In this document: positions 1 through 48,534 of the stretch, one piece after another
Numbering within the stretch: the first letter of the stretch is position 1
Layout of the letters: every line of letters starts with the position of its first letter
IMG/VR virus record: IMGVR_UViG_3300034407_002964
Location: 1 to 48,534 of that record
Source of the DNA: a virus
Strand: one strand, 5' to 3'
Length of the DNA stretch: 48,534 bases
Made by a program: the position numbers and the translations under genes
The notes under the pieces: generated by a model
The model's database searches: none
What the model saw: only the letters and a program-made list of their open reading frames with translations
What the model was told of the DNA's origin: nothing

Positions 1-54
1 TGGATAGAAGGTCGGGAAGAAAGATGGAAAAAAGGTTGGAGACCAAACAAATGA
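1..54 (+). CDS. 3' end of an upstream gene (partial)
   Basis: Frame 1 is open from the first base and stops with TGA at 52-54, giving a 17-residue basic, Trp-rich C-terminus (WIEGREERWKKGWRPNK). Its stop overlaps the ATG at 51 in the ATGA arrangement that recurs between genes here (902, 5477, 43752, 44558). That supports it being the tail of a real coupled gene. Too little is visible to suggest a function. Confidence 0.45.
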   Translation, partial: WIEGREERWKKGWRPNK

Positions 55-323
55 AACTTACAAAACAAACATTAAAACAAATTATCAAAGAAGAACTGGA
101 CGCAATGTTGAGTGAAGAACAAGTTGATGTGAAAGTTAGAAACTTTCCTAGTAACTCTGGTGAACCACGTTACTTTGTTAAAGTAGGTGATAAATTTTAT
201 CAAACACAAGAGAGTGTCGCGAAAGACATCGAACAAAATGGCTATGACCCAAAGAAGCATGATTATGATATGTCAGAAGTGTCTGATGAGATGCTAATGA
301 AAATAGCACCAAAAATGAAATAA
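51..323 (+). CDS. Small protein with capsid-targeting-like N-terminal tag
   Basis: This 90-residue protein begins MKLTKQTLKQIIKEELDA followed by MLSE, the first of five close copies of this tag in the window. I chose ATG 51 rather than the upstream in-frame ATG at 24. GGAG at 38-41 sits 9 nt before it, the tag then starts at residue 1, and the start overlaps the preceding stop. The rest (VKVRNFPSNSGEPRYFVKV and after) is a small mixed alpha/beta domain I do not recognise. By analogy with T4 internal head proteins, the amphipathic helix could direct it into the prohead and gp21 protease could cut after L-S-E. That role is inference. Confidence 0.75.
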   Translation: MKLTKQTLKQIIKEELDAMLSEEQVDVKVRNFPSNSGEPRYFVKVGDKFYQTQESVAKDIEQNGYDPKKHDYDMSEVSDEMLMKIAPKMK

Positions 324-344
324 CCATAAATAGGAAACAAGAAG

Positions 345-905
345 ATGAGTAAAGAAACATTAGAAATTATACAGGGACTTTCCCAAGCAGCAGCCAACGG
401 TTCATACGATGGCGGTCAACACATGGAAAACTACTCACACGACGGACAAGTTCGCAAGACTGGTCTTATGCGAGAAGAAGGAATTCCTCTTCTCGACAAG
501 CGCTGCATTGACGGCTTCAAAGTCAAGTTCTACGGAGACTCAATGATCATTAATTATCAATCTGATGTTATGATGAGAGATTTCAAAGACGATGGTTTTG
601 AAAACGAAATTGTTCAAACCATCAATGAAGTAAAAAAGTTCTTACAAAAAGAATATAAAACCATTACCGGCAAATCCGTTTCCTTAACTGCAAAAGGTGA
701 GCCTCAAATGATTGTACAAACTACATCTAGAGTTCGCACATTTGTACAAGCATATCAGCATTATAAAATTGGTGGGTTGAGCATGGACGGCATAGGGCAA
801 CCATCAGAACCAACCGTTCGAGACATTACAAAGAAATTTTTAGAGACCGCAAAAGCAAAGCGTCCTCAAAATGAAAAAATTAACCCAAAGGATAATCAAA
901 AATGA
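345..905 (+). CDS. Hypothetical protein upstream of the terminase
   Basis: A 186-residue soluble protein of unknown function. The N-terminus is Gly/Asp/His-rich (residues 15-45). The middle (about 55-150) alternates beta strands and helices, and the C-terminal 25 residues are Lys-rich. No catalytic motif is visible. It has no tag at its N-terminus, unlike its neighbours. Its stop overlaps the start of the next gene (ATGA at 902), so the two are translationally coupled. Its position two genes before the large terminase makes a packaging or head role plausible, for example a small-terminase-like partner, but nothing in the sequence proves it. Confidence 0.7.
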   Translation: MSKETLEIIQGLSQAAANGSYDGGQHMENYSHDGQVRKTGLMREEGIPLLDKRCIDGFKVKFYGDSMIINYQSDVMMRDFKDDGFENEIVQTINEVKKFLQKEYKTITGKSVSLTAKGEPQMIVQTTSRVRTFVQAYQHYKIGGLSMDGIGQPSEPTVRDITKKFLETAKAKRPQNEKINPKDNQK

Positions 906-1516
906 AACTTACAAAAGAAACATTAAAAAAACTCATCAAAGAAGAATTGGAAGCTGTTATGAATGAGGGGGAATACCGTCACAGCGGTAGAGACGCCGCA
1001 GCGGAGCGTGGAGTTCACGGTCTAGGAAAGCATTCAGCTGATGACATGGAAAAGAAGAGAAGAGCAGGTGCAGCAGCAGACGGTGCGCAATCAAGAGACA
1101 ATGCTGCGATCAATGCTCGTGCAGATCAATTAGTCAAAGAAATGATGTCTGATGCTCAAAAAGAAATTATGGAAAATGTTCTGAGTAGTTATTATGGACG
1201 ATTGTTGCAAAAACATGCATCAAAGTACGTTAGTGACATTAGAGATGCTTTGGTTAAAAATAAGATCTGGAGATTGCGAGAACTAGAAAACATTTCCGGA
1301 TCAAGATCGAGTGGCGATGCTACTGGTGAAGAAGTGGACGGATACATTTCAGCCTCAGCGTCTGAGGCGATCAAGGGATATGAAAGAGTTAAAAAAAGAG
1401 CTCAAAAGAAAGCCCAAGCTGAAGTTTCTGGAGGTTCTGACGGGTCAAATAAGAAAAGATCCTTCATGCAAAAAGCAGGAAGCTTCGTGACTGGAAAAGG
1501 ATTTCGCGAGGAATAA
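902..1516 (+). CDS. Tagged basic protein, probable prohead cargo
   Basis: A 204-residue protein whose first 18 residues, MKLTKETLKKLIKEELEA, followed by VMNE, match the tag at 51, 5022, 5477 and 5979. After the tag comes an Arg/Ala/Asp-rich, probably helical or disordered stretch (residues 25-80), a helical core (80-135), a Ser/Gly linker and a Lys-rich C-terminus ending TGKGFREE. The composition resembles packaged DNA-associated head proteins more than an enzyme. It overlaps the previous gene by 4 nt, and its TAA directly abuts the GTG of the terminase. The predicted cut after M-N-E at residue 22 is an inference from the T4 protease rule (hydrophobic-x-E). Confidence 0.75.
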   Translation: MKLTKETLKKLIKEELEAVMNEGEYRHSGRDAAAERGVHGLGKHSADDMEKKRRAGAAADGAQSRDNAAINARADQLVKEMMSDAQKEIMENVLSSYYGRLLQKHASKYVSDIRDALVKNKIWRLRELENISGSRSSGDATGEEVDGYISASASEAIKGYERVKKRAQKKAQAEVSGGSDGSNKKRSFMQKAGSFVTGKGFREE

Positions 1517-3094
1517 GTGAAACTCACCAAAAATGAAATCGTTAAAGAACTTGTAAAGTGCGGAAAAGATCCTCAATATTTTATTGATAATTATTGTAAG
1601 ATCTCGCACCCTATGCATGGTCAAATTCCTTTTAAGACTTATGACTATCAGAAAGACATGCTCAAGAGCTTTAACGATTATCGTTTTAACGTAATTTTAA
1701 AAGCAAGGCAGCTCGGGATCTCAACCATTTCGGCTGCTTATGTTGCTTGGTTCATGTTGTTCCACCGAGAAAAGAACGTTCTCGTAATCGCAACAAAGTT
1801 ATCTACAGCAGTGAACCTCGTAAAGAAGGTTAAAATGATCTTCAAGAACCTTCCTCCATGGATGATGATTGCGAAAATTGCTACAGACAACAAGCAATCA
1901 TTCGAGTTAACAAACGGTTCTCAAGTTAAAGCTGGAACCACATCAGGTGACGCTGGTCGTTCAGAGGCTTTGTCACTTCTCATTATTGACGAGGCAGCGT
2001 TCGTTGACGGCCTTGATGAGCTTTGGACGGGTCTTTACCCTACTTTGTCTACAGGGGGACGCTGCATAGCTCTGAGCACCCCTAACGGCGTTGGAAACTG
2101 GTTTCACAAAACCTACTCCGAGGCTGAGACGGAAATGAATGATTTTTTCCCAACCAAATTAAATTGGGACGTACATCCAGATAGAGACGACGCTTGGTTC
2201 GAAAAAGAAACAAGAAACATGTCTAAACGCCAAATAGCTCAAGAGCTTGAGTGTTCATTTAATGCTTCTGGTGAAACAGTGATTAACCCAGAGGATCTTC
2301 AAAGGATTCATGAATTAATAGTCGACCCAGAATATAAAACAGGATATGACCGCAATTTTTGGATCTGGGAAAGATATGAGGATACATGTCCATACCTTCT
2401 TGTAGCAGATGTTGCGCGAGGTGATGGCGCAGATTTTAGTTGCTTCCATATACTAAGAGTGGACACTATGACAGTCGTAGCTGAATACCAAGGTAAGCCT
2501 GATCTTGACATGTACGCTGATATATTATTCTCAGCAGGTAGAGAATATGGCAACTGTTTGTTGGTGGTTGAAAATAATGGAATTGGTATAGCTGTTTTGG
2601 AAAAGTTAAAAGAACTGCAGTATCCAAAAATTTACTATTCTATCAAATCTACTCATGAATATGTAGAGTCTTATTTGGCCGAGAATGACGACAGAGCAGT
2701 GCTTGGCTTCACAACCTCGACTAAGACAAGGCCGCTAATTGTAGCCAAATTGGAGGAGTACGTTAGAAACAAACTAATTAATATACACTCCAATCGTGTT
2801 TTTCACGAACTAAAAACTTTTATTTGGCACAACGGCAAGCCTCAAGCAATGCGCTCTTACAATGATGATTTGGTTATGTCCCTCGCAATAGCATGTTGGG
2901 TACGCGACACAGCCCTCTCAGAAAATGAAAGAGACATGGCATACAAAAAGGCGATGTTAAATGGTTTGATGAAGTCTACAACGACTATGAATACTCAAAT
3001 CAAAGGCCAAAAGATTTATAAAGAGACGTTCGCCGAAAAACACGAAGAGGAGATAAAAAAAGCAAAAGAATTTTTGTGGATATACAAAGGATAG
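1517..3094 (+). CDS. 17: Terminase large subunit (gp17-like)
   Basis: This is the packaging motor that pumps DNA into the prohead through the portal and cuts the concatemer. The N-terminal ATPase has a Walker A variant KARQLGIST (residues 62-70), Walker B LLIIDEAAF (154-162, E159 catalytic) and coupling motif ALSTPNG (185-191). The C-terminal RNase H-fold nuclease shows D298 in LLVADVARGD, E352 in LLVVENNG and D450/D451 in SYNDDLVMSLA. The length, 525 residues, is typical of gp17 cores. The start is GTG directly after the TAA of the preceding gene. The N-terminal MKLTKNEIVKEL superficially resembles the cargo tag but is part of the enzyme. Confidence 0.97.
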   Translation: MKLTKNEIVKELVKCGKDPQYFIDNYCKISHPMHGQIPFKTYDYQKDMLKSFNDYRFNVILKARQLGISTISAAYVAWFMLFHREKNVLVIATKLSTAVNLVKKVKMIFKNLPPWMMIAKIATDNKQSFELTNGSQVKAGTTSGDAGRSEALSLLIIDEAAFVDGLDELWTGLYPTLSTGGRCIALSTPNGVGNWFHKTYSEAETEMNDFFPTKLNWDVHPDRDDAWFEKETRNMSKRQIAQELECSFNASGETVINPEDLQRIHELIVDPEYKTGYDRNFWIWERYEDTCPYLLVADVARGDGADFSCFHILRVDTMTVVAEYQGKPDLDMYADILFSAGREYGNCLLVVENNGIGIAVLEKLKELQYPKIYYSIKSTHEYVESYLAENDDRAVLGFTTSTKTRPLIVAKLEEYVRNKLINIHSNRVFHELKTFIWHNGKPQAMRSYNDDLVMSLAIACWVRDTALSENERDMAYKKAMLNGLMKSTTTMNTQIKGQKIYKETFAEKHEEEIKKAKEFLWIYKG

Positions 3095-3097
3095 AAA

Positions 3098-5032
3098 ATG
3101 GCCCGTAACGAAAGAAACCCGAATAATAATAAGAATGATTTGTTCAAATCTTTAACAAGAATATTCTCAGGTCCGATGACCCAACGAAGAACACAATCTG
3201 GGAGACAACTTAGACGGCGGCATTTAGACATCTACGCAAAGCGTTTCAAGTCAGCCTCAGGACAACAGTTCAAAAAGACTGAATATAACCCGATGAACAT
3301 CATGACGCTCAACATGATTTCAAACAGAAATCGATCAGAGCGATATGTTGATTTTGATCAAATGGAGTTCACGCCTGAGATTGCATCTTCTTTAGATATT
3401 TATGCAGACGAGATGACCACTCACTCAGCCTTGAATCCAATGTTACATATCAAGTGTCCAAATGATGAAATTAAATACATACTACATTCTCTATACTACA
3501 ATGTAATGAATATCGAACACAACCTCTTTGGTTGGGCAAGAACCATGTGTAAGTACGGAGACATGTTTTTGTATCTTGACCTTGACGAAGAAAAAGGTTT
3601 GCAAAATTGTATCGGACTACCTCCTCAAGAAGTCGAGAGACTTGAGGGCGAAGATCCAACAAATCCAAATTACGTACAATTCCAATGGAACTCAGCGGGC
3701 CTAACTCTAGAGAATTGGCAAATGGCTCACTTTCGTGTTCTTGGAAACGACAAGCATGCCCCGTACGGAACATCTGCATTAGAGCCCTCCAGACGCATCT
3801 GGAGACAGCTTACGCTTCTCGAAGACGCAATGATGGCCTATCGTATTACACGATCGCCAGAGCGCCGTGTGTTCAAGATTGACGTTGGCGGAATTGCTCC
3901 TCAAGATGTTGAACAATACATGCAGAAAGTTATGACACAAATGAAACGACATCAAGTTGTTGATCCGACCACCGGTCGCGTAGATTTACGCTACAACCCT
4001 CTTTCGATTGAGGAAGACTACTTTGTCCCGATCAGAGGTGGACAGTCCTCTACGAACATTGAGAACCTTCCTGGTGGACAATTCACGGCACAGATCGAAG
4101 ACGTTAAGTATCTTCGAGACAAATTATTCTCAGCATTAAAAGTTCCACAATCTTACCTATCAATGGGTGAAGGCGCAACTGAAGATAAGACAACCTTAGC
4201 TCAGAAAGACATCCGCTTCGCAAGAACCATTCAAAGACTGCAAAGAGTTTTGATTTCTGAATTAGAAAAGATTGGCATCGTACACTTATACACTCTTGGC
4301 TATCGAGGAGACGACTTGTTAAACTTTAAATTAAGCCTTAACAATCCATCGAAGATTGCTGAGATGCAAGAGCTTGAGCATTGGAAAACCAAGTTTGATA
4401 TTGCTGGAGCTGCAACTGAAGGATATTTCTCTCGGCGCTGGGTTTCCGAAAATCTTCTGGGACTATCTCAAGACGAATATTTAAGAATGCAAAGAGAGAT
4501 GTTTACTGATAAAAAGTTCATGGCGGAACTCGAAGCAGCCGCTCAACCACCAGAAGAAGGCGGTGGCGACTTAGGCGGAGGAGACTTAGGCGGAGATGAC
4601 CTGGGTGGAGACTTGGGAGGCGATGACCTAGGAGGTGACCTGGGCGGAGACGATCTTGGTGATGACTTGGGTGGAGCTGATGAGCCTGCTGCAAGTGGTG
4701 GAGATGAACCTGACTTGCTAGCTGAACCTCCTGCTAAACGCGATGACGATGCGAAGCCAAAAAAGAGAGGTCCATACAAGAAGCACAAAATTTCCTATCG
4801 CAAAGGTGGATTTTCGAAACAAATGAAAAACCAAGCCTTTAGCGGAGAGGTCCGAGGATCTACAGCAAGAACAACATTTCCGGGAAAAGTAGGTTTTGGA
4901 GGAGTGGATTCTTTGTCTAGAGCGATTTATGAACAGAACGAAAATGAAGAAGACAAGCTATTTAATACCAGCGCAGGACTAAAAACCCTGCTAGAATCAC
5001 TAAACAAAAAGGAAAATCCAAATGAAACTTAA
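3098..5032 (+). CDS. 20: Portal protein (gp20-like)
   Basis: A 644-residue portal vertex protein that forms the dodecameric DNA channel and nucleates head assembly. It lies directly after the terminase. The core contains recognisable gp20 features: FTPEIASSLDIYADE near residue 90, VLGNDKHAPYGTSALEPSRR near 215, and the crown helix segment LKVPQSYLSMGEGATEDKTT near 348. The C-terminus is extended by an Asp/Gly/Leu repeat (residues 488-528) and a basic tail that includes KPKKRGPYKKHK. T4 gp20 is 524 residues, and the excess is mainly this tail. The last 11 nt overlap the next tagged gene. Confidence 0.95.
   Translation: MARNERNPNNNKNDLFKSLTRIFSGPMTQRRTQSGRQLRRRHLDIYAKRFKSASGQQFKKTEYNPMNIMTLNMISNRNRSERYVDFDQMEFTPEIASSLDIYADEMTTHSALNPMLHIKCPNDEIKYILHSLYYNVMNIEHNLFGWARTMCKYGDMFLYLDLDEEKGLQNCIGLPPQEVERLEGEDPTNPNYVQFQWNSAGLTLENWQMAHFRVLGNDKHAPYGTSALEPSRRIWRQLTLLEDAMMAYRITRSPERRVFKIDVGGIAPQDVEQYMQKVMTQMKRHQVVDPTTGRVDLRYNPLSIEEDYFVPIRGGQSSTNIENLPGGQFTAQIEDVKYLRDKLFSALKVPQSYLSMGEGATEDKTTLAQKDIRFARTIQRLQRVLISELEKIGIVHLYTLGYRGDDLLNFKLSLNNPSKIAEMQELEHWKTKFDIAGAATEGYFSRRWVSENLLGLSQDEYLRMQREMFTDKKFMAELEAAAQPPEEGGGDLGGGDLGGDDLGGDLGGDDLGGDLGGDDLGDDLGGADEPAASGGDEPDLLAEPPAKRDDDAKPKKRGPYKKHKISYRKGGFSKQMKNQAFSGEVRGSTARTTFPGKVGFGGVDSLSRAIYEQNENEEDKLFNTSAGLKTLLESLNKKENPNET
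4559..4681 (+). repeat. GGDLGGDD-type tandem repeat in portal gene
   Basis: About 120 nt of imperfect tandem repeats encode alternating GGDL and GGDDL units at portal residues 488-528, followed by an acidic Pro/Ala segment and a basic segment. The synonymous codons vary (ggc/ggt/gga, tta/ctg/ttg/cta), so protein sequence rather than DNA is being maintained. The unit is probably disordered and would face the capsid interior or the portal crown. Confidence 0.85.
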
Positions 5033-5480
5033 TAAAGAAACACTTAAACAAATCATTAAAGAAGAGCTTGACGCTGTCATGAATGAGACGATGACCGTAC
5101 CTCCAATTGGAGGAAACATAACACCAGAACAGCAGCAGAAAATTGATGAACTAATCCGATCTAATAATCCAGAGGATGTGAATTTTGCTAAATCATTGGT
5201 GGATGCGCTAGGTGGAGATCCAGAATATGTTGAAAGAATTTTGGCTATAGATTACGAAGGGATTACATCTTTGGCTCATCAACAGAGAGATGTTATTGAT
5301 ACCTTCCCCGATCCTAAGGATGCAACACCTCAAGATCATAGAGATGCCTACAGTGCGACATCAAACTATGATGGAGATGCTCGACAGAGAATAGCAGACA
5401 AATACTCTGACACACCAGAACAGGCAAGACGTGCAGGACGCATGTATAACAATGCTATGAACTCGAGGATCCGTAGATGA
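5022..5480 (+). CDS. Tagged small protein A, probable prohead cargo
   Basis: A 152-residue protein starting MKLNKETLKQIIKEELDA then VMNE, the shared tag. The domain that follows contains SLVDALGGDPEYVERIL (about residues 59-75), which pairs with SLIDALGFDPNYVDQYR in the next gene. The two are therefore paralogues by tandem duplication, diverged after the tag. The C-terminus is basic and ends NNAMNSRIRR. It overlaps the portal gene by 11 nt and the next gene by 4 nt, so all three should be translated together at the stage of head assembly. I do not recognise the fold; packaging into the head is inferred from the tag. Confidence 0.8.
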   Translation: MKLNKETLKQIIKEELDAVMNETMTVPPIGGNITPEQQQKIDELIRSNNPEDVNFAKSLVDALGGDPEYVERILAIDYEGITSLAHQQRDVIDTFPDPKDATPQDHRDAYSATSNYDGDARQRIADKYSDTPEQARRAGRMYNNAMNSRIRR

Positions 5481-5965
5481 AACTTAACAAACAAACACTA
5501 AAACGAATTATAAAAGAAGAGCTCGACGCAGTTATGAATGAAACAAGAATTAAACCAGACTTAACTGGTATTCCCGATGAGTATGTTGAAAAAATAAATT
5601 CGCTCATTGACGATGGCGAGGTTGCACAAGCATCATCACTGATCGATGCCCTAGGGTTTGATCCAAACTATGTTGACCAATATAGAGAGTATCAACAAGT
5701 TGGAGACATAGAGAAACTAGGAAACAAAATGAGAGATTTATACGCAAGCCATGGTGGATCAGACTCATATGAGTATTTGGGTCATCCGTTCCACGATGAA
5801 GTGGATAAAATCCAAGGTCAGATTGATGATTTGGCCCAAGAGAAAGCAGATGCTTATGGTAACCCAATAATTCCGGGTGACCAAAAATCTTTCGATGACG
5901 CCGTTCGAACGCGTCAAATTCAAAGAAATCGAAGAGGTGGTTTAAAAGTCGGACCAAAAAAATAA
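5477..5965 (+). CDS. Tagged small protein B, paralogue of A
   Basis: A 162-residue protein with the tag MKLNKQTLKRIIKEELDA, VMNE. Residues 33-75 (IPDEYVEKINSLIDDGEVAQ and the following SLIDALGFDPNYVDQ) align by eye with the preceding protein, and the C-terminal half differs (helical, QGQIDDLAQEKADAYG). It ends in a basic segment, RNRRGGLKVGPKK. ATGA overlap with gene A. The conserved helix-loop-helix after the predicted cleavage point would be the mature packaged domain if the tag is removed by the prohead protease. Confidence 0.8.
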   Translation: MKLNKQTLKRIIKEELDAVMNETRIKPDLTGIPDEYVEKINSLIDDGEVAQASSLIDALGFDPNYVDQYREYQQVGDIEKLGNKMRDLYASHGGSDSYEYLGHPFHDEVDKIQGQIDDLAQEKADAYGNPIIPGDQKSFDDAVRTRQIQRNRRGGLKVGPKK

Positions 5966-5978
5966 CAAGGAAACAAAC

Positions 5979-6260
5979 ATGAAACTAAGCAAAGAAACAT
6001 TAAAAAGAATTATCAAAGAAGAGTTTGATAGACTAAGTGAAGGTATGTTTTCTCCGACTGAAATATACATGGACTTTCAGAGACAAGGTGGTCGGGATTA
6101 TTGGTTATCTAAAGCACATGGGATGGATATGAAGTATTCAGATTTTATGCATGCTGACCAAGCACTTAAAGCCTACATTGATGAGATCAACCCATCCTTA
6201 AATGATATGCCCCAAAATGTTTGGAGTCAAATAACGCAACTAATTAATGACACAGTATAA
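5979..6260 (+). CDS. Tagged small protein C
   Basis: A 93-residue protein with a slightly shorter version of the tag, MKLSKETLKRIIKEEFDR then LSE, where L-S-E fits the classical T4 prohead cleavage consensus exactly. The mature part would be about 70 residues, helical, with aromatic positions (YMDFQRQGGRDYWLSKAHG). An AAGGAAAC ribosome site precedes the ATG. The function is unknown. It is the fifth member of the tagged set, and the third in a row after the portal gene. Confidence 0.75.
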   Translation: MKLSKETLKRIIKEEFDRLSEGMFSPTEIYMDFQRQGGRDYWLSKAHGMDMKYSDFMHADQALKAYIDEINPSLNDMPQNVWSQITQLINDTV

Positions 6261-6277
6261 AAAAAAAGGAAGCAAAC

Positions 6278-7093
6278 ATGAAACATAATAAGAAAAGAAA
6301 TACCGCTTTTCTTTACGAATGTCTAATTCGTGAATTAACAAAAGCAATTGTTCAAGAGAACAAAACGAAGCAAACAAAAGTCAAGGGTCTTTTAAGAGAA
6401 TTTTTCTCAAAAGGAAAGCCTCTTAAGCAAGAGTTAGATCTGTACTCTTCTATTTTGGAATCTAAAGAAATGGATAGAGATTACTCTAAAAGATTTCTAA
6501 CTGAGACTAAAAAAGATTTTAATAATTTAGATAGAAAGTCAATATTCAATGAGCAGACATCTCTAATTTCAAAGATTAACAAGGTCCTTAACAACCGAGT
6601 ATTCTCAAACTTTGTTCCAAATTACAAAGATCTCGCCACAGTTGGCTTGTTCCTACAGGACAACTCACTAAAGGCTAAAAAGAGAATTATGTTGGAAGAT
6701 AAAATGTTGGGCATGGTGAGCGGAAAAGAAGAAGTCATTTTCGAAATGCAACATGTAGACAAGCTAGAATTTCACATGTTTGTTAAGAGATTTAACGATA
6801 CGTACAAACATTCATTGCTCAAAGAACAGAAGGAGTTGCTCAGCAATTTCATCACATCATTTGCAGACAACGGTTTAGGACTTAAATATTATCTGAATGA
6901 AGAGATTGGAAGATTAAAAAGCGCATTTGATTCTAAGATAGATGAAAACAACGCCTCAAAATTAAATGAAAATTTTAAAAGAGTTAGACAGAAATTAGAT
7001 AATTATGCAAAAGCACCATTAACTGAAGCGTCTGTAACGGAAATCTTTTATATTCAAGACTTATTGTCGGAGGTTCAAAGAGATGTCGATTAA
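6278..7093 (+). CDS. Hypothetical helical protein of the head cluster
   Basis: A 271-residue, Lys-rich, almost entirely helical protein (MKHNKKRNTAFLYECLIREL at the start). It has no membrane segment and no tag. It sits between the portal and protease genes, where T4 carries the prohead core genes 67 and 68, and its helical, highly charged nature would suit a core component. I recognise no sequence motif that proves this. GGAAGC precedes the ATG. The 3' end overlaps the next gene by 11 nt. Confidence 0.7.
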   Translation: MKHNKKRNTAFLYECLIRELTKAIVQENKTKQTKVKGLLREFFSKGKPLKQELDLYSSILESKEMDRDYSKRFLTETKKDFNNLDRKSIFNEQTSLISKINKVLNNRVFSNFVPNYKDLATVGLFLQDNSLKAKKRIMLEDKMLGMVSGKEEVIFEMQHVDKLEFHMFVKRFNDTYKHSLLKEQKELLSNFITSFADNGLGLKYYLNEEIGRLKSAFDSKIDENNASKLNENFKRVRQKLDNYAKAPLTEASVTEIFYIQDLLSEVQRDVD

Positions 7094-7667
7094 TGTTAAA
7101 ATCTCTAGCGAGAAAGATCAGGAAATACAACTACCTAAAGAAAAGACTGTGAAGATAGAGATTGTAAATAAGGACAAAGTAAATTTTAAGTTAATGTCCC
7201 GCTCGGCTATAAATGGAGATATTATGATTTTAGACCATAAAGATATCGACATTGTAATAAGTCAAGACAAGGGAAAAATAATAACGTTTGCGAAAGAAAC
7301 TTTGTCAGATTTTACTTATGGCGCCGAAGCTAGACTTCTTGAGTTCATGAGAAGAAAGGGAATTCTAGAATATAATTCCATCAAAGGTGGAAACATTTAT
7401 GGATCTCTAGAGGGACAGTTGATGACGTCTGCTGAGACTGATGTCAACAAAGTTGCTTTATTGGTTATATCTGAGTGGATGACAACTGAGGAGTCCTACA
7501 TAAAAGGTACAACAGCGTACGATGATGTGCAAGATGACCATCTAGTTTCACCAGATGGAGAGTACTCTACTGAATTTGGCGAAGTGCCACACGAAGAAGA
7601 GAAAGGCTCGATAAGGCAACAAAACCTGTTCGCCCCGTATATGTATGGTAGGTACACTTATGAGTAG
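7083..7667 (+). CDS. Hypothetical protein of the head cluster
   Basis: A 194-residue protein with a beta-rich N-terminal half (residues 1-75, alternating Lys/Ile/Val) and a mixed C-terminal half (KGGNIYGSLEGQLM near 102; acidic segment 145-180). No known motif was recognised. It is coupled to the upstream gene through an 11-nt overlap, with GGAGG about 10 nt before its ATG, and overlaps the start of the first GNAT-like gene. It may be an assembly factor co-expressed with the cargo genes; this is context only. Confidence 0.65.
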   Translation: MSINVKISSEKDQEIQLPKEKTVKIEIVNKDKVNFKLMSRSAINGDIMILDHKDIDIVISQDKGKIITFAKETLSDFTYGAEARLLEFMRRKGILEYNSIKGGNIYGSLEGQLMTSAETDVNKVALLVISEWMTTEESYIKGTTAYDDVQDDHLVSPDGEYSTEFGEVPHEEEKGSIRQQNLFAPYMYGRYTYE

Positions 7668-8415
7668 TCAAAAACTTATCATGGAAAGCTGGAGACGGTT
7701 TCTAAAAGAAGAAGACGAAAGAGGCGAGCGCTTAGATCCAAAAGATGTTTGCCTAGCTTCTTATATCACACCTGGTTCCGATGCTACGTTTATATTGTAT
7801 CGTCGCGGCAAAGGAGAGACAGTTGAAGACCAATTTGATAATCTATCGATCATTGGATCAATATGGATAGAAAGCCTTAAAGAGGAGGGCCCTTGTCTCT
7901 CCGGTGATGGTCGAGGACCAGCCTGGCACGTAAAAGCAGTTCACACCGCTCCTTCACACAGGAGAGTTGGATATTCAAACGAGTTATATGGTTTTGCATT
8001 TTTGATTGCAAAACAAAACAATGCCGCATTAACCTCAGACAAGCATGCTGGGACAAAACCCAAGGCCATCATGAAGTGGAAAGGCTTCGAAAAAAACACT
8101 TCAACATACGAAAAGGCATCAACAAGCAAGCCCTATAGTTCTACTGAATTTGACTATGATGGATCAACTCCTGATCCGAAAGATGATTGTGCTACCATAA
8201 TTGTTGGAGATGATCCAGACAATGGCACTGACTCTGCTTTTGTGCACAAAAACCCAGAGATTTACGAAGACATAATGGTCTCATACGAGGCGAACCACCA
8301 ACAGTTTCTAAGTGAACTGTTGCCAACAGAGTGGGTGACGGAGCGTGAGTTTACAATAGAGTTAGCGGAAAAAGAAGACGACAGCTTCAACAACGCGTTT
8401 CCGGAGGAAAAATGA
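7660..8415 (+). CDS. GNAT-like protein 1 with capsid-targeting-like tag
   Basis: A 251-residue protein. ATG 7660 is preferred over the in-frame ATG 7645 because it places the tag MSSQKLIMESWRRFLKEE at residue 1, as in its two downstream paralogues. The centre resembles a GNAT acetyltransferase fold: WHVKAVHTAPSHRRVGYSNE would be strand beta4 plus motif A, but the canonical R-x-x-G-x-G is replaced by HRRVGYS. A family-specific stretch LTSDKHAGTKPKA and a DGSTPDPKDDC motif follow, both shared with copies 2 and 3. Loss of the second Gly suggests altered or lost acetyl-CoA binding in this copy. Likely packaged in the head; the substrate is unknown. Confidence 0.75.
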   Translation: MSSQKLIMESWRRFLKEEDERGERLDPKDVCLASYITPGSDATFILYRRGKGETVEDQFDNLSIIGSIWIESLKEEGPCLSGDGRGPAWHVKAVHTAPSHRRVGYSNELYGFAFLIAKQNNAALTSDKHAGTKPKAIMKWKGFEKNTSTYEKASTSKPYSSTEFDYDGSTPDPKDDCATIIVGDDPDNGTDSAFVHKNPEIYEDIMVSYEANHQQFLSELLPTEWVTEREFTIELAEKEDDSFNNAFPEEK

Positions 8416-9158
8416 TAAACCAAAAGCTTATCATGGAAGGATGGAGAGAGTTCCTAGGACTAGTCGACAAGAAAAAAACTAGCGACTTTAATCTAGCACA
8501 GACGTGCATGATCGTACTAGGTCAAAAAGGGTCCAGAAAGAAAATAATTCTATACAATCCTAGAGAGTTTACAGAGCTGTCACGCGATGACATGAGAGAG
8601 AATGGACAATACAAAGAAGCAGAAATTATTGGGGGCATAGACCTTGTGCTTTCCACTAAAATCTCGCCCGAACCATGCATAGCAAACACGTACCAAATCA
8701 CGGCAATCTATGTCACAGATGCCTACAGAGGGAAGGGACTTCAAAAACAACTAATGGACATCGCTTTCTATATGGTCTCTGAGGAGGGCGCCGGATTAAC
8801 TTCAGACCATCATTATGGTACGAGACCCAAGGCTGGTGGAGCATGGAAGAAAATTGAAAAAAGCCCAGACTATGAAAAGAAGACGACAAATAAAGGAAAC
8901 GATACTTTTGACTACGAAGATGCCACACCAGACCCAAACGATGATTGCAATAACCCATCAAGAGATCCCGCCGCGACTGATCATAGCTTCGAAAAGAAAT
9001 CAAACTCTATAGGCAAAAAACTGTTCGATGATTACAAAGCAAATCACAAAGTAATAACTGACTTCTTGAAGAGTAAGTTTATGAAAATTGATAACTTTGA
9101 ATATACCATGGCAGATATTTCTGATAATAAATTCAGAGATGCATATGCCGATAGCTAA
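8412..9158 (+). CDS. GNAT-like acetyltransferase 2 with capsid-targeting-like tag
   Basis: A 248-residue paralogue of the preceding protein, beginning MINQKLIMEGWREFLGL. This copy keeps the best GNAT motif A: ITAIYVTDAYRGKGLQKQLM (R-G-K-G-L, the R/Q-x-x-G-x-G/A pyrophosphate loop) at about residues 97-116. It shares LTSDHHYGTRPKAGGAW and EDATPDPNDDC with the others. It overlaps gene 1 by 4 nt (ATGA). GNAT enzymes move an acetyl group from acetyl-CoA to an amine. If packaged and injected, this one could modify a host protein, tRNA or antibiotic-like molecule at the start of infection; that is speculation. Confidence 0.8.
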   Translation: MINQKLIMEGWREFLGLVDKKKTSDFNLAQTCMIVLGQKGSRKKIILYNPREFTELSRDDMRENGQYKEAEIIGGIDLVLSTKISPEPCIANTYQITAIYVTDAYRGKGLQKQLMDIAFYMVSEEGAGLTSDHHYGTRPKAGGAWKKIEKSPDYEKKTTNKGNDTFDYEDATPDPNDDCNNPSRDPAATDHSFEKKSNSIGKKLFDDYKANHKVITDFLKSKFMKIDNFEYTMADISDNKFRDAYADS

Positions 9159-9170
9159 TGGGAGGGCAAC

Positions 9171-9866
9171 ATGAAACAAAAACTTATAATGGAAGGATGG
9201 CGAAAATTTCTTCTGAATGAAAACATTGTATCTGAGGGTATATGCCTCTATCATCATGGCGCAGGCAGGCCCAATCAAAGAATCATCCTATACAAACCTG
9301 TTGAGGATACGCAAATTAAAAGCAGATTATTCTTGGACACTATTATAGTTGGTGCGATTTTATTTCAAAATACTGATAGCGTAGTGAACGAGCCGTGTAT
9401 TCCGGAGACATTCCAAGTCAGCACAATCTTCACACACAAGGACTATGAAGGTCAAGGGTTTCAAAAGCTAATGATGGATTGCGCTTTCTATGTTTTAGGA
9501 AAAGAAGGGAAAGGCTTAACATCAGACCAAGATACAGGCACAAAAGACAAAGCCGCTCGTGCATGGGACAAGATTGAAAATTCCTCAGAATACAAAAAAA
9601 GAGAGACAGATGACGGTAACAACATGTTTGACTATACGGATCAAACAGATGATCCCAATGATGATTGTAGCATGCCTAGCCAACATCCAGCTACCACTCA
9701 CAGCTTTGAGAAGCGGAACGCATCCAGCATCCAACCGCAATATGATAGTATGAAAAACAATCACATAAATTTTCTTAAGAAAATAGGTAGAGACAAGGGA
9801 GCATTCAACAACATGTTGAAAAATAGATCTCGAGCAGATTTTATAGAAAGATATTCGGGGCTTTAA
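9171..9866 (+). CDS. GNAT-like acetyltransferase 3 with capsid-targeting-like tag
   Basis: A 231-residue third tandem copy starting MKQKLIMEGWRKFLLNE. Motif A reads FTHKDYEGQGFQKLMMDCAF (E-G-Q-G-F), which keeps the glycines of the acetyl-CoA loop. Shared family signatures are LTSDQDTGTKDKAARAW and DQTDDPNDDC. The C-terminal 50 residues are Asn/Lys-rich and divergent. GGAGGG lies 7 nt before the ATG. The stop overlaps the next gene's ATG. L-N-E at residues 15-17 would be the predicted prohead cleavage point. Retention of three diverged tandem copies suggests either different targets or dosage. Confidence 0.8.
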   Translation: MKQKLIMEGWRKFLLNENIVSEGICLYHHGAGRPNQRIILYKPVEDTQIKSRLFLDTIIVGAILFQNTDSVVNEPCIPETFQVSTIFTHKDYEGQGFQKLMMDCAFYVLGKEGKGLTSDQDTGTKDKAARAWDKIENSSEYKKRETDDGNNMFDYTDQTDDPNDDCSMPSQHPATTHSFEKRNASSIQPQYDSMKNNHINFLKKIGRDKGAFNNMLKNRSRADFIERYSGL

Positions 9867-10195
9867 TGGAAACATTACATTTTATTTTAGCAGCATACGG
9901 CATGACATTTATGATAGTCTACGGTAAAATCTTCGAAGACATCCGACCCAAGAAAGACTACACAAAGAAGTGGAACACGCTGTGGAATTGTCCATTGTGC
10001 ATGGGATTTCACGTAGGTTGGGTTTTAATGCTCCTTTCTCCATATACGGAACTATTTAGTTTCGAGCGTTCTTTCGGGAATGCTTTTGTTCTCGGTTGTA
10101 TATCAGCTGGGACATCTTATTTAATTTCGGTCTTAGTCGATGATTTTGGACTAAGGCTATCGTCGAGATCAGGAGGTGATTATGTCGATGATTAA
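9866..10195 (+). CDS. Small inner-membrane protein with CPLC motif
   Basis: A 109-residue protein with predicted membrane segments at about residues 5-22 and 48-62 and a weaker third one at 75-92. Between the first two lies WNCPLCMGFHVGW (about 40-52). The C-P-x-C-x-G-x pattern before a membrane helix resembles the DUF1360 family of small membrane proteins (TCPWCxGVW type), recalled from memory. The Cys pair could bind a metal or form a disulfide. It is coupled to GNAT-like gene 3 by an overlapping start. Function is unknown; a packaged or early-expressed membrane factor is possible. Confidence 0.7.
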   Translation: METLHFILAAYGMTFMIVYGKIFEDIRPKKDYTKKWNTLWNCPLCMGFHVGWVLMLLSPYTELFSFERSFGNAFVLGCISAGTSYLISVLVDDFGLRLSSRSGGDYVDD

Positions 10196-10241
10196 GCGCT
10201 GGGTTTTACAACCCGTCCGTCGCTGCTGCAGCGGATCCTAG
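10182..10241 (+). CDS. Possible 19-residue cationic microprotein
   Basis: ATG 10182 is preceded by AGGAGGTGAT (10171-10180), the strongest Shine-Dalgarno match in the window. It opens a 19-codon frame, MSMIKRWVLQPVRRCCSGS, ending in TAG. The peptide carries four basic residues and a Cys pair. The start lies inside the end of the upstream gene in another frame. The ribosome site is hard to explain otherwise because no other start follows within range. However, the frame overlaps two hairpins, so it could instead be a leader peptide that affects folding of the RNA below. Confidence 0.4.
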   Translation: MSMIKRWVLQPVRRCCSGS

Positions 10242-10262
10242 CTCGAGCGGGTAACGCCCGCT
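10201..10262 (+). other. Run of three RNA hairpins before gp21 terminator
   Basis: Three consecutive stem-loops can be drawn: GGGTT/AACCC (10201-10214), CGCTG/CAGCG (10221-10233) and AGCGGG/CCCGCT with a TAACG loop (10246-10262). They are followed directly by the terminator at 10266. The density is unusual for this compact genome. It may be a structured RNA or attenuator-like leader in which translation of the microORF decides which stems form. Confidence 0.45.
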
Positions 10263-10265
10263 AAG

Positions 10266-10296
10266 GGTGGAGCTTAGCTCTGCCCACCTTTTTTTT
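10266..10296 (+). terminator. Intrinsic terminator upstream of gp21 gene
   Basis: GGTGG (10266-10270) pairs with CCACC (10284-10288), with a possible inner GAGC/GCTC stem, and is followed by eight T residues (10289-10296). It ends the head/cargo transcript just before the prohead protease gene. Confidence 0.75.
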
Positions 10297-10311
10297 ATTT
10301 TGGAGAAGAAA

Positions 10312-10941
10312 ATGAGTAAACAATTATTAAGAGAGTTTCATGCATTATGCCCCGACGGTCGATGCTTGGATCTTTTGACAGAAAGAGAAAAAAAAGAGGT
10401 TGTCGAAGAAGGCGTGGTCTATTTGACCGGTCGAATTCAAACAGCAGATAAAAAGAATGGTAACGGTCGCAAGTATCCACACAAAGTTCTCAAGAGAGAA
10501 ATGGATAATTACATGGCAATTGTTAAAGACAACAGAGCGTGTGGTGAATTAGATCACCCTGATGATTCTGTAATCAATCTAAAGAACGTTTCTCACATGA
10601 TCACCGATTGTTGGTGGGAAGGTAAAGATGTCATGGGAAAGATTAAAGTCTTAGATACTCCAAGCGGAAGGATTTTGAAAGACCTTATCAACGCTGGTGT
10701 CAAACTAGGTATTTCATCACGAGGGTTAGGATCAGTTCGCGAATCAATGGGTACAACAGTTGTAGAAGAAGACTTTCAACTTATTTGTTTTGACATTGTT
10801 TCTGAACCATCTACACCAGATGCATATGTGTATCCTGGTGAAGGCTCAGGCAATAAAACAGCCAAAGCATTCAACATGCGCCTTAGAGAGCATAGAGAAA
10901 ATAATATTGATAACCTATTTAAGAAGATTCTTGGAGACTAA
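10312..10941 (+). CDS. 21: Prohead core protease (gp21-like)
   Basis: The 209-residue serine protease that matures the prohead by cutting scaffold, capsid and internal proteins after hydrophobic-x-Glu. ATG 10312 is chosen because GGAG lies 6 nt upstream, and the 15-residue in-frame extension runs through the terminator. The herpes-assemblin-like catalytic residues are H82 in GELDHPDD and S135 or S136 in LGISSRGLGS, followed by FDIVSEPSTPDAYVYPG near 160-176. These are hallmarks of T4 gp21/peptidase family U9-S77. It is the enzyme that would process the tagged cargo encoded upstream and the capsid protein at 22938. Confidence 0.95.
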   Translation: MSKQLLREFHALCPDGRCLDLLTEREKKEVVEEGVVYLTGRIQTADKKNGNGRKYPHKVLKREMDNYMAIVKDNRACGELDHPDDSVINLKNVSHMITDCWWEGKDVMGKIKVLDTPSGRILKDLINAGVKLGISSRGLGSVRESMGTTVVEEDFQLICFDIVSEPSTPDAYVYPGEGSGNKTAKAFNMRLREHRENNIDNLFKKILGD

Positions 10942-11367
10942 ATGAACAAAGAACAATTGAAGAAAACTTTAAAACCTCTAATAAAAGAGTGTGTTAAAGA
11001 AGTCATTTTTGAAGATGGAGTTCTCTCCGGTATCATTTCAGAAGTCTTGAAGGGCACTGGATCTCAACGCATTGTTGAGACACCAACACAACCTTCATAC
11101 AGAAAACCACAAATAGACCATGAAGCGAAACATAGACAAATGAAGAAGCAACGTGAAAGAATGTTGGAATCTATAGGCGCAGACGCATACAATGGCGTTG
11201 ACTTATTCGAAGGTACACAACCTTTGAACGAGAGACAGGCTGGTAAATCCAGCCCTGCAGCAGGCAGCAAAGCCTTAGAAGGAATTGCACCGAACGATCC
11301 CGGCGTTGATATCTCAGCTTTCGGAATGTCTTCAGCTATTTGGTCAAAATTAGCAAAGGGAAAATAA
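10942..11367 (+). CDS. Hypothetical head-cluster protein downstream of gp21
   Basis: A 141-residue protein beginning directly after the gp21 stop. The first 24 residues (MNKEQLKKTLKPLIKECVKE, then VIFE) form an amphipathic basic helix that is a distant match to the tag at 51 and 902, ending in I-F-E. It could therefore be a further cargo or core protein. The middle is basic and helical (RKPQIDHEAKHRQMKKQRER), and the C-terminus SAFGMSSAIWSKLAKGK is an amphipathic helix. I do not recognise a family. It overlaps the bS21-like gene through TAATG. Confidence 0.7.
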   Translation: MNKEQLKKTLKPLIKECVKEVIFEDGVLSGIISEVLKGTGSQRIVETPTQPSYRKPQIDHEAKHRQMKKQRERMLESIGADAYNGVDLFEGTQPLNERQAGKSSPAAGSKALEGIAPNDPGVDISAFGMSSAIWSKLAKGK

Positions 11368-11561
11368 TGGCTACCAATTATAAAATGAAGCCTCGCAAAG
11401 GCGAGACTATGGAAAGATTTATCAAACGTTTCACTAAGAAATGTAAAAAGCTTGGAATTATCCAAGAAACTAGAGACAAAAGACACTTCCAGTCTGTGTC
11501 TGAAAAGAAAAGGCTTGCTCGCAAAAAATGGAGAGCAAACTTAAAGAAGAAGAAAAAATAA
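11367..11561 (+). CDS. rpsU: Ribosomal protein bS21 homologue
   Basis: A 64-residue very basic protein that matches bS21 in length and pattern: KGETMERFIKRFTKKCKKLG at residues 11-30 corresponds to the E-x-x-x-x-x-x-R-x-F-K-R-x-x-E-K-x-G core. It is followed by an Arg/Phe segment (TRDKRHFQSVSEKKRLARKK) and a Lys tail. The start is ATG 11367 in a TAATG overlap; a longer in-frame start at 11340 would lie inside the upstream gene. bS21 sits at the mRNA exit channel of the 30S subunit near the anti-Shine-Dalgarno and favours initiation. Phage copies are known in aquatic phages and are thought to replace the host protein in ribosomes. Confidence 0.85.
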   Translation: MATNYKMKPRKGETMERFIKRFTKKCKKLGIIQETRDKRHFQSVSEKKRLARKKWRANLKKKKK

Positions 11562-11568
11562 CTATTTA
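11561..11568 (+). promoter_or_regulatory. Putative late promoter element ACTATTTA
   Basis: ACTATTTA begins at the stop codon of bS21 and lies 22 nt upstream of the ATG at 11591. It is identical to four other intergenic copies at 21718, 24738, 25108 and 27715. It is proposed as the -10-like late element, read by a gp55-type sigma, whose T4 counterpart is TATAAATA. Confidence 0.5.
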
Positions 11569-11590
11569 GTTCAAAAGCGGAGTACACATC

Positions 11591-11998
11591 ATGGGAAATT
11601 ATAGAGTCGGTCTAAATCACGTTGGATCTTATCAGGTATCTGGGGTTCCATATGTAACTTCGTCTGCATTTAGTTTTTCTTCAGTCGAAGAATCTGTGAG
11701 GTTTCAGTTTCCAAACGTAACAAAGAGAATTACATTTAGAAACGAAGCTGGTAAAGATTTGAGAATTCACTTCGCACCTTACACTGCGTCATTTGATTAT
11801 GACAATGGAGCTTCCGGAAGCGCTAATTATTTTCTAATATTAGATGGAGCAGAAGAAGTTTTTGATGTTAAATGTAAAGAAGTGTTTATTTCTACCACAA
11901 ACATCAGCACCAACGGTAATCTCTCCATTTGCGCTGAGCTTACAAGTATTCCTAAAGAAAGAATGTTTAGCCTAGATGGTGTTGAGGGAGTAAGCTAA
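11591..11998 (+). CDS. Small virion protein, base form of LamG-armed paralogue
   Basis: A 135-residue beta-rich protein without signal or membrane segment. The N-terminal signature VGLNHVGSYQVSGVPYVTSS, then RFQFPNVTKRITF near residue 39, and the C-terminal LTSIPKERMFSLDG recur in the next gene, where a LamG-like domain separates them. The ATG has CGGAG 8 nt upstream. The TAATG overlap with the next gene ensures co-translation. It is probably a capsid decoration or fibre-base protein. The location in an appendage block and the shared scaffold support a structural role, but the site on the virion is unknown. Confidence 0.7.
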   Translation: MGNYRVGLNHVGSYQVSGVPYVTSSAFSFSSVEESVRFQFPNVTKRITFRNEAGKDLRIHFAPYTASFDYDNGASGSANYFLILDGAEEVFDVKCKEVFISTTNISTNGNLSICAELTSIPKERMFSLDGVEGVS

Positions 11999-13098
11999 TG
12001 GCGGGATCATCCGATACATACAAAGTTGGTTTGCAAAATGTGGGATCTTATCAAGTTTCCGGTAGGCCATGGCTAAAATCTAATTCTATTGCCGATGGAG
12101 AGGTACAAATACATTCTTTCCCAAATGTGACAAAAGAAATCCATGTTTGCAATGACCACAATGCACAAAGTCACACATTAAATGTTGCCTTTCCCGAGCC
12201 ACGTAGAGCAGTGAATATGCCGGGTGCACCTGGAGACGCTGATAATGAATTTTTCTCAACTACTTTTTCTAGCAGCGATACAGTTACAGCTGCAATATGG
12301 TTTAAGTTTGAAGACGCCTTACCAGCAAGTGAAAGAATTTTGGAACTTAGAAATGTCGCTGGTGATGGCGACACTTCTTTAAGGGTTCAAACTAAAAGCT
12401 CCACTAGGATGAGGCTAATAATTAATAACAGTCCACGAGTGGATTACACTGATCCTGCATCTGCGCTTCGTCCAGACAGTGACGCGTTATTAACAGCAGA
12501 TACTTGGTTTCATTTGGCTGTAACTATTGATAAAGCCTCTCCGGAAATAAAAGTTTACCTAAATGGATCTCTGGTTATGACCGAGACCACATCCACCTCA
12601 GCCCCATCTGAGAACTTAGGTAGATTATACTTGGGAGGAACGACTGCCAACTCAAACGGTTTTTATAGCGATTGCACTCTATTCGACACCGTACTAGATG
12701 CTCCAGAGGTATTAGCTCTGTACAATGGTGTTGGTAGCATAGACCCTAGAGATCATTCCGAAGCATCAAACCTTGTTTCTTGGTGGGCGTTCGAAGACAA
12801 TTTTTATAAAAACTACTTTTCGACAGACGATACCGGAACCTTAATTCTAGATAGGGTAGGAAGTAACAATTTATCTATCGACACTAACGCCGCTACATTT
12901 GGAAACGGAAGATTTATAGACACAGCATTTGCAAACGGTCAATTCTTCAAGTTGATAGGCCAGCAACAAGTTGACATTTCAGCAAAGTGTATTTTCATGG
13001 CAGTTCAATGCAATGGTACATCTTTAGAATATAGCATCTTTTCTTCTTTGACTGGCATACCTGCTGAAAGAATGAAAGGTATAGGGACCTATGAGTAA
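11998..13098 (+). CDS. Virion protein with inserted LamG-like domain
   Basis: A 366-residue protein. Residues 1-60 (VGLQNVGSYQVSGRPWLKS; FPNVTKEIHVCND) and the last 55 (FFKLIGQQQVDISAKC; LTGIPAERMKGIG) align with the preceding 135-residue protein. Between them, at about residues 70-305, sits a concanavalin/LamG-like beta-sandwich with characteristic strands (TVTAAIWFKFED; TWFHLAVTIDKA; IKVYLNGSLVM; LGRLYLGGT; CTLFDTVLDAPEVLALYNG). Such domains bind glycans or matrix proteins, so this protein would display a carbohydrate-binding module on the virion. The insertion point is a loop of the base fold. It overlaps the next gene by TAATG. Confidence 0.8.
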   Translation: MAGSSDTYKVGLQNVGSYQVSGRPWLKSNSIADGEVQIHSFPNVTKEIHVCNDHNAQSHTLNVAFPEPRRAVNMPGAPGDADNEFFSTTFSSSDTVTAAIWFKFEDALPASERILELRNVAGDGDTSLRVQTKSSTRMRLIINNSPRVDYTDPASALRPDSDALLTADTWFHLAVTIDKASPEIKVYLNGSLVMTETTSTSAPSENLGRLYLGGTTANSNGFYSDCTLFDTVLDAPEVLALYNGVGSIDPRDHSEASNLVSWWAFEDNFYKNYFSTDDTGTLILDRVGSNNLSIDTNAATFGNGRFIDTAFANGQFFKLIGQQQVDISAKCIFMAVQCNGTSLEYSIFSSLTGIPAERMKGIGTYE

Positions 13099-15413
13099 TG
13101 CCAATCGAATCTGGTTGGGCATATGTTGTCGGGACGGAAGCTTCTGGTCCTAAAGGTGCAATCCAAATTGCAGGACAGGACACTAATTTAGATCACGATA
13201 ACAAACTAGTCTGGTCAGAAGCTGATGAAGCTCTGGTTGTATCTGGTAATATCATTGCGAAAAACTTCGAGATCCAAAGCCAGACTACAACTATTGTACA
13301 CTTAGATGTCACAGGTTCATCGACCTTTGGAGACAGTGAAGACGACAAGCACCGCTTCACAGGATCAATAGAGATTACGAAAGATTTGGATGCAGCGGGC
13401 GATATCACTGCCTTAAATTATTATGGTAATGCTGCACATATGGACAATGTCGGCGTGAACGCCTACAGTGGTCGCTTAGAAAACCATCTGGTTCTTGGCG
13501 CTGGTAATGGACTTAAAACAATCAAGACCGAAGCAAACTTAAGTTATGACAATGATACTTTGTATGTTACAGGTACAATTGAGACCGATGAAGTCAGCTC
13601 TTCCCTAGCTTACTTTGACTCTGTTGATGCACTGGACATAGATACAAATCAACTAACATCTTCCAATGCTATCATAACAACCTTGCAAGGAAACGACATT
13701 ACAGTTGGAGACATAATCATAACAGGTAACTTGATAGACTCTCAAGGAAATGTCATTTTAGGATCTAATTCTGCACAAACAGAGACAAACATATCTTCAA
13801 CCAATAGCACATCAATACAAAGCAATAGTTTTGGATCTTTAAATAACTCAAACGCTGCAAGCTTAAATTATGCAATAATCAATACTGGGCTGTCAGTTAA
13901 CAACAACTCCCTGTTCGCAAGTGAAACTCAAGTTGGAGTTGGAACTAATCAACCAGAAAAAAAGCTTCACGTTGTAGATGGGTTAGATTCTCAACTTAGA
14001 CTATCTTCAGCCGCTACTACGACGAACGGTGCTTTTTTACCTAGCTTTCTAGAGAAGCACACGGACTTAGGAACAGATGCGAATGGAAACTTTCACATCA
14101 TGCCAACAAACAATAGAGTTGGTATAAATACTGAAGCTCCAAATTATTCTTTAGATGTACAAGGCGACGTTGGTATATCTGGTGACCTATATGTTACCGG
14201 AACTCTACACGCAAGAACAACAGACTTTATTGTATCCGCAGATACAGTTGTGCTTGGAGACGAAGCTTCTGACACCGTTACAATCAACGCAGCCAATATG
14301 TTGGCACCCAACGGCCTCACTGTTGCCAATAGCATATTTATTGATGACGGACTTGTCGGGATAGGAGATCAGTCATCTGGAAATAAATTTGAAGTAATCG
14401 CTCCATCAAATCAATTTAAAGTTGGGAACTCTGCAAAAAGCTTGTCTGTGAGTGTCGACAATAGCTCCACAACTCTTTCTACAAACAATGCGTCTCTCAA
14501 CATAGCCACGGCGACAGACGTGCTTGGAGAGCTCCGTGTAGGTTCTAACAACGATATTGTTTTGAGCAATGCTGGTGAAATGTCTTCATCGGTATCTGTG
14601 TCATCACACTCGGGTTATTTTACAAACATTACGTCTAGCAATATTACAAATGGAAATACAACCATTACAACAAACTCTGTTGACACTGCTACACTAAACG
14701 CTACAAACGTTACAGCAACAGCTGTAAATTCTACAACTTTGCAAGGCTCTATTGTTACGCCGGCACAGGAAAACATTACAAGTTTGGGAACACTAACTTC
14801 ACTTCATGTTGCAAATGCAGCAAACATAGGTGGATCAGTAGCAATAGGTACAACTTCACCTTCTAGAAAGGTTGAGATCAAAGATACAGACGCACAATTA
14901 AGACTTACTAACACAGAAGAAGTTTTTGGAGTATCAAGTCATACATATGCAGACATCCACGTTTCTGACAATGGCGACCTATCTCTACTTCCTTCTTCAA
15001 ACAAGGTAATAATACCACAACTAAATCTTACAAATGTTCAACAGGGCCAATCCTCCACAGCTCTTTCTCTAGATGAGAATGGAAACGTAATTACTACGAC
15101 AATATCTCAACCAGGTATTGAAGTTAGAAACAGAATAACAACAACTACCAGCTACAACATGCAAACTAGCGATTACTTTATTGGCCTGAAGGCTGCTGAA
15201 AGTTTGGTAGTTACAATGCCTGATGCATCAGCTTTGCAAAATGGTCAAATATTTATAGTCACTGACGAAGATGGTCAGGCTCAAAATTATTCCCTCGTAA
15301 TCAGAGCAAGAGTGGGTCAGACCATTGACGGTCAGAATCAGGTCACCCTATCATCACCTAGGTCCTCAATAAGTTTTTATACAGATGGACAATCAAACTT
15401 CTTCATGTTCTAA
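13098..15413 (+). CDS. Long beta-rich fibre protein
   Basis: A 771-residue Ser/Thr/Asn/Gly-rich protein made of repeated short strands (LYVTGTIETDEVSSS; DLYVTGTLHARTTDF; VTGSSTFGDSEDDKHRFTG), typical of trimeric phage fibres or shafts of marine myophages. There is no Peptidase_S74 chaperone signature at the end. The last 85 residues form a separate domain: a jellyroll-like cap with MPDASALQNGQIFIVTDE and, near the end, IDGQNQVTLSSPRSSISFY. A similar end occurs in the 984-residue fibre at 15601. It is the last gene of the operon starting near 11561. Receptor binding or decoration is inferred. Confidence 0.7.
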   Translation: MPIESGWAYVVGTEASGPKGAIQIAGQDTNLDHDNKLVWSEADEALVVSGNIIAKNFEIQSQTTTIVHLDVTGSSTFGDSEDDKHRFTGSIEITKDLDAAGDITALNYYGNAAHMDNVGVNAYSGRLENHLVLGAGNGLKTIKTEANLSYDNDTLYVTGTIETDEVSSSLAYFDSVDALDIDTNQLTSSNAIITTLQGNDITVGDIIITGNLIDSQGNVILGSNSAQTETNISSTNSTSIQSNSFGSLNNSNAASLNYAIINTGLSVNNNSLFASETQVGVGTNQPEKKLHVVDGLDSQLRLSSAATTTNGAFLPSFLEKHTDLGTDANGNFHIMPTNNRVGINTEAPNYSLDVQGDVGISGDLYVTGTLHARTTDFIVSADTVVLGDEASDTVTINAANMLAPNGLTVANSIFIDDGLVGIGDQSSGNKFEVIAPSNQFKVGNSAKSLSVSVDNSSTTLSTNNASLNIATATDVLGELRVGSNNDIVLSNAGEMSSSVSVSSHSGYFTNITSSNITNGNTTITTNSVDTATLNATNVTATAVNSTTLQGSIVTPAQENITSLGTLTSLHVANAANIGGSVAIGTTSPSRKVEIKDTDAQLRLTNTEEVFGVSSHTYADIHVSDNGDLSLLPSSNKVIIPQLNLTNVQQGQSSTALSLDENGNVITTTISQPGIEVRNRITTTTSYNMQTSDYFIGLKAAESLVVTMPDASALQNGQIFIVTDEDGQAQNYSLVIRARVGQTIDGQNQVTLSSPRSSISFYTDGQSNFFMF

Positions 15414-15417
15414 TACT

Positions 15418-15446
15418 CTACATTGTCGAGATACTCGATGTTGTAG
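15418..15446 (+). terminator. Stem-loop after fibre gene, possible terminator
   Basis: CTACA (15418-15422) pairs with TGTAG (15442-15446), and TCGAG with CTCGA inside around an ATA loop. The following sequence is AT-rich but has only a weak T run (TTTATTTTT), so it may act as a processing or 3'-protection hairpin rather than an efficient terminator. The rest of 15447-15600 is AT-rich and non-coding. Confidence 0.55.
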
Positions 15447-15549
15447 AATAATAAAATTTATTTTTGATGTTTAAAAAGCTTAATCAAAAACTAGTCATAT
15501 TTTATTTTCTTTTTAATTTTTAGCAGTGTAGTTATGGTAGCTCGCTGTC

Positions 15550-15568
15550 CACTATGAATGAGATAGTG
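15550..15568 (+). promoter_or_regulatory. 5' leader hairpin of the Ala-rich fibre gene
   Basis: CACTAT (15550-15555) and ATAGTG (15563-15568) form a 6-bp stem with a GAATGAG loop, about 30 nt upstream of the ATG at 15601 and before the TGGAGGAA ribosome site. It may stabilise the mRNA of a highly expressed gene. No ACTATTTA element was found in this 187-nt gap, so the promoter of the fibre gene is unidentified. Confidence 0.4.
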
Positions 15569-15600
15569 AGCACATTATATTCTTAATGGAGGAATAAATA

Positions 15601-18555
15601 ATGGCTAAAAATTTTAATTCTGGAGTTATCGTATATGATGCACAAGTTGCTCAATTCGATATGACTCTAATGTCTTCTGAGAACATCGACTTTCCAGCGA
15701 ATGTTATCAAGGACCTAAACTATCTGGCTGCTGACGTAGTCTATGAATTCGATTTGTCTTTTGGTATCGCTTCAATCCGTCAAGGTGAGTTGCAAAAGTT
15801 AGCTCGCATGGGCCACATCCAAGCTGCTAAAGACTTTACCGATGGTGTTGCATTGGCTGCTGAACAAGCTCGTATTGGCTTGAAAGGTCAAATGGAAGCA
15901 TATGCTGATACAGCTGAAGCTGACGCAAAAGATTACACTGATGCTCGCGAAGTTGTTCTTCAAGGCAACATTGACAGTGAAGAAACTAGAGCATTGGCTG
16001 CAGAAGCTGCTAACGCTTTGGCTCACAGCACATTCAAAACTGCTCAAGAAACTTTCAATGGCGACATTGGAATGGAAGTAACTACTAACAAAACCGAACG
16101 CATTGCTGCTGATGCTGTATTGCAAGCTGGTTTAGACACAGAGATTTCTGATCGTATTGCTGCTGTTAACGGTGTTACTGTTTCTTTAGCAACTGAAGCT
16201 GCTACCGCTAGAGCTGCTGAACAAGCAAATGCTGCTGCGATTACTGCTGAGAAAGTACGTGCAGAAGCTGCTGAACTTGGTCTTCAAGGAAGTATCAACG
16301 AAGTTACTGTTTCTTTGGCAACTGAAGCTTCAACTGCTAGAGCTGCTGAGCAAGCAAATGCTGCTGCTATTGCTGCTGAAAAAACACGCGCTGAAGCTGC
16401 TGAACTTGTTCTTGAACAATCTATTGCTGCTGAGGCAACATTGGCTCGCCAAGAAGAAGGTGTTTTGGCTACCGCTATCAACTCTGAAAAAGGTCGTATT
16501 GACGCTATCTTGGCTGCTTCTACTGCTGATGCAGATTCTTTCAAAGAAATCGTCGACTTGATCAACTCTGTTGATACTGAAAATGATGCTGCTTTCGCTT
16601 CTCATGTTTTGGACTTCAACGCTGCTAAGACTGCTTTGGAACTTGCTGATACAAACGAAGCTTCTGCTCGTGCTGCTGGAGATACCGCTATTCAAAATGA
16701 CTTGGATGCATACAAAGTCTCTAATGATGCTGCTGTACTTGCTGAAAAGACACGTGCAGAAACTGCTGAAGGTAATCTTCAAGGTTCTTTGGACACTGAA
16801 GAAGCTGCTCGTATTGCTGGAGATGTTGCAATTCGTGGTACTTCACCAGAAGGTGCAGTATTTGGCGGAAGTATGTTTGGTCTCGATCAAGCAATGGCTA
16901 CAAAAGAAGCTGCTTCTATTGCTGCTGATGCTGTTTTAACTGCTGATTTGGCCGCTCAAGTTGCTAAGCAAGCTGCTGATGAAACTGCTCGTGATGCTGC
17001 GATTGCTGCTGCAAAAGTAGTTGCTGACGCTGCCCTTGCTGCTGAAGTTTCTCGTGCCGAAGGTGCTGAAGCTGTAAATGCTGCTGCAATCAACACTGAA
17101 AAGCTTCGTGCTGAAGGTGTAGAGGGTCAATTGGCTGTTTTGATTGGCGATGAAGAGCTTGCTCGTGAAAATGCTGATTCTGCTATTCGCGGTTCTAAAG
17201 ATGGTGTTGAGTTTGCTGGTTCTATGCAAGGTCTTTCTGACGCTGTTGATGGTGAAAAACTTCGTGCTGAAGCTGCTGAAGCTGTAAATGCTGCTGCAGT
17301 TGTTACTGAAAAGCAACGTGCTGAAGCTGCTGAGTTGGCTTTGTCTAATGGCTTGTCTGCTGAACAACAACGCGCAACTACTGCTGAAGGTTTGTTGGAC
17401 GGTAAGGTCGATCAAGAGATCGCTGATCGTACTGCTGCAGATACAGCTGCTGCTTCTTTTAACTTGGCTGCTCGTAATGCTATCCAAGCTGATGTTGACG
17501 CTAACGAAGCTTCTGCTTCTGGCTCGTTCGCTGATGCTTTGGCTGCTCGTGGTGTTATCGCTGGAAACTTGGCTCAAGAACTTCTTGACCGTGCTGCTGG
17601 TGATGTTCAAGGTTTGGCTGACGCTAAAGCTTACACTGATGCTGAGATCGTTTCAATGCAAGCTTCTTTGGATGCTGAAATTCTTGCAACTAATGCTGAC
17701 TTCTTGTCTGCTGAACAAGCTCGTATCGGGCTTCAAGGCAATATTGATGTTGAAAAAGGACGTATTGATGCAATCTTGGCTGGCGCTGATGCTGACAAAG
17801 ATTCGTTTGCTGAAATCGTAGCTTTGGTTAATTCTGTTGACACAGAGAACGACACTGCATTTGCTGGTCATGTTTCTGCTTACAACACCAAGATGGGTCT
17901 TTTGGACGGTGTAGATGCTGCTGCAACTACTGACCGTGCTGCAATCCGTTCTGAGTTGGCTTCTGAAAAAGCTGCGTTACAAGCTGAGTTTGCTGCTGCT
18001 GATGTAGTTGTATCTGACGCTTTTGCTGCTGCTGATCTTGCTATGAAAGCAGAACTCCAAATCGCCATCGCTGACGAAATCGCTGCACGCGTTGCTGGTG
18101 ACCAAGCAGAGGCTACCGCTCGTGCGGCTGCTATTTCTGCTGAAGAAACTGCTCGTATTGCTGGTGATAACGCATTGACTGCTTCTTTGAATGCTGAAGT
18201 TACTCGCGCTACTGGTGTTGAGACTCAATTGCAATCTAAGATTACAGACATGCATGATGGTGAAACCACTGTTAAATTCTTTTCTAATGCGATTGCTTCT
18301 GCTTCTATCATGATGGTTGCTGGTTTTGCACATCAAATCGTTGTTAACTCTGGTGCTTCTGCAATGGCGACATTGCCGGTAATGGGTCCAAACTTCAAAA
18401 TGACTTTGAACCTTGCTGCTTCAAGTTCTGAATCAATGGAATTCCATGCACCTGCTGGATTTGTTATTGACGGTGAGGCCGATGGTAAGATTACTCTTCA
18501 CCCAGGGTCTTCTGTAACTTTCTTGGAGAATGCTGGTGTTTATTACATGGTGTAA
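15601..18555 (+). CDS. Very long Ala-rich helical fibre protein
   Basis: A 984-residue protein with a globular N-terminal attachment domain (residues 1-75), an extremely Ala/Glu-rich shaft (75-885) and a C-terminal beta cap (about 885-984, ending SVTFLENAGVYYMV). The shaft contains recurring modules: ARAAEQANAAAIxAEKxRAE (twice, near 200 and 245), EKGRIDAILAxxxADxDSF (near 296 and 719) and AIRGxxxxxxxFxGSMxGL (near 410 and 526). The pattern predicts long trimeric coiled coil. Codons are strongly biased to GCT, GAA, CGT and TTG like the capsid gene, pointing to very high expression. It is probably a major external fibre; its site on the virion is unknown. Confidence 0.75.
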   Translation: MAKNFNSGVIVYDAQVAQFDMTLMSSENIDFPANVIKDLNYLAADVVYEFDLSFGIASIRQGELQKLARMGHIQAAKDFTDGVALAAEQARIGLKGQMEAYADTAEADAKDYTDAREVVLQGNIDSEETRALAAEAANALAHSTFKTAQETFNGDIGMEVTTNKTERIAADAVLQAGLDTEISDRIAAVNGVTVSLATEAATARAAEQANAAAITAEKVRAEAAELGLQGSINEVTVSLATEASTARAAEQANAAAIAAEKTRAEAAELVLEQSIAAEATLARQEEGVLATAINSEKGRIDAILAASTADADSFKEIVDLINSVDTENDAAFASHVLDFNAAKTALELADTNEASARAAGDTAIQNDLDAYKVSNDAAVLAEKTRAETAEGNLQGSLDTEEAARIAGDVAIRGTSPEGAVFGGSMFGLDQAMATKEAASIAADAVLTADLAAQVAKQAADETARDAAIAAAKVVADAALAAEVSRAEGAEAVNAAAINTEKLRAEGVEGQLAVLIGDEELARENADSAIRGSKDGVEFAGSMQGLSDAVDGEKLRAEAAEAVNAAAVVTEKQRAEAAELALSNGLSAEQQRATTAEGLLDGKVDQEIADRTAADTAAASFNLAARNAIQADVDANEASASGSFADALAARGVIAGNLAQELLDRAAGDVQGLADAKAYTDAEIVSMQASLDAEILATNADFLSAEQARIGLQGNIDVEKGRIDAILAGADADKDSFAEIVALVNSVDTENDTAFAGHVSAYNTKMGLLDGVDAAATTDRAAIRSELASEKAALQAEFAAADVVVSDAFAAADLAMKAELQIAIADEIAARVAGDQAEATARAAAISAEETARIAGDNALTASLNAEVTRATGVETQLQSKITDMHDGETTVKFFSNAIASASIMMVAGFAHQIVVNSGASAMATLPVMGPNFKMTLNLAASSSESMEFHAPAGFVIDGEADGKITLHPGSSVTFLENAGVYYMV

Positions 18556-18569
18556 TAGCTAGCTAGCTT

Positions 18570-18596
18570 GCAATACTCGACGTCGTTGAGCGTTGC
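18570..18596 (+). other. Stem-loop preceding terminator
   Basis: GCAA (18570-18573) pairs with TTGC (18593-18596) and CTC with GAG inside. It sits between the fibre stop codon and the strong terminator at 18602, and may protect the 3' end of the fibre mRNA. Confidence 0.4.
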
Positions 18597-18601
18597 TCTT
18601 T

Positions 18602-18635
18602 GGCCTTGAGGAGAAATCTTCAAGGCCATTTTTTT
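18602..18635 (+). terminator. Intrinsic terminator of the Ala-rich fibre gene
   Basis: GGCCTTGA (18602-18609) pairs perfectly with TCAAGGCC (18620-18627), followed by ATTTTTTT. It makes the fibre gene a separate transcription unit. Confidence 0.9.
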
Positions 18636-18666
18636 AAGACACTTAAAATTCATTGGAGGAAACAAA

Positions 18667-19134
18667 ATGTCTATGAAATTAAATAAAACACTCGCTGCAC
18701 TATCTCAGCCTACTCCCTCAACCGACGGGATGTTAGCGCAAGGAAATGCTACAGCACAATCTGTAATCATCGTTGGATTTGCTAACGTTGATGTTTACGG
18801 AAAACAGAACGGAGCATGGTCTTTGATTGATGAACTCAGATCGGATGGCTTTCTGGCCTCAGATGACGCACATGATGGTGGTTACGTTCCTGGGTACGAT
18901 ACACACGCCGTTGATTTAGCACAATATGAAGATGTATACTTTGTATCTATGTCTGGGAAACAAGAAGTAATGAGATACTTCTTTGTTGAAGATCACGTTG
19001 TATCGCCAACACTAGAGAGTTCAAAAGCAAACAAGCTTGAAGACATCTCTGATATGCCTTCATTTACCGTCGCTGATGCAGGGAAAGTATTAACTGTTGA
19101 TGCATTAGGAAGTTTAACCTGGGTAACCAGATAA
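18667..19134 (+). CDS. Small virion protein, base form of LamG-armed paralogue
   Basis: A 155-residue beta-rich protein following a TTGGAGGA ribosome site. The core (NVDVYGKQNGAWSLIDELRS near residue 38 and FTVADAGKVLTVDALGSLTW near 134) is matched by the N-terminal 155 residues of the next gene (VDIKIYGFTGQSWELLHNTD; GAMLTIMSDGSLAWLLAN). It is therefore the unarmed paralogue of that LamG protein. It may be a fibre adaptor or decoration; the sequence indicates no enzyme. Co-transcribed with the next gene (10-nt gap with an AAGGAG ribosome site). Confidence 0.7.
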   Translation: MSMKLNKTLAALSQPTPSTDGMLAQGNATAQSVIIVGFANVDVYGKQNGAWSLIDELRSDGFLASDDAHDGGYVPGYDTHAVDLAQYEDVYFVSMSGKQEVMRYFFVEDHVVSPTLESSKANKLEDISDMPSFTVADAGKVLTVDALGSLTWVTR

Positions 19135-19144
19135 GGAGAATATC

Positions 19145-21622
19145 ATGAAAAAAACTACACTTTTGAGAGAGACGGCTTACTTAGTCCCTCCGCAAATTGC
19201 GGATGGATTTGTACCGCCGGCTGGTTTTGATTTCAAAATATCAGTCAGTCTCCACGAAGTAGATATTAAAATCTACGGCTTCACAGGTCAGAGCTGGGAG
19301 CTATTGCATAATACAGATGGCCTAATACCATCATATATTTCTGACATTGGACATCAGAAATATTATTTCGAATCTAAAACAGGGTCCGAACAAACTGTTC
19401 GAGTTTCATTTTTATCTTCTGAAGACGAAGTTGGACTTGGAATTAGAACAGGTTCTACGCCTCAAACTAGAAAGTTTTACGACATCGAAGAGATCCCAGT
19501 ATATAACGGCTCTCGAGATGGCGCAATGCTTACAATTATGTCCGATGGCTCATTGGCTTGGCTATTAGCTAACGAACCATTCATCATCCCATCAGAAGGT
19601 GGAGAACCTAGTGGAGTTGTCGGGTTGGAAGAAGATTCTGGCTTAACTCTACATGGAAACGCACAGCTTGTCGACGGAGTTTTATCTTTAGATGGAACAG
19701 CCGGAACATACGCTTCTCTTCCGCACTCTAGCGATTTCGATAGAGAGTCTGGGGACTTAACCATAAACATGTGGATTAAGGCGAATTCATTACCGGACAA
19801 TTGGAACGCAGGGCTTGTGTCAAAGATGGGCACTGGTTGGGATGGATACATCACAGCTATCTCAACAATGCAAGCGGATGCTGGAGGCAACATGACCTCT
19901 GGTGGACTTCAGACAACTTCTTGGGTTGGCGGTTCTAATCCAACTGCAAACAATCGAGCAGAGCCTTCTGGAGGCATCTCTTTGGATGTTTGGCATCACG
20001 TTGCATATGTAATGCCGTCAACTGGAGATTACAAGATGTATTTCAACGGACAAGAGGTTCACTCTTATGCTCCAACGGCCAGAAACACTTCTACTACGGG
20101 CGACCTTAGAATTGGTGGATGGCAGAATGGATCTTATAGCGGGTTCTTTGATGGATTTATCGATGGTGTCTCTATCGAAAAGACAGCCTTGTCTGCTAGT
20201 GATATCTCTGACTTGCACTCTGCAGGAAGAGAAGAACAATCTACTACACCATCCACCCCAACAGCCGATGGGACTTTTATCGAAGATCTCAGCTCAGTTA
20301 TTGCTAGAGACCCATCCAAGTTTTCAAGTGGGTTCTACAACGACAACAGTTATGCCGGCGGCAAAGGAATGGAAGTCTTTTTAAAGGATGACGGTATCTT
20401 GGAGTACGATGCAGTCACAAATGAAACAGTTAATGATGAGTTTACTATTTCATGGTGGATGAATTTGTCGACGTCACAAGCAGCAAATAACCTAGGCTTA
20501 GCAGGGATGAACATTGGATCCGTCAATGGTGAAGTCCGAAGGTTTGCATTCGATCTTGGGGGAGGTAGCGCACTCACCGATCCTCACTTTGTATCATATA
20601 CTCGAGGTCCTCGGACAACTAACAATTTGAACATAGGTGTTTCAATGGTTGGTGTTTGGACTCACGTCGCTATTGTCATAAGAAACGATAGCTCAAACAC
20701 TGTTGCAAGTTTGTATCTAAATGGGTCCAAGCTCGGCAATAGCATTAGCTATCCACTTGGAACCAAATTTTTCCCACCATCAACACACCAAACATTCAAA
20801 TTTGGCGCTGGGTTTCAAACAACCTCAGTTAAAGGACAGTTCGACTCGATGCAAATCGCCGATGGTGTTGCTTTAACTGACGCACAGGTAGCAATGATTG
20901 CCAACCAATCTGATCGTCAAATGTTTATTGAGACTGCTGCAGCTTCTGTTGCATCATTCACTCCAGCGGGTACTGGGACCTTCTTAGAGGAGTTTGCATT
21001 GTTTGGAGGAGGAACAGTCACTGATGGAGTTCTTTCGACGATTGTTGCTAGCCCTTCTTACTATAAGAAGTCTGGAATGGTCGCACCGAGCACAACTGCA
21101 ACAACGGCAGTGTTCTCAATGTGGTTTAACCCAGAGCAATCTCGAATGGGGCTTTACTCGGATCAACACTATCCAACGCAAGTTAACTTTGGATTAAGAA
21201 TGTGGAACACTTCGGACCTTCGCATTTCAACTCCGATTGGGGGAGATACGGTCATTTTAGCTACACCACTAACTCTTAATGAGTGGCACCATGCTTTAGT
21301 TACTGTTGAGACGGATATTGCTTACACTTCTACCAGCTCTAAATCTATGACTGTAAAGTTATTTATTGACGGCCAAGAAGTATACACCAAAACCGGAAAC
21401 TCTTTTGTGAGAATTAGAGCTTACGCTGGGATCTCCACTTCATCTAAGCACTACATAGGTGCTTCGAACTACAACGGTTCTGTAAGTTATAAAGGTGTTG
21501 GACAATTTGACTTTATGGAATGGGTTGATGACGTTACGTTATCCGACGCTCAAATCCTAGCTATGTATAATGGCGGGACGCGAGGTTGGTCTGTATCTGA
21601 TGCTAACAATCACACTCCCTAA
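19145..21622 (+). CDS. Virion protein with three LamG-like domains
   Basis: An 825-residue protein with an N-terminal base domain (1-155) homologous to the preceding gene. Three LamG/concanavalin-like domains follow at about residues 170-365, 378-598 and 612-818. Each shows the typical strand set: LTINMWIKANSL with WHHVAYVMPSTGDYKMYFNG; FTISWWMNLS with WTHVAIVIRND and ASLYLNGSKLG; VFSMWFNPEQ with WHHALVTVETD and VKLFIDGQEVY. Each also ends in an LSDAQILAMYNG-type helix. Linkers are Thr/Pro-rich. Such domains bind glycans, so it is a good candidate for attachment to host polysaccharide or mucus-like matrix. Confidence 0.8.
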   Translation: MKKTTLLRETAYLVPPQIADGFVPPAGFDFKISVSLHEVDIKIYGFTGQSWELLHNTDGLIPSYISDIGHQKYYFESKTGSEQTVRVSFLSSEDEVGLGIRTGSTPQTRKFYDIEEIPVYNGSRDGAMLTIMSDGSLAWLLANEPFIIPSEGGEPSGVVGLEEDSGLTLHGNAQLVDGVLSLDGTAGTYASLPHSSDFDRESGDLTINMWIKANSLPDNWNAGLVSKMGTGWDGYITAISTMQADAGGNMTSGGLQTTSWVGGSNPTANNRAEPSGGISLDVWHHVAYVMPSTGDYKMYFNGQEVHSYAPTARNTSTTGDLRIGGWQNGSYSGFFDGFIDGVSIEKTALSASDISDLHSAGREEQSTTPSTPTADGTFIEDLSSVIARDPSKFSSGFYNDNSYAGGKGMEVFLKDDGILEYDAVTNETVNDEFTISWWMNLSTSQAANNLGLAGMNIGSVNGEVRRFAFDLGGGSALTDPHFVSYTRGPRTTNNLNIGVSMVGVWTHVAIVIRNDSSNTVASLYLNGSKLGNSISYPLGTKFFPPSTHQTFKFGAGFQTTSVKGQFDSMQIADGVALTDAQVAMIANQSDRQMFIETAAASVASFTPAGTGTFLEEFALFGGGTVTDGVLSTIVASPSYYKKSGMVAPSTTATTAVFSMWFNPEQSRMGLYSDQHYPTQVNFGLRMWNTSDLRISTPIGGDTVILATPLTLNEWHHALVTVETDIAYTSTSSKSMTVKLFIDGQEVYTKTGNSFVRIRAYAGISTSSKHYIGASNYNGSVSYKGVGQFDFMEWVDDVTLSDAQILAMYNGGTRGWSVSDANNHTP

Positions 21623-21651
21623 TTTCAATTAATCTTTGAAACCTATCTTGT

Positions 21652-21684
21652 CTCGGCGCGAAAGCGCTGAGGCATTTTCTTTTT
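21652..21684 (+). terminator. Intrinsic terminator after LamG gene
   Basis: CTCGGCGC (21652-21659) and GCGCTGAG (21664-21671) form an 8-bp stem (one G-T pair) closed by a GAAA tetraloop, followed by a T-rich tail ATTTTCTTTTT. It separates the appendage block from the scaffold/capsid operon. Confidence 0.85.
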
Positions 21685-21717
21685 GAAGCCTCTTTTCGGA
21701 CTTTAAAATATACTTAC

Positions 21718-21725
21718 ACTATTTA
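21718..21725 (+). promoter_or_regulatory. Putative late promoter element ACTATTTA
   Basis: ACTATTTA lies 31 nt upstream of the scaffold start, between a terminator and the first gene of the scaffold/capsid unit. It is the second of five identical intergenic copies. Confidence 0.55.
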
Positions 21726-21756
21726 TTCTAGAAAAACTAATTCGGGAGATGATTTA

Positions 21757-22920
21757 ATGTCCAACATGCTAGAACAGGCAATTGCCGACGCTGCCGCGCT
21801 GAGAGAACAGGCAATTAAAAATGCAGAACAATCTGTTATTGAGAAGTATTCTCGACAAATCAAAGAGGCTGTTGATCAAATGCTTGAGGTGGAAGAAACT
21901 TCCAATCTAGACAGAGCCAACGAAACTATTCAAGAAGCAGAAGACGAACTACTACAAGAAGAAGAAGCATCAGCATCCCCAGCTCCAGCAGGAGAAGCTC
22001 AGCAAGTTGAGCCATCACCGGCTTGGGACTCTCGTTATGATGACATGATGACAAACTTCACTGCTCTAGTTGACGATCTACCAGAAGACAACAACGGAAT
22101 GATCGAGTTAGACTTGGGAGAATTTGAATTAGGAAAAGATGAAGTCGCAGCAGCAGATGGCGCTCCAGAAGAAGCCACAAGCGACCTTGGAGACTTAGGT
22201 GGGGAAGCCCCTGCCGAAGAAGCTGGGGATGGCTTAGATGATCTCTTGGGAGATCTAGGTTCGGATACAGGAGAAGACTTAAACCTTCAAGAAGTCATAG
22301 ATATCTTAGAAGGAACAGAAGATGAAAAAGAAGATTTAGAAGAAGCCTTAGAGTATGATTACGACGCACCAAATGATGCGTTAGGCGGAGTATGGAGACA
22401 CAACAGATCTAGAGAAGAATTCAATTCCGACGCCGCTGAAGTGACCTATGAGGATGAAGAAGAATCATCTGAAGAAGACCAAGTAGACGAAGAGCTAATG
22501 GGTCGAGTTAACGATTTACATGAGACAGTAGGAAATCTGACACAAAAAAACCAAGAATTGGAAAGTGTCCTATCCAAGGTAGAAGTATATCTTGAGGAAA
22601 CATTACTGTCTAACGCCAAACTTTTATACCAGAACCGCACTCTGGGTGATGCCTCCCTGAATGAGCGACAAAAATCTAAAATTGTCGAAGCCATCGCAAA
22701 TGCGGAGTCTCCGAAAGAAGCTAAACAACTTCATGAGACGCTCAAAGCTACAGTGGGATCAACGCCTAATAGCAAAGGTCCACAATCACTTAGCGAGTCT
22801 GTCAATCGAAGATCGAACTTAAGTTCTATGTTGAATTCGAGACAAAACATTAACGAAAGCAAGACTGTTGAAAATTCCTTTATGGAAAAGATGCAGAAAC
22901 TTGCGGGCATAAAAAAATAA
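21757..22920 (+). CDS. 22: Prohead core scaffold (gp22-like)
   Basis: A 387-residue, very acidic, helical protein immediately before the major capsid gene, the T4 position of gene 22. It forms the internal core around which the shell assembles and is then degraded. An N-terminal coiled region (1-75) is followed by a Glu/Asp/Gly-rich central part (80-250, with GDLGGEAPAEEAGDGLDD-type stretches), a coiled coil (245-300) and the C-terminus SFMEKMQKLAGIKK, probably the shell-binding helix. T4 gp22 is shorter (269 residues); the excess is the acidic region. Several L-x-E and I-x-E sites fit digestion by gp21. Confidence 0.85.
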   Translation: MSNMLEQAIADAAALREQAIKNAEQSVIEKYSRQIKEAVDQMLEVEETSNLDRANETIQEAEDELLQEEEASASPAPAGEAQQVEPSPAWDSRYDDMMTNFTALVDDLPEDNNGMIELDLGEFELGKDEVAAADGAPEEATSDLGDLGGEAPAEEAGDGLDDLLGDLGSDTGEDLNLQEVIDILEGTEDEKEDLEEALEYDYDAPNDALGGVWRHNRSREEFNSDAAEVTYEDEEESSEEDQVDEELMGRVNDLHETVGNLTQKNQELESVLSKVEVYLEETLLSNAKLLYQNRTLGDASLNERQKSKIVEAIANAESPKEAKQLHETLKATVGSTPNSKGPQSLSESVNRRSNLSSMLNSRQNINESKTVENSFMEKMQKLAGIKK

Positions 22921-22937
22921 TTTAAGGAGATTTTAAA

Positions 22938-24674
22938 ATGTCAATTATCGAAACTCTAACTGAGGGCATTGTTAACCGTAATATGGAACAAGAAGGTGCT
23001 GCTCTTTTAAACAAGTGGTCACAAACTGGTCTTTTGGAAGGCTTGTCTGATGAAAACAACAAAGCCAATATGGCTCGTCTGTTAGAAAATCAAGCAAAAG
23101 AATTGCTTCGTGAATCTAACACAATGGGTGCAGGTGGAGCAGTCGAAGGTTTCGCTGCTGTTGCTTTCCCAATCGTTCGTCGTGTATTCGCCGGACTTAT
23201 CGCAAACGACTTGGTTTCTGTACAACCAATGTCTCTTCCAAGTGGATTGATTTTCTTCATGGACTTCACCTTTGGTGATGAAGCTGCTGGAGCGACTGCA
23301 GATGCTGCTCGTACTGGTAACTTAACTGGTTCTTCTATCTATGGTACAGACAAAGTTGGTTCTGGAATCATCGATGGTGTCAACTTGGTTGGTTCTTTGA
23401 AAGAAGATTTTTCTGGTCCTGGACGTAATGGTATGACTGGTTACGCATATGCTTCTGCAACTGGATCATTCGATCTTGCAACTCCAAGCATGCAAACAAT
23501 TTACTTGACATCAAGTATTTCCAATGCTGATGCGAAATTGCTTAATTATGATGCAGATCTTTTAAGCATTACTGATGGCCAAACTGCTGTTGGTGTTATC
23601 ACTGTTCCATTGACTAACTTTACTCGTTTAGATCGCGAAAACTTGTCTGCTGTTCAAATCACTGATGCTCAAATCGCTGCTGCATCTTCAGCTATCGTCA
23701 CACCAGTTAAGCAAATCCGTCGTCTTACAAAAGTATCTGGAAATGATTTGTTGCTAGTTATCGCTGCTGCTTCTGGTGCTACTGGTATTGACTTGCCTGA
23801 AGCTTCTGCTACATTGTCAGGTGATCTTACCGGTTCTTTCCCACAAATCGATGGCGTCACCACTGGTGGTGCTGCTGTTGGAGCGATCGGTGGATTTACA
23901 TATCCATTAGAACGCGAAACTGCGATCCCTGAAATCGACATCAAAGTTGATTCTACAGCGATCACAGCACAAACTAAAAAGTTGAAAGCAAAATGGTCTC
24001 CAGAATTGGGTCAAGACTTGAACGCTTACCACAACTTGGATGCTGAAGTTGAATTGACTTCAATCTTGTCAGAGCAAATCGCGCTTGAAATCGACCGTGA
24101 AATCTTGGCTGACTTGGTTAACGGTGCAACTGCTGGTAGATTGTACTGGTCACGTTCACCTGGTTTGTTTGTAAACCGTGCAACTGGTGAAGAAATTGGT
24201 GCCAACGGTGCTCCTGACTTTACTGGTACTGTTTCTGAATGGTATGAAACTTTGATCGAAACTATCAATGATGTTTCTGCACAAATCCATCGTAAGACTT
24301 TGCGTGGTGGTGCTAACTTCTGTGTTGTTTCTCCTGAAGTTGCAAACGTTTTGGAATTCACTGCTGGTTTCCGTGCAAACGTTACTGCTGACGCTGACAA
24401 AGGCGACATCGGTGCTACAAAGGTTGGTTCTTTGAACCGTAAGTTCGACGTTATCGTTGATCCTTACTTCCCACGTAATGCAATCTTGGTTGGTCGTAAA
24501 GGTTCTTCTTTCTTGGAAAGTGGATATGTTTACGCTCCATACGTACCATTGCAAACAACTCCAACCATCTTTGGACCTGAAGACTTCGTTCCTCGTAAGG
24601 GAGTTATGACTCGCTATGCGAAGAAAATGGTTCGTCCAGATATGTACGGAATTGTAATTGTTCGCGATCTCTAA
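22938..24674 (+). CDS. 23: Major capsid protein (gp23-like)
   Basis: A 578-residue HK97-fold shell protein. The N-terminus carries the T4-like propeptide with LLNKWSQTGLLEGL (residues 23-36) and ARLLENQAKELLRE (46-59). Maturation cleavage is predicted after L-R-E at E59, matching T4 where gp21 cuts after Glu65. FPIVRRVFAGLIANDLVSVQ (76-95) and the C-terminal VPLQTTPTIFGPEDFVPRKG are clear gp23 signatures. Codon use is extreme (CGT for Arg, GCT, GGT, AAC), as expected for the most abundant protein. A TTTAAGGAG ribosome site precedes the ATG. A strong terminator follows. Confidence 0.97.
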   Translation: MSIIETLTEGIVNRNMEQEGAALLNKWSQTGLLEGLSDENNKANMARLLENQAKELLRESNTMGAGGAVEGFAAVAFPIVRRVFAGLIANDLVSVQPMSLPSGLIFFMDFTFGDEAAGATADAARTGNLTGSSIYGTDKVGSGIIDGVNLVGSLKEDFSGPGRNGMTGYAYASATGSFDLATPSMQTIYLTSSISNADAKLLNYDADLLSITDGQTAVGVITVPLTNFTRLDRENLSAVQITDAQIAAASSAIVTPVKQIRRLTKVSGNDLLLVIAAASGATGIDLPEASATLSGDLTGSFPQIDGVTTGGAAVGAIGGFTYPLERETAIPEIDIKVDSTAITAQTKKLKAKWSPELGQDLNAYHNLDAEVELTSILSEQIALEIDREILADLVNGATAGRLYWSRSPGLFVNRATGEEIGANGAPDFTGTVSEWYETLIETINDVSAQIHRKTLRGGANFCVVSPEVANVLEFTAGFRANVTADADKGDIGATKVGSLNRKFDVIVDPYFPRNAILVGRKGSSFLESGYVYAPYVPLQTTPTIFGPEDFVPRKGVMTRYAKKMVRPDMYGIVIVRDL

Positions 24675-24698
24675 GATCAGTTCATAAACACAATTTGG

Positions 24699-24726
24699 CC
24701 CTAGCTCTTCGGAGTTGGGGTTTTTT
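24699..24726 (+). terminator. Intrinsic terminator of the capsid operon
   Basis: CCCTAGCTC (24699-24707) pairs with GAGTTGGGG (24712-24720) around a TTCG tetraloop, a 9-bp stem with G-T pairs, followed by TTTTTTGTTTTT. Confidence 0.9.
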
Positions 24727-24737
24727 GTTTTTACGGC

Positions 24738-24745
24738 ACTATTTA
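24738..24745 (+). promoter_or_regulatory. Putative late promoter element ACTATTTA
   Basis: ACTATTTA starts 12 nt after the capsid terminator and ends 30 nt before the ATG of the small helical protein at 24776. This position leaves little doubt that some promoter is needed here. Confidence 0.55.
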
Positions 24746-24775
24746 GAGAGAAAGATTTTTTAAAGGAGATTTACT

Positions 24776-25039
24776 ATGGCTGCGCCACATATCAATAGAA
24801 GAAGAAGAATTGAGATCAAGACCGCTAAAAGAGTAGAGGCGGCAAAGAACGCTTTAGAAACTGCTGCAACTGAACTTGTCGAAGAAGCAACAGAGTTAGT
24901 AGAAGAAATAGTTGAAGAGGTCAAAGAGGCCGCTCAAGAACTAAAGGAAACTGTTGAGGATATCGTAGAAGAAACTCAAGAAGCAGTTCAGGAAGTAAAA
25001 AGCAAAAAGAAAGCTCGTAGAAAGTCTCGCAAAAAATAA
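24776..25039 (+). CDS. Small amphipathic helical protein with basic ends
   Basis: An 87-residue protein: a basic start (INRRRRIEIKTAKRVEAAK), a single long acidic amphipathic helix of about 55 residues with heptad and 11-mer character (VEEATELVEEIVEEVKEAAQ; LKETVEDIVEETQEAVQEVK) and a basic tail KSKKKARRKSRKK. The pattern resembles apolipoprotein or LEA-like helices or histone-like tails. No database family is recalled. It is monocistronic: AAGGAGATT ribosome site, its own ACTATTTA element and stem-loops on both sides. It could be an abundant internal head or DNA-binding structural protein; function unknown. Confidence 0.8.
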   Translation: MAAPHINRRRRIEIKTAKRVEAAKNALETAATELVEEATELVEEIVEEVKEAAQELKETVEDIVEETQEAVQEVKSKKKARRKSRKK

Positions 25040-25057
25040 ACATTTGTTTTTCATTTG

Positions 25058-25093
25058 ACCTCCTTTCCTTCGTATGTTTCGGCATTCGGAGGT
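25058..25093 (+). terminator. Stem-loop after the small helical protein gene
   Basis: ACCTCC (25058-25063) pairs with GGAGGT (25088-25093) with a long loop, followed by TTCCTTTTATTT. It is a weak terminator or a regulatory hairpin. Confidence 0.5.
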
Positions 25094-25107
25094 TTCCTTT
25101 TATTTAA

Positions 25108-25115
25108 ACTATTTA
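25108..25115 (+). promoter_or_regulatory. Putative late promoter element ACTATTTA
   Basis: The fourth copy of ACTATTTA ends 19 nt before the ATG of the gp13-like neck gene, with the ribosome site ACGGAGGG between. The resulting leader would be the shortest of the set. Confidence 0.5.
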
Positions 25116-25134
25116 CTTTGACGGAGGGTTTTTT

Positions 25135-26373
25135 ATGTCATTTCCAGATCTTACACCAACATCTACACTATCAGCTATTGTATTACCAGAGAGTGGTGTA
25201 TTTAGCGATGTTACCGATTCACTTGCAATTGGATTTTATAATACAGATGCGTTTGTAACGGGAGCTGTTGCTCAAGTTGCATATACATACAAGAGGCTTG
25301 GTGGAGACATCCTTGACATTGAAATCACCGCCAAGAACGTCTATAATCACTACGAGGAAGCATGTTTAGAGTATTCCTATATATTGAACCTTCATCAAGC
25401 TAGAAACGCCTTAGGGAGTGCCTTAGGAGGTCCTACAGGTACGTTTGATCACTCTGGTGATCTAACTGATGGAGAAGACATTGCTTTAAAATATCCAAAG
25501 TTTGAATTTGATTATGCATTTCGAAATTCTGATAAATTTTCATCCGAGGCTCTAGTGGGTGGAACGGAAAATTTATACTCAGCTTCTTTCGAAAGTATAA
25601 CTGACCAGCAAGACTATGACCTGCAACATATCGTATCATCTTCCCAAGCGGGATCTTTATGGGATGGTATGGGAAATAAAAGGATCAAGATTAGACAAGT
25701 TTATTATGTAACCCCTAGGCAAATGTGGAGGTTCTACGGATACTATGGTGGCCTAAATGTTGTTGGCGACATGCAAAGCTATGGACAATATGCTGACGAT
25801 TCAACTTTTAATGTTATCCCTCCTTGGCAAAACAAGGCGCAAGCTCAAGCATACGAAGATCATTTATACACACGTACATCACACTATTCATACGAAATAA
25901 TCAACAACAATCTCAGGATATACCCTGTGCCAGATAGTGTTTCTCCGGAGAACTTTTGGTTTAGATTTACAGTTGAAACAGGGAACTCAGCTTATGACAC
26001 TGGATCTTATGATTCTGGTATCAATGGTGTCAACAACATGAATACGATGCCGATGGAAAATATACCATTTGAAAAAATAAACTCAGTTGGCCAACAGTGG
26101 GTTCGTAGATTTGCCCTTGCACTGTCGAAAGAAACACTAGGGCAAGTCAGAGGCAAGTTTGGAGGGGCAGTTCCAATTCCTGGAGATAGCGTAACGCTCA
26201 ACGCTTCAGATCTATTGTCGCAAGCTGCTGCAGAACAGACATCTCTCAGAGAAGAGTTGAACAAACAACTTGACGAAATGTTATATTCTAAATTAGCAGA
26301 AACAGACAAGGCTATGATTGATAATATGGATTCAATTGTTTCAAAAGTTCCAATGTATATTTTTGTAGGATAA
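25135..26373 (+). CDS. 13: Neck protein (gp13-like)
   Basis: A 412-residue head-completion/neck protein. Two segments match my memory of cyanophage gp13: AYTYKRLGGDILDIEITAKN with NHYEEACLEYSYILN (residues 50-85), and the C-terminal ETLGQVRGKFGGAVPIPGDS with TLNASDLLSQAAAEQ (330-365). Placement directly before a gp14-like gene agrees. gp13 and gp14 close the portal after packaging and provide the docking site for the tail. The 412 residues exceed T4 gp13 (309); the middle (residues 95-290, Tyr/Gly-rich) holds the extra length. Confidence 0.75.
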   Translation: MSFPDLTPTSTLSAIVLPESGVFSDVTDSLAIGFYNTDAFVTGAVAQVAYTYKRLGGDILDIEITAKNVYNHYEEACLEYSYILNLHQARNALGSALGGPTGTFDHSGDLTDGEDIALKYPKFEFDYAFRNSDKFSSEALVGGTENLYSASFESITDQQDYDLQHIVSSSQAGSLWDGMGNKRIKIRQVYYVTPRQMWRFYGYYGGLNVVGDMQSYGQYADDSTFNVIPPWQNKAQAQAYEDHLYTRTSHYSYEIINNNLRIYPVPDSVSPENFWFRFTVETGNSAYDTGSYDSGINGVNNMNTMPMENIPFEKINSVGQQWVRRFALALSKETLGQVRGKFGGAVPIPGDSVTLNASDLLSQAAAEQTSLREELNKQLDEMLYSKLAETDKAMIDNMDSIVSKVPMYIFVG

Positions 26374-26377
26374 TTTT

Positions 26378-26863
26378 ATGTCAGAATGGGAAAGACCGAC
26401 ACAACCACCATCTCCAATGTTTGTAGGAGAGAAAGAAAAAAACCTCGTAAAACAAGTCAACGATGAAATCATTGAAAGAGTTGTTGGACAACAGGTTTTG
26501 TACTTTCCAATTGATATGGAGACGACAAATTTTCACCCATTATACGGCGAAGCCATGGAAAAGAACTTCTTACATCCAGTGAGAGTATATGCTCTTGTAG
26601 AGTATTTGGGCGTTGAAACTACCTTCCTAGAGGGGATAGGTATCGACAAGACTACTGGTTTGAAAATTAATTTTCACAAGAGAAGATTAACAGAAGACCA
26701 AGACCTTTATGTTCGCGAAGGTGACTTCGTGAAATATGGAGATATTTACTACGAGATAGTAAAAATAAATGAACCCAAAGCGTTATATGGCCAGATCGAT
26801 ACAAGATTTGAAGTAACTGCTGAGTGCATAAGAGCTAGAGATGGAGTTTTCAATGGCGAATAA
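26378..26863 (+). CDS. 14: Neck protein (gp14-like)
   Basis: A 161-residue protein. Residues 38-70 (GQQVLYFPIDMETTNFHPLY then GEAMEKNF) match the start of the T4 gp14 core ([20 protein letters not shown]), and residues 110-135 (REGDFVKYGDIYYEIVKINE) match its [20 protein letters not shown] segment, both from memory. It is shorter than T4 gp14 (256) because the C-terminal extension is missing. It joins the head to the tail with the gp13-like protein. It overlaps the next gene, whose likely start lies 11 nt before this stop. Confidence 0.75.
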   Translation: MSEWERPTQPPSPMFVGEKEKNLVKQVNDEIIERVVGQQVLYFPIDMETTNFHPLYGEAMEKNFLHPVRVYALVEYLGVETTFLEGIGIDKTTGLKINFHKRRLTEDQDLYVREGDFVKYGDIYYEIVKINEPKALYGQIDTRFEVTAECIRARDGVFNGE

Positions 26864-27692
26864 CACAGACACATATAAACATTCAACAATGGAGACTATT
26901 GATACAGCAATTTTTAATTTAGTCAATGATGGATTTGATCTTCACACCAAGACAAATGGTGGATTTAAGAAAGTCCCTGTGCTGTGGATGTCTCCAGAAA
27001 GATCGTTTAATTCTAAAAACAAAGAAATACGCGATTCTGTTGGAAAACTCAAACTACCTCTGATGTCTATAGAGAGGACGTCGGTATCCAAAGACCCATC
27101 GTTCAAAGGAGGATATCAGGCAAATGTGTTTCCAGATGTCAATGGGCCGAGAGGATACAAAAAGAACCAGAGACTTGTCTCTAGAAAGATTTCCCAAAAG
27201 ACAACCAGAAAACTTGCTTCGACAGAGAGTTCAGATAAGGTAGGTCAAGAAAACTATCCCACTAACAATACGAAAATTGTATACGAAGAAGTGTATGCAC
27301 CAATACCAGTGTGGATTTCAATTTCTTATTCCATTAAAATTAGAACAGAATACCAGCAACAAATGAATGATCTAATATCTCCATTCATTGCTAGGACCGG
27401 GAATATAAATTCACTAATCGCTCAGCACGATGGCCACAGATACGAAGTGTTTATCGATCAAGACTTTTCACAAACAAACAACTCTTCCAATCTTGGTGAG
27501 GACGAGAGATCGTATGAGACTACTATAACTTTTAAAGTTTTAGGCTTCATCACAGGAGAAGGTGTCAACGAAGAAGTACCGTCCAACGTAACCAGAGAGA
27601 CAATTGTCGAAGTAAAGCTAGTGAGAGAACGAACAATTGTAGGCGACAAAAAGCCATGGGAAAACGATGATGACAGTTTTAGAGGATTTTAA
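26853..27692 (+). CDS. 15: Tail completion protein (gp15-like)
   Basis: A 279-residue protein. ATG 26853 (MANNTDTYKHS) is preferred over in-frame ATG 26841 because GGAG lies at 26843-26846, 6 nt upstream. Synteny after gp14, and segments such as KVPVLWMSPERSF (about 40-53), KLPLMSIERTSVSKDP (about 70-85) and WISISYSIKIRTEYQQQMND (about 153-172), fit T4 gp15. gp15 caps the tail tube and sheath and binds the neck. The N-terminus of T4 gp15 differs, so identity rests on order and these patches. Confidence 0.7.
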   Translation: MANNTDTYKHSTMETIDTAIFNLVNDGFDLHTKTNGGFKKVPVLWMSPERSFNSKNKEIRDSVGKLKLPLMSIERTSVSKDPSFKGGYQANVFPDVNGPRGYKKNQRLVSRKISQKTTRKLASTESSDKVGQENYPTNNTKIVYEEVYAPIPVWISISYSIKIRTEYQQQMNDLISPFIARTGNINSLIAQHDGHRYEVFIDQDFSQTNNSSNLGEDERSYETTITFKVLGFITGEGVNEEVPSNVTRETIVEVKLVRERTIVGDKKPWENDDDSFRGF

Positions 27693-27714
27693 AGGTGCTT
27701 TGGGTTTAATCTTT

Positions 27715-27722
27715 ACTATTTA
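27715..27722 (+). promoter_or_regulatory. Putative late promoter element ACTATTTA
   Basis: The fifth intergenic copy of ACTATTTA sits in the 68-nt gap before the sheath gene, 38 nt upstream of its ATG. No terminator is visible between gp15 and this element, so read-through from upstream is also likely. Confidence 0.5.
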
Positions 27723-27760
27723 ATAGGAAAATGATTTTTATAATTTAAGGAGAGCAGTCG

Positions 27761-30598
27761 ATGGCTAAAAAATTTGATTTTCTTTCACCCGGAATTGAAG
27801 TCCGCGAGATTGATCAGAGCTTTATCCCAGCCCAAGTGGATACAGAGGGACCAATCATCATTGGTCGCACAAGAAAAGGACCGGCAAACAAGCCAGTAAA
27901 AATTCGCGGCTTGGACGACTTCGTCTCAGTTTTTGGACTACCTGTAGCTGGTGGTAGTGGTATTCAGGGAGATATGTGGCGTGAGGGTAACACCGCTGGA
28001 CCAACATATGCATCTTATGCAGCACAAGCTTGGCTTGCATCTGAGGAATCACCGATAACAATCGTACGCCTCTCAGGAGAGCAACACGGAAACGCCACTC
28101 CTACTGGAAAAGCTGGATGGGAACTTTCAGGAAGCCCAGATTCTAGCCATTCAGACAATTCCACTGCTTACGGCTTGTTCTTGTTTAATTCGAGCTCAAC
28201 AAATCAAGATTTGACTGGTGCATTAGGTGCGGTTTTTTATTGTGATAGTGGATATTTGGCACTCACAGGTACAAACCATGCAGGAGTTGCTTCTGAAGAA
28301 GCAGGAACTTTCATGCGATCCTTGGCCAATAATGAGTTTAAGTTAAGTGTTTACAACTCAAGTAACAATAAAGTAGGAAACTCATTAACCTTTAATTTCA
28401 ACAGAAATTCTTCAAAATATATCAGATCGGTATTCAACACCAACCCTCAATTGGTTAACGACGATACAGTTACAGCGACACAACTGAAGACTTACTGGTT
28501 GGGTGAAACTTTTAATCGTGAAATCGACGCTCTTAATCTTTCATCTAGCGCAAATGATTCGTACGCAGTTCTTCTTCCTTTGGCATCCGGGTCTGCTGGT
28601 GTAAACCAAGTAAACTGGGGAGATCACAGAGAAGGATCTAGAGAGTCAAAAACAGGTTGGGTCATCTCTCAACAAGAGAAGGGTCAAGAAAAACTCTTCA
28701 AGTTTAAATCTCTGCATGTTGGAAATGAAGTTGAAAAAGAATACATGATTGCAATTGAGCAAATTTCTGAACCTTCAAATCCAACTGTAAATCCATACGG
28801 AACTTTCACAGTTGCTGTCAAGACTTTATCTGGTCAGACCGTAGAAAAATATGTAGGTTGTAACTTAAACCCATCATCTAACGACTATGTTGCAAAGAGA
28901 ATTGGGGACCAATACATGGAATGGAGCGACACTGATCGTCGATACAGAACCCTTGGAGACTTCCAAAACAAATCAGACCTAGTGTATATTGAAGTTAAGC
29001 AATTCGTAACAGATGGTGCTGCTCAAGGGCACTCCCCAGCTGGTTTCGTCGGCCCCGTTCGTCCAAAAGGTTTTAATCTAGTTTCTGGTAGTCTCTCTGC
29101 TAAAGACCATGGAAGCGTAGTAACTGATTTTAGTGGAGCTTTTGTTCAAGGTTCTGGATCTGTTCCTGCTACTGCAGATGAAAACATGCTTGTATTCGGA
29201 CCAACAGACTACACAGCCTCTGTCACCTTTCCATCCATTCCATTGAGACAAGATGGAACAGAAGGTGGAGCAACAAATCCATATCGTGCTTACTACGGTA
29301 TCCGACCAAAAATTAGTTCTACATCAAATCAAGTAGATCCCGACTATATCGACTATGTAAGAGTTCTTCCCACAGCACTTGGAAATGTGCGAGATGAAGC
29401 TGATGGTGATTTCGAAAACTCTTTCGTGTTTACATTGGATGACTTGGTAGTCCTTACAGGATCAAACACTGTGACTTATTCATCAGGTTCTTATACTACC
29501 GGTACAGCAACAGCTGATAGTAGTTTCACTTCAGAATCAGGCTCTTTCGGAGAACTCTTGAACCTTGGATGTCGTCAATTCTTGATGCCTCTCAACGGCG
29601 GTTTCGATGGATTTGATGTAACAGAAAAAGAACCTTTCCGTGCACTAAGCGAAGCTAGAAATGATAAGAATGATCATCTTCATTACACCATCAATAAGGC
29701 TTTGGACTCTATTTTAGATCCAGAAGTAGTGCCGGCAAACATGTTGTTGGTACCAGGTTTTACAAAACCAGTTGTCACAAACAGAATTATTGACGTTGCC
29801 GAGCAGAGACAAGATGTGCTAGCAATTATCGATCTCGAAGGAGACTATACTCCATCAGCTGAAAGATTGAAAGATGCATCAAACTCTGATTCTTTGGGAA
29901 GTGTCAAAACTGCTGTAGATACTTTGAAAGATAGAAACTTAAATTCTTCTTTCGCGTGTGCATTTTATCCTTGGGTACAACTTTCGGATAATTTGAATGG
30001 CTCACAGCTTCTTTGGGCACCACCTTCGGTAGCAGCCCTAGGAGCCATCGGAAGGTCACAAGCGCAATCCGAGCTATGGTTTGCCCCTGCTGGGTTTAAC
30101 CGTGGCGGACTAGGCTCTCTTGGAGGCTCTAGAGGACCTAAAGTATTGCAAGCAAGACAAAGACTTGATTCCAGAGAGAGAGATGACTTATATGAAGTCA
30201 ACATTAACCCAATTGCAACATTCCCTGCGGAAGGTGTTGTAATCTTTGGACAAAAAACTCTTCAAGCTGGAGATTCTGCTTTGGATCGCATCAATGTGCG
30301 ACGATTAGTCTTGTTTCTCAAAGCGAGAGTTTCAGAGGTTGCCAGAAACCTTCTTTTTGATCAGAATGTTGATTCAACTTGGGCAAGATTTTTGTCTGAA
30401 GTAAATCCTGTTATGTCAGATACGAAAGCAAAATTTGGTTTGTCCGACTACCGAATCATCTTGGACGAAACAACAACAACGGCAGACTTGGTAGATAGAA
30501 ATATCATGTATGCAAAGATCTATATCAAGCCAGCTCGCGCTATTGAATATATCGTTGTAGATTTTGTTGTAACAAATACGGGTGCAGATTTCGTATAA
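27761..30598 (+). CDS. 18: Tail sheath protein (gp18-like)
   Basis: A 945-residue contractile sheath subunit that drives tube penetration. The N-terminus MAKKFDFLSPGIEVREID and the C-terminal core (INVRRLVLFLKARVSEVARN, then LLFDQNVDSTWARFLSEVNP; VDRNIMYAKIYIKPARAIEY) are unmistakable for the sheath family. T4 gp18 is 659 residues. The roughly 290 extra residues lie in the middle (about 100-600, Ser/Thr/Gly-rich) and would form protruding outer domains. A TTTAAGGAG ribosome site precedes the start, and an ACTATTTA element lies upstream. Confidence 0.96.
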   Translation: MAKKFDFLSPGIEVREIDQSFIPAQVDTEGPIIIGRTRKGPANKPVKIRGLDDFVSVFGLPVAGGSGIQGDMWREGNTAGPTYASYAAQAWLASEESPITIVRLSGEQHGNATPTGKAGWELSGSPDSSHSDNSTAYGLFLFNSSSTNQDLTGALGAVFYCDSGYLALTGTNHAGVASEEAGTFMRSLANNEFKLSVYNSSNNKVGNSLTFNFNRNSSKYIRSVFNTNPQLVNDDTVTATQLKTYWLGETFNREIDALNLSSSANDSYAVLLPLASGSAGVNQVNWGDHREGSRESKTGWVISQQEKGQEKLFKFKSLHVGNEVEKEYMIAIEQISEPSNPTVNPYGTFTVAVKTLSGQTVEKYVGCNLNPSSNDYVAKRIGDQYMEWSDTDRRYRTLGDFQNKSDLVYIEVKQFVTDGAAQGHSPAGFVGPVRPKGFNLVSGSLSAKDHGSVVTDFSGAFVQGSGSVPATADENMLVFGPTDYTASVTFPSIPLRQDGTEGGATNPYRAYYGIRPKISSTSNQVDPDYIDYVRVLPTALGNVRDEADGDFENSFVFTLDDLVVLTGSNTVTYSSGSYTTGTATADSSFTSESGSFGELLNLGCRQFLMPLNGGFDGFDVTEKEPFRALSEARNDKNDHLHYTINKALDSILDPEVVPANMLLVPGFTKPVVTNRIIDVAEQRQDVLAIIDLEGDYTPSAERLKDASNSDSLGSVKTAVDTLKDRNLNSSFACAFYPWVQLSDNLNGSQLLWAPPSVAALGAIGRSQAQSELWFAPAGFNRGGLGSLGGSRGPKVLQARQRLDSRERDDLYEVNINPIATFPAEGVVIFGQKTLQAGDSALDRINVRRLVLFLKARVSEVARNLLFDQNVDSTWARFLSEVNPVMSDTKAKFGLSDYRIILDETTTTADLVDRNIMYAKIYIKPARAIEYIVVDFVVTNTGADFV

Positions 30599-30634
30599 CG
30601 GACTAATTAATTTAAAATAATAGGAGATAATATT

Positions 30635-31219
30635 ATGAGCTTTTGGGGAACAGATCTTGGATCTACAGATGCCAAAGATCCAAAAAGAAAATTTAGATGG
30701 AGAGTGACCATTGGAGGGCTCCAAGAAGGTGGCATCATTTGGTATGCAAAAAGTGTAACTAAGCCATCATTTTCAATCAGTGCTGACACAACTCACAACT
30801 ACTTGGGACATAAATTTAAGTTCCCGGGATCAGTTACTTGGGACGACATCAATTTAACTTTGGTTGACCCAGCTAGCCCTGATGTTGCCAGAAAGACATT
30901 GACCATGATTCAGAATGCTGGATATAGATTTCCGACGTCGAGTAACGAATTGAGGACCATTAGCAAAAACACTTCTGTTGATGCCATAGAATCTTTTACA
31001 ATTCAACAACTTGACGCTGCAGGCGCCGCAATTGAGACTTGGGTGCTACACAACCCATTCATTAACAAAGTTGAGTTTGGTGGAGACCTTTCTTATGAAG
31101 ACGAGGGTCTATCTGAGATTACCTTGGGAATTACTTACGACTGGGCTAAATTTTACGGGCTTGGAGAAGCCATCACCGAAGGTGGTGGAGAAGGAAACTT
31201 TGGATACGATCCAAAATAA
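30635..31219 (+). CDS. 19: Tail tube protein (gp19-like)
   Basis: A 194-residue tube subunit located directly after the sheath, with MSFWGTDLGSTDAKDPKRKF at the start, SVTKPSFSISADTTHNYLGH near 45 and LSEITLGITYDWAKFYGLGE near 160. Hexameric rings of it form the inner tube through which DNA and packaged proteins pass. T4 gp19 is 163 residues. The Gly-rich C-terminus (EGGGEGNFGYDPK) is an extension. The ribosome site is TAGGAGAT. Confidence 0.93.
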   Translation: MSFWGTDLGSTDAKDPKRKFRWRVTIGGLQEGGIIWYAKSVTKPSFSISADTTHNYLGHKFKFPGSVTWDDINLTLVDPASPDVARKTLTMIQNAGYRFPTSSNELRTISKNTSVDAIESFTIQQLDAAGAAIETWVLHNPFINKVEFGGDLSYEDEGLSEITLGITYDWAKFYGLGEAITEGGGEGNFGYDPK

Positions 31220-31243
31220 TAATAGTAAAAAGTTGGAGTAGAG

Positions 31244-31864
31244 ATGACATGGTGGGGAACAGACCTCGGCGGTAAAACAGGAGGGTTTCATCCTAAGATG
31301 AAATCAAGATTTATTGTTGAATTCGGCGGAAAGGGAAATCTTCTCGCCATATCATCTTGCACTAAGCCAACGGTGAGCATTGAGCCCAAGACTTATAGAA
31401 TGATCAACCATCATTATTCTTATCCAGGAATAGCAAAGTGGGAACCAATCAGTCTTACTTTTGTAGATGGAGGAATGTTTGCGTTTAGAGATGACAGAAT
31501 GACAAGTACATTATTCTGGGAAACACTGACACGTTCTGGATATACTCCTCCAAACATAGAAATAAATGCATCTACCAGCGGTCAATATTCTCCATCAAAA
31601 AACGGAATGACTGCTAATGCGTTTGAAGGAGACGTTATACGTATTCACCAACTGAAACCAGAAGGTATGTTAAATAAGCGCCTTCAAAGTTCAGAAACTT
31701 GGCATCTATTTAACCCCATCATAACTAAAATGTCGTGGGGAGACTTGTCGTATGGAGATGATGCTCTAGTTGAATACAAAATGGATATAACATACGATTG
31801 GGCTCAAATGTTCAACGATAATAAAATCGTAGCGAATACGCCCGTACCAAGTCAAACTAATTAA
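31244..31864 (+). CDS. Second tail-tube-like protein
   Basis: A 206-residue paralogue of the preceding tube protein. MTWWGTDLGGKTGGFHPKMK corresponds to the tube N-terminus, SCTKPTVSIEPKTYRMINHH to SVTKPSFSISADTTHNYLGH, and YKMDITYDWAQMF to ITLGITYDWAKFY. A duplicated tube gene next to gp19 could encode a specialised ring, either the tube initiator at the baseplate (T4 gp54 has the tube fold) or the terminator ring. The position between gp19 and the hub genes does not decide which. Confidence 0.75.
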   Translation: MTWWGTDLGGKTGGFHPKMKSRFIVEFGGKGNLLAISSCTKPTVSIEPKTYRMINHHYSYPGIAKWEPISLTFVDGGMFAFRDDRMTSTLFWETLTRSGYTPPNIEINASTSGQYSPSKNGMTANAFEGDVIRIHQLKPEGMLNKRLQSSETWHLFNPIITKMSWGDLSYGDDALVEYKMDITYDWAQMFNDNKIVANTPVPSQTN

Positions 31865-31878
31865 AACAAGAGGTTTAA

Positions 31879-32715
31879 ATGAGAAGAAATAATGAAGACA
31901 GGTTGCTGAAGGGACATACACCAGCTTCAACCGAAGACGCGCCACAAATGGCAAATCCCATGGATTTTGTAACGCCAACGCAATTTGTGAGCCTACCATC
32001 GAAAGGAAGATACCCAGAGGGACATCCACTTTCCGGAAAAGATTCAATTGAGATTAAATACATGACAGCCAAAGATGAAGACATCTTGACAAACAGATCT
32101 CTTTTGAAAAAAGGATTAGCCATTGACCGTCTGATTTCAAATGTAATCAAAGACAACTCAGTTGATTCTAGATCGCTATTGATTGGTGACAGAAATGCAA
32201 TCTTAATCTATGCAAGAGCATCTGCATACGGCGAAGATTATAAGACAAAAGTAAAGTGCCCGAACTGTGAAACAGTTTCAAAGTTTACTTTTGACCTATC
32301 TGACCATGAAACATTTCATGGAGATGATTTAGAAAAATTAAACATGACAGACAATGGAGATGGAACATTTATGTTAAATCTACCAGTGTCAAAAATCACA
32401 GCAAGAATTAGACCAATGGTTGTGATGGATGAGATCCAAATTGCCGCCAAAGACAAGTCTAAAAAATCAGAAGAAGAAATGGTTACTCAACAAATGAAAA
32501 GATTTGTAGTGTCATTCAATGGCTATGAAGACCAATCGACGCTCAACTATGTTGTTGACAACATGATTGCAAAGGAATCTAAAATGCTAAGAGATGCCTT
32601 TAAATCAATATCGCCTGATGTAGTCCTAGAGCAATCCTTTACGTGTCGTCATTGTGACCACGAGGAGGTCATGACGGTTCCATTCGGGACTGACTTTTTT
32701 TGGCCTGACTCCTGA
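31879..32715 (+). CDS. 26: Baseplate hub/assembly protein (gp26-like, T4_baseplate family)
   Basis: A 278-residue protein with the family signature SLPSKGRYPEGHPLSGKDSI (residues 38-57) and IKYMTAKDEDILTNRSLLKK (59-78), as I remember from gp26-like hub proteins (PF12322). Two CxxC pairs, C127/C130 (KCPNC) and C256/C259 (TCRHC), probably bind one zinc ion. It precedes the tape-measure gene, the place of T4 genes 26-51. The 0-frame ends GTDFFWPDS in tcc tga g, a shift-prone context, with an overlapping open frame in +1. It could behave as a tail-assembly chaperone pair with that frame. Confidence 0.75.
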   Translation: MRRNNEDRLLKGHTPASTEDAPQMANPMDFVTPTQFVSLPSKGRYPEGHPLSGKDSIEIKYMTAKDEDILTNRSLLKKGLAIDRLISNVIKDNSVDSRSLLIGDRNAILIYARASAYGEDYKTKVKCPNCETVSKFTFDLSDHETFHGDDLEKLNMTDNGDGTFMLNLPVSKITARIRPMVVMDEIQIAAKDKSKKSEEEMVTQQMKRFVVSFNGYEDQSTLNYVVDNMIAKESKMLRDAFKSISPDVVLEQSFTCRHCDHEEVMTVPFGTDFFWPDS

Positions 32716-32716
32716 G
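32710..32716 (+). other. Candidate +1 ribosomal frameshift site (TCC TGA G)
   Basis: The last sense codon and stop of the gp26-like gene read TCC TGA followed by G. This is the same UCC-UGA core used for +1 shifting in antizyme mRNAs. A +1 slip continues in the frame of the 50-residue ORF, which is open across the junction, and would yield DS then EYMEQIYESFF. A T7 run at 32695-32701 lies just upstream. The small ORF's own ATG has no purine-rich ribosome site. Confidence 0.4.
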
Positions 32717-32719
32717 TAT

Positions 32720-32872
32720 ATGGAGCAAATATATGAATCGTTCTTCATACTAAAACACTATGGAGGTTGGTCGTTGTTTGAATTATATAATCTGCCTATC
32801 GGACTTCGAGATTGGTGGCTCAAAAGAACCATCAAGGAATACGAAGACCAAGCAAAACAATCAAAGAAGTAG
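32720..32872 (+). CDS. Small hub/chaperone-like ORF, possibly a frameshift extension
   Basis: A 50-codon frame from ATG 32720: MEQIYESFFILKHYGGWSLF, then ELYNLPIGLRDWW and a charged C-terminal helix ending AKQSKK. The frame is open upstream through the end of the gp26-like gene (GLTPEYMEQ), with no Shine-Dalgarno before the ATG. The helix plus LP-x-x-LR-x-W arrangement is typical of the small second chaperone encoded before tape-measure genes in many tailed phages. It is either a separate product translated by coupling or a C-terminal extension made by +1 frameshifting. A terminator follows. Confidence 0.7.
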   Translation: MEQIYESFFILKHYGGWSLFELYNLPIGLRDWWLKRTIKEYEDQAKQSKK

Positions 32873-32882
32873 AATTCTAACA

Positions 32883-32908
32883 ATGCTCAGCAATTGCTGA
32901 GCATTTTT
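32883..32908 (+). terminator. Intrinsic terminator before the tape-measure gene
   Basis: A perfect 22-nt palindrome from 32883 to 32904 (ATGCTCAGCAA and its complement) is followed by a T5 run. It separates the tube/hub genes from the tape measure; no ACTATTTA copy lies downstream, so read-through or another promoter must serve the tape-measure gene. Confidence 0.8.
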
Positions 32909-32947
32909 GTTTGAAAACTAATTATGTTATAAAATGAGGGCAATAAA

Positions 32948-35611
32948 ATGGCAGATAATGAAGGAACCAATGAAGATCCAAAGGTTGGTGCAAACAAGGC
33001 AAAATTAGCTGAGAATTTAGAATTGCTTCAAAAAACCCTTAAAACGCAAAAGGAATTGCAACAGGTTTTAGTCGACTTGGGTGTCGCCGAGGGAAATCTA
33101 GCCGATCAGAGAATTGAAAATGCAAAAAAACAAGATACCCTAGAAACGAAATCCGAGGCTTTGATAAAAAAAATAGAAAAAATTAGAGATGGTAGGGGAA
33201 GCAAATCACAAAAAGAAAATAAAATTAATGCCGCAAAGGAGGAGATCCGAGGGTACACCAAACAGATAGATAAGCTCAAAGAAGTTGAAGAGGGAATTCA
33301 AAGTCTTCTAGAATTAAATGAAAAATATGGAATAGATTCAGAACAAAGCTTTGAAAAACAGCGAAAATCAATCGAAGACACTTCAGAATCAATGAACGCG
33401 CTTAAAGGCTTCTTCAATAGTCTTGGTGACGAGTTGGAAGGCGTTTCTCAAGTTGGAGGACGATTAGGTGGAGTTTTTGGAAATATTTCCCAGAAATCAA
33501 AAGCTATGGGCGGATCGATCAATGTTGAAACCTTTGAGAAGCTTGGAGAAGCTATGGGCAAGGTTGATTTCTTGGGAGATATTCCTGGTATAGGGAAATA
33601 TTTTAAGGCTTTTAAAAAGGTAGTTGATTTGGGCAAAAATATGCCTCAGACAATTGAAAAAATGCAAAAATTTTACAAAGTTGCACAAAAAATTCCTGGT
33701 ATTGGAAGATTAATTACTTCACTAGTGGGAGGCCTTGGATCTCTAGCTACAACAGTTGGAGGTTTTTTCGGAGGTGGAGCAATACTTGGTGCCGGAGTGA
33801 TCCTAGGAGTTGTCCTGGCAATTGCAGCAGTCATCTATGTTATTTATAAATTGATGAAAGCGATGTTTAAATTAGCAGATGAAGTTGATACCACTTCAAA
33901 AGCAATCGGCAAAGCAACTGGGTTTGCAAATGAGTTTCACGAACAGATAGTTGATGCGCAAATGGCAACAGTTGCTGCAGGTGTTGGAATGAAAGAGTTG
34001 CAAGACGCATCTATTGCTCTCGCAAATGGTTTCAGCAAATATGATCAAAAGAATTCCGCAGTTAACTCGAGCTTGATGACAACTGTTTCTCTTTTGTCAA
34101 AACTAGGTGTGTCATCATCTGATTCGGTCAAATTGATGGATCATTTCTCTCGTGCAATGGGAATGTCTGAACAAGCATCTGCTGACATGACAGCCAACTT
34201 AGCACTTCTAGGAAAAGAGATGGGAGTAACTTCTAAAAAAATGGTATCTGATTTTGCTAGTGCGTCTGGTAGACTTGCTATGTATGGAAATGACAACATT
34301 AAGGTCTTTAAAGAACTAGAGGCTCAGATAAAATCAACAGGACTTGAAATGAATACTTTGATGTCCATCTCTCAACAATACGATTCTTTCGACAAAGCAG
34401 CAGAATCAGCTGCGCAATTGAATGCAGTTTTGGGAACCCAACTCTCATCTCTAGAGCTATTAAATGCCACAGATAGCGAAAGAATTACAATGATTAAAGA
34501 ACAAGTCAGCCTTTCTGTTGGGTCTAATTTTGATTCCTTGGATAAATTTACAAAAAGACACATTGCAGAAGCCATGGGTCTTAAGGATGTGGCGGAAGCA
34601 CAAAGATTGTTAAACATGGAACAATCAGAGTATAGAAAATATATCAACGGTACAGCGAATGACGTGGCGAATCCTCAAAAAGAACTAGCAAATATGGCAG
34701 AATCCTTTGTAACATTGAAAGATGCGATCTCGAATGCTTGGCGAACCATACTATATTCTATGGGTCCAGCAATCGAAACACTATCTTTACTGGTCAAACA
34801 GTTGGCGGACACAATTGTTTCGGTGTCGAAATCTTATGGACAATCAGGCTTAGCAACTATAATTTTCGGGACTATAATACGAATGTTGTCAATGCTTATT
34901 GCAAACCTTATTGGCGCACTAAAAATTCTTGGAAAGGTATATGATGCCGTAGGCCTTGTCACAAGGCCTTTTGCAGATGGATTAAACGCTATAAATGATG
35001 CATTTGTAGACTTTTTTGATATTTTGCATCTCGCGGGCTCACCAGTGCTCTGGATGATGCCCGAAGTTGTAGCGCAAGGTTTTGCAATGGCTGGCGATGC
35101 AGCTAAGTTTTTTGGAGACATGTTACAATTCCCTGTGAAGGCCTTAGGCTTCTTGTGGGATATCTTTCACAAGCCGGGCTCCGATATGCTATATGAGCTT
35201 CCAAACTACTTTGCAAGCGCTCTTGGGTCTGCTGGTGGCGCTGCCAAAATGTTGGGAATGTTTTTAATCAGTCCTGTGGGCATGTTACTGTCTTTCGCAG
35301 AAGGCTTTATATCAATTAAAGATACTATCTCAGAAATTGTTACTGGAATGACAAGTTTCGTATCTGTCATAAAAGAATTTGCCGCTTTAGACTTTGACGG
35401 CTTTATTGCTGTGAGATCTGAAGGTGGTGCAACATCTATGGTGATGGGATCAGAAGGAATACTCAAACAAATGAGTGAAGGAAAACTTCAAGTAGATGTT
35501 AATATGCCAGAGATAAAGTTACCGGAAATCAATATTGAAGTTGTCTTTATGGACGAAAAGTTAGAAGGCATCATCGATGCACGTATAGCAGAAAAAGTAG
35601 GTAAGGGCTGA
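32948..35611 (+). CDS. 29: Tail tape-measure protein (gp29-like)
   Basis: An 887-residue, helical protein in the position and with the composition of a tape measure. An N-terminal coiled coil (residues 10-140) is followed by hydrophobic Gly-rich stretches (GGAILGAGVILGVVLAIAAV near 276-295; a second near 637-670), long helical repeats and a short beta C-terminus (VNMPEIKLPEINIEVVF). It fixes tail length and may form a channel in the inner membrane on ejection. The length suggests a tail clearly longer than that of T4 (gp29, 590 residues). A GAGGG ribosome site precedes the ATG. Its stop overlaps the next start. Confidence 0.85.
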   Translation: MADNEGTNEDPKVGANKAKLAENLELLQKTLKTQKELQQVLVDLGVAEGNLADQRIENAKKQDTLETKSEALIKKIEKIRDGRGSKSQKENKINAAKEEIRGYTKQIDKLKEVEEGIQSLLELNEKYGIDSEQSFEKQRKSIEDTSESMNALKGFFNSLGDELEGVSQVGGRLGGVFGNISQKSKAMGGSINVETFEKLGEAMGKVDFLGDIPGIGKYFKAFKKVVDLGKNMPQTIEKMQKFYKVAQKIPGIGRLITSLVGGLGSLATTVGGFFGGGAILGAGVILGVVLAIAAVIYVIYKLMKAMFKLADEVDTTSKAIGKATGFANEFHEQIVDAQMATVAAGVGMKELQDASIALANGFSKYDQKNSAVNSSLMTTVSLLSKLGVSSSDSVKLMDHFSRAMGMSEQASADMTANLALLGKEMGVTSKKMVSDFASASGRLAMYGNDNIKVFKELEAQIKSTGLEMNTLMSISQQYDSFDKAAESAAQLNAVLGTQLSSLELLNATDSERITMIKEQVSLSVGSNFDSLDKFTKRHIAEAMGLKDVAEAQRLLNMEQSEYRKYINGTANDVANPQKELANMAESFVTLKDAISNAWRTILYSMGPAIETLSLLVKQLADTIVSVSKSYGQSGLATIIFGTIIRMLSMLIANLIGALKILGKVYDAVGLVTRPFADGLNAINDAFVDFFDILHLAGSPVLWMMPEVVAQGFAMAGDAAKFFGDMLQFPVKALGFLWDIFHKPGSDMLYELPNYFASALGSAGGAAKMLGMFLISPVGMLLSFAEGFISIKDTISEIVTGMTSFVSVIKEFAALDFDGFIAVRSEGGATSMVMGSEGILKQMSEGKLQVDVNMPEIKLPEINIEVVFMDEKLEGIIDARIAEKVGKG

Positions 35612-37281
35612 TGATAGAAAGAAGATACCCTAGGGTTTATGATAGAATACAATTGTCAGAAGTTCAAACCAATGGGTTTGACTTTAATCAAACTCACGAT
35701 TATTCAAAAGAATTGTTTGAAGAAATAGTGATCGGCTCTGCTCCTCTCGAGAGAATTGTCTCATTTAAATCTTTTTTGAATTCATTTAAGTTTAATTTAG
35801 CAAAAGAAGCCAATATTGAAAGTGAAGCAAATAAGAATTTTTCCATTATTCATGAAAAAGGTTCCACGCTATCAATTGAAATAACTTTAGACGTTCCAGC
35901 TATGGATGCTCACGAGGCCATGGTGAATGCTGGGAAAATTGAAGAACTACAAAGGCTCATTATGGGCGGTCGGTGGTCTGCGAGACCGGGAGCTCCTCCA
36001 TTTAGCCCGACTACTTTTCAAAATGTATCTCATGAAGCAGGGATTACTACGCCACTATTTTATGTTTATTACAGAAATCTAATCAATTCAGGTCCAAAGT
36101 ATTTGCCTGAAAGAATATCTGATTTTAAAGATTTGATGCGAGTTGGGTTTACTTGTTACATAGAAACCGTAAGCTACACTCCATCTCACGACGTAGGTCA
36201 CTTTCAAAAAGATGGCAAGTTATATCCAAAAGCTCTAACTCTTTCATTGATTTTAAATTATGAAGACCAGTCCCTATTCGACGAGTTCCATCCACTAAAA
36301 AATAAAAAAGCCATCCAACCGTTGCAAATGAATGGATATTATTCCACATACGACACATCGTTGTTTCCATTTTGCGTCAACACAGAGTACTCGCATTCGG
36401 ATTTAAAAGTAAGTCTCAATGGAGAAATTGAGAAAGGTCAAGAAAAATTATACAACATAAAGATGAATGACATACAATCTCCAACGACAGATGTCGGCAA
36501 GAGAGTAGCATCCGGTATCATGAGCACGTACATATATATCTCAACACCCATAGGTACCGATTGGTATTTCAGAGGAGAACGTGTAGATACTGGTGATCAA
36601 TATGCCAGAGTTCCAAGATGGGTAATGTTTCGGCCATTTATAGAGGATTTTTCTAGAAAAGTTTCAACAAAATTTGAAAAAACTGACACTGGTAATTCTT
36701 CAATATTTAGCAAAGTGGCACAGACAGGCGCCACTTTTGAATCATTAGAGTATACCTTAAAACTCAACATACCTTCAGAAAGTCTCATTGAGGCCAAAAA
36801 GAACTGTGGAAAAGTTCAACATCTCATGCGAATGTTTCTAAAGAAATACAATGATGGAACTCAAGTGTTGTCTAGAGGACCCCTTTCGAAAAAAATGTCC
36901 ATGGAAGACTTTACATCAAAATTAATGTTTTATATCCCAAGTATGATTGAGGCACCAGGGTCTGGTGAAATGGCTGATCCGAACAAAAGGCGAGAGATGT
37001 TTAAAAAATCGATCCCATTATTTTTAAAAGACTTAAATATTGAAATCGACATGGATGCTGGGTTTTTTGTAGATGGGATTAGAATATTTCCAAAAGCAAT
37101 GAGTATCACAATGAACATGATACACAACAGAAACGACATGATTAGGAACTACACATTTCACACAGACTACGACGACACAATCTATTATAGAATGCCAGAA
37201 TTTCAAACGAGATCCATAATTACAAAAGAAGAATATCCATTTTTCCCAATGGACAAGAAAACAATAAAAATAGGTAGGTAA
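35611..37281 (+). CDS. Baseplate tube-cap-like protein with duplicated domain (gp48/gp54-like)
   Basis: A 556-residue protein following the tape measure, as T4 genes 48 and 54 follow gene 29. It appears to contain two copies of a tube-fold-like domain: LSIEITLDVPAMDAHEAMVN plus AGKIEELQRLIM (about 87-118) resembles LEYTLKLNIPSESLIEAKKN plus CGKVQHLMRMFL (about 378-410), and both are followed by Ser/Pro loops and a YPKALTLSLILN or FPKAMSITMNMIH strand. It would be a fused pair of baseplate tube rings. The repeat is seen by eye; the T4 equivalence is inferred from order. Start ATGATAG overlaps the previous stop. Confidence 0.65.
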   Translation: MIERRYPRVYDRIQLSEVQTNGFDFNQTHDYSKELFEEIVIGSAPLERIVSFKSFLNSFKFNLAKEANIESEANKNFSIIHEKGSTLSIEITLDVPAMDAHEAMVNAGKIEELQRLIMGGRWSARPGAPPFSPTTFQNVSHEAGITTPLFYVYYRNLINSGPKYLPERISDFKDLMRVGFTCYIETVSYTPSHDVGHFQKDGKLYPKALTLSLILNYEDQSLFDEFHPLKNKKAIQPLQMNGYYSTYDTSLFPFCVNTEYSHSDLKVSLNGEIEKGQEKLYNIKMNDIQSPTTDVGKRVASGIMSTYIYISTPIGTDWYFRGERVDTGDQYARVPRWVMFRPFIEDFSRKVSTKFEKTDTGNSSIFSKVAQTGATFESLEYTLKLNIPSESLIEAKKNCGKVQHLMRMFLKKYNDGTQVLSRGPLSKKMSMEDFTSKLMFYIPSMIEAPGSGEMADPNKRREMFKKSIPLFLKDLNIEIDMDAGFFVDGIRIFPKAMSITMNMIHNRNDMIRNYTFHTDYDDTIYYRMPEFQTRSIITKEEYPFFPMDKKTIKIGR

Positions 37282-37283
37282 TA

Positions 37284-37610
37284 ATGCCAAAATATCCCAA
37301 TAATGATAGCGCAATTATAAATAACGATTCATACTTTGAAGTAAAAGAGAGCAGAGGCATAAAAGTTTTAAAAATAAAAAGAACAAAGACGTTTGAAGGC
37401 TTGTTAGGCCATGAATTTGCAATAATGGAAGAACATGTCTGGTCTAGTACAGACAAGTTGTTCAAACTATCACAACAATACTATGGGGCCAACCAGTTTT
37501 GGTGGATCATAGGTCTGGTAAACGGAAAACCGACTGATGCACACTTTTCCATTGGAGATATAGTAAATATCCCGTCGAAGCCAAATCAAATTATGGAGTT
37601 ATTAAGATGA
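37284..37610 (+). CDS. 53: Baseplate wedge-like protein with LysM-like fold (gp53-like)
   Basis: A 108-residue protein. HVWSSTDKLFKLSQQYYGAN, then QFWWIIGLVNGKPTDAHFSI and GDIVNIPSKP (about residues 50-100), give a LysM-like pattern (D-x-L-x-x-L-x-x-x-Y-Y-G, WW-x-I, N, GD-x-x-x-IP) also seen in T4 gp53, which links baseplate wedges. It is shorter than T4 gp53 (196) and consists of little else than this domain, so it could also be a LysM spacer like that of gp48-associated proteins. It overlaps the next gene by 4 nt (ATGA). Confidence 0.7.
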   Translation: MPKYPNNDSAIINNDSYFEVKESRGIKVLKIKRTKTFEGLLGHEFAIMEEHVWSSTDKLFKLSQQYYGANQFWWIIGLVNGKPTDAHFSIGDIVNIPSKPNQIMELLR

Positions 37611-40600
37611 CTACTCCAAAAGAGTTCATAGTACCCAAAGGTATGTTCGGCAAATTCGATGAAACCGATAATGAATTTGTAAATTCCCTTAACAACTTTA
37701 AAAGAGTAATGGTTGATGGAAATTATAACCTAACTAACACCAGTACAGATTATAAGAAGCAAGCCTTTGACGATGCACTTATGATTAAAAAGTACATGAA
37801 TGAATATGCTGGTAAATCTACCAGTGATGCTCCAATAACCATTAGTTTTTTCAAAAAAGTTATATTATCGAAAATCAAATCTGAAGTGACTGTATACTTA
37901 GGCACTTTAGACAGAAGCGATCCATCACAGTCCCTGATAATTACTGCCATTAGTGAGAAATTAACAAACTTCTCATCAGACGAAGAAGCCCAAAAGCAAC
38001 TAATGAAAGACATTGGTAGACTTGATAGCATGTCCTTAAAATACATGTTCTTAGGTGGAGCAAAACCAAATTCTCTAAATTCATACAATGACTTGGGTTC
38101 ATTGTTTGTGGATAAGTTTGTCAAGATTAAAGATGATAGTAGCGATCCCGTCCTAGCTAAGGATGTAAAATCTTTGAGCTTAGACAAAGTCAAAGAGCTC
38201 AACATTGTGGCAGAATCGGAAGCAATAAGTGGTGACAGTGGCTTAGTTGACTATGACGACCTTACGGAAGAACAACTGTTAAACATAAACCAATGTGCCC
38301 TAATATCTAGTTTGATGAATGGGTACTCCAATTTCGGACTATATCCGCTAACATGGGCAGACCCTTCTTATGGTAGCAATAGGATGCCATTTGGAGGCAG
38401 AATATATCCAGTTGTTGAAAACAATACAATGTTCGACCCCAACACTCTTGTAAACATCTGCACTACTTCGCGAAGAACCAAAAAATTTCTTCTCAATCCA
38501 AAATCAAATTCTCAAAACCTTTATCATAAATTGTTTTGGGTATATTCAGATTCTGAAACAGGCAAACTGAGAGAGACTGAAATATTTTTAAATACTAATG
38601 TAGATGATTTCAAGTTAGAAGATGCAATAACACTTGGACAAACAACAACTGCAAGGGCAAAAATCGTAAGACAAACAATGTCTAATGGCTATGGATATTC
38701 AATAAAGAATGTAAAGATTGATTACAATGGCACCAACCCTTCCACGGCTGCAAAGGATGTCAAAGTCACTTTAAAAATTGAATTAGATAGTCTCAAGTCG
38801 ATTGATGCTGTCTGTTCTTTTGTAAAAATGGGTCGTGGCGAAGAAATTGAGTTAAAAATATATGATTTAGTTACACTACCTGCTACGCAAAATGTCGAAA
38901 CAATTAATCAAGGCGGCGGCGTATTAAAGAGAGAATATTCGCCTGAATATTCTAGGATAAGGTTGAAAGTATGGTCACTAGAGGATACAGGTAATACACA
39001 CTATCTCGATCCAAGCGATACAGAAGACGCAATGATCATCGACCTTGCGACAATTGATCACAAACTAACTAGGTCAGATGACGCCGCAGGTAAAACATCT
39101 CTAGAGATCAATTACGCAGGATACTTTGAGCAATCAATGAAAGACCCTTACAATGATGCGCTAGCTGGTGAAGAAATAATAATGAACCGTTGGAACAGGA
39201 GAAAAGATGCAAACAAGCAAATATTAGATAATGGTTGTTCTGATGAGTTGGCCAGAGACATGTTTCAAATTATCAACGAAACAGACAGAGTTGAAGCAGA
39301 AGATAATATCAAAAAAGGATCAATCATAAAGAGAATGTTTGAGAATGGTAGAGTTTATGGATACGAATTAGATGAAGACTTGATAAAAGAAAACGTCATC
39401 GGCTCGTCTCTAAGCCCAAAACAAGTATACGTAACTAGCTTCAAGAAATTAGGAAAAGTAAACACAAATGTAGAAAGCGATACATACGGACAATGGTTCA
39501 AAGATGTTTTTACAAACCTCGAAGAGGACGAAGTCGATATTAGAGTATCGGAAACTGGTGAAGTAGAGTACACAGTTGATTCCGCAAATCTAAATAGGCA
39601 TTTTTTCTACTTGGGAGATTTAATGTATGAAAGCCTAAGCTGTATATATAAGGACAAAACGGCAGACATGAGGGATTTTCGAAAAAACTTAAACCTTAGA
39701 TTTGTCGTCGGTACTTTCTCGGTACCAGATCCCAAGGATATAACAAAAACTACAACATTGAACCCACTAAGAATACCTGTTGATATGAAATTTTTCTTAG
39801 AATGGTTTCACGAGAGTATTGTTAGCAAAGGAATGACTTCTTATCCCGTTGGTCTTTTTATAAAAGACTTGGTACAGAGACTAATAAATAAAGTTATATA
39901 TGAAACATGTTTCTCCGTCTTAGCTCCAGACGAAACTCCTCCACAATTAAGAGCAAACTATTTTGTTGACCATAGAAAGGATTGGTTTAAGACGAAAGCA
40001 TTGAGACCACCTAATGGTACATGGTTTGATCCTAGAGATCCCACAGGTCAATTTACAAATTCAGCAGCTGCCAATAACCATTATCCGAATATATTGATGA
40101 CAAAGAGAGTAAACTCTCATGTTCAAGATTCTAAAAATTATTGTGTTATATATCAACAATTCCCATCATACTTTAGACAGTTGAAGTATGAAAGGGCTGG
40201 TAAATTAAAAGAAGATCCATATACAATGACAATTTATTATGGAAACAATACGAAGAATACAAATTACATATCAAATGTTTCTTTTAGTAAAACAGATTCT
40301 CCTCATCTAAGAGAAGCGAGATATTTCAATAGTAATTTCGGAAGCTTGAGCCTTCTAGCAAATGTATACGACTTAAGTTTTGAAATAAAGTCTCCAAAAG
40401 CAATCACTTGTTTGTATCCAGGCAATATAATCAATTTCATCTTAACAGATTGGAGTGGCGAAACCGAACATTGGTTCCCACAAGACATGTTGGGAGAATC
40501 AGATCCTCACAATGCTGGTACTAGAGCAAACATATTGGGGTTTGGTGGATACTATGTCATAAAAAGCGTAAATTATTCTTTAGAAACTAATTTGTGGAAT

Positions 40601-40936
40601 GCTTTTAAGATATCGATATCTTGTAAGTTTCTTGGGACTGACGCTGTTGGTGATGAATTTAGAAGAAATCCAGATGAGACAAAGTTCGCATCTGAATCGC
40701 CAAAGTGTTTAGAGATTAGAAATAGCTTGGTTGAAAAACTGAACACCTTAGAGAAAGAAACAGGAATTGAAGGGCAGAGCTACGATATGATATATTCCAC
40801 ACCAAGCACAGAAGCGGGTACAGACGCCTCTAGAGTACCAGAGGTGCCAGATGCCTCCAGTGCAGCAACTAGTGCTCCAGCGGCAGCACCCGAGGTCATA
40901 CCTATACCGTCTTATGATACATCTGGAGGTTCATAA
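37607..40936 (+). CDS. Large baseplate protein, probably hub
   Basis: A 1109-residue protein, the largest of the tail cluster. An N-terminal helical part (1-210) is followed by beta-rich domains and a C-terminal portion. There, LSFEIKSPKAITCLYPGNII and NFILTDWSGE (about 922-951), plus GGYYVIKSVNYSLETNLWNA (about 982-1001), read like the barrel domains of gp27-type hub proteins, which interface with the tube. The last 50 residues are Ala/Pro/Ser-rich and probably disordered. I cannot assign it to a T4 gene with certainty. AGA dominates as Arg codon, in contrast to the capsid gene. It overlaps the next start. Confidence 0.65.
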   Translation: MTTPKEFIVPKGMFGKFDETDNEFVNSLNNFKRVMVDGNYNLTNTSTDYKKQAFDDALMIKKYMNEYAGKSTSDAPITISFFKKVILSKIKSEVTVYLGTLDRSDPSQSLIITAISEKLTNFSSDEEAQKQLMKDIGRLDSMSLKYMFLGGAKPNSLNSYNDLGSLFVDKFVKIKDDSSDPVLAKDVKSLSLDKVKELNIVAESEAISGDSGLVDYDDLTEEQLLNINQCALISSLMNGYSNFGLYPLTWADPSYGSNRMPFGGRIYPVVENNTMFDPNTLVNICTTSRRTKKFLLNPKSNSQNLYHKLFWVYSDSETGKLRETEIFLNTNVDDFKLEDAITLGQTTTARAKIVRQTMSNGYGYSIKNVKIDYNGTNPSTAAKDVKVTLKIELDSLKSIDAVCSFVKMGRGEEIELKIYDLVTLPATQNVETINQGGGVLKREYSPEYSRIRLKVWSLEDTGNTHYLDPSDTEDAMIIDLATIDHKLTRSDDAAGKTSLEINYAGYFEQSMKDPYNDALAGEEIIMNRWNRRKDANKQILDNGCSDELARDMFQIINETDRVEAEDNIKKGSIIKRMFENGRVYGYELDEDLIKENVIGSSLSPKQVYVTSFKKLGKVNTNVESDTYGQWFKDVFTNLEEDEVDIRVSETGEVEYTVDSANLNRHFFYLGDLMYESLSCIYKDKTADMRDFRKNLNLRFVVGTFSVPDPKDITKTTTLNPLRIPVDMKFFLEWFHESIVSKGMTSYPVGLFIKDLVQRLINKVIYETCFSVLAPDETPPQLRANYFVDHRKDWFKTKALRPPNGTWFDPRDPTGQFTNSAAANNHYPNILMTKRVNSHVQDSKNYCVIYQQFPSYFRQLKYERAGKLKEDPYTMTIYYGNNTKNTNYISNVSFSKTDSPHLREARYFNSNFGSLSLLANVYDLSFEIKSPKAITCLYPGNIINFILTDWSGETEHWFPQDMLGESDPHNAGTRANILGFGGYYVIKSVNYSLETNLWNAFKISISCKFLGTDAVGDEFRRNPDETKFASESPKCLEIRNSLVEKLNTLEKETGIEGQSYDMIYSTPSTEAGTDASRVPEVPDASSAATSAPAAAPEVIPIPSYDTSGGS

Positions 40937-42186
40937 TGAGTAGGAACTTTAATACAAACAATAAAAGCAAGTCCAAAGAAAGAACCATTGGTCGAGCGAG
41001 ATTTGGATCCATGGCTTACGCAGAGAACAGCGGATTGGGGCCAGCTGTTGTCAATGATCTAAATTTCTTAGAAATGGTTCATTATGGGGTCATTGATAAT
41101 AAAAATAATTCTGTTATTCCAAATGAAGACTTTATTGTCCAAACACAACATGGACGTGTATTCGACTTTGTAGCAGATTCATATTCTCTAATGAGATTAA
41201 ATTTCACCACGGCGGTTCAAAAGGGTCTCGTTTCCGTGGAAGGTTCTGCTTTTTCAAATTTACGAATGGTCGATTCATACAATAATCCTAGGTTAAAATA
41301 TGGAGACTACTTGGGGAATATTCTCCGTTTCTACAACAATACACACATTCCAAACATAGTTGGTATTACCAGTATAGCATCTTATGAAGACTATGTCAAC
41401 AACTTTTTTGACTTTTTATTAAAAAATACTTCTGATAATCCTATAACCCTCACAAGATGGATGTCTTCAAACAAATCTAGGGTACTAGACAGCGGCCTTT
41501 CTTTTTCATACAAAGACATGGAGTATGATGCTGATCAGCAAAAGGTGGACCAAATTATAGATCATCCCTCATTTGATTATTTTAAGAATCTCTGTACAAA
41601 TATGGGTTTTTCAATATTGCATAATAATCCAAACCTACTTTTATTTGATATTAGTTCACCAGCAACAAGATCTATTAGGCAATCATATGGATTATATAAT
41701 TTAACTACTTTATTTAATAATAGATATATAAAAACATATACTATAGATAATAATATCTTATATACTAATATTAATATATATTATAATAAATATGTCCAGA
41801 AAAACTCCCAAACCAAAGTTGTCTCGGTACAATGCGGAAAAACTGTTTCTGAATATATTACACTCAGCCCAGTAGCGAACAACATTAGACCTTACTCTGA
41901 CTTAAAAGAGGTTGACTTATATATAAAACTTAGAAATGTTGAAGAAGGCTCCCCATTTTCAGAGGCAAAGCTCAGAAACATCTATAAAAAATCAAAATAC
42001 TTCATGAAAAAAGTTGACAAACTTGAAGCAATAGGTTATACTAATAGAGTATTCCGTGATCAGGTCTGGAACAAAGACTATGGTTACCATGATGCAAAAG
42101 CCAAATTTGAAAATAAGACAAAGACGCAATCGCAACGAAAACAAGTTGGGGCTAGTTCTCGTAGAGGTGGCAGTCAGTCTTACTAA
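40936..42186 (+). CDS. Hypothetical tail/baseplate protein
   Basis: A 416-residue protein coupled to the previous gene (1-nt overlap). No known motif was recognised. The N-terminus is basic (NTNNKSKSKERTIGRARFGS), the central part mixed with many Tyr/Asn, and the C-terminus basic and Ser/Gly/Arg-rich (QVGASSRRGGSQSY). It lies at the end of the baseplate operon and is probably structural. Codons 252-285 run through an extremely AT-rich patch (41690-41795) encoding Asn/Ile/Tyr/Lys almost only. Confidence 0.65.
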   Translation: MSRNFNTNNKSKSKERTIGRARFGSMAYAENSGLGPAVVNDLNFLEMVHYGVIDNKNNSVIPNEDFIVQTQHGRVFDFVADSYSLMRLNFTTAVQKGLVSVEGSAFSNLRMVDSYNNPRLKYGDYLGNILRFYNNTHIPNIVGITSIASYEDYVNNFFDFLLKNTSDNPITLTRWMSSNKSRVLDSGLSFSYKDMEYDADQQKVDQIIDHPSFDYFKNLCTNMGFSILHNNPNLLLFDISSPATRSIRQSYGLYNLTTLFNNRYIKTYTIDNNILYTNINIYYNKYVQKNSQTKVVSVQCGKTVSEYITLSPVANNIRPYSDLKEVDLYIKLRNVEEGSPFSEAKLRNIYKKSKYFMKKVDKLEAIGYTNRVFRDQVWNKDYGYHDAKAKFENKTKTQSQRKQVGASSRRGGSQSY

Positions 42187-42198
42187 AGTGGAGGACAA

Positions 42199-43386
42199 AT
42201 GCTATTTCAATTAATGGACAATAAGGTCGACTGTGCTGGGACTTATCTCAGTGGCCAATTCATTTGGGACAAAATCCCAGAAGGAATATCACAAACCTGG
42301 TCATACTCTGACCATCTGTTCGGCAGACAGATTGAATATGCCAATTTAATGGTATCTGGGAGGTCGATAGACGACGTTTGTCCTGATCACCTAGTGGAAC
42401 GATGGACTTCAGTCAAAACGTTGCTGAAAGCTCATTTCAAGGCTTTCTCAACATCCAAGATTGACCTTGACGATGTTTGTTTTTACGATGTTGTACCTCA
42501 AAAACACTTGAGACACTACTTTGAAGCGAAGAACGAAATCACCAAATGGGTTTTCGAGAATGTTGAACAACCTGCTAACTATAACTTCTTAAAACGGGTA
42601 CAGGCATCCGTGAAGGAACTGAGTAAATACCCAGTGAACCTAAATTCATTCGCTGTATATATTTCTGCTGCAGATGACTTGAAAGCAAAACATCTTTACG
42701 ACCAGTTCGGTGACACAAAACCAAATGTAGACTTCAATATCTTTGGAACTGTCACTGGGAGATTGACGACGAAAAAAAATTCTTTTCCAATCTTAAACCT
42801 AAAGAAAGAACTCAAGCGTCACGTTAGGCCAAACAACGATGTGTTCCTTGAATTAGACTTCAATGCTGCTGAGGTACGAACGATGCTAGCACTACAAAAT
42901 CACATTCAACCCGAAGGAGACATACATGAATGGAACATCGAAAACGTTTTTGAACAAGAGCTTAGCCGAGAAGAAGCTAAAACAAAATTATTTGCTTGGC
43001 TCTACAACCCTGACTCCAAAACTATACAATCAGATTTCTACGACAGAGAAGGCCTGTTGGAAGAATATTATGACGGAGAGCAAATCAAGACACCTTTTGG
43101 CAGAACAATCACTTGTCCCGTTCGCAAGGCTCTCAACTACTTACTACAATCAAGTTCCTCGGACAACACCCTTGACAGATTTTGCAAAATTTCTAGCCTC
43201 CTTAGGACAACGAGATCCCATGTTGCTTTCGTTGTTCATGATAGCGTTGTCATCGACCTACACAAAGATGACAGAAAGATGATCCCACATTTGGTTAAGG
43301 TTTTTGGTAACACAAGACTTGGAGAGTTCAAAGTTAACTGCTCATTGGGTAAAAACTTAGGAAATATGTCGGAGTTCTCATGGTAG
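42199..43386 (+). CDS. Short family A (Pol I-like) DNA polymerase
   Basis: A 395-residue polymerase domain. VTGRLTTKKNSFPILNLKKE (residues 185-204) corresponds to the Pol I TGRLSS...NLQNIP segment. Motif A is D220 to R227, DFNAAEVR (Pol I DYSQIELR). DIHEWNIENVF (241-251) matches DIHxxTAxxVF. Motif B is intact: R257, K261, F265, Y269. TPFGRTIT and ALNYLLQSSSSD (311-322) follow. Motif C reads VVHDSVVID (345-353): catalytic D348 is kept but the usual HDE Glu is Ser. At 395 residues it is far shorter than Pol I. The first 180 residues show no 3'-5' exonuclease motifs. A GTGGAGGA ribosome site precedes the ATG. T4-type phages normally use a family B polymerase. Confidence 0.85.
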   Translation: MLFQLMDNKVDCAGTYLSGQFIWDKIPEGISQTWSYSDHLFGRQIEYANLMVSGRSIDDVCPDHLVERWTSVKTLLKAHFKAFSTSKIDLDDVCFYDVVPQKHLRHYFEAKNEITKWVFENVEQPANYNFLKRVQASVKELSKYPVNLNSFAVYISAADDLKAKHLYDQFGDTKPNVDFNIFGTVTGRLTTKKNSFPILNLKKELKRHVRPNNDVFLELDFNAAEVRTMLALQNHIQPEGDIHEWNIENVFEQELSREEAKTKLFAWLYNPDSKTIQSDFYDREGLLEEYYDGEQIKTPFGRTITCPVRKALNYLLQSSSSDNTLDRFCKISSLLRTTRSHVAFVVHDSVVIDLHKDDRKMIPHLVKVFGNTRLGEFKVNCSLGKNLGNMSEFSW

Positions 43387-43595
43387 GTTCTCTTGCTATG
43401 TTAACGAATTGTTTGACATCCGGATACAAAAATGGTGAAGTAGGGATCGTTGTAAAGACAGAGAGAGTTGGCGAACTATTTATTCTATATTGGATCATGA
43501 TGTCTGATGGTTTAGAGGTCCCCTTTTGGGATAGTGAATTCGAGGTTATGAGTGAAAAAAGGGGACTTGATAATAATAACACAGCCATTTCCTAA
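43380..43595 (+). CDS. Small beta-barrel-like protein 1
   Basis: A 71-residue protein overlapping the end of the polymerase gene. The segment NGEVGIVVKTERVGELFILY resembles an SH3/KOW-like strand-turn-strand and matches GDVGIVIRVRLYTTLVDVVD in the next gene. An alternative start at ATG 43398 (MLTNCLTSGYK) is possible and would place the barrel at the N-terminus. The last residues (SEKRGLDNNNTAIS) overlap the next gene in another frame. Function unknown. Confidence 0.6.
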   Translation: MVGSLAMLTNCLTSGYKNGEVGIVVKTERVGELFILYWIMMSDGLEVPFWDSEFEVMSEKRGLDNNNTAIS

Positions 43596-43755
43596 TTGGG
43601 AATGGTTAGATTATAATACTGGAGATGTTGGAATTGTGATTAGAGTAAGACTTTATACTACTCTTGTGGACGTAGTGGATGTGTTTTTCTTTCACAACGA
43701 AGAGCGCCATCCAGTACCGATAGATTTTTTAAAAAAACTTGGGAGTGAGATATGA
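43552..43755 (+). CDS. Small beta-barrel-like protein 2
   Basis: A 67-residue protein from a GTG start (MKKGDLIIITQPFPNWEWLD), with GAGG about 8 nt upstream. GDVGIVIRVRLYTTLVDVVD (residues 24-43) and HPVPIDFLKKLG near the end give the strand pattern of a small SH3/KOW-like barrel, paralogous to the protein before it and to that at 44740. It overlaps the tubulin-like gene by 4 nt (ATGA), so it is translated in line with it and may act in the same process. Confidence 0.65.
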   Translation: MKKGDLIIITQPFPNWEWLDYNTGDVGIVIRVRLYTTLVDVVDVFFFHNEERHPVPIDFLKKLGSEI

Positions 43756-44561
43756 TTTTGGTCGGCCTTGGTCAAGCAGGTAATAATATAGTGAAATTGT
43801 TTAAACCACATACAAAAAACTATAAAATTATTTTTCTTGACGAAAACAATGGTATTGAAAAAAGAGATTCCGTTGAAGAATATGATGAGCACAAGATAGT
43901 GTTTAAGCAGAGAGGTCTCAAATCTCACTCTAAAGCAGCTTTATTTGTTTGTGGGTCTGGTAAGATAGCTGGGGCTTCTTTGAGGGTTCTAGAGGCATTA
44001 GCGGGCTGGGAAACAACTGTATTTTACATTGTTCCTGATCTTGAGTTCGCATCTCGAGAAGAAAAGAGGAGGCATCGCGCCCACTTTGGTATATTACAAG
44101 AGTATGCGCGGTCTGGTAAGGTAAAAGAAATGGTCATCTTGTCGAACGAGAAGATTATTTCAATTGTTGGATATGGAACAGCACTAAACTACTACGAAAA
44201 AGTCAATTTTTTTATTTACAACACTATACAGAACATTATGTATTGCAGACATGTCGACCCAGACTTTGGTAGTATAAAAGAAAAAAGAGAAATATCTCGA
44301 ATATCAACAATAGGCTTGGGCAAACTAAAAGAAGAAGAAAGATTATTGTTCCCTCTTTCAAACATAACGGAATCGATGTTCCTAATGAACATTGAAGAAG
44401 AAGATTTAAATGGCGACATTGAGATCATCCCACGTTGTCAACAAATCGTCAGAAAAGCTAAGCTGGAAGAACGCGATGCTTCTTTCGCAATTTGGAAATC
44501 TTCTGAAGACAACCATTTCTATTCATTGCATTACACACATTTTATACAGGAAATTAAATGA
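43752..44561 (+). CDS. Tubulin/FtsZ-like GTPase (divergent)
   Basis: A 269-residue protein that follows the FtsZ/tubulin domain order. Strand 1 plus G-box: MILVGLGQAGNNIVKLF (residues 1-17, cf. tubulin QAGNQI). T4 phosphate loop, reduced: FVCGSGKIAGASLRVLEAL (65-83, cf. GGGTGSG). EFASREEKRRHRAHFGILQE (98-117) and MVILSNEKI (127-135) match the FtsZ FEGxxRxxxAxxG and IVIPNDxL segments. Helix 7 NYYEKVNFFIYNTIQNI (146-162) leads to a T7-like DPDFGS (169-174). The C-terminal domain has MFLMNIEEEDLNGDIEI (209-225, cf. VLLNITGG-DLTLxEV) and SFAIWKSSEDNHFYSLHYTH. Such proteins polymerise with GTP and can position phage DNA or capsids. The altered glycine loop leaves GTPase activity uncertain. Confidence 0.72.
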   Translation: MILVGLGQAGNNIVKLFKPHTKNYKIIFLDENNGIEKRDSVEEYDEHKIVFKQRGLKSHSKAALFVCGSGKIAGASLRVLEALAGWETTVFYIVPDLEFASREEKRRHRAHFGILQEYARSGKVKEMVILSNEKIISIVGYGTALNYYEKVNFFIYNTIQNIMYCRHVDPDFGSIKEKREISRISTIGLGKLKEEERLLFPLSNITESMFLMNIEEEDLNGDIEIIPRCQQIVRKAKLEERDASFAIWKSSEDNHFYSLHYTHFIQEIK

Positions 44562-44743
44562 ACAAAGAAAAAATAAAAAGTGAACTGAGAAGACTTCTAC
44601 AAGCAGAGGAGACGCTTCTAGTCAATTTTGCATTGGATAGTCATTGCACTATAGAGGAGTTGTGTTATATTTCTTCAAAAATATTTGAAATGAGCAATCT
44701 CATTTTAAAATTAAAACAAGCATTAAAGGATATGAGAAGATGA
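44558..44743 (+). CDS. Small helical protein coupled to the tubulin-like gene
   Basis: A 61-residue, two-helix protein (MNKEKIKSELRRLLQAEETL; SKIFEMSNLILKLKQALKDM) overlapping the tubulin-like gene by 4 nt and the next gene by 4 nt. It carries one pair of Cys (HCTIEELC). There is no DNA-binding motif that I can recognise. Its coupling suggests a partner or regulator of the tubulin-like protein, by position only. Confidence 0.65.
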   Translation: MNKEKIKSELRRLLQAEETLLVNFALDSHCTIEELCYISSKIFEMSNLILKLKQALKDMRR

Positions 44744-44904
44744 AAAATGACATGCTTTGGTCTGATACGAAAAAATGTTCTGGAGTTATAAAGAGAGTAC
44801 GAGATGGTTTTGCGACTGTCATTTTCTATACTGGTGATCGTGAAATAGTTGATATTTCCGATTATTCATATTGTGATGAAGAAAAAGTTTGGAAAAAAAC
44901 TTGA
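44740..44904 (+). CDS. Small beta-barrel-like protein 3
   Basis: A 54-residue protein. CSGVIKRVRDGFATVIFYTG (residues 13-32), then DREIVDISDYSY, repeats the strand pattern of the proteins at 43380 and 43552. ATG 44740 overlaps the preceding stop. Its own stop TGA (44902-44904) lies within the -35 box of the promoter at 44901, so the operon ends exactly where the early-type region begins. Confidence 0.6.
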   Translation: MKNDMLWSDTKKCSGVIKRVRDGFATVIFYTGDREIVDISDYSYCDEEKVWKKT

Positions 44905-44929
44905 CAACCATTTCCAAACGTGTTACATT
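44901..44929 (+). promoter_or_regulatory. Sigma-70-type promoter P1
   Basis: TTGACA (44901-44906), a 17-nt spacer, extended -10 TGT then TACATT (44924-44929), followed by ATATA. It is the first of four promoters with the same architecture. The gene at 44960 starts about 30 nt downstream. Confidence 0.8.
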
Positions 44930-44959
44930 ATATATATGAGAACAAACATTGGAGGATAA

Positions 44960-45454
44960 ATGGTTGATCAAATTTACTACAACATGTGGGGTAGCCAAAG
45001 CGAAGAGCACAAGGACTACTTTCAAACAATAGGGACTATTGCTAACTGGATTGGTTATGCACTGATAGGTCCGAGACACAAGCCTTACAGGACAGAGATT
45101 ATGCCACTGTCAAACATAGCAGTGCTTCAAACAAAAGAAAAGTTTGGCTCACCTAGGGTTTACGTCTCATTTAGCAAAGAGACGCATTTGCAAGACGCAA
45201 GACACTATAGGCATGTCTACAAGACAGCAATCAAGCTGTTTCCTCAATATGAGAAAGCAATAAGAGATGGTATGGACTACTCAACTTATCTATTTGATAC
45301 ACAAGAGCAATTAGATGAGTACATTGCAACCCAAATTGAATGGGCTGAGAGAGTAAGAGATGGTGGAGATACCAACGAGGATTGGTTCATCGCAAAAATG
45401 GACTCAATTAAAGAAAATGAAACTTTTATAAAAAAAGTTTGTCTTTTTACTTGA
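44960..45454 (+). CDS. Hypothetical early protein
   Basis: A 164-residue soluble protein with a strong ribosome site (TTGGAGGAT) under promoter P1. It starts MVDQIYYNMWGSQSEEHKDY and contains an alternating Arg/His/Tyr segment (HLQDARHYRHVYKTAIKLFP) and an acidic C-terminal helix region. No motif was recognised. The short leader and separate promoter suggest early expression; a host-takeover role is possible but unsupported. Confidence 0.7.
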   Translation: MVDQIYYNMWGSQSEEHKDYFQTIGTIANWIGYALIGPRHKPYRTEIMPLSNIAVLQTKEKFGSPRVYVSFSKETHLQDARHYRHVYKTAIKLFPQYEKAIRDGMDYSTYLFDTQEQLDEYIATQIEWAERVRDGGDTNEDWFIAKMDSIKENETFIKKVCLFT

Positions 45455-45479
45455 CAACACATCTTAAACATGTTATATT
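45451..45479 (+). promoter_or_regulatory. Sigma-70-type promoter P2
   Basis: TTGACA (45451-45456), 17-nt spacer, TGT TATATT (-10 at 45474-45479) then ATAAG. It overlaps the stop codon of the preceding gene. It drives the 25-residue microprotein at 45507. Confidence 0.85.
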
Positions 45480-45506
45480 ATAAGTATAACAAATGAGGAA
45501 AACAAA

Positions 45507-45584
45507 ATGGAACTACTAATCGGAACTGTTCTATTCGTTGTTGGCTTTACCTGGCTTTGGTATTACATCGACGATAGAATTTAA
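45507..45584 (+). CDS. 25-residue membrane microprotein
   Basis: ATG 45507 with GAGG 8 nt upstream opens a 25-codon frame: MELLIGTVLFVVGFTWLWYY then IDDRI, stop TAA. It is a single hydrophobic helix with an acidic/basic C-terminal tail, fitting a one-pass inner-membrane peptide with the tail in the cytoplasm or periplasm. It has its own strong promoter (P2) and is followed by P3, so it is the only product of that unit. Such peptides often modulate membrane complexes or cause superinfection immunity; the function here is unknown. Confidence 0.65.
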   Translation: MELLIGTVLFVVGFTWLWYYIDDRI

Positions 45585-45602
45585 AAAACTTTAAAAAAAT
45601 AC

Positions 45603-45631
45603 TTGACAAGGTATCAAAACTATGTTATATT
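45603..45631 (+). promoter_or_regulatory. Sigma-70-type promoter P3
   Basis: TTGACA (45603-45608), 17-nt spacer, TGT TATATT (-10 at 45626-45631) then ATAATAG. It drives the gene at 45663. Confidence 0.85.
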
Positions 45632-45662
45632 ATAATAGTCAAACAATATTCTAGGAGGAATT

Positions 45663-45929
45663 ATGACCAACACAAACAACACAAACACTATGACCGTATA
45701 CACCGGAACTTTTGTAACGCAACGTGGCGAGCAACGAACAATGAACTTCGTTCGCATGTCAGAAGCACCAGATGGGGTATTCCCTATGACCTTGCGTTCA
45801 CGTAATTTACAACCCGGCTATGAAACCGTGTGGGATATTGATCGTCAACAATACCGCACATTCAACTCCAATACTCAAATTGGATCTATCTCGAGTTCAT
45901 CTCGTGATGTAAGCATTAGATTGTTTTAG
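45663..45929 (+). CDS. Hypothetical early protein
   Basis: An 88-residue protein with an ideal AGGAGG ribosome site. It starts with an Asn/Thr stretch, then TVYTGTFVTQRGEQRTMNFV (residues 11-30), PMTLRSRNLQPGYETVWDID and FNSNTQIGSIS. I have a vague memory of similar small beta proteins in other phages (a GTF-x-x-x-x-GE-x-RTMNFVR pattern) but no assigned function. Two terminators follow, so it is a short monocistronic early unit. Confidence 0.7.
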   Translation: MTNTNNTNTMTVYTGTFVTQRGEQRTMNFVRMSEAPDGVFPMTLRSRNLQPGYETVWDIDRQQYRTFNSNTQIGSISSSSRDVSIRLF

Positions 45930-45950
45930 TACTCCTGTTGACTAAGGTTT

Positions 45951-45981
45951 GCCGCTACCTACCAAAAGGCGGCCTGTTTTT
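45951..45981 (+). terminator. Intrinsic terminator 1 after early gene
   Basis: GCCGC (45951-45955) pairs with GCGGC (45969-45973), followed by CTGTTTTT. It is the first of a tandem pair upstream of the tRNA gene. The stretch 45930-46582 has no full-length gene; it holds two terminators, the tRNA, a possible micro-ORF, the tRNA-like element, promoter P4 and the gp32 leader. Confidence 0.75.
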
Positions 45982-46011
45982 ATCGAACCTCCAAGGCTGA
46001 TAAAAGGTTTT

Positions 46012-46040
46012 GTGGTCTCCTTTCAAAAGACCACTTTTTT
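46012..46040 (+). terminator. Intrinsic terminator 2 directly before tRNA
   Basis: GTGGTCT (46012-46018) pairs with AGACCAC (46028-46034), then six T residues (46035-46040). The tRNA begins 2 nt later, so the tRNA needs read-through, processing, or a promoter not identified here. Confidence 0.8.
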
Positions 46041-46041
46041 A

Positions 46042-46118
46042 GCACTCGTAGTTCAGTTGGATAGAACATCTGCCTTCTAAGCAGAGGGTCGCAGGTTCGA
46101 ATCCTGCCGAGTGTGCCA
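46042..46118 (+). tRNA. tRNA-Arg (anticodon UCU)
   Basis: A complete 77-nt cloverleaf: acceptor GCACTCG/CGAGTGT, D stem GTTC/GAAC, anticodon stem TCTGC/GCAGA with loop CTTCTAA (anticodon TCT at 46076-46078), T stem GCAGG/CCTGC with TTCGAAT loop, and encoded CCA (46116-46118). It decodes AGA, the favoured Arg codon of most genes in the window. Confidence 0.95.
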
Positions 46119-46192
46119 CTTTCTTACGACTATTACTCTTTCATAAGAGAACCTTGGAAGATGAATTCGTGAGATTTGAAATAGGAGGCTGT

Positions 46193-46288
46193 GTGCTTAT
46201 TTTTATAATAACTTTGTTGGTTTCGTATGAGGATCCTCAAATCATCGAGAGCGAAATCAAACCACCTCCTCTTTCTTCACCTTATTAG
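46193..46288 (+). CDS. Possible small membrane peptide between tRNA and tRNA-like element
   Basis: From GTG 46193, with AGGAGG at 46183-46188, 31 codons run to TAG at 46286-46288: LIFIITLLVSYEDPQIIESE then IKPPPLSSPY. A longer version from GTG 46169 would add RFEIGGCV. It has one hydrophobic N-terminal segment and a Pro-rich tail. The stop abuts the tRNA-like element. Non-ATG start and small size make it uncertain. Confidence 0.3.
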   Translation: MLIFIITLLVSYEDPQIIESEIKPPPLSSPY

Positions 46289-46372
46289 CTCGACTGTACG
46301 GTTGCAGATAACTAACGTGGGGCAGGCACTCTATAGCGTTAGAATTGTGGGGTTCAAATCCCTACTCGAGCA
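46288..46372 (+). tRNA. Degenerate tRNA-like element
   Basis: The 5' end GCTCGA pairs with TCGAGC at the 3' end, and a good T arm is present (TGGGG, loop TTCAAAT, CCCTA). Discriminator A at 46372 is not followed by CCA. The central 53 nt do not make a normal D arm. TAACG/CGTTA can form an anticodon-like stem but leaves a 19-nt loop. It may be a decayed tRNA, a tRNA with an insertion in the anticodon loop, or a tRNA-mimic processing signal. No amino acid is assigned. Confidence 0.4.
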
Positions 46373-46452
46373 TAAAATTTCAAAAACCGAAAATCGTCAA
46401 AATTTTTTTTGGACACTTTTTTGAGATTATGAAAAAAACTTTAACATTTTAC

Positions 46453-46481
46453 TTGACAAACCTTTTTAAATATGTTATAAT
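46453..46481 (+). promoter_or_regulatory. Sigma-70-type promoter P4 for gp32
   Basis: TTGACA (46453-46458), 17-nt spacer, extended -10 TGT TATAAT (46476-46481), the consensus form of the four. It drives the ssDNA-binding protein gene with a leader of about 95 nt. Confidence 0.88.
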
Positions 46482-46511
46482 ATAGTATAACAAAAACGAA
46501 TTACAAATGGG

Positions 46512-46531
46512 GGCATGGTTGAAACCCTGCC
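46512..46531 (+). promoter_or_regulatory. gp32 leader hairpin, possible autoregulatory site
   Basis: GGCA (46512-46515) pairs with TGCC (46528-46531) and GGT with ACC inside around a TGAA loop. About 50 nt of A-rich unstructured RNA follow up to the TAGGAG ribosome site. In T4 gene 32, a folded nucleation element followed by an A/U-rich unstructured tract lets gp32 repress its own translation; the layout here is the same. Confidence 0.45.
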
Positions 46532-46582
46532 TACCTTAGTGATAAAACACAATAAAATAAACAAACCATATAGGAGTAAATT

Positions 46583-47356
46583 ATGGCTATCAATATAGAA
46601 GCAATGCGAGCGAAGCTCGATCAATCAAAAAACGGTGGAAAATCTACCGGACGTAAGAGTACAATGTGGAAACCAAGTGCTGGTGACCAAAACATTCGTA
46701 TTTTACCAACAGCGGATGGCGATCCGTTCCGTGAGTTCCACTTTCATTACAATGTAGGAAAGAACCCTGGAATTTACTGCAACAAGCGAAACGATGGTGG
46801 TGAATGTGCCATCTGTGATTTCGCATCAAAACTTTGGCGAGAAGGTACTGAAACAGACGATCAGAATCTTAAAAACGAAGCCAAAAAACTATTCGCTCGA
46901 AAGCGATACTATTCCCCTGTTCTTGTTCGTGGAAACGAAGCAGATGGTGTAAAAATATGGGCATATGGTAAAACAGCTTATGAAACCCTCTTGGGCTATG
47001 TATTGGATCCGGACTATGGTGACATCACAGATGCTGAAGTAGGAACTGACATTAAGTTGACTTATTCTATCCCTGGAACACCTGGTTCTTTCCCTAAGAC
47101 AGTGTTACAGCCTCGACGTCGCCCATCTATTTTGTGCGATGACAGTGTTGCTGACTGTCAACAGTTGTTAGATTCTGTTCCTGACATTGATAATTTGTTT
47201 GATGTTAAGACTACAGAAGAAATTCAGGCTTTGCTGGATGGTTACTTGTCCTCCGACACTTCAGCAGAGTCTTCTTCTAATGAGACACAACAATATAACA
47301 AAAAAACAGGTGAGAGTGTTGACAAAGCATTCGCTGCTTTCATGAGCGAAGACTGA
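46583..47356 (+). CDS. 32: Single-stranded DNA-binding protein (gp32-like)
   Basis: A 257-residue ssDNA-binding protein that coats replication and recombination intermediates. Basic N-terminal segment (MRAKLDQSKNGGKSTGRKST) for cooperative binding; TMWKPSAGDQNIRILPTADG (27-46) is the gp32 OB-fold start. Zinc ligands fit H55-x10-C66-x8-C75-x2-C78, in FHYNVGKNPGIYCNKRNDGG and ECAIC, close to the T4 His-Cys3 pattern. KKLFARKRYYSPVLVRG (105-121) follows. The C-terminus is Ser/Asp-rich with FAAFMSED, the acidic partner-binding tail. T4 gp32 is 301 residues. Own promoter P4 and downstream terminator. Confidence 0.95.
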   Translation: MAINIEAMRAKLDQSKNGGKSTGRKSTMWKPSAGDQNIRILPTADGDPFREFHFHYNVGKNPGIYCNKRNDGGECAICDFASKLWREGTETDDQNLKNEAKKLFARKRYYSPVLVRGNEADGVKIWAYGKTAYETLLGYVLDPDYGDITDAEVGTDIKLTYSIPGTPGSFPKTVLQPRRRPSILCDDSVADCQQLLDSVPDIDNLFDVKTTEEIQALLDGYLSSDTSAESSSNETQQYNKKTGESVDKAFAAFMSED

Positions 47357-47384
47357 TATATACTCCTGTGTTGTTTAGGGAACT

Positions 47385-47422
47385 GCCGCCCGCCCTTGGT
47401 TGCTAAAGGGGCGGCTTTTTTT
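47385..47422 (+). terminator. Intrinsic terminator after gp32 gene
   Basis: GCCGCCC (47385-47391) pairs perfectly with GGGCGGC (47409-47415), followed by seven T residues (47416-47422). Confidence 0.92.
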
Positions 47423-47438
47423 ATTTAAAGGAGACGAT

Positions 47439-48050
47439 ATGTTGTGGAAAAGAAATGTCGACAGTAATATAAAATCTGTTGAACTAAGAAGTAGTCCAGT
47501 TATCATCAGAGTTAATAAGTTTGATGAAAAATCAGCGAAGGAATTCGCAGAAAAAATAGCCTCAGCGCATAATACCGGCCAATCTGTCATTCCGGTAATC
47601 ATTGATTCGTATGGAGGTCAAGTTTATTCTCTCATGAGTATGATTGCCTCTATTAAGAACTCTGAATTACCAGTGGCTACCATAGTGGAAGGAAAGGCTA
47701 TGAGTTGTGGAGTTATCCTGTTTTCTTGTGGAACAGAAGGATATCGCTACATAACAGAGGACGCAACCTTGATGATCCACGATGTAAGTTCTGCTTCATG
47801 GGGCAAGAACTCGGAGATCCAAGCTAGCGCAGAAGAAGTTAAGCGTTTGAATGAGAAGATTTACAAGATCTTATCAGCGAATTCGAACAAATCAGAGAAA
47901 TGGTTTAACAAACAGTTAAATGAGAAGGGTCGAGCTGACTGGTTCATTGAATCCAAAGAAGCTATTGACCTTGGACTTGCCGACAAAATTGGTATGCCAA
48001 AATTAGAAATAAATATAAAATTAGACATAAACTTACAGGAGGTAACATGA
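47439..48050 (+). CDS. ClpP-like serine protease
   Basis: A 203-residue protein. ATG 47439 has AAGGAG 6 nt upstream; a longer start at 47400 would lie in the terminator. The ClpP/crotonase-like fold is shown by IPVIIDSYGGQVYSLMSMIA (residues 51-70, cf. SPGG) and VEGKAMSCGVILFSCG, with nucleophile S89. H114 is in LMIHDVSS and D167 in GRADWFIESKEA, followed by GLADKIG. All three catalytic residues are thus present. ClpP tetradecamers degrade proteins fed by an AAA+ unfoldase, or act alone on peptides. A gp21 protease is present elsewhere, so this is not the prohead protease. It may alter host proteolysis early in infection. Confidence 0.85.
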   Translation: MLWKRNVDSNIKSVELRSSPVIIRVNKFDEKSAKEFAEKIASAHNTGQSVIPVIIDSYGGQVYSLMSMIASIKNSELPVATIVEGKAMSCGVILFSCGTEGYRYITEDATLMIHDVSSASWGKNSEIQASAEEVKRLNEKIYKILSANSNKSEKWFNKQLNEKGRADWFIESKEAIDLGLADKIGMPKLEINIKLDINLQEVT

Positions 48051-48286
48051 GGTTACTATTATTAATGCTCTTCGCTTGCGGAGAGAAAGAGGTTGCAACA
48101 GATGCAACTACGACAACTAACGTTGTCGAGACACAAACTTTGGAGATAACAGATGAAAAAAATACAGACGCTTCAGTCGAAGTTACTAAAGATGTTACTG
48201 TTAGCACATCTGGAGAATCTAAAACAGAAGTCACAACGACTTCAACCCAAACTACTAATACAAACGAAGGAGTAACAAATGATTAG
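48047..48286 (+). CDS. Small Thr-rich lipoprotein
   Basis: A 79-residue protein with a very short signal, MRLLLLMLFAC, and lipobox LFAC at C11. The mature part is Thr/Val/Glu-rich, low complexity and probably extended (EVATDATTTTNVVETQTLEI). It overlaps the ClpP-like gene (ATGA) and the next lipoprotein. Lipid-anchored outer- or inner-membrane exposure is predicted. Phage lipoproteins often block superinfecting phage or alter receptors; no direct evidence here. Confidence 0.7.
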   Translation: MRLLLLMLFACGEKEVATDATTTTNVVETQTLEITDEKNTDASVEVTKDVTVSTSGESKTEVTTTSTQTTNTNEGVTND

Positions 48287-48452
48287 TTTATTAATGACAA
48301 TGTTCTTGGCCTGCGGCGACAAAGAAGAAGAACAAGATACGGCCGTAGACGCTGAAGAGACAACCGAAGAAACCTCTGAAGAAGCAGAAGACACCGCTCT
48401 CGAAGGTTCCGAAGAGGAAACTGAGGAAGGTTCTGAAGAAGGTGAAGAGTAA
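48279..48452 (+). CDS. Small acidic lipoprotein
   Basis: A 57-residue protein, ATG 48279, with signal MISLLMTMFLAC, lipobox FLAC at C12, and then a run of Glu/Asp/Thr/Ala (GDKEEEQDTAVDAEETTEE onward) with net strong negative charge. It overlaps the previous gene by 8 nt and the next by 1 nt. It is a sister of the preceding lipoprotein in design (short signal, CGxKE after the Cys, disordered tail) but not in tail sequence. Probably an envelope-anchored disordered protein. Confidence 0.65.
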   Translation: MISLLMTMFLACGDKEEEQDTAVDAEETTEETSEEAEDTALEGSEEETEEGSEEGEE

Positions 48453-48534
48453 TGACTAAAGCAGGTAAGATTGACATTAGTTCTATGAAGAAGTTCATCA
48501 ATAAAAAAGTTGGACTGAACATAGCACACAACCT
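48452..48534 (+). CDS. uvsX: 5' end of a gene, possible RecA/UvsX recombinase (partial)
   Basis: An open frame from ATG 48452 runs off the window: MTKAGKIDISSMKKFINKKV then GLNIAHNL. The I-N-K-K-x-G-x-x-x-A-H pattern resembles the N-terminus of RecA-like UvsX proteins of marine T4-like phages (memory only). Location just after gp32 would suit a recombination gene. With 27 residues the call is tentative. Confidence 0.35.
   Translation, partial: MTKAGKIDISSMKKFINKKVGLNIAHN

Follow-up and report, generated by a model that had tools for sequence, protein, structure and literature searches.

The window that we analyzed, i.e., the whole 48,534-nucleotide stretch at positions 1 to 48,534 of IMG/VR record IMGVR_UViG_3300034407_002964, comes from an uncultured ocean virus of bacteria. 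On the + strand, at exactly 43752–44561, it contains an open reading frame (ORF) encoding a 269-aa protein, and inspection of the ORF list and the translation confirmed that this frame carries all the motifs quoted in the original prediction of a tubulin/FtsZ-like gene. Homologues of the protein were identified in well over 150 IMG/VR loci, and close pairs of the gene gave dN/dS values of 0.06–0.09 (about 0.07), on par with the neighboring polA. Because homologues are present in many IMG/VR contigs and the gene is under purifying selection, we class 43752–44561 as a true gene and not as a chance frame. Its annotation as a gene for a protein of the tubulin/FtsZ fold draws on the ORF itself, on family alignments (A1–A6 and A8), on an AlphaFold2 model, and on fold matches in the PDB.

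The tubulin-like gene is located in a replication module whose features described here are likewise on the + strand. Its invariant upstream neighbor (131/131 loci with enough sequence downstream) is a gene for a family-A DNA polymerase, polA, at 42199–43386 (Pfam DNA_pol_A, 8e-10), upstream of which a sigma-70-like promoter sequence (TTGACA-17-TATACT) at 42014–42042 agrees with the consensus at 11 of 12 positions, this being a consensus match only. Two small ORFs are located between polA and the tubulin-like gene: one at 43380–43595 encodes a member of family F8, found in 13 of 39 loci, and the second, at 43552–43755, overlaps the start of the tubulin-like gene by 4 bases and encodes a protein resembling family F9, members of which are present in other loci. 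A 4-base overlap is also present at the stop of the tubulin-like gene, with the ORF of a 61-aa protein of family F10 (44558–44743; 11/39 loci). Between this point and the downstream gene for a gp32-type single-strand DNA-binding protein (46583–47356; Pfam gp32, 1.9e-13; 35/39 loci) is a gene for a conserved 88-aa protein of family F4 (45663–45929; 31/39 loci). Over the 39 loci compared, the gene order is F3 (a large protein), F5, polA, small genes, the tubulin-like gene, small genes, F4, and gp32; beyond gp32 come genes resembling those for UvsX/RecA and a 5′-3′ exonuclease.

Our examination of this region also identified a ClpP-like protease gene directly after gp32 (47400–48050; 6 of the 39 loci) and a tRNA-Arg (TCT) at 46042–46118, with a tRNA-Arg of the same anticodon present near the same module in a 184-kb relative. 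Near-identical 36-nt promoter-like repeats, with a perfect TTGACA and an extended -10, occur at 45448–45483 and 45600–45635, and also at 46453–46481; these are probably early promoters for the host sigma-70. In addition, family F18 (L002:13221–14081 and L009:15480–16391) is conserved, and the start of its proteins resembles, by eye, the core of an aminoacyl-tRNA synthetase (RPYDNSTLFCPAGMQQFK).

The contig contains T4-type genes for the large terminase, portal, gp23 capsid, sheath, baseplate hub, and gp32, and the T4-type terminase, portal, gp23, sheath, and gp32 bear out the assignment of this virus as a T4-like phage. The nearest cultured capsids are those of Microcystis phage Mel-JY01, the Flavobacterium phages immuto, and Rhodothermus phage RM378, which points to the far-T4 side, RM378 being the reference phage of the “far-T4” group (PMC4360716). 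A 184-kb member of the lineage encodes DnaE-type polymerase genes, DnaB, and gp32. In this relative (contig of L008; L270:5416–10216 and L269:15549–17138), a two-part DnaE-type DNA polymerase III alpha is found together with a family-A polymerase, a LAGLIDADG protein located between the two DnaE parts is probably an intein, and a GroEL-type chaperonin is also present. A class II (B12-dependent) ribonucleotide reductase is encoded in pieces, with an intein splicing domain, at L271:444–3639.

Sequence and Predicted Structure of the Tubulin-Like Protein

Single-sequence Pfam and PHROG searches with the tubulin-like protein identified no family, PHROG searches with divergent members of its family were likewise empty, and PF00091 has no match in the window. 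The NCBIfam FtsZ model TIGR00065 aligns with the window protein at E = 0.003 (residues 103–163 on 146–203) and 16.9 bits, far under the cut-off of 295.2, and is sub-threshold in three family members in a single register (E = 0.003, 0.024, and 0.032). By these searches, the protein is outside every Pfam, PHROG, and NCBIfam family. Profile–profile alignment of the tubulin-like family with seven FtsZ sequences using hhalign was collinear across the whole GTPase domain and the T7 loop (P = 0.005), in the same register as the TIGR00065 match to the window protein; a deeper alignment gave P = 0.012, and two unrelated alignments used as controls gave 0.28 and 0.32. On one path, GLGQAGNN is set against the FtsZ G-box, CGSGKIAGAS against the GGGTGTGA loop, ILSNEK against IPNDK, and DPDFGS against NVDFAD, which is the order of motifs that had been read from the sequence in the original prediction. 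Sequence-profile searches of the PDB found only FtsZ and Rossmann proteins, at E of about 0.1–2, with FtsZ at about 1. Taken alone, the sequence evidence for kinship with tubulin and FtsZ is marginal.

Structure prediction, which had been proposed as a check against FtsZ, TubZ, and PhuZ, was run with AlphaFold2. An earlier model built from 15 close homologues had a pLDDT of 55, yet its top structural matches were FtsZ and tubulin; because this model was poor, the alignment was broadened to 70 diverse homologues, from which a model made without templates reached a pLDDT of 94.2 and a pTM of 0.91. The top fifty matches in a Foldseek search of the PDB are FtsZ, TubZ, CetZ, and tubulin (best E = 2e-10, to FtsZ; TM 0.67–0.71), and VIA-align gave Z-scores of 23.6 for CetZ (2.9 Å over 248 residues), 22.3 for TubZ (over 265 residues), 21.8 for FtsZ, and about 20 for tubulin. 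The VIA-align matches span model residues 1–269, i.e., the N-terminal GTPase domain, the central helix 7, and the C-terminal domain, with the last of these (residues 181–266; 44292–44549) consisting, by DSSP of the model, of four strands and one long helix. No helix is present in the model between T7 and strand S7, and none ahead of strand S8, so that H8 and H9 of FtsZ are missing under our own assignment of strand and helix names. On the basis of this model, the protein almost certainly has a complete tubulin/FtsZ fold comprising both domains, as had been proposed.

Weak N-terminal matches to TrkA_N, KtrA, and 6-phosphogluconate dehydrogenase are what would be expected if this were a Rossmann protein or enzyme binding a nucleotide or dinucleotide, with its likeness to FtsZ confined to the first half. 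We regard this reading as extremely unlikely, in that these matches end near residue 90, while both tubulin domains, helix 7 among them, are covered by the model and by all the top structural matches. The contrary result named in the original prediction, a plain Rossmann fold lacking helix 7 and the C-terminal domain, is therefore excluded at the level of the model.

Conservation of the Nucleotide Site and the T7 Loop

Residues were counted over 41 clusters (80% identity) for the clade of the window and over 74 clusters for the whole family. The T1 (G-box) loop, GLGQAGNNI (residues 5–13; 43764–43790), aligns with FtsZ GVGGGGGNAV, and its glycines are invariant in the clade of the window; across the whole family, G5 and G7 are present in 74/74 clusters and G10 in 73/74. 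The T4 glycine loop, CGSGKIAGA (residues 67–75; 43950–43976), is by profile–profile alignment a degenerate form of the GGGTGTGA loop. In the clade of the window, G68 is present in 41/41, G70 in 39/41, and both K71 and G74 in 37/41 clusters, with looser conservation in the wider family. Most members read GSGK[IV][AS]G here, versus GGGTGTG, and the tubulin signature [SAG]GGTG[SAT]G is absent from the T4 loop of the family, in agreement with the degenerate phosphate loop noted in the original prediction.

The positions aligned with those that contact the guanine base are conserved. N132 (44145–44147), which aligns with the T6 Asn of FtsZ IPNDK, is found in 41/41 clusters of the clade and 69/74 of the family, position 148 is aromatic (Tyr or Phe) in 41/41 clusters of the clade, and N152 is present in 40/41 and 69/74, respectively. 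Y148 and N152 mark the start of helix 7 (44193–44252), which proper covers model residues 149–167. We take N132, Y148, and N152 to be equivalent to the guanine-contact positions N206, Y224, and N228 of tubulin, with the same Tyr-x3-Asn arrangement at the start of helix 7. The conservation of these base-contact residues suggests that the protein binds a guanine nucleotide.

The T7-like loop, VDPDFGSI (residues 168–175; 44253–44276), aligns with FtsZ NVDFADV and has S174 at the position of the second catalytic acid. Within the clade of the window, the first acid (position 171) is D/E in 28 of 41 clusters and the second (position 174) is acidic in none of the 41, and in the whole family, over which the alignment of this loop is uncertain, the corresponding counts are 19/74 and 5/74. 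The T7-loop acid that completes the GTPase site of the neighboring subunit is thus not conserved in the tubulin-like family. Entropies of 0.99 bits for T1, 1.54 for T4, and 2.10 for T7, versus 2.03 for the whole protein, indicate that the nucleotide side is conserved above average and that the T7 loop is average. The most conserved helix, FGILQEYARSG (residues 112–122; 44085–44117; 0.98 versus 2.03 bits), includes in its LQEYARSG portion Q116 and R120, both present in 74/74 clusters, and we can name no equivalent role for this helix among known tubulins. Conservation also extends to R183, I184, and T186, near the T7 side.

Filaments of phiKZ TubZ, tubulin, and FtsZ have an interface made up of T7, the base of H8, and S9 (PMC3678025). 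Since the T7 loop and its second acid are unconserved, and H8 is missing from the model at this interface, a canonical protofilament is not assured, and the lack of both the second T7 acid and H8 points to weak or absent hydrolysis in such a protofilament.

The Tubulin-Like Gene Is a Core Gene of a Marine Far-T4 Lineage

To ask if the tubulin-like gene is optional, we ran two scans that started from the neighboring family-A DNA polymerase rather than from the gene itself, each retaining the best 80 out of more than 530 relatives of the polymerase. Where at least 1.5 kb of sequence is present downstream of polA, the tubulin-like gene was found in 63/63 loci of one best-80 scan and 68/68 of the other, i.e., in 131/131, with at least two contigs shared between the scans. 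Identity among members of the family extends down to 21%. Of 105 loci, 40 have the start of the gene no more than 10 nt from the polA stop, mostly with a 7- or 4-nt overlap, and the identity matrices of the tubulin-like protein and PolA are closely correlated (r = 0.92, 100 loci, 0/999 permutations). The tubulin-like gene thus belongs to the core gene set of a large marine lineage of uncultured far-T4 phages, situated in the replication module, and not an odd extra in one phage, as the original prediction had implied.

No homologue was found among 50,697 phage records, and GTDB genome contigs also contained none. A profile search of Mel-JY01, immuto, RM378, two huge phages, and one Alishewanella phage showed the family to be absent, and the polA–gp32 interval of Mel-JY01, which we read for a hidden homologue, holds other genes only. 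Because the profile search did not find the gene in the nearest relatives in culture, we place its gain, or its loss, on the branch to the marine lineage. Two matches were taken as chance: a tblastn match in phage HMO-2011 (E = 0.9) is located inside a 1,128-aa protein, and a second match, in the 184-kb contig (L184), has four stops within it.

These findings also bear on the proposal, part of the original prediction, that the protein acts on host FtsZ, i.e., that it is an inhibitor copying one FtsZ face, which caps or poisons host FtsZ filaments so that division is stopped during infection. Anti-host genes usually turn over fast, whereas this gene is present at all loci tested and keeps pace with polA in its evolution, with a dN/dS of about 0.07. 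FtsZ is indeed targeted by phages, for example by lambda Kil (PMC3961180), T5 Hdi (PMC10714956), and T7 Gp0.4 (PMC13423816), but none of these inhibitors, which are short peptides or small proteins, is related to tubulin, and the window protein has no specific similarity to host FtsZ (16.9 bits versus a cut-off of 295). The loss of conserved T7-loop residues keeps capping in consideration, in that a degenerate catalytic T7 side may fit a cap that accepts subunits but does not pass them on. We nevertheless consider capping improbable, since the linkage to polA, the co-variation, and the housekeeping-level constraint fit a role in replication better.

Comparison with Known Tubulin-Fold Proteins

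The known phage tubulins come from jumbo phages that form a nucleus and from plasmid-like phages. PhuZ of phiKZ/201phi2-1 is similar to the protein described here in being a phage-encoded tubulin fold, present in single copy in large myoviruses, and tied to the handling of replicated phage DNA. The two have no detectable sequence relationship, however, as hhalign aligns the G-box only (P = 0.007–0.07). PhuZ is 315–327 aa, versus 269 aa for the tubulin-like protein, which, unlike PhuZ, lacks the T7 acid and an acidic C-terminal tail and is encoded in the polA–gp32 module of a T4-like phage. A tblastn search of 180 kb of the 184-kb contig with the nucleus shell protein 201phi2-1 gp105 (chimallin) gave no match, BLAST being weak here.

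FtsZ has the whole fold in common with the tubulin-like protein, with a collinear G-box, T4 loop, N of T6, helix 7, and T7, at about 12–15% identity. In contrast to FtsZ, the tubulin-like protein has a degenerate glycine loop, lacks the second T7 acid (in the clade of the window) and H8/H9 (in the model), and is without the C-terminal linker/conserved peptide, as it stops a few residues past the last strand. CetZ, an archaeal cell-shape protein of about 330–390 residues, gave the highest structural Z of all, but no sequence-level link to it was found. The presence of TubZ, which serves plasmid/phage partition, among the best structural matches could indicate a protein that segregates phage DNA via a TubR-like adaptor on a centromere. 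This is very unlikely, given that the region from 41.5 to 47.5 kb has no repeated centromere-like array, that the small neighbors examined have no helix-turn-helix family match, and that the phage genes look lytic. The tubulin-like protein is also much shorter than TubZ, and no TubR/tubC was found.

The best viral structural match in BFVD is A0A6J5RW92 (“FtsZ”, uncultured Caudovirales phage; E = 4e-10, TM 0.74), a 452-aa protein with 12% identity to the tubulin-like protein. Since BFVD has other phage tubulin-fold proteins, being a phage tubulin is not in itself novel; the novelty lies in which lineage carries it, in its minimal architecture, and in its core linkage to replication. In the open-access literature, we found no mention of such a protein in the far-T4 paper (PMC4360716) or in a jumbo-phage review (PMC13282480). 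Because the tubulin signature and the T7 acid are missing, we file the protein as a new family in the fold, under no named one. This agrees with the new branch that had been predicted, with the protein placed by fold within the tubulin/FtsZ superfamily and matching no named family.

A Proposed Role in Phage Replication

Operon position by itself is no proof of function. Since the tubulin-like gene strictly accompanies polA and gp32, without a single absence, and evolves at the rate of polA, the simplest reading is that it encodes a component of the replication module, and we consider a replication-linked role likely. Our explanation as a whole, which we favor slightly, is that a stripped-down tubulin-fold protein in the far-T4 replication module acts, with GTP bound, as a scaffold or positioning polymer. 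The protein would be made early, along with the polymerase, would bind a guanine nucleotide at the conserved site, and would assemble head to tail, either alone or on a partner. The assembly would be a nucleotide-bound scaffold with slow or no hydrolysis, and would gather or position replicating phage DNA in a PhuZ-like manner, with separate descent. The scaffold or polymer step is the tentative part of this explanation, and we place its chances a little short of even.

The same linkage could also be explained by a tubulin fold that does not polymerize, i.e., by a replisome accessory subunit or switch that binds a nucleotide and contacts PolA, gp32, or both. The overlap or near-overlap of the gene with polA in many loci and the correlation of 0.92 with PolA are in keeping with such a subunit, as are the absence of H8 and H9 from the model and the conservation of T1, T4, and the base contacts next to a T7 loop conserved no more than average, and the helix with the invariant Q116 and R120 could serve as its partner surface. 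The conserved R183, I184, and T186 near the T7 side are, on the other hand, explicable by a polymer interface, and we know of no tubulin homologue that is a replisome accessory, which counts against this reading. We rank it after the scaffold and ahead of FtsZ capping, and consider it unlikely, though worth keeping in view. Equally unlikely is its boldest version, in which the protein is an obligate partner of the phage DNA polymerase in the replisome of a lineage that is among the more widespread of uncultured marine phages, with GTP binding acting as a switch and not as the driver of a filament, and with the tubulin fold at work outside the cytoskeleton.

PhuZ is non-essential, and many chimallin phages are without it (PMC13282480). 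Phage tubulins are thus often dispensable, whereas the tubulin-like gene of the marine far-T4 lineage is never absent where this can be checked. If the protein polymerizes, T4-like phages of ordinary size would also rely on a cytoskeleton to organize their replication. Should it not polymerize, it would be a replication factor built on the tubulin fold, and no earlier example of such a factor is known to us. Either way, the family offers a handle on the capabilities of the smallest tubulin core, and its gene, which is without annotation in the libraries we searched, is a missed hallmark gene.
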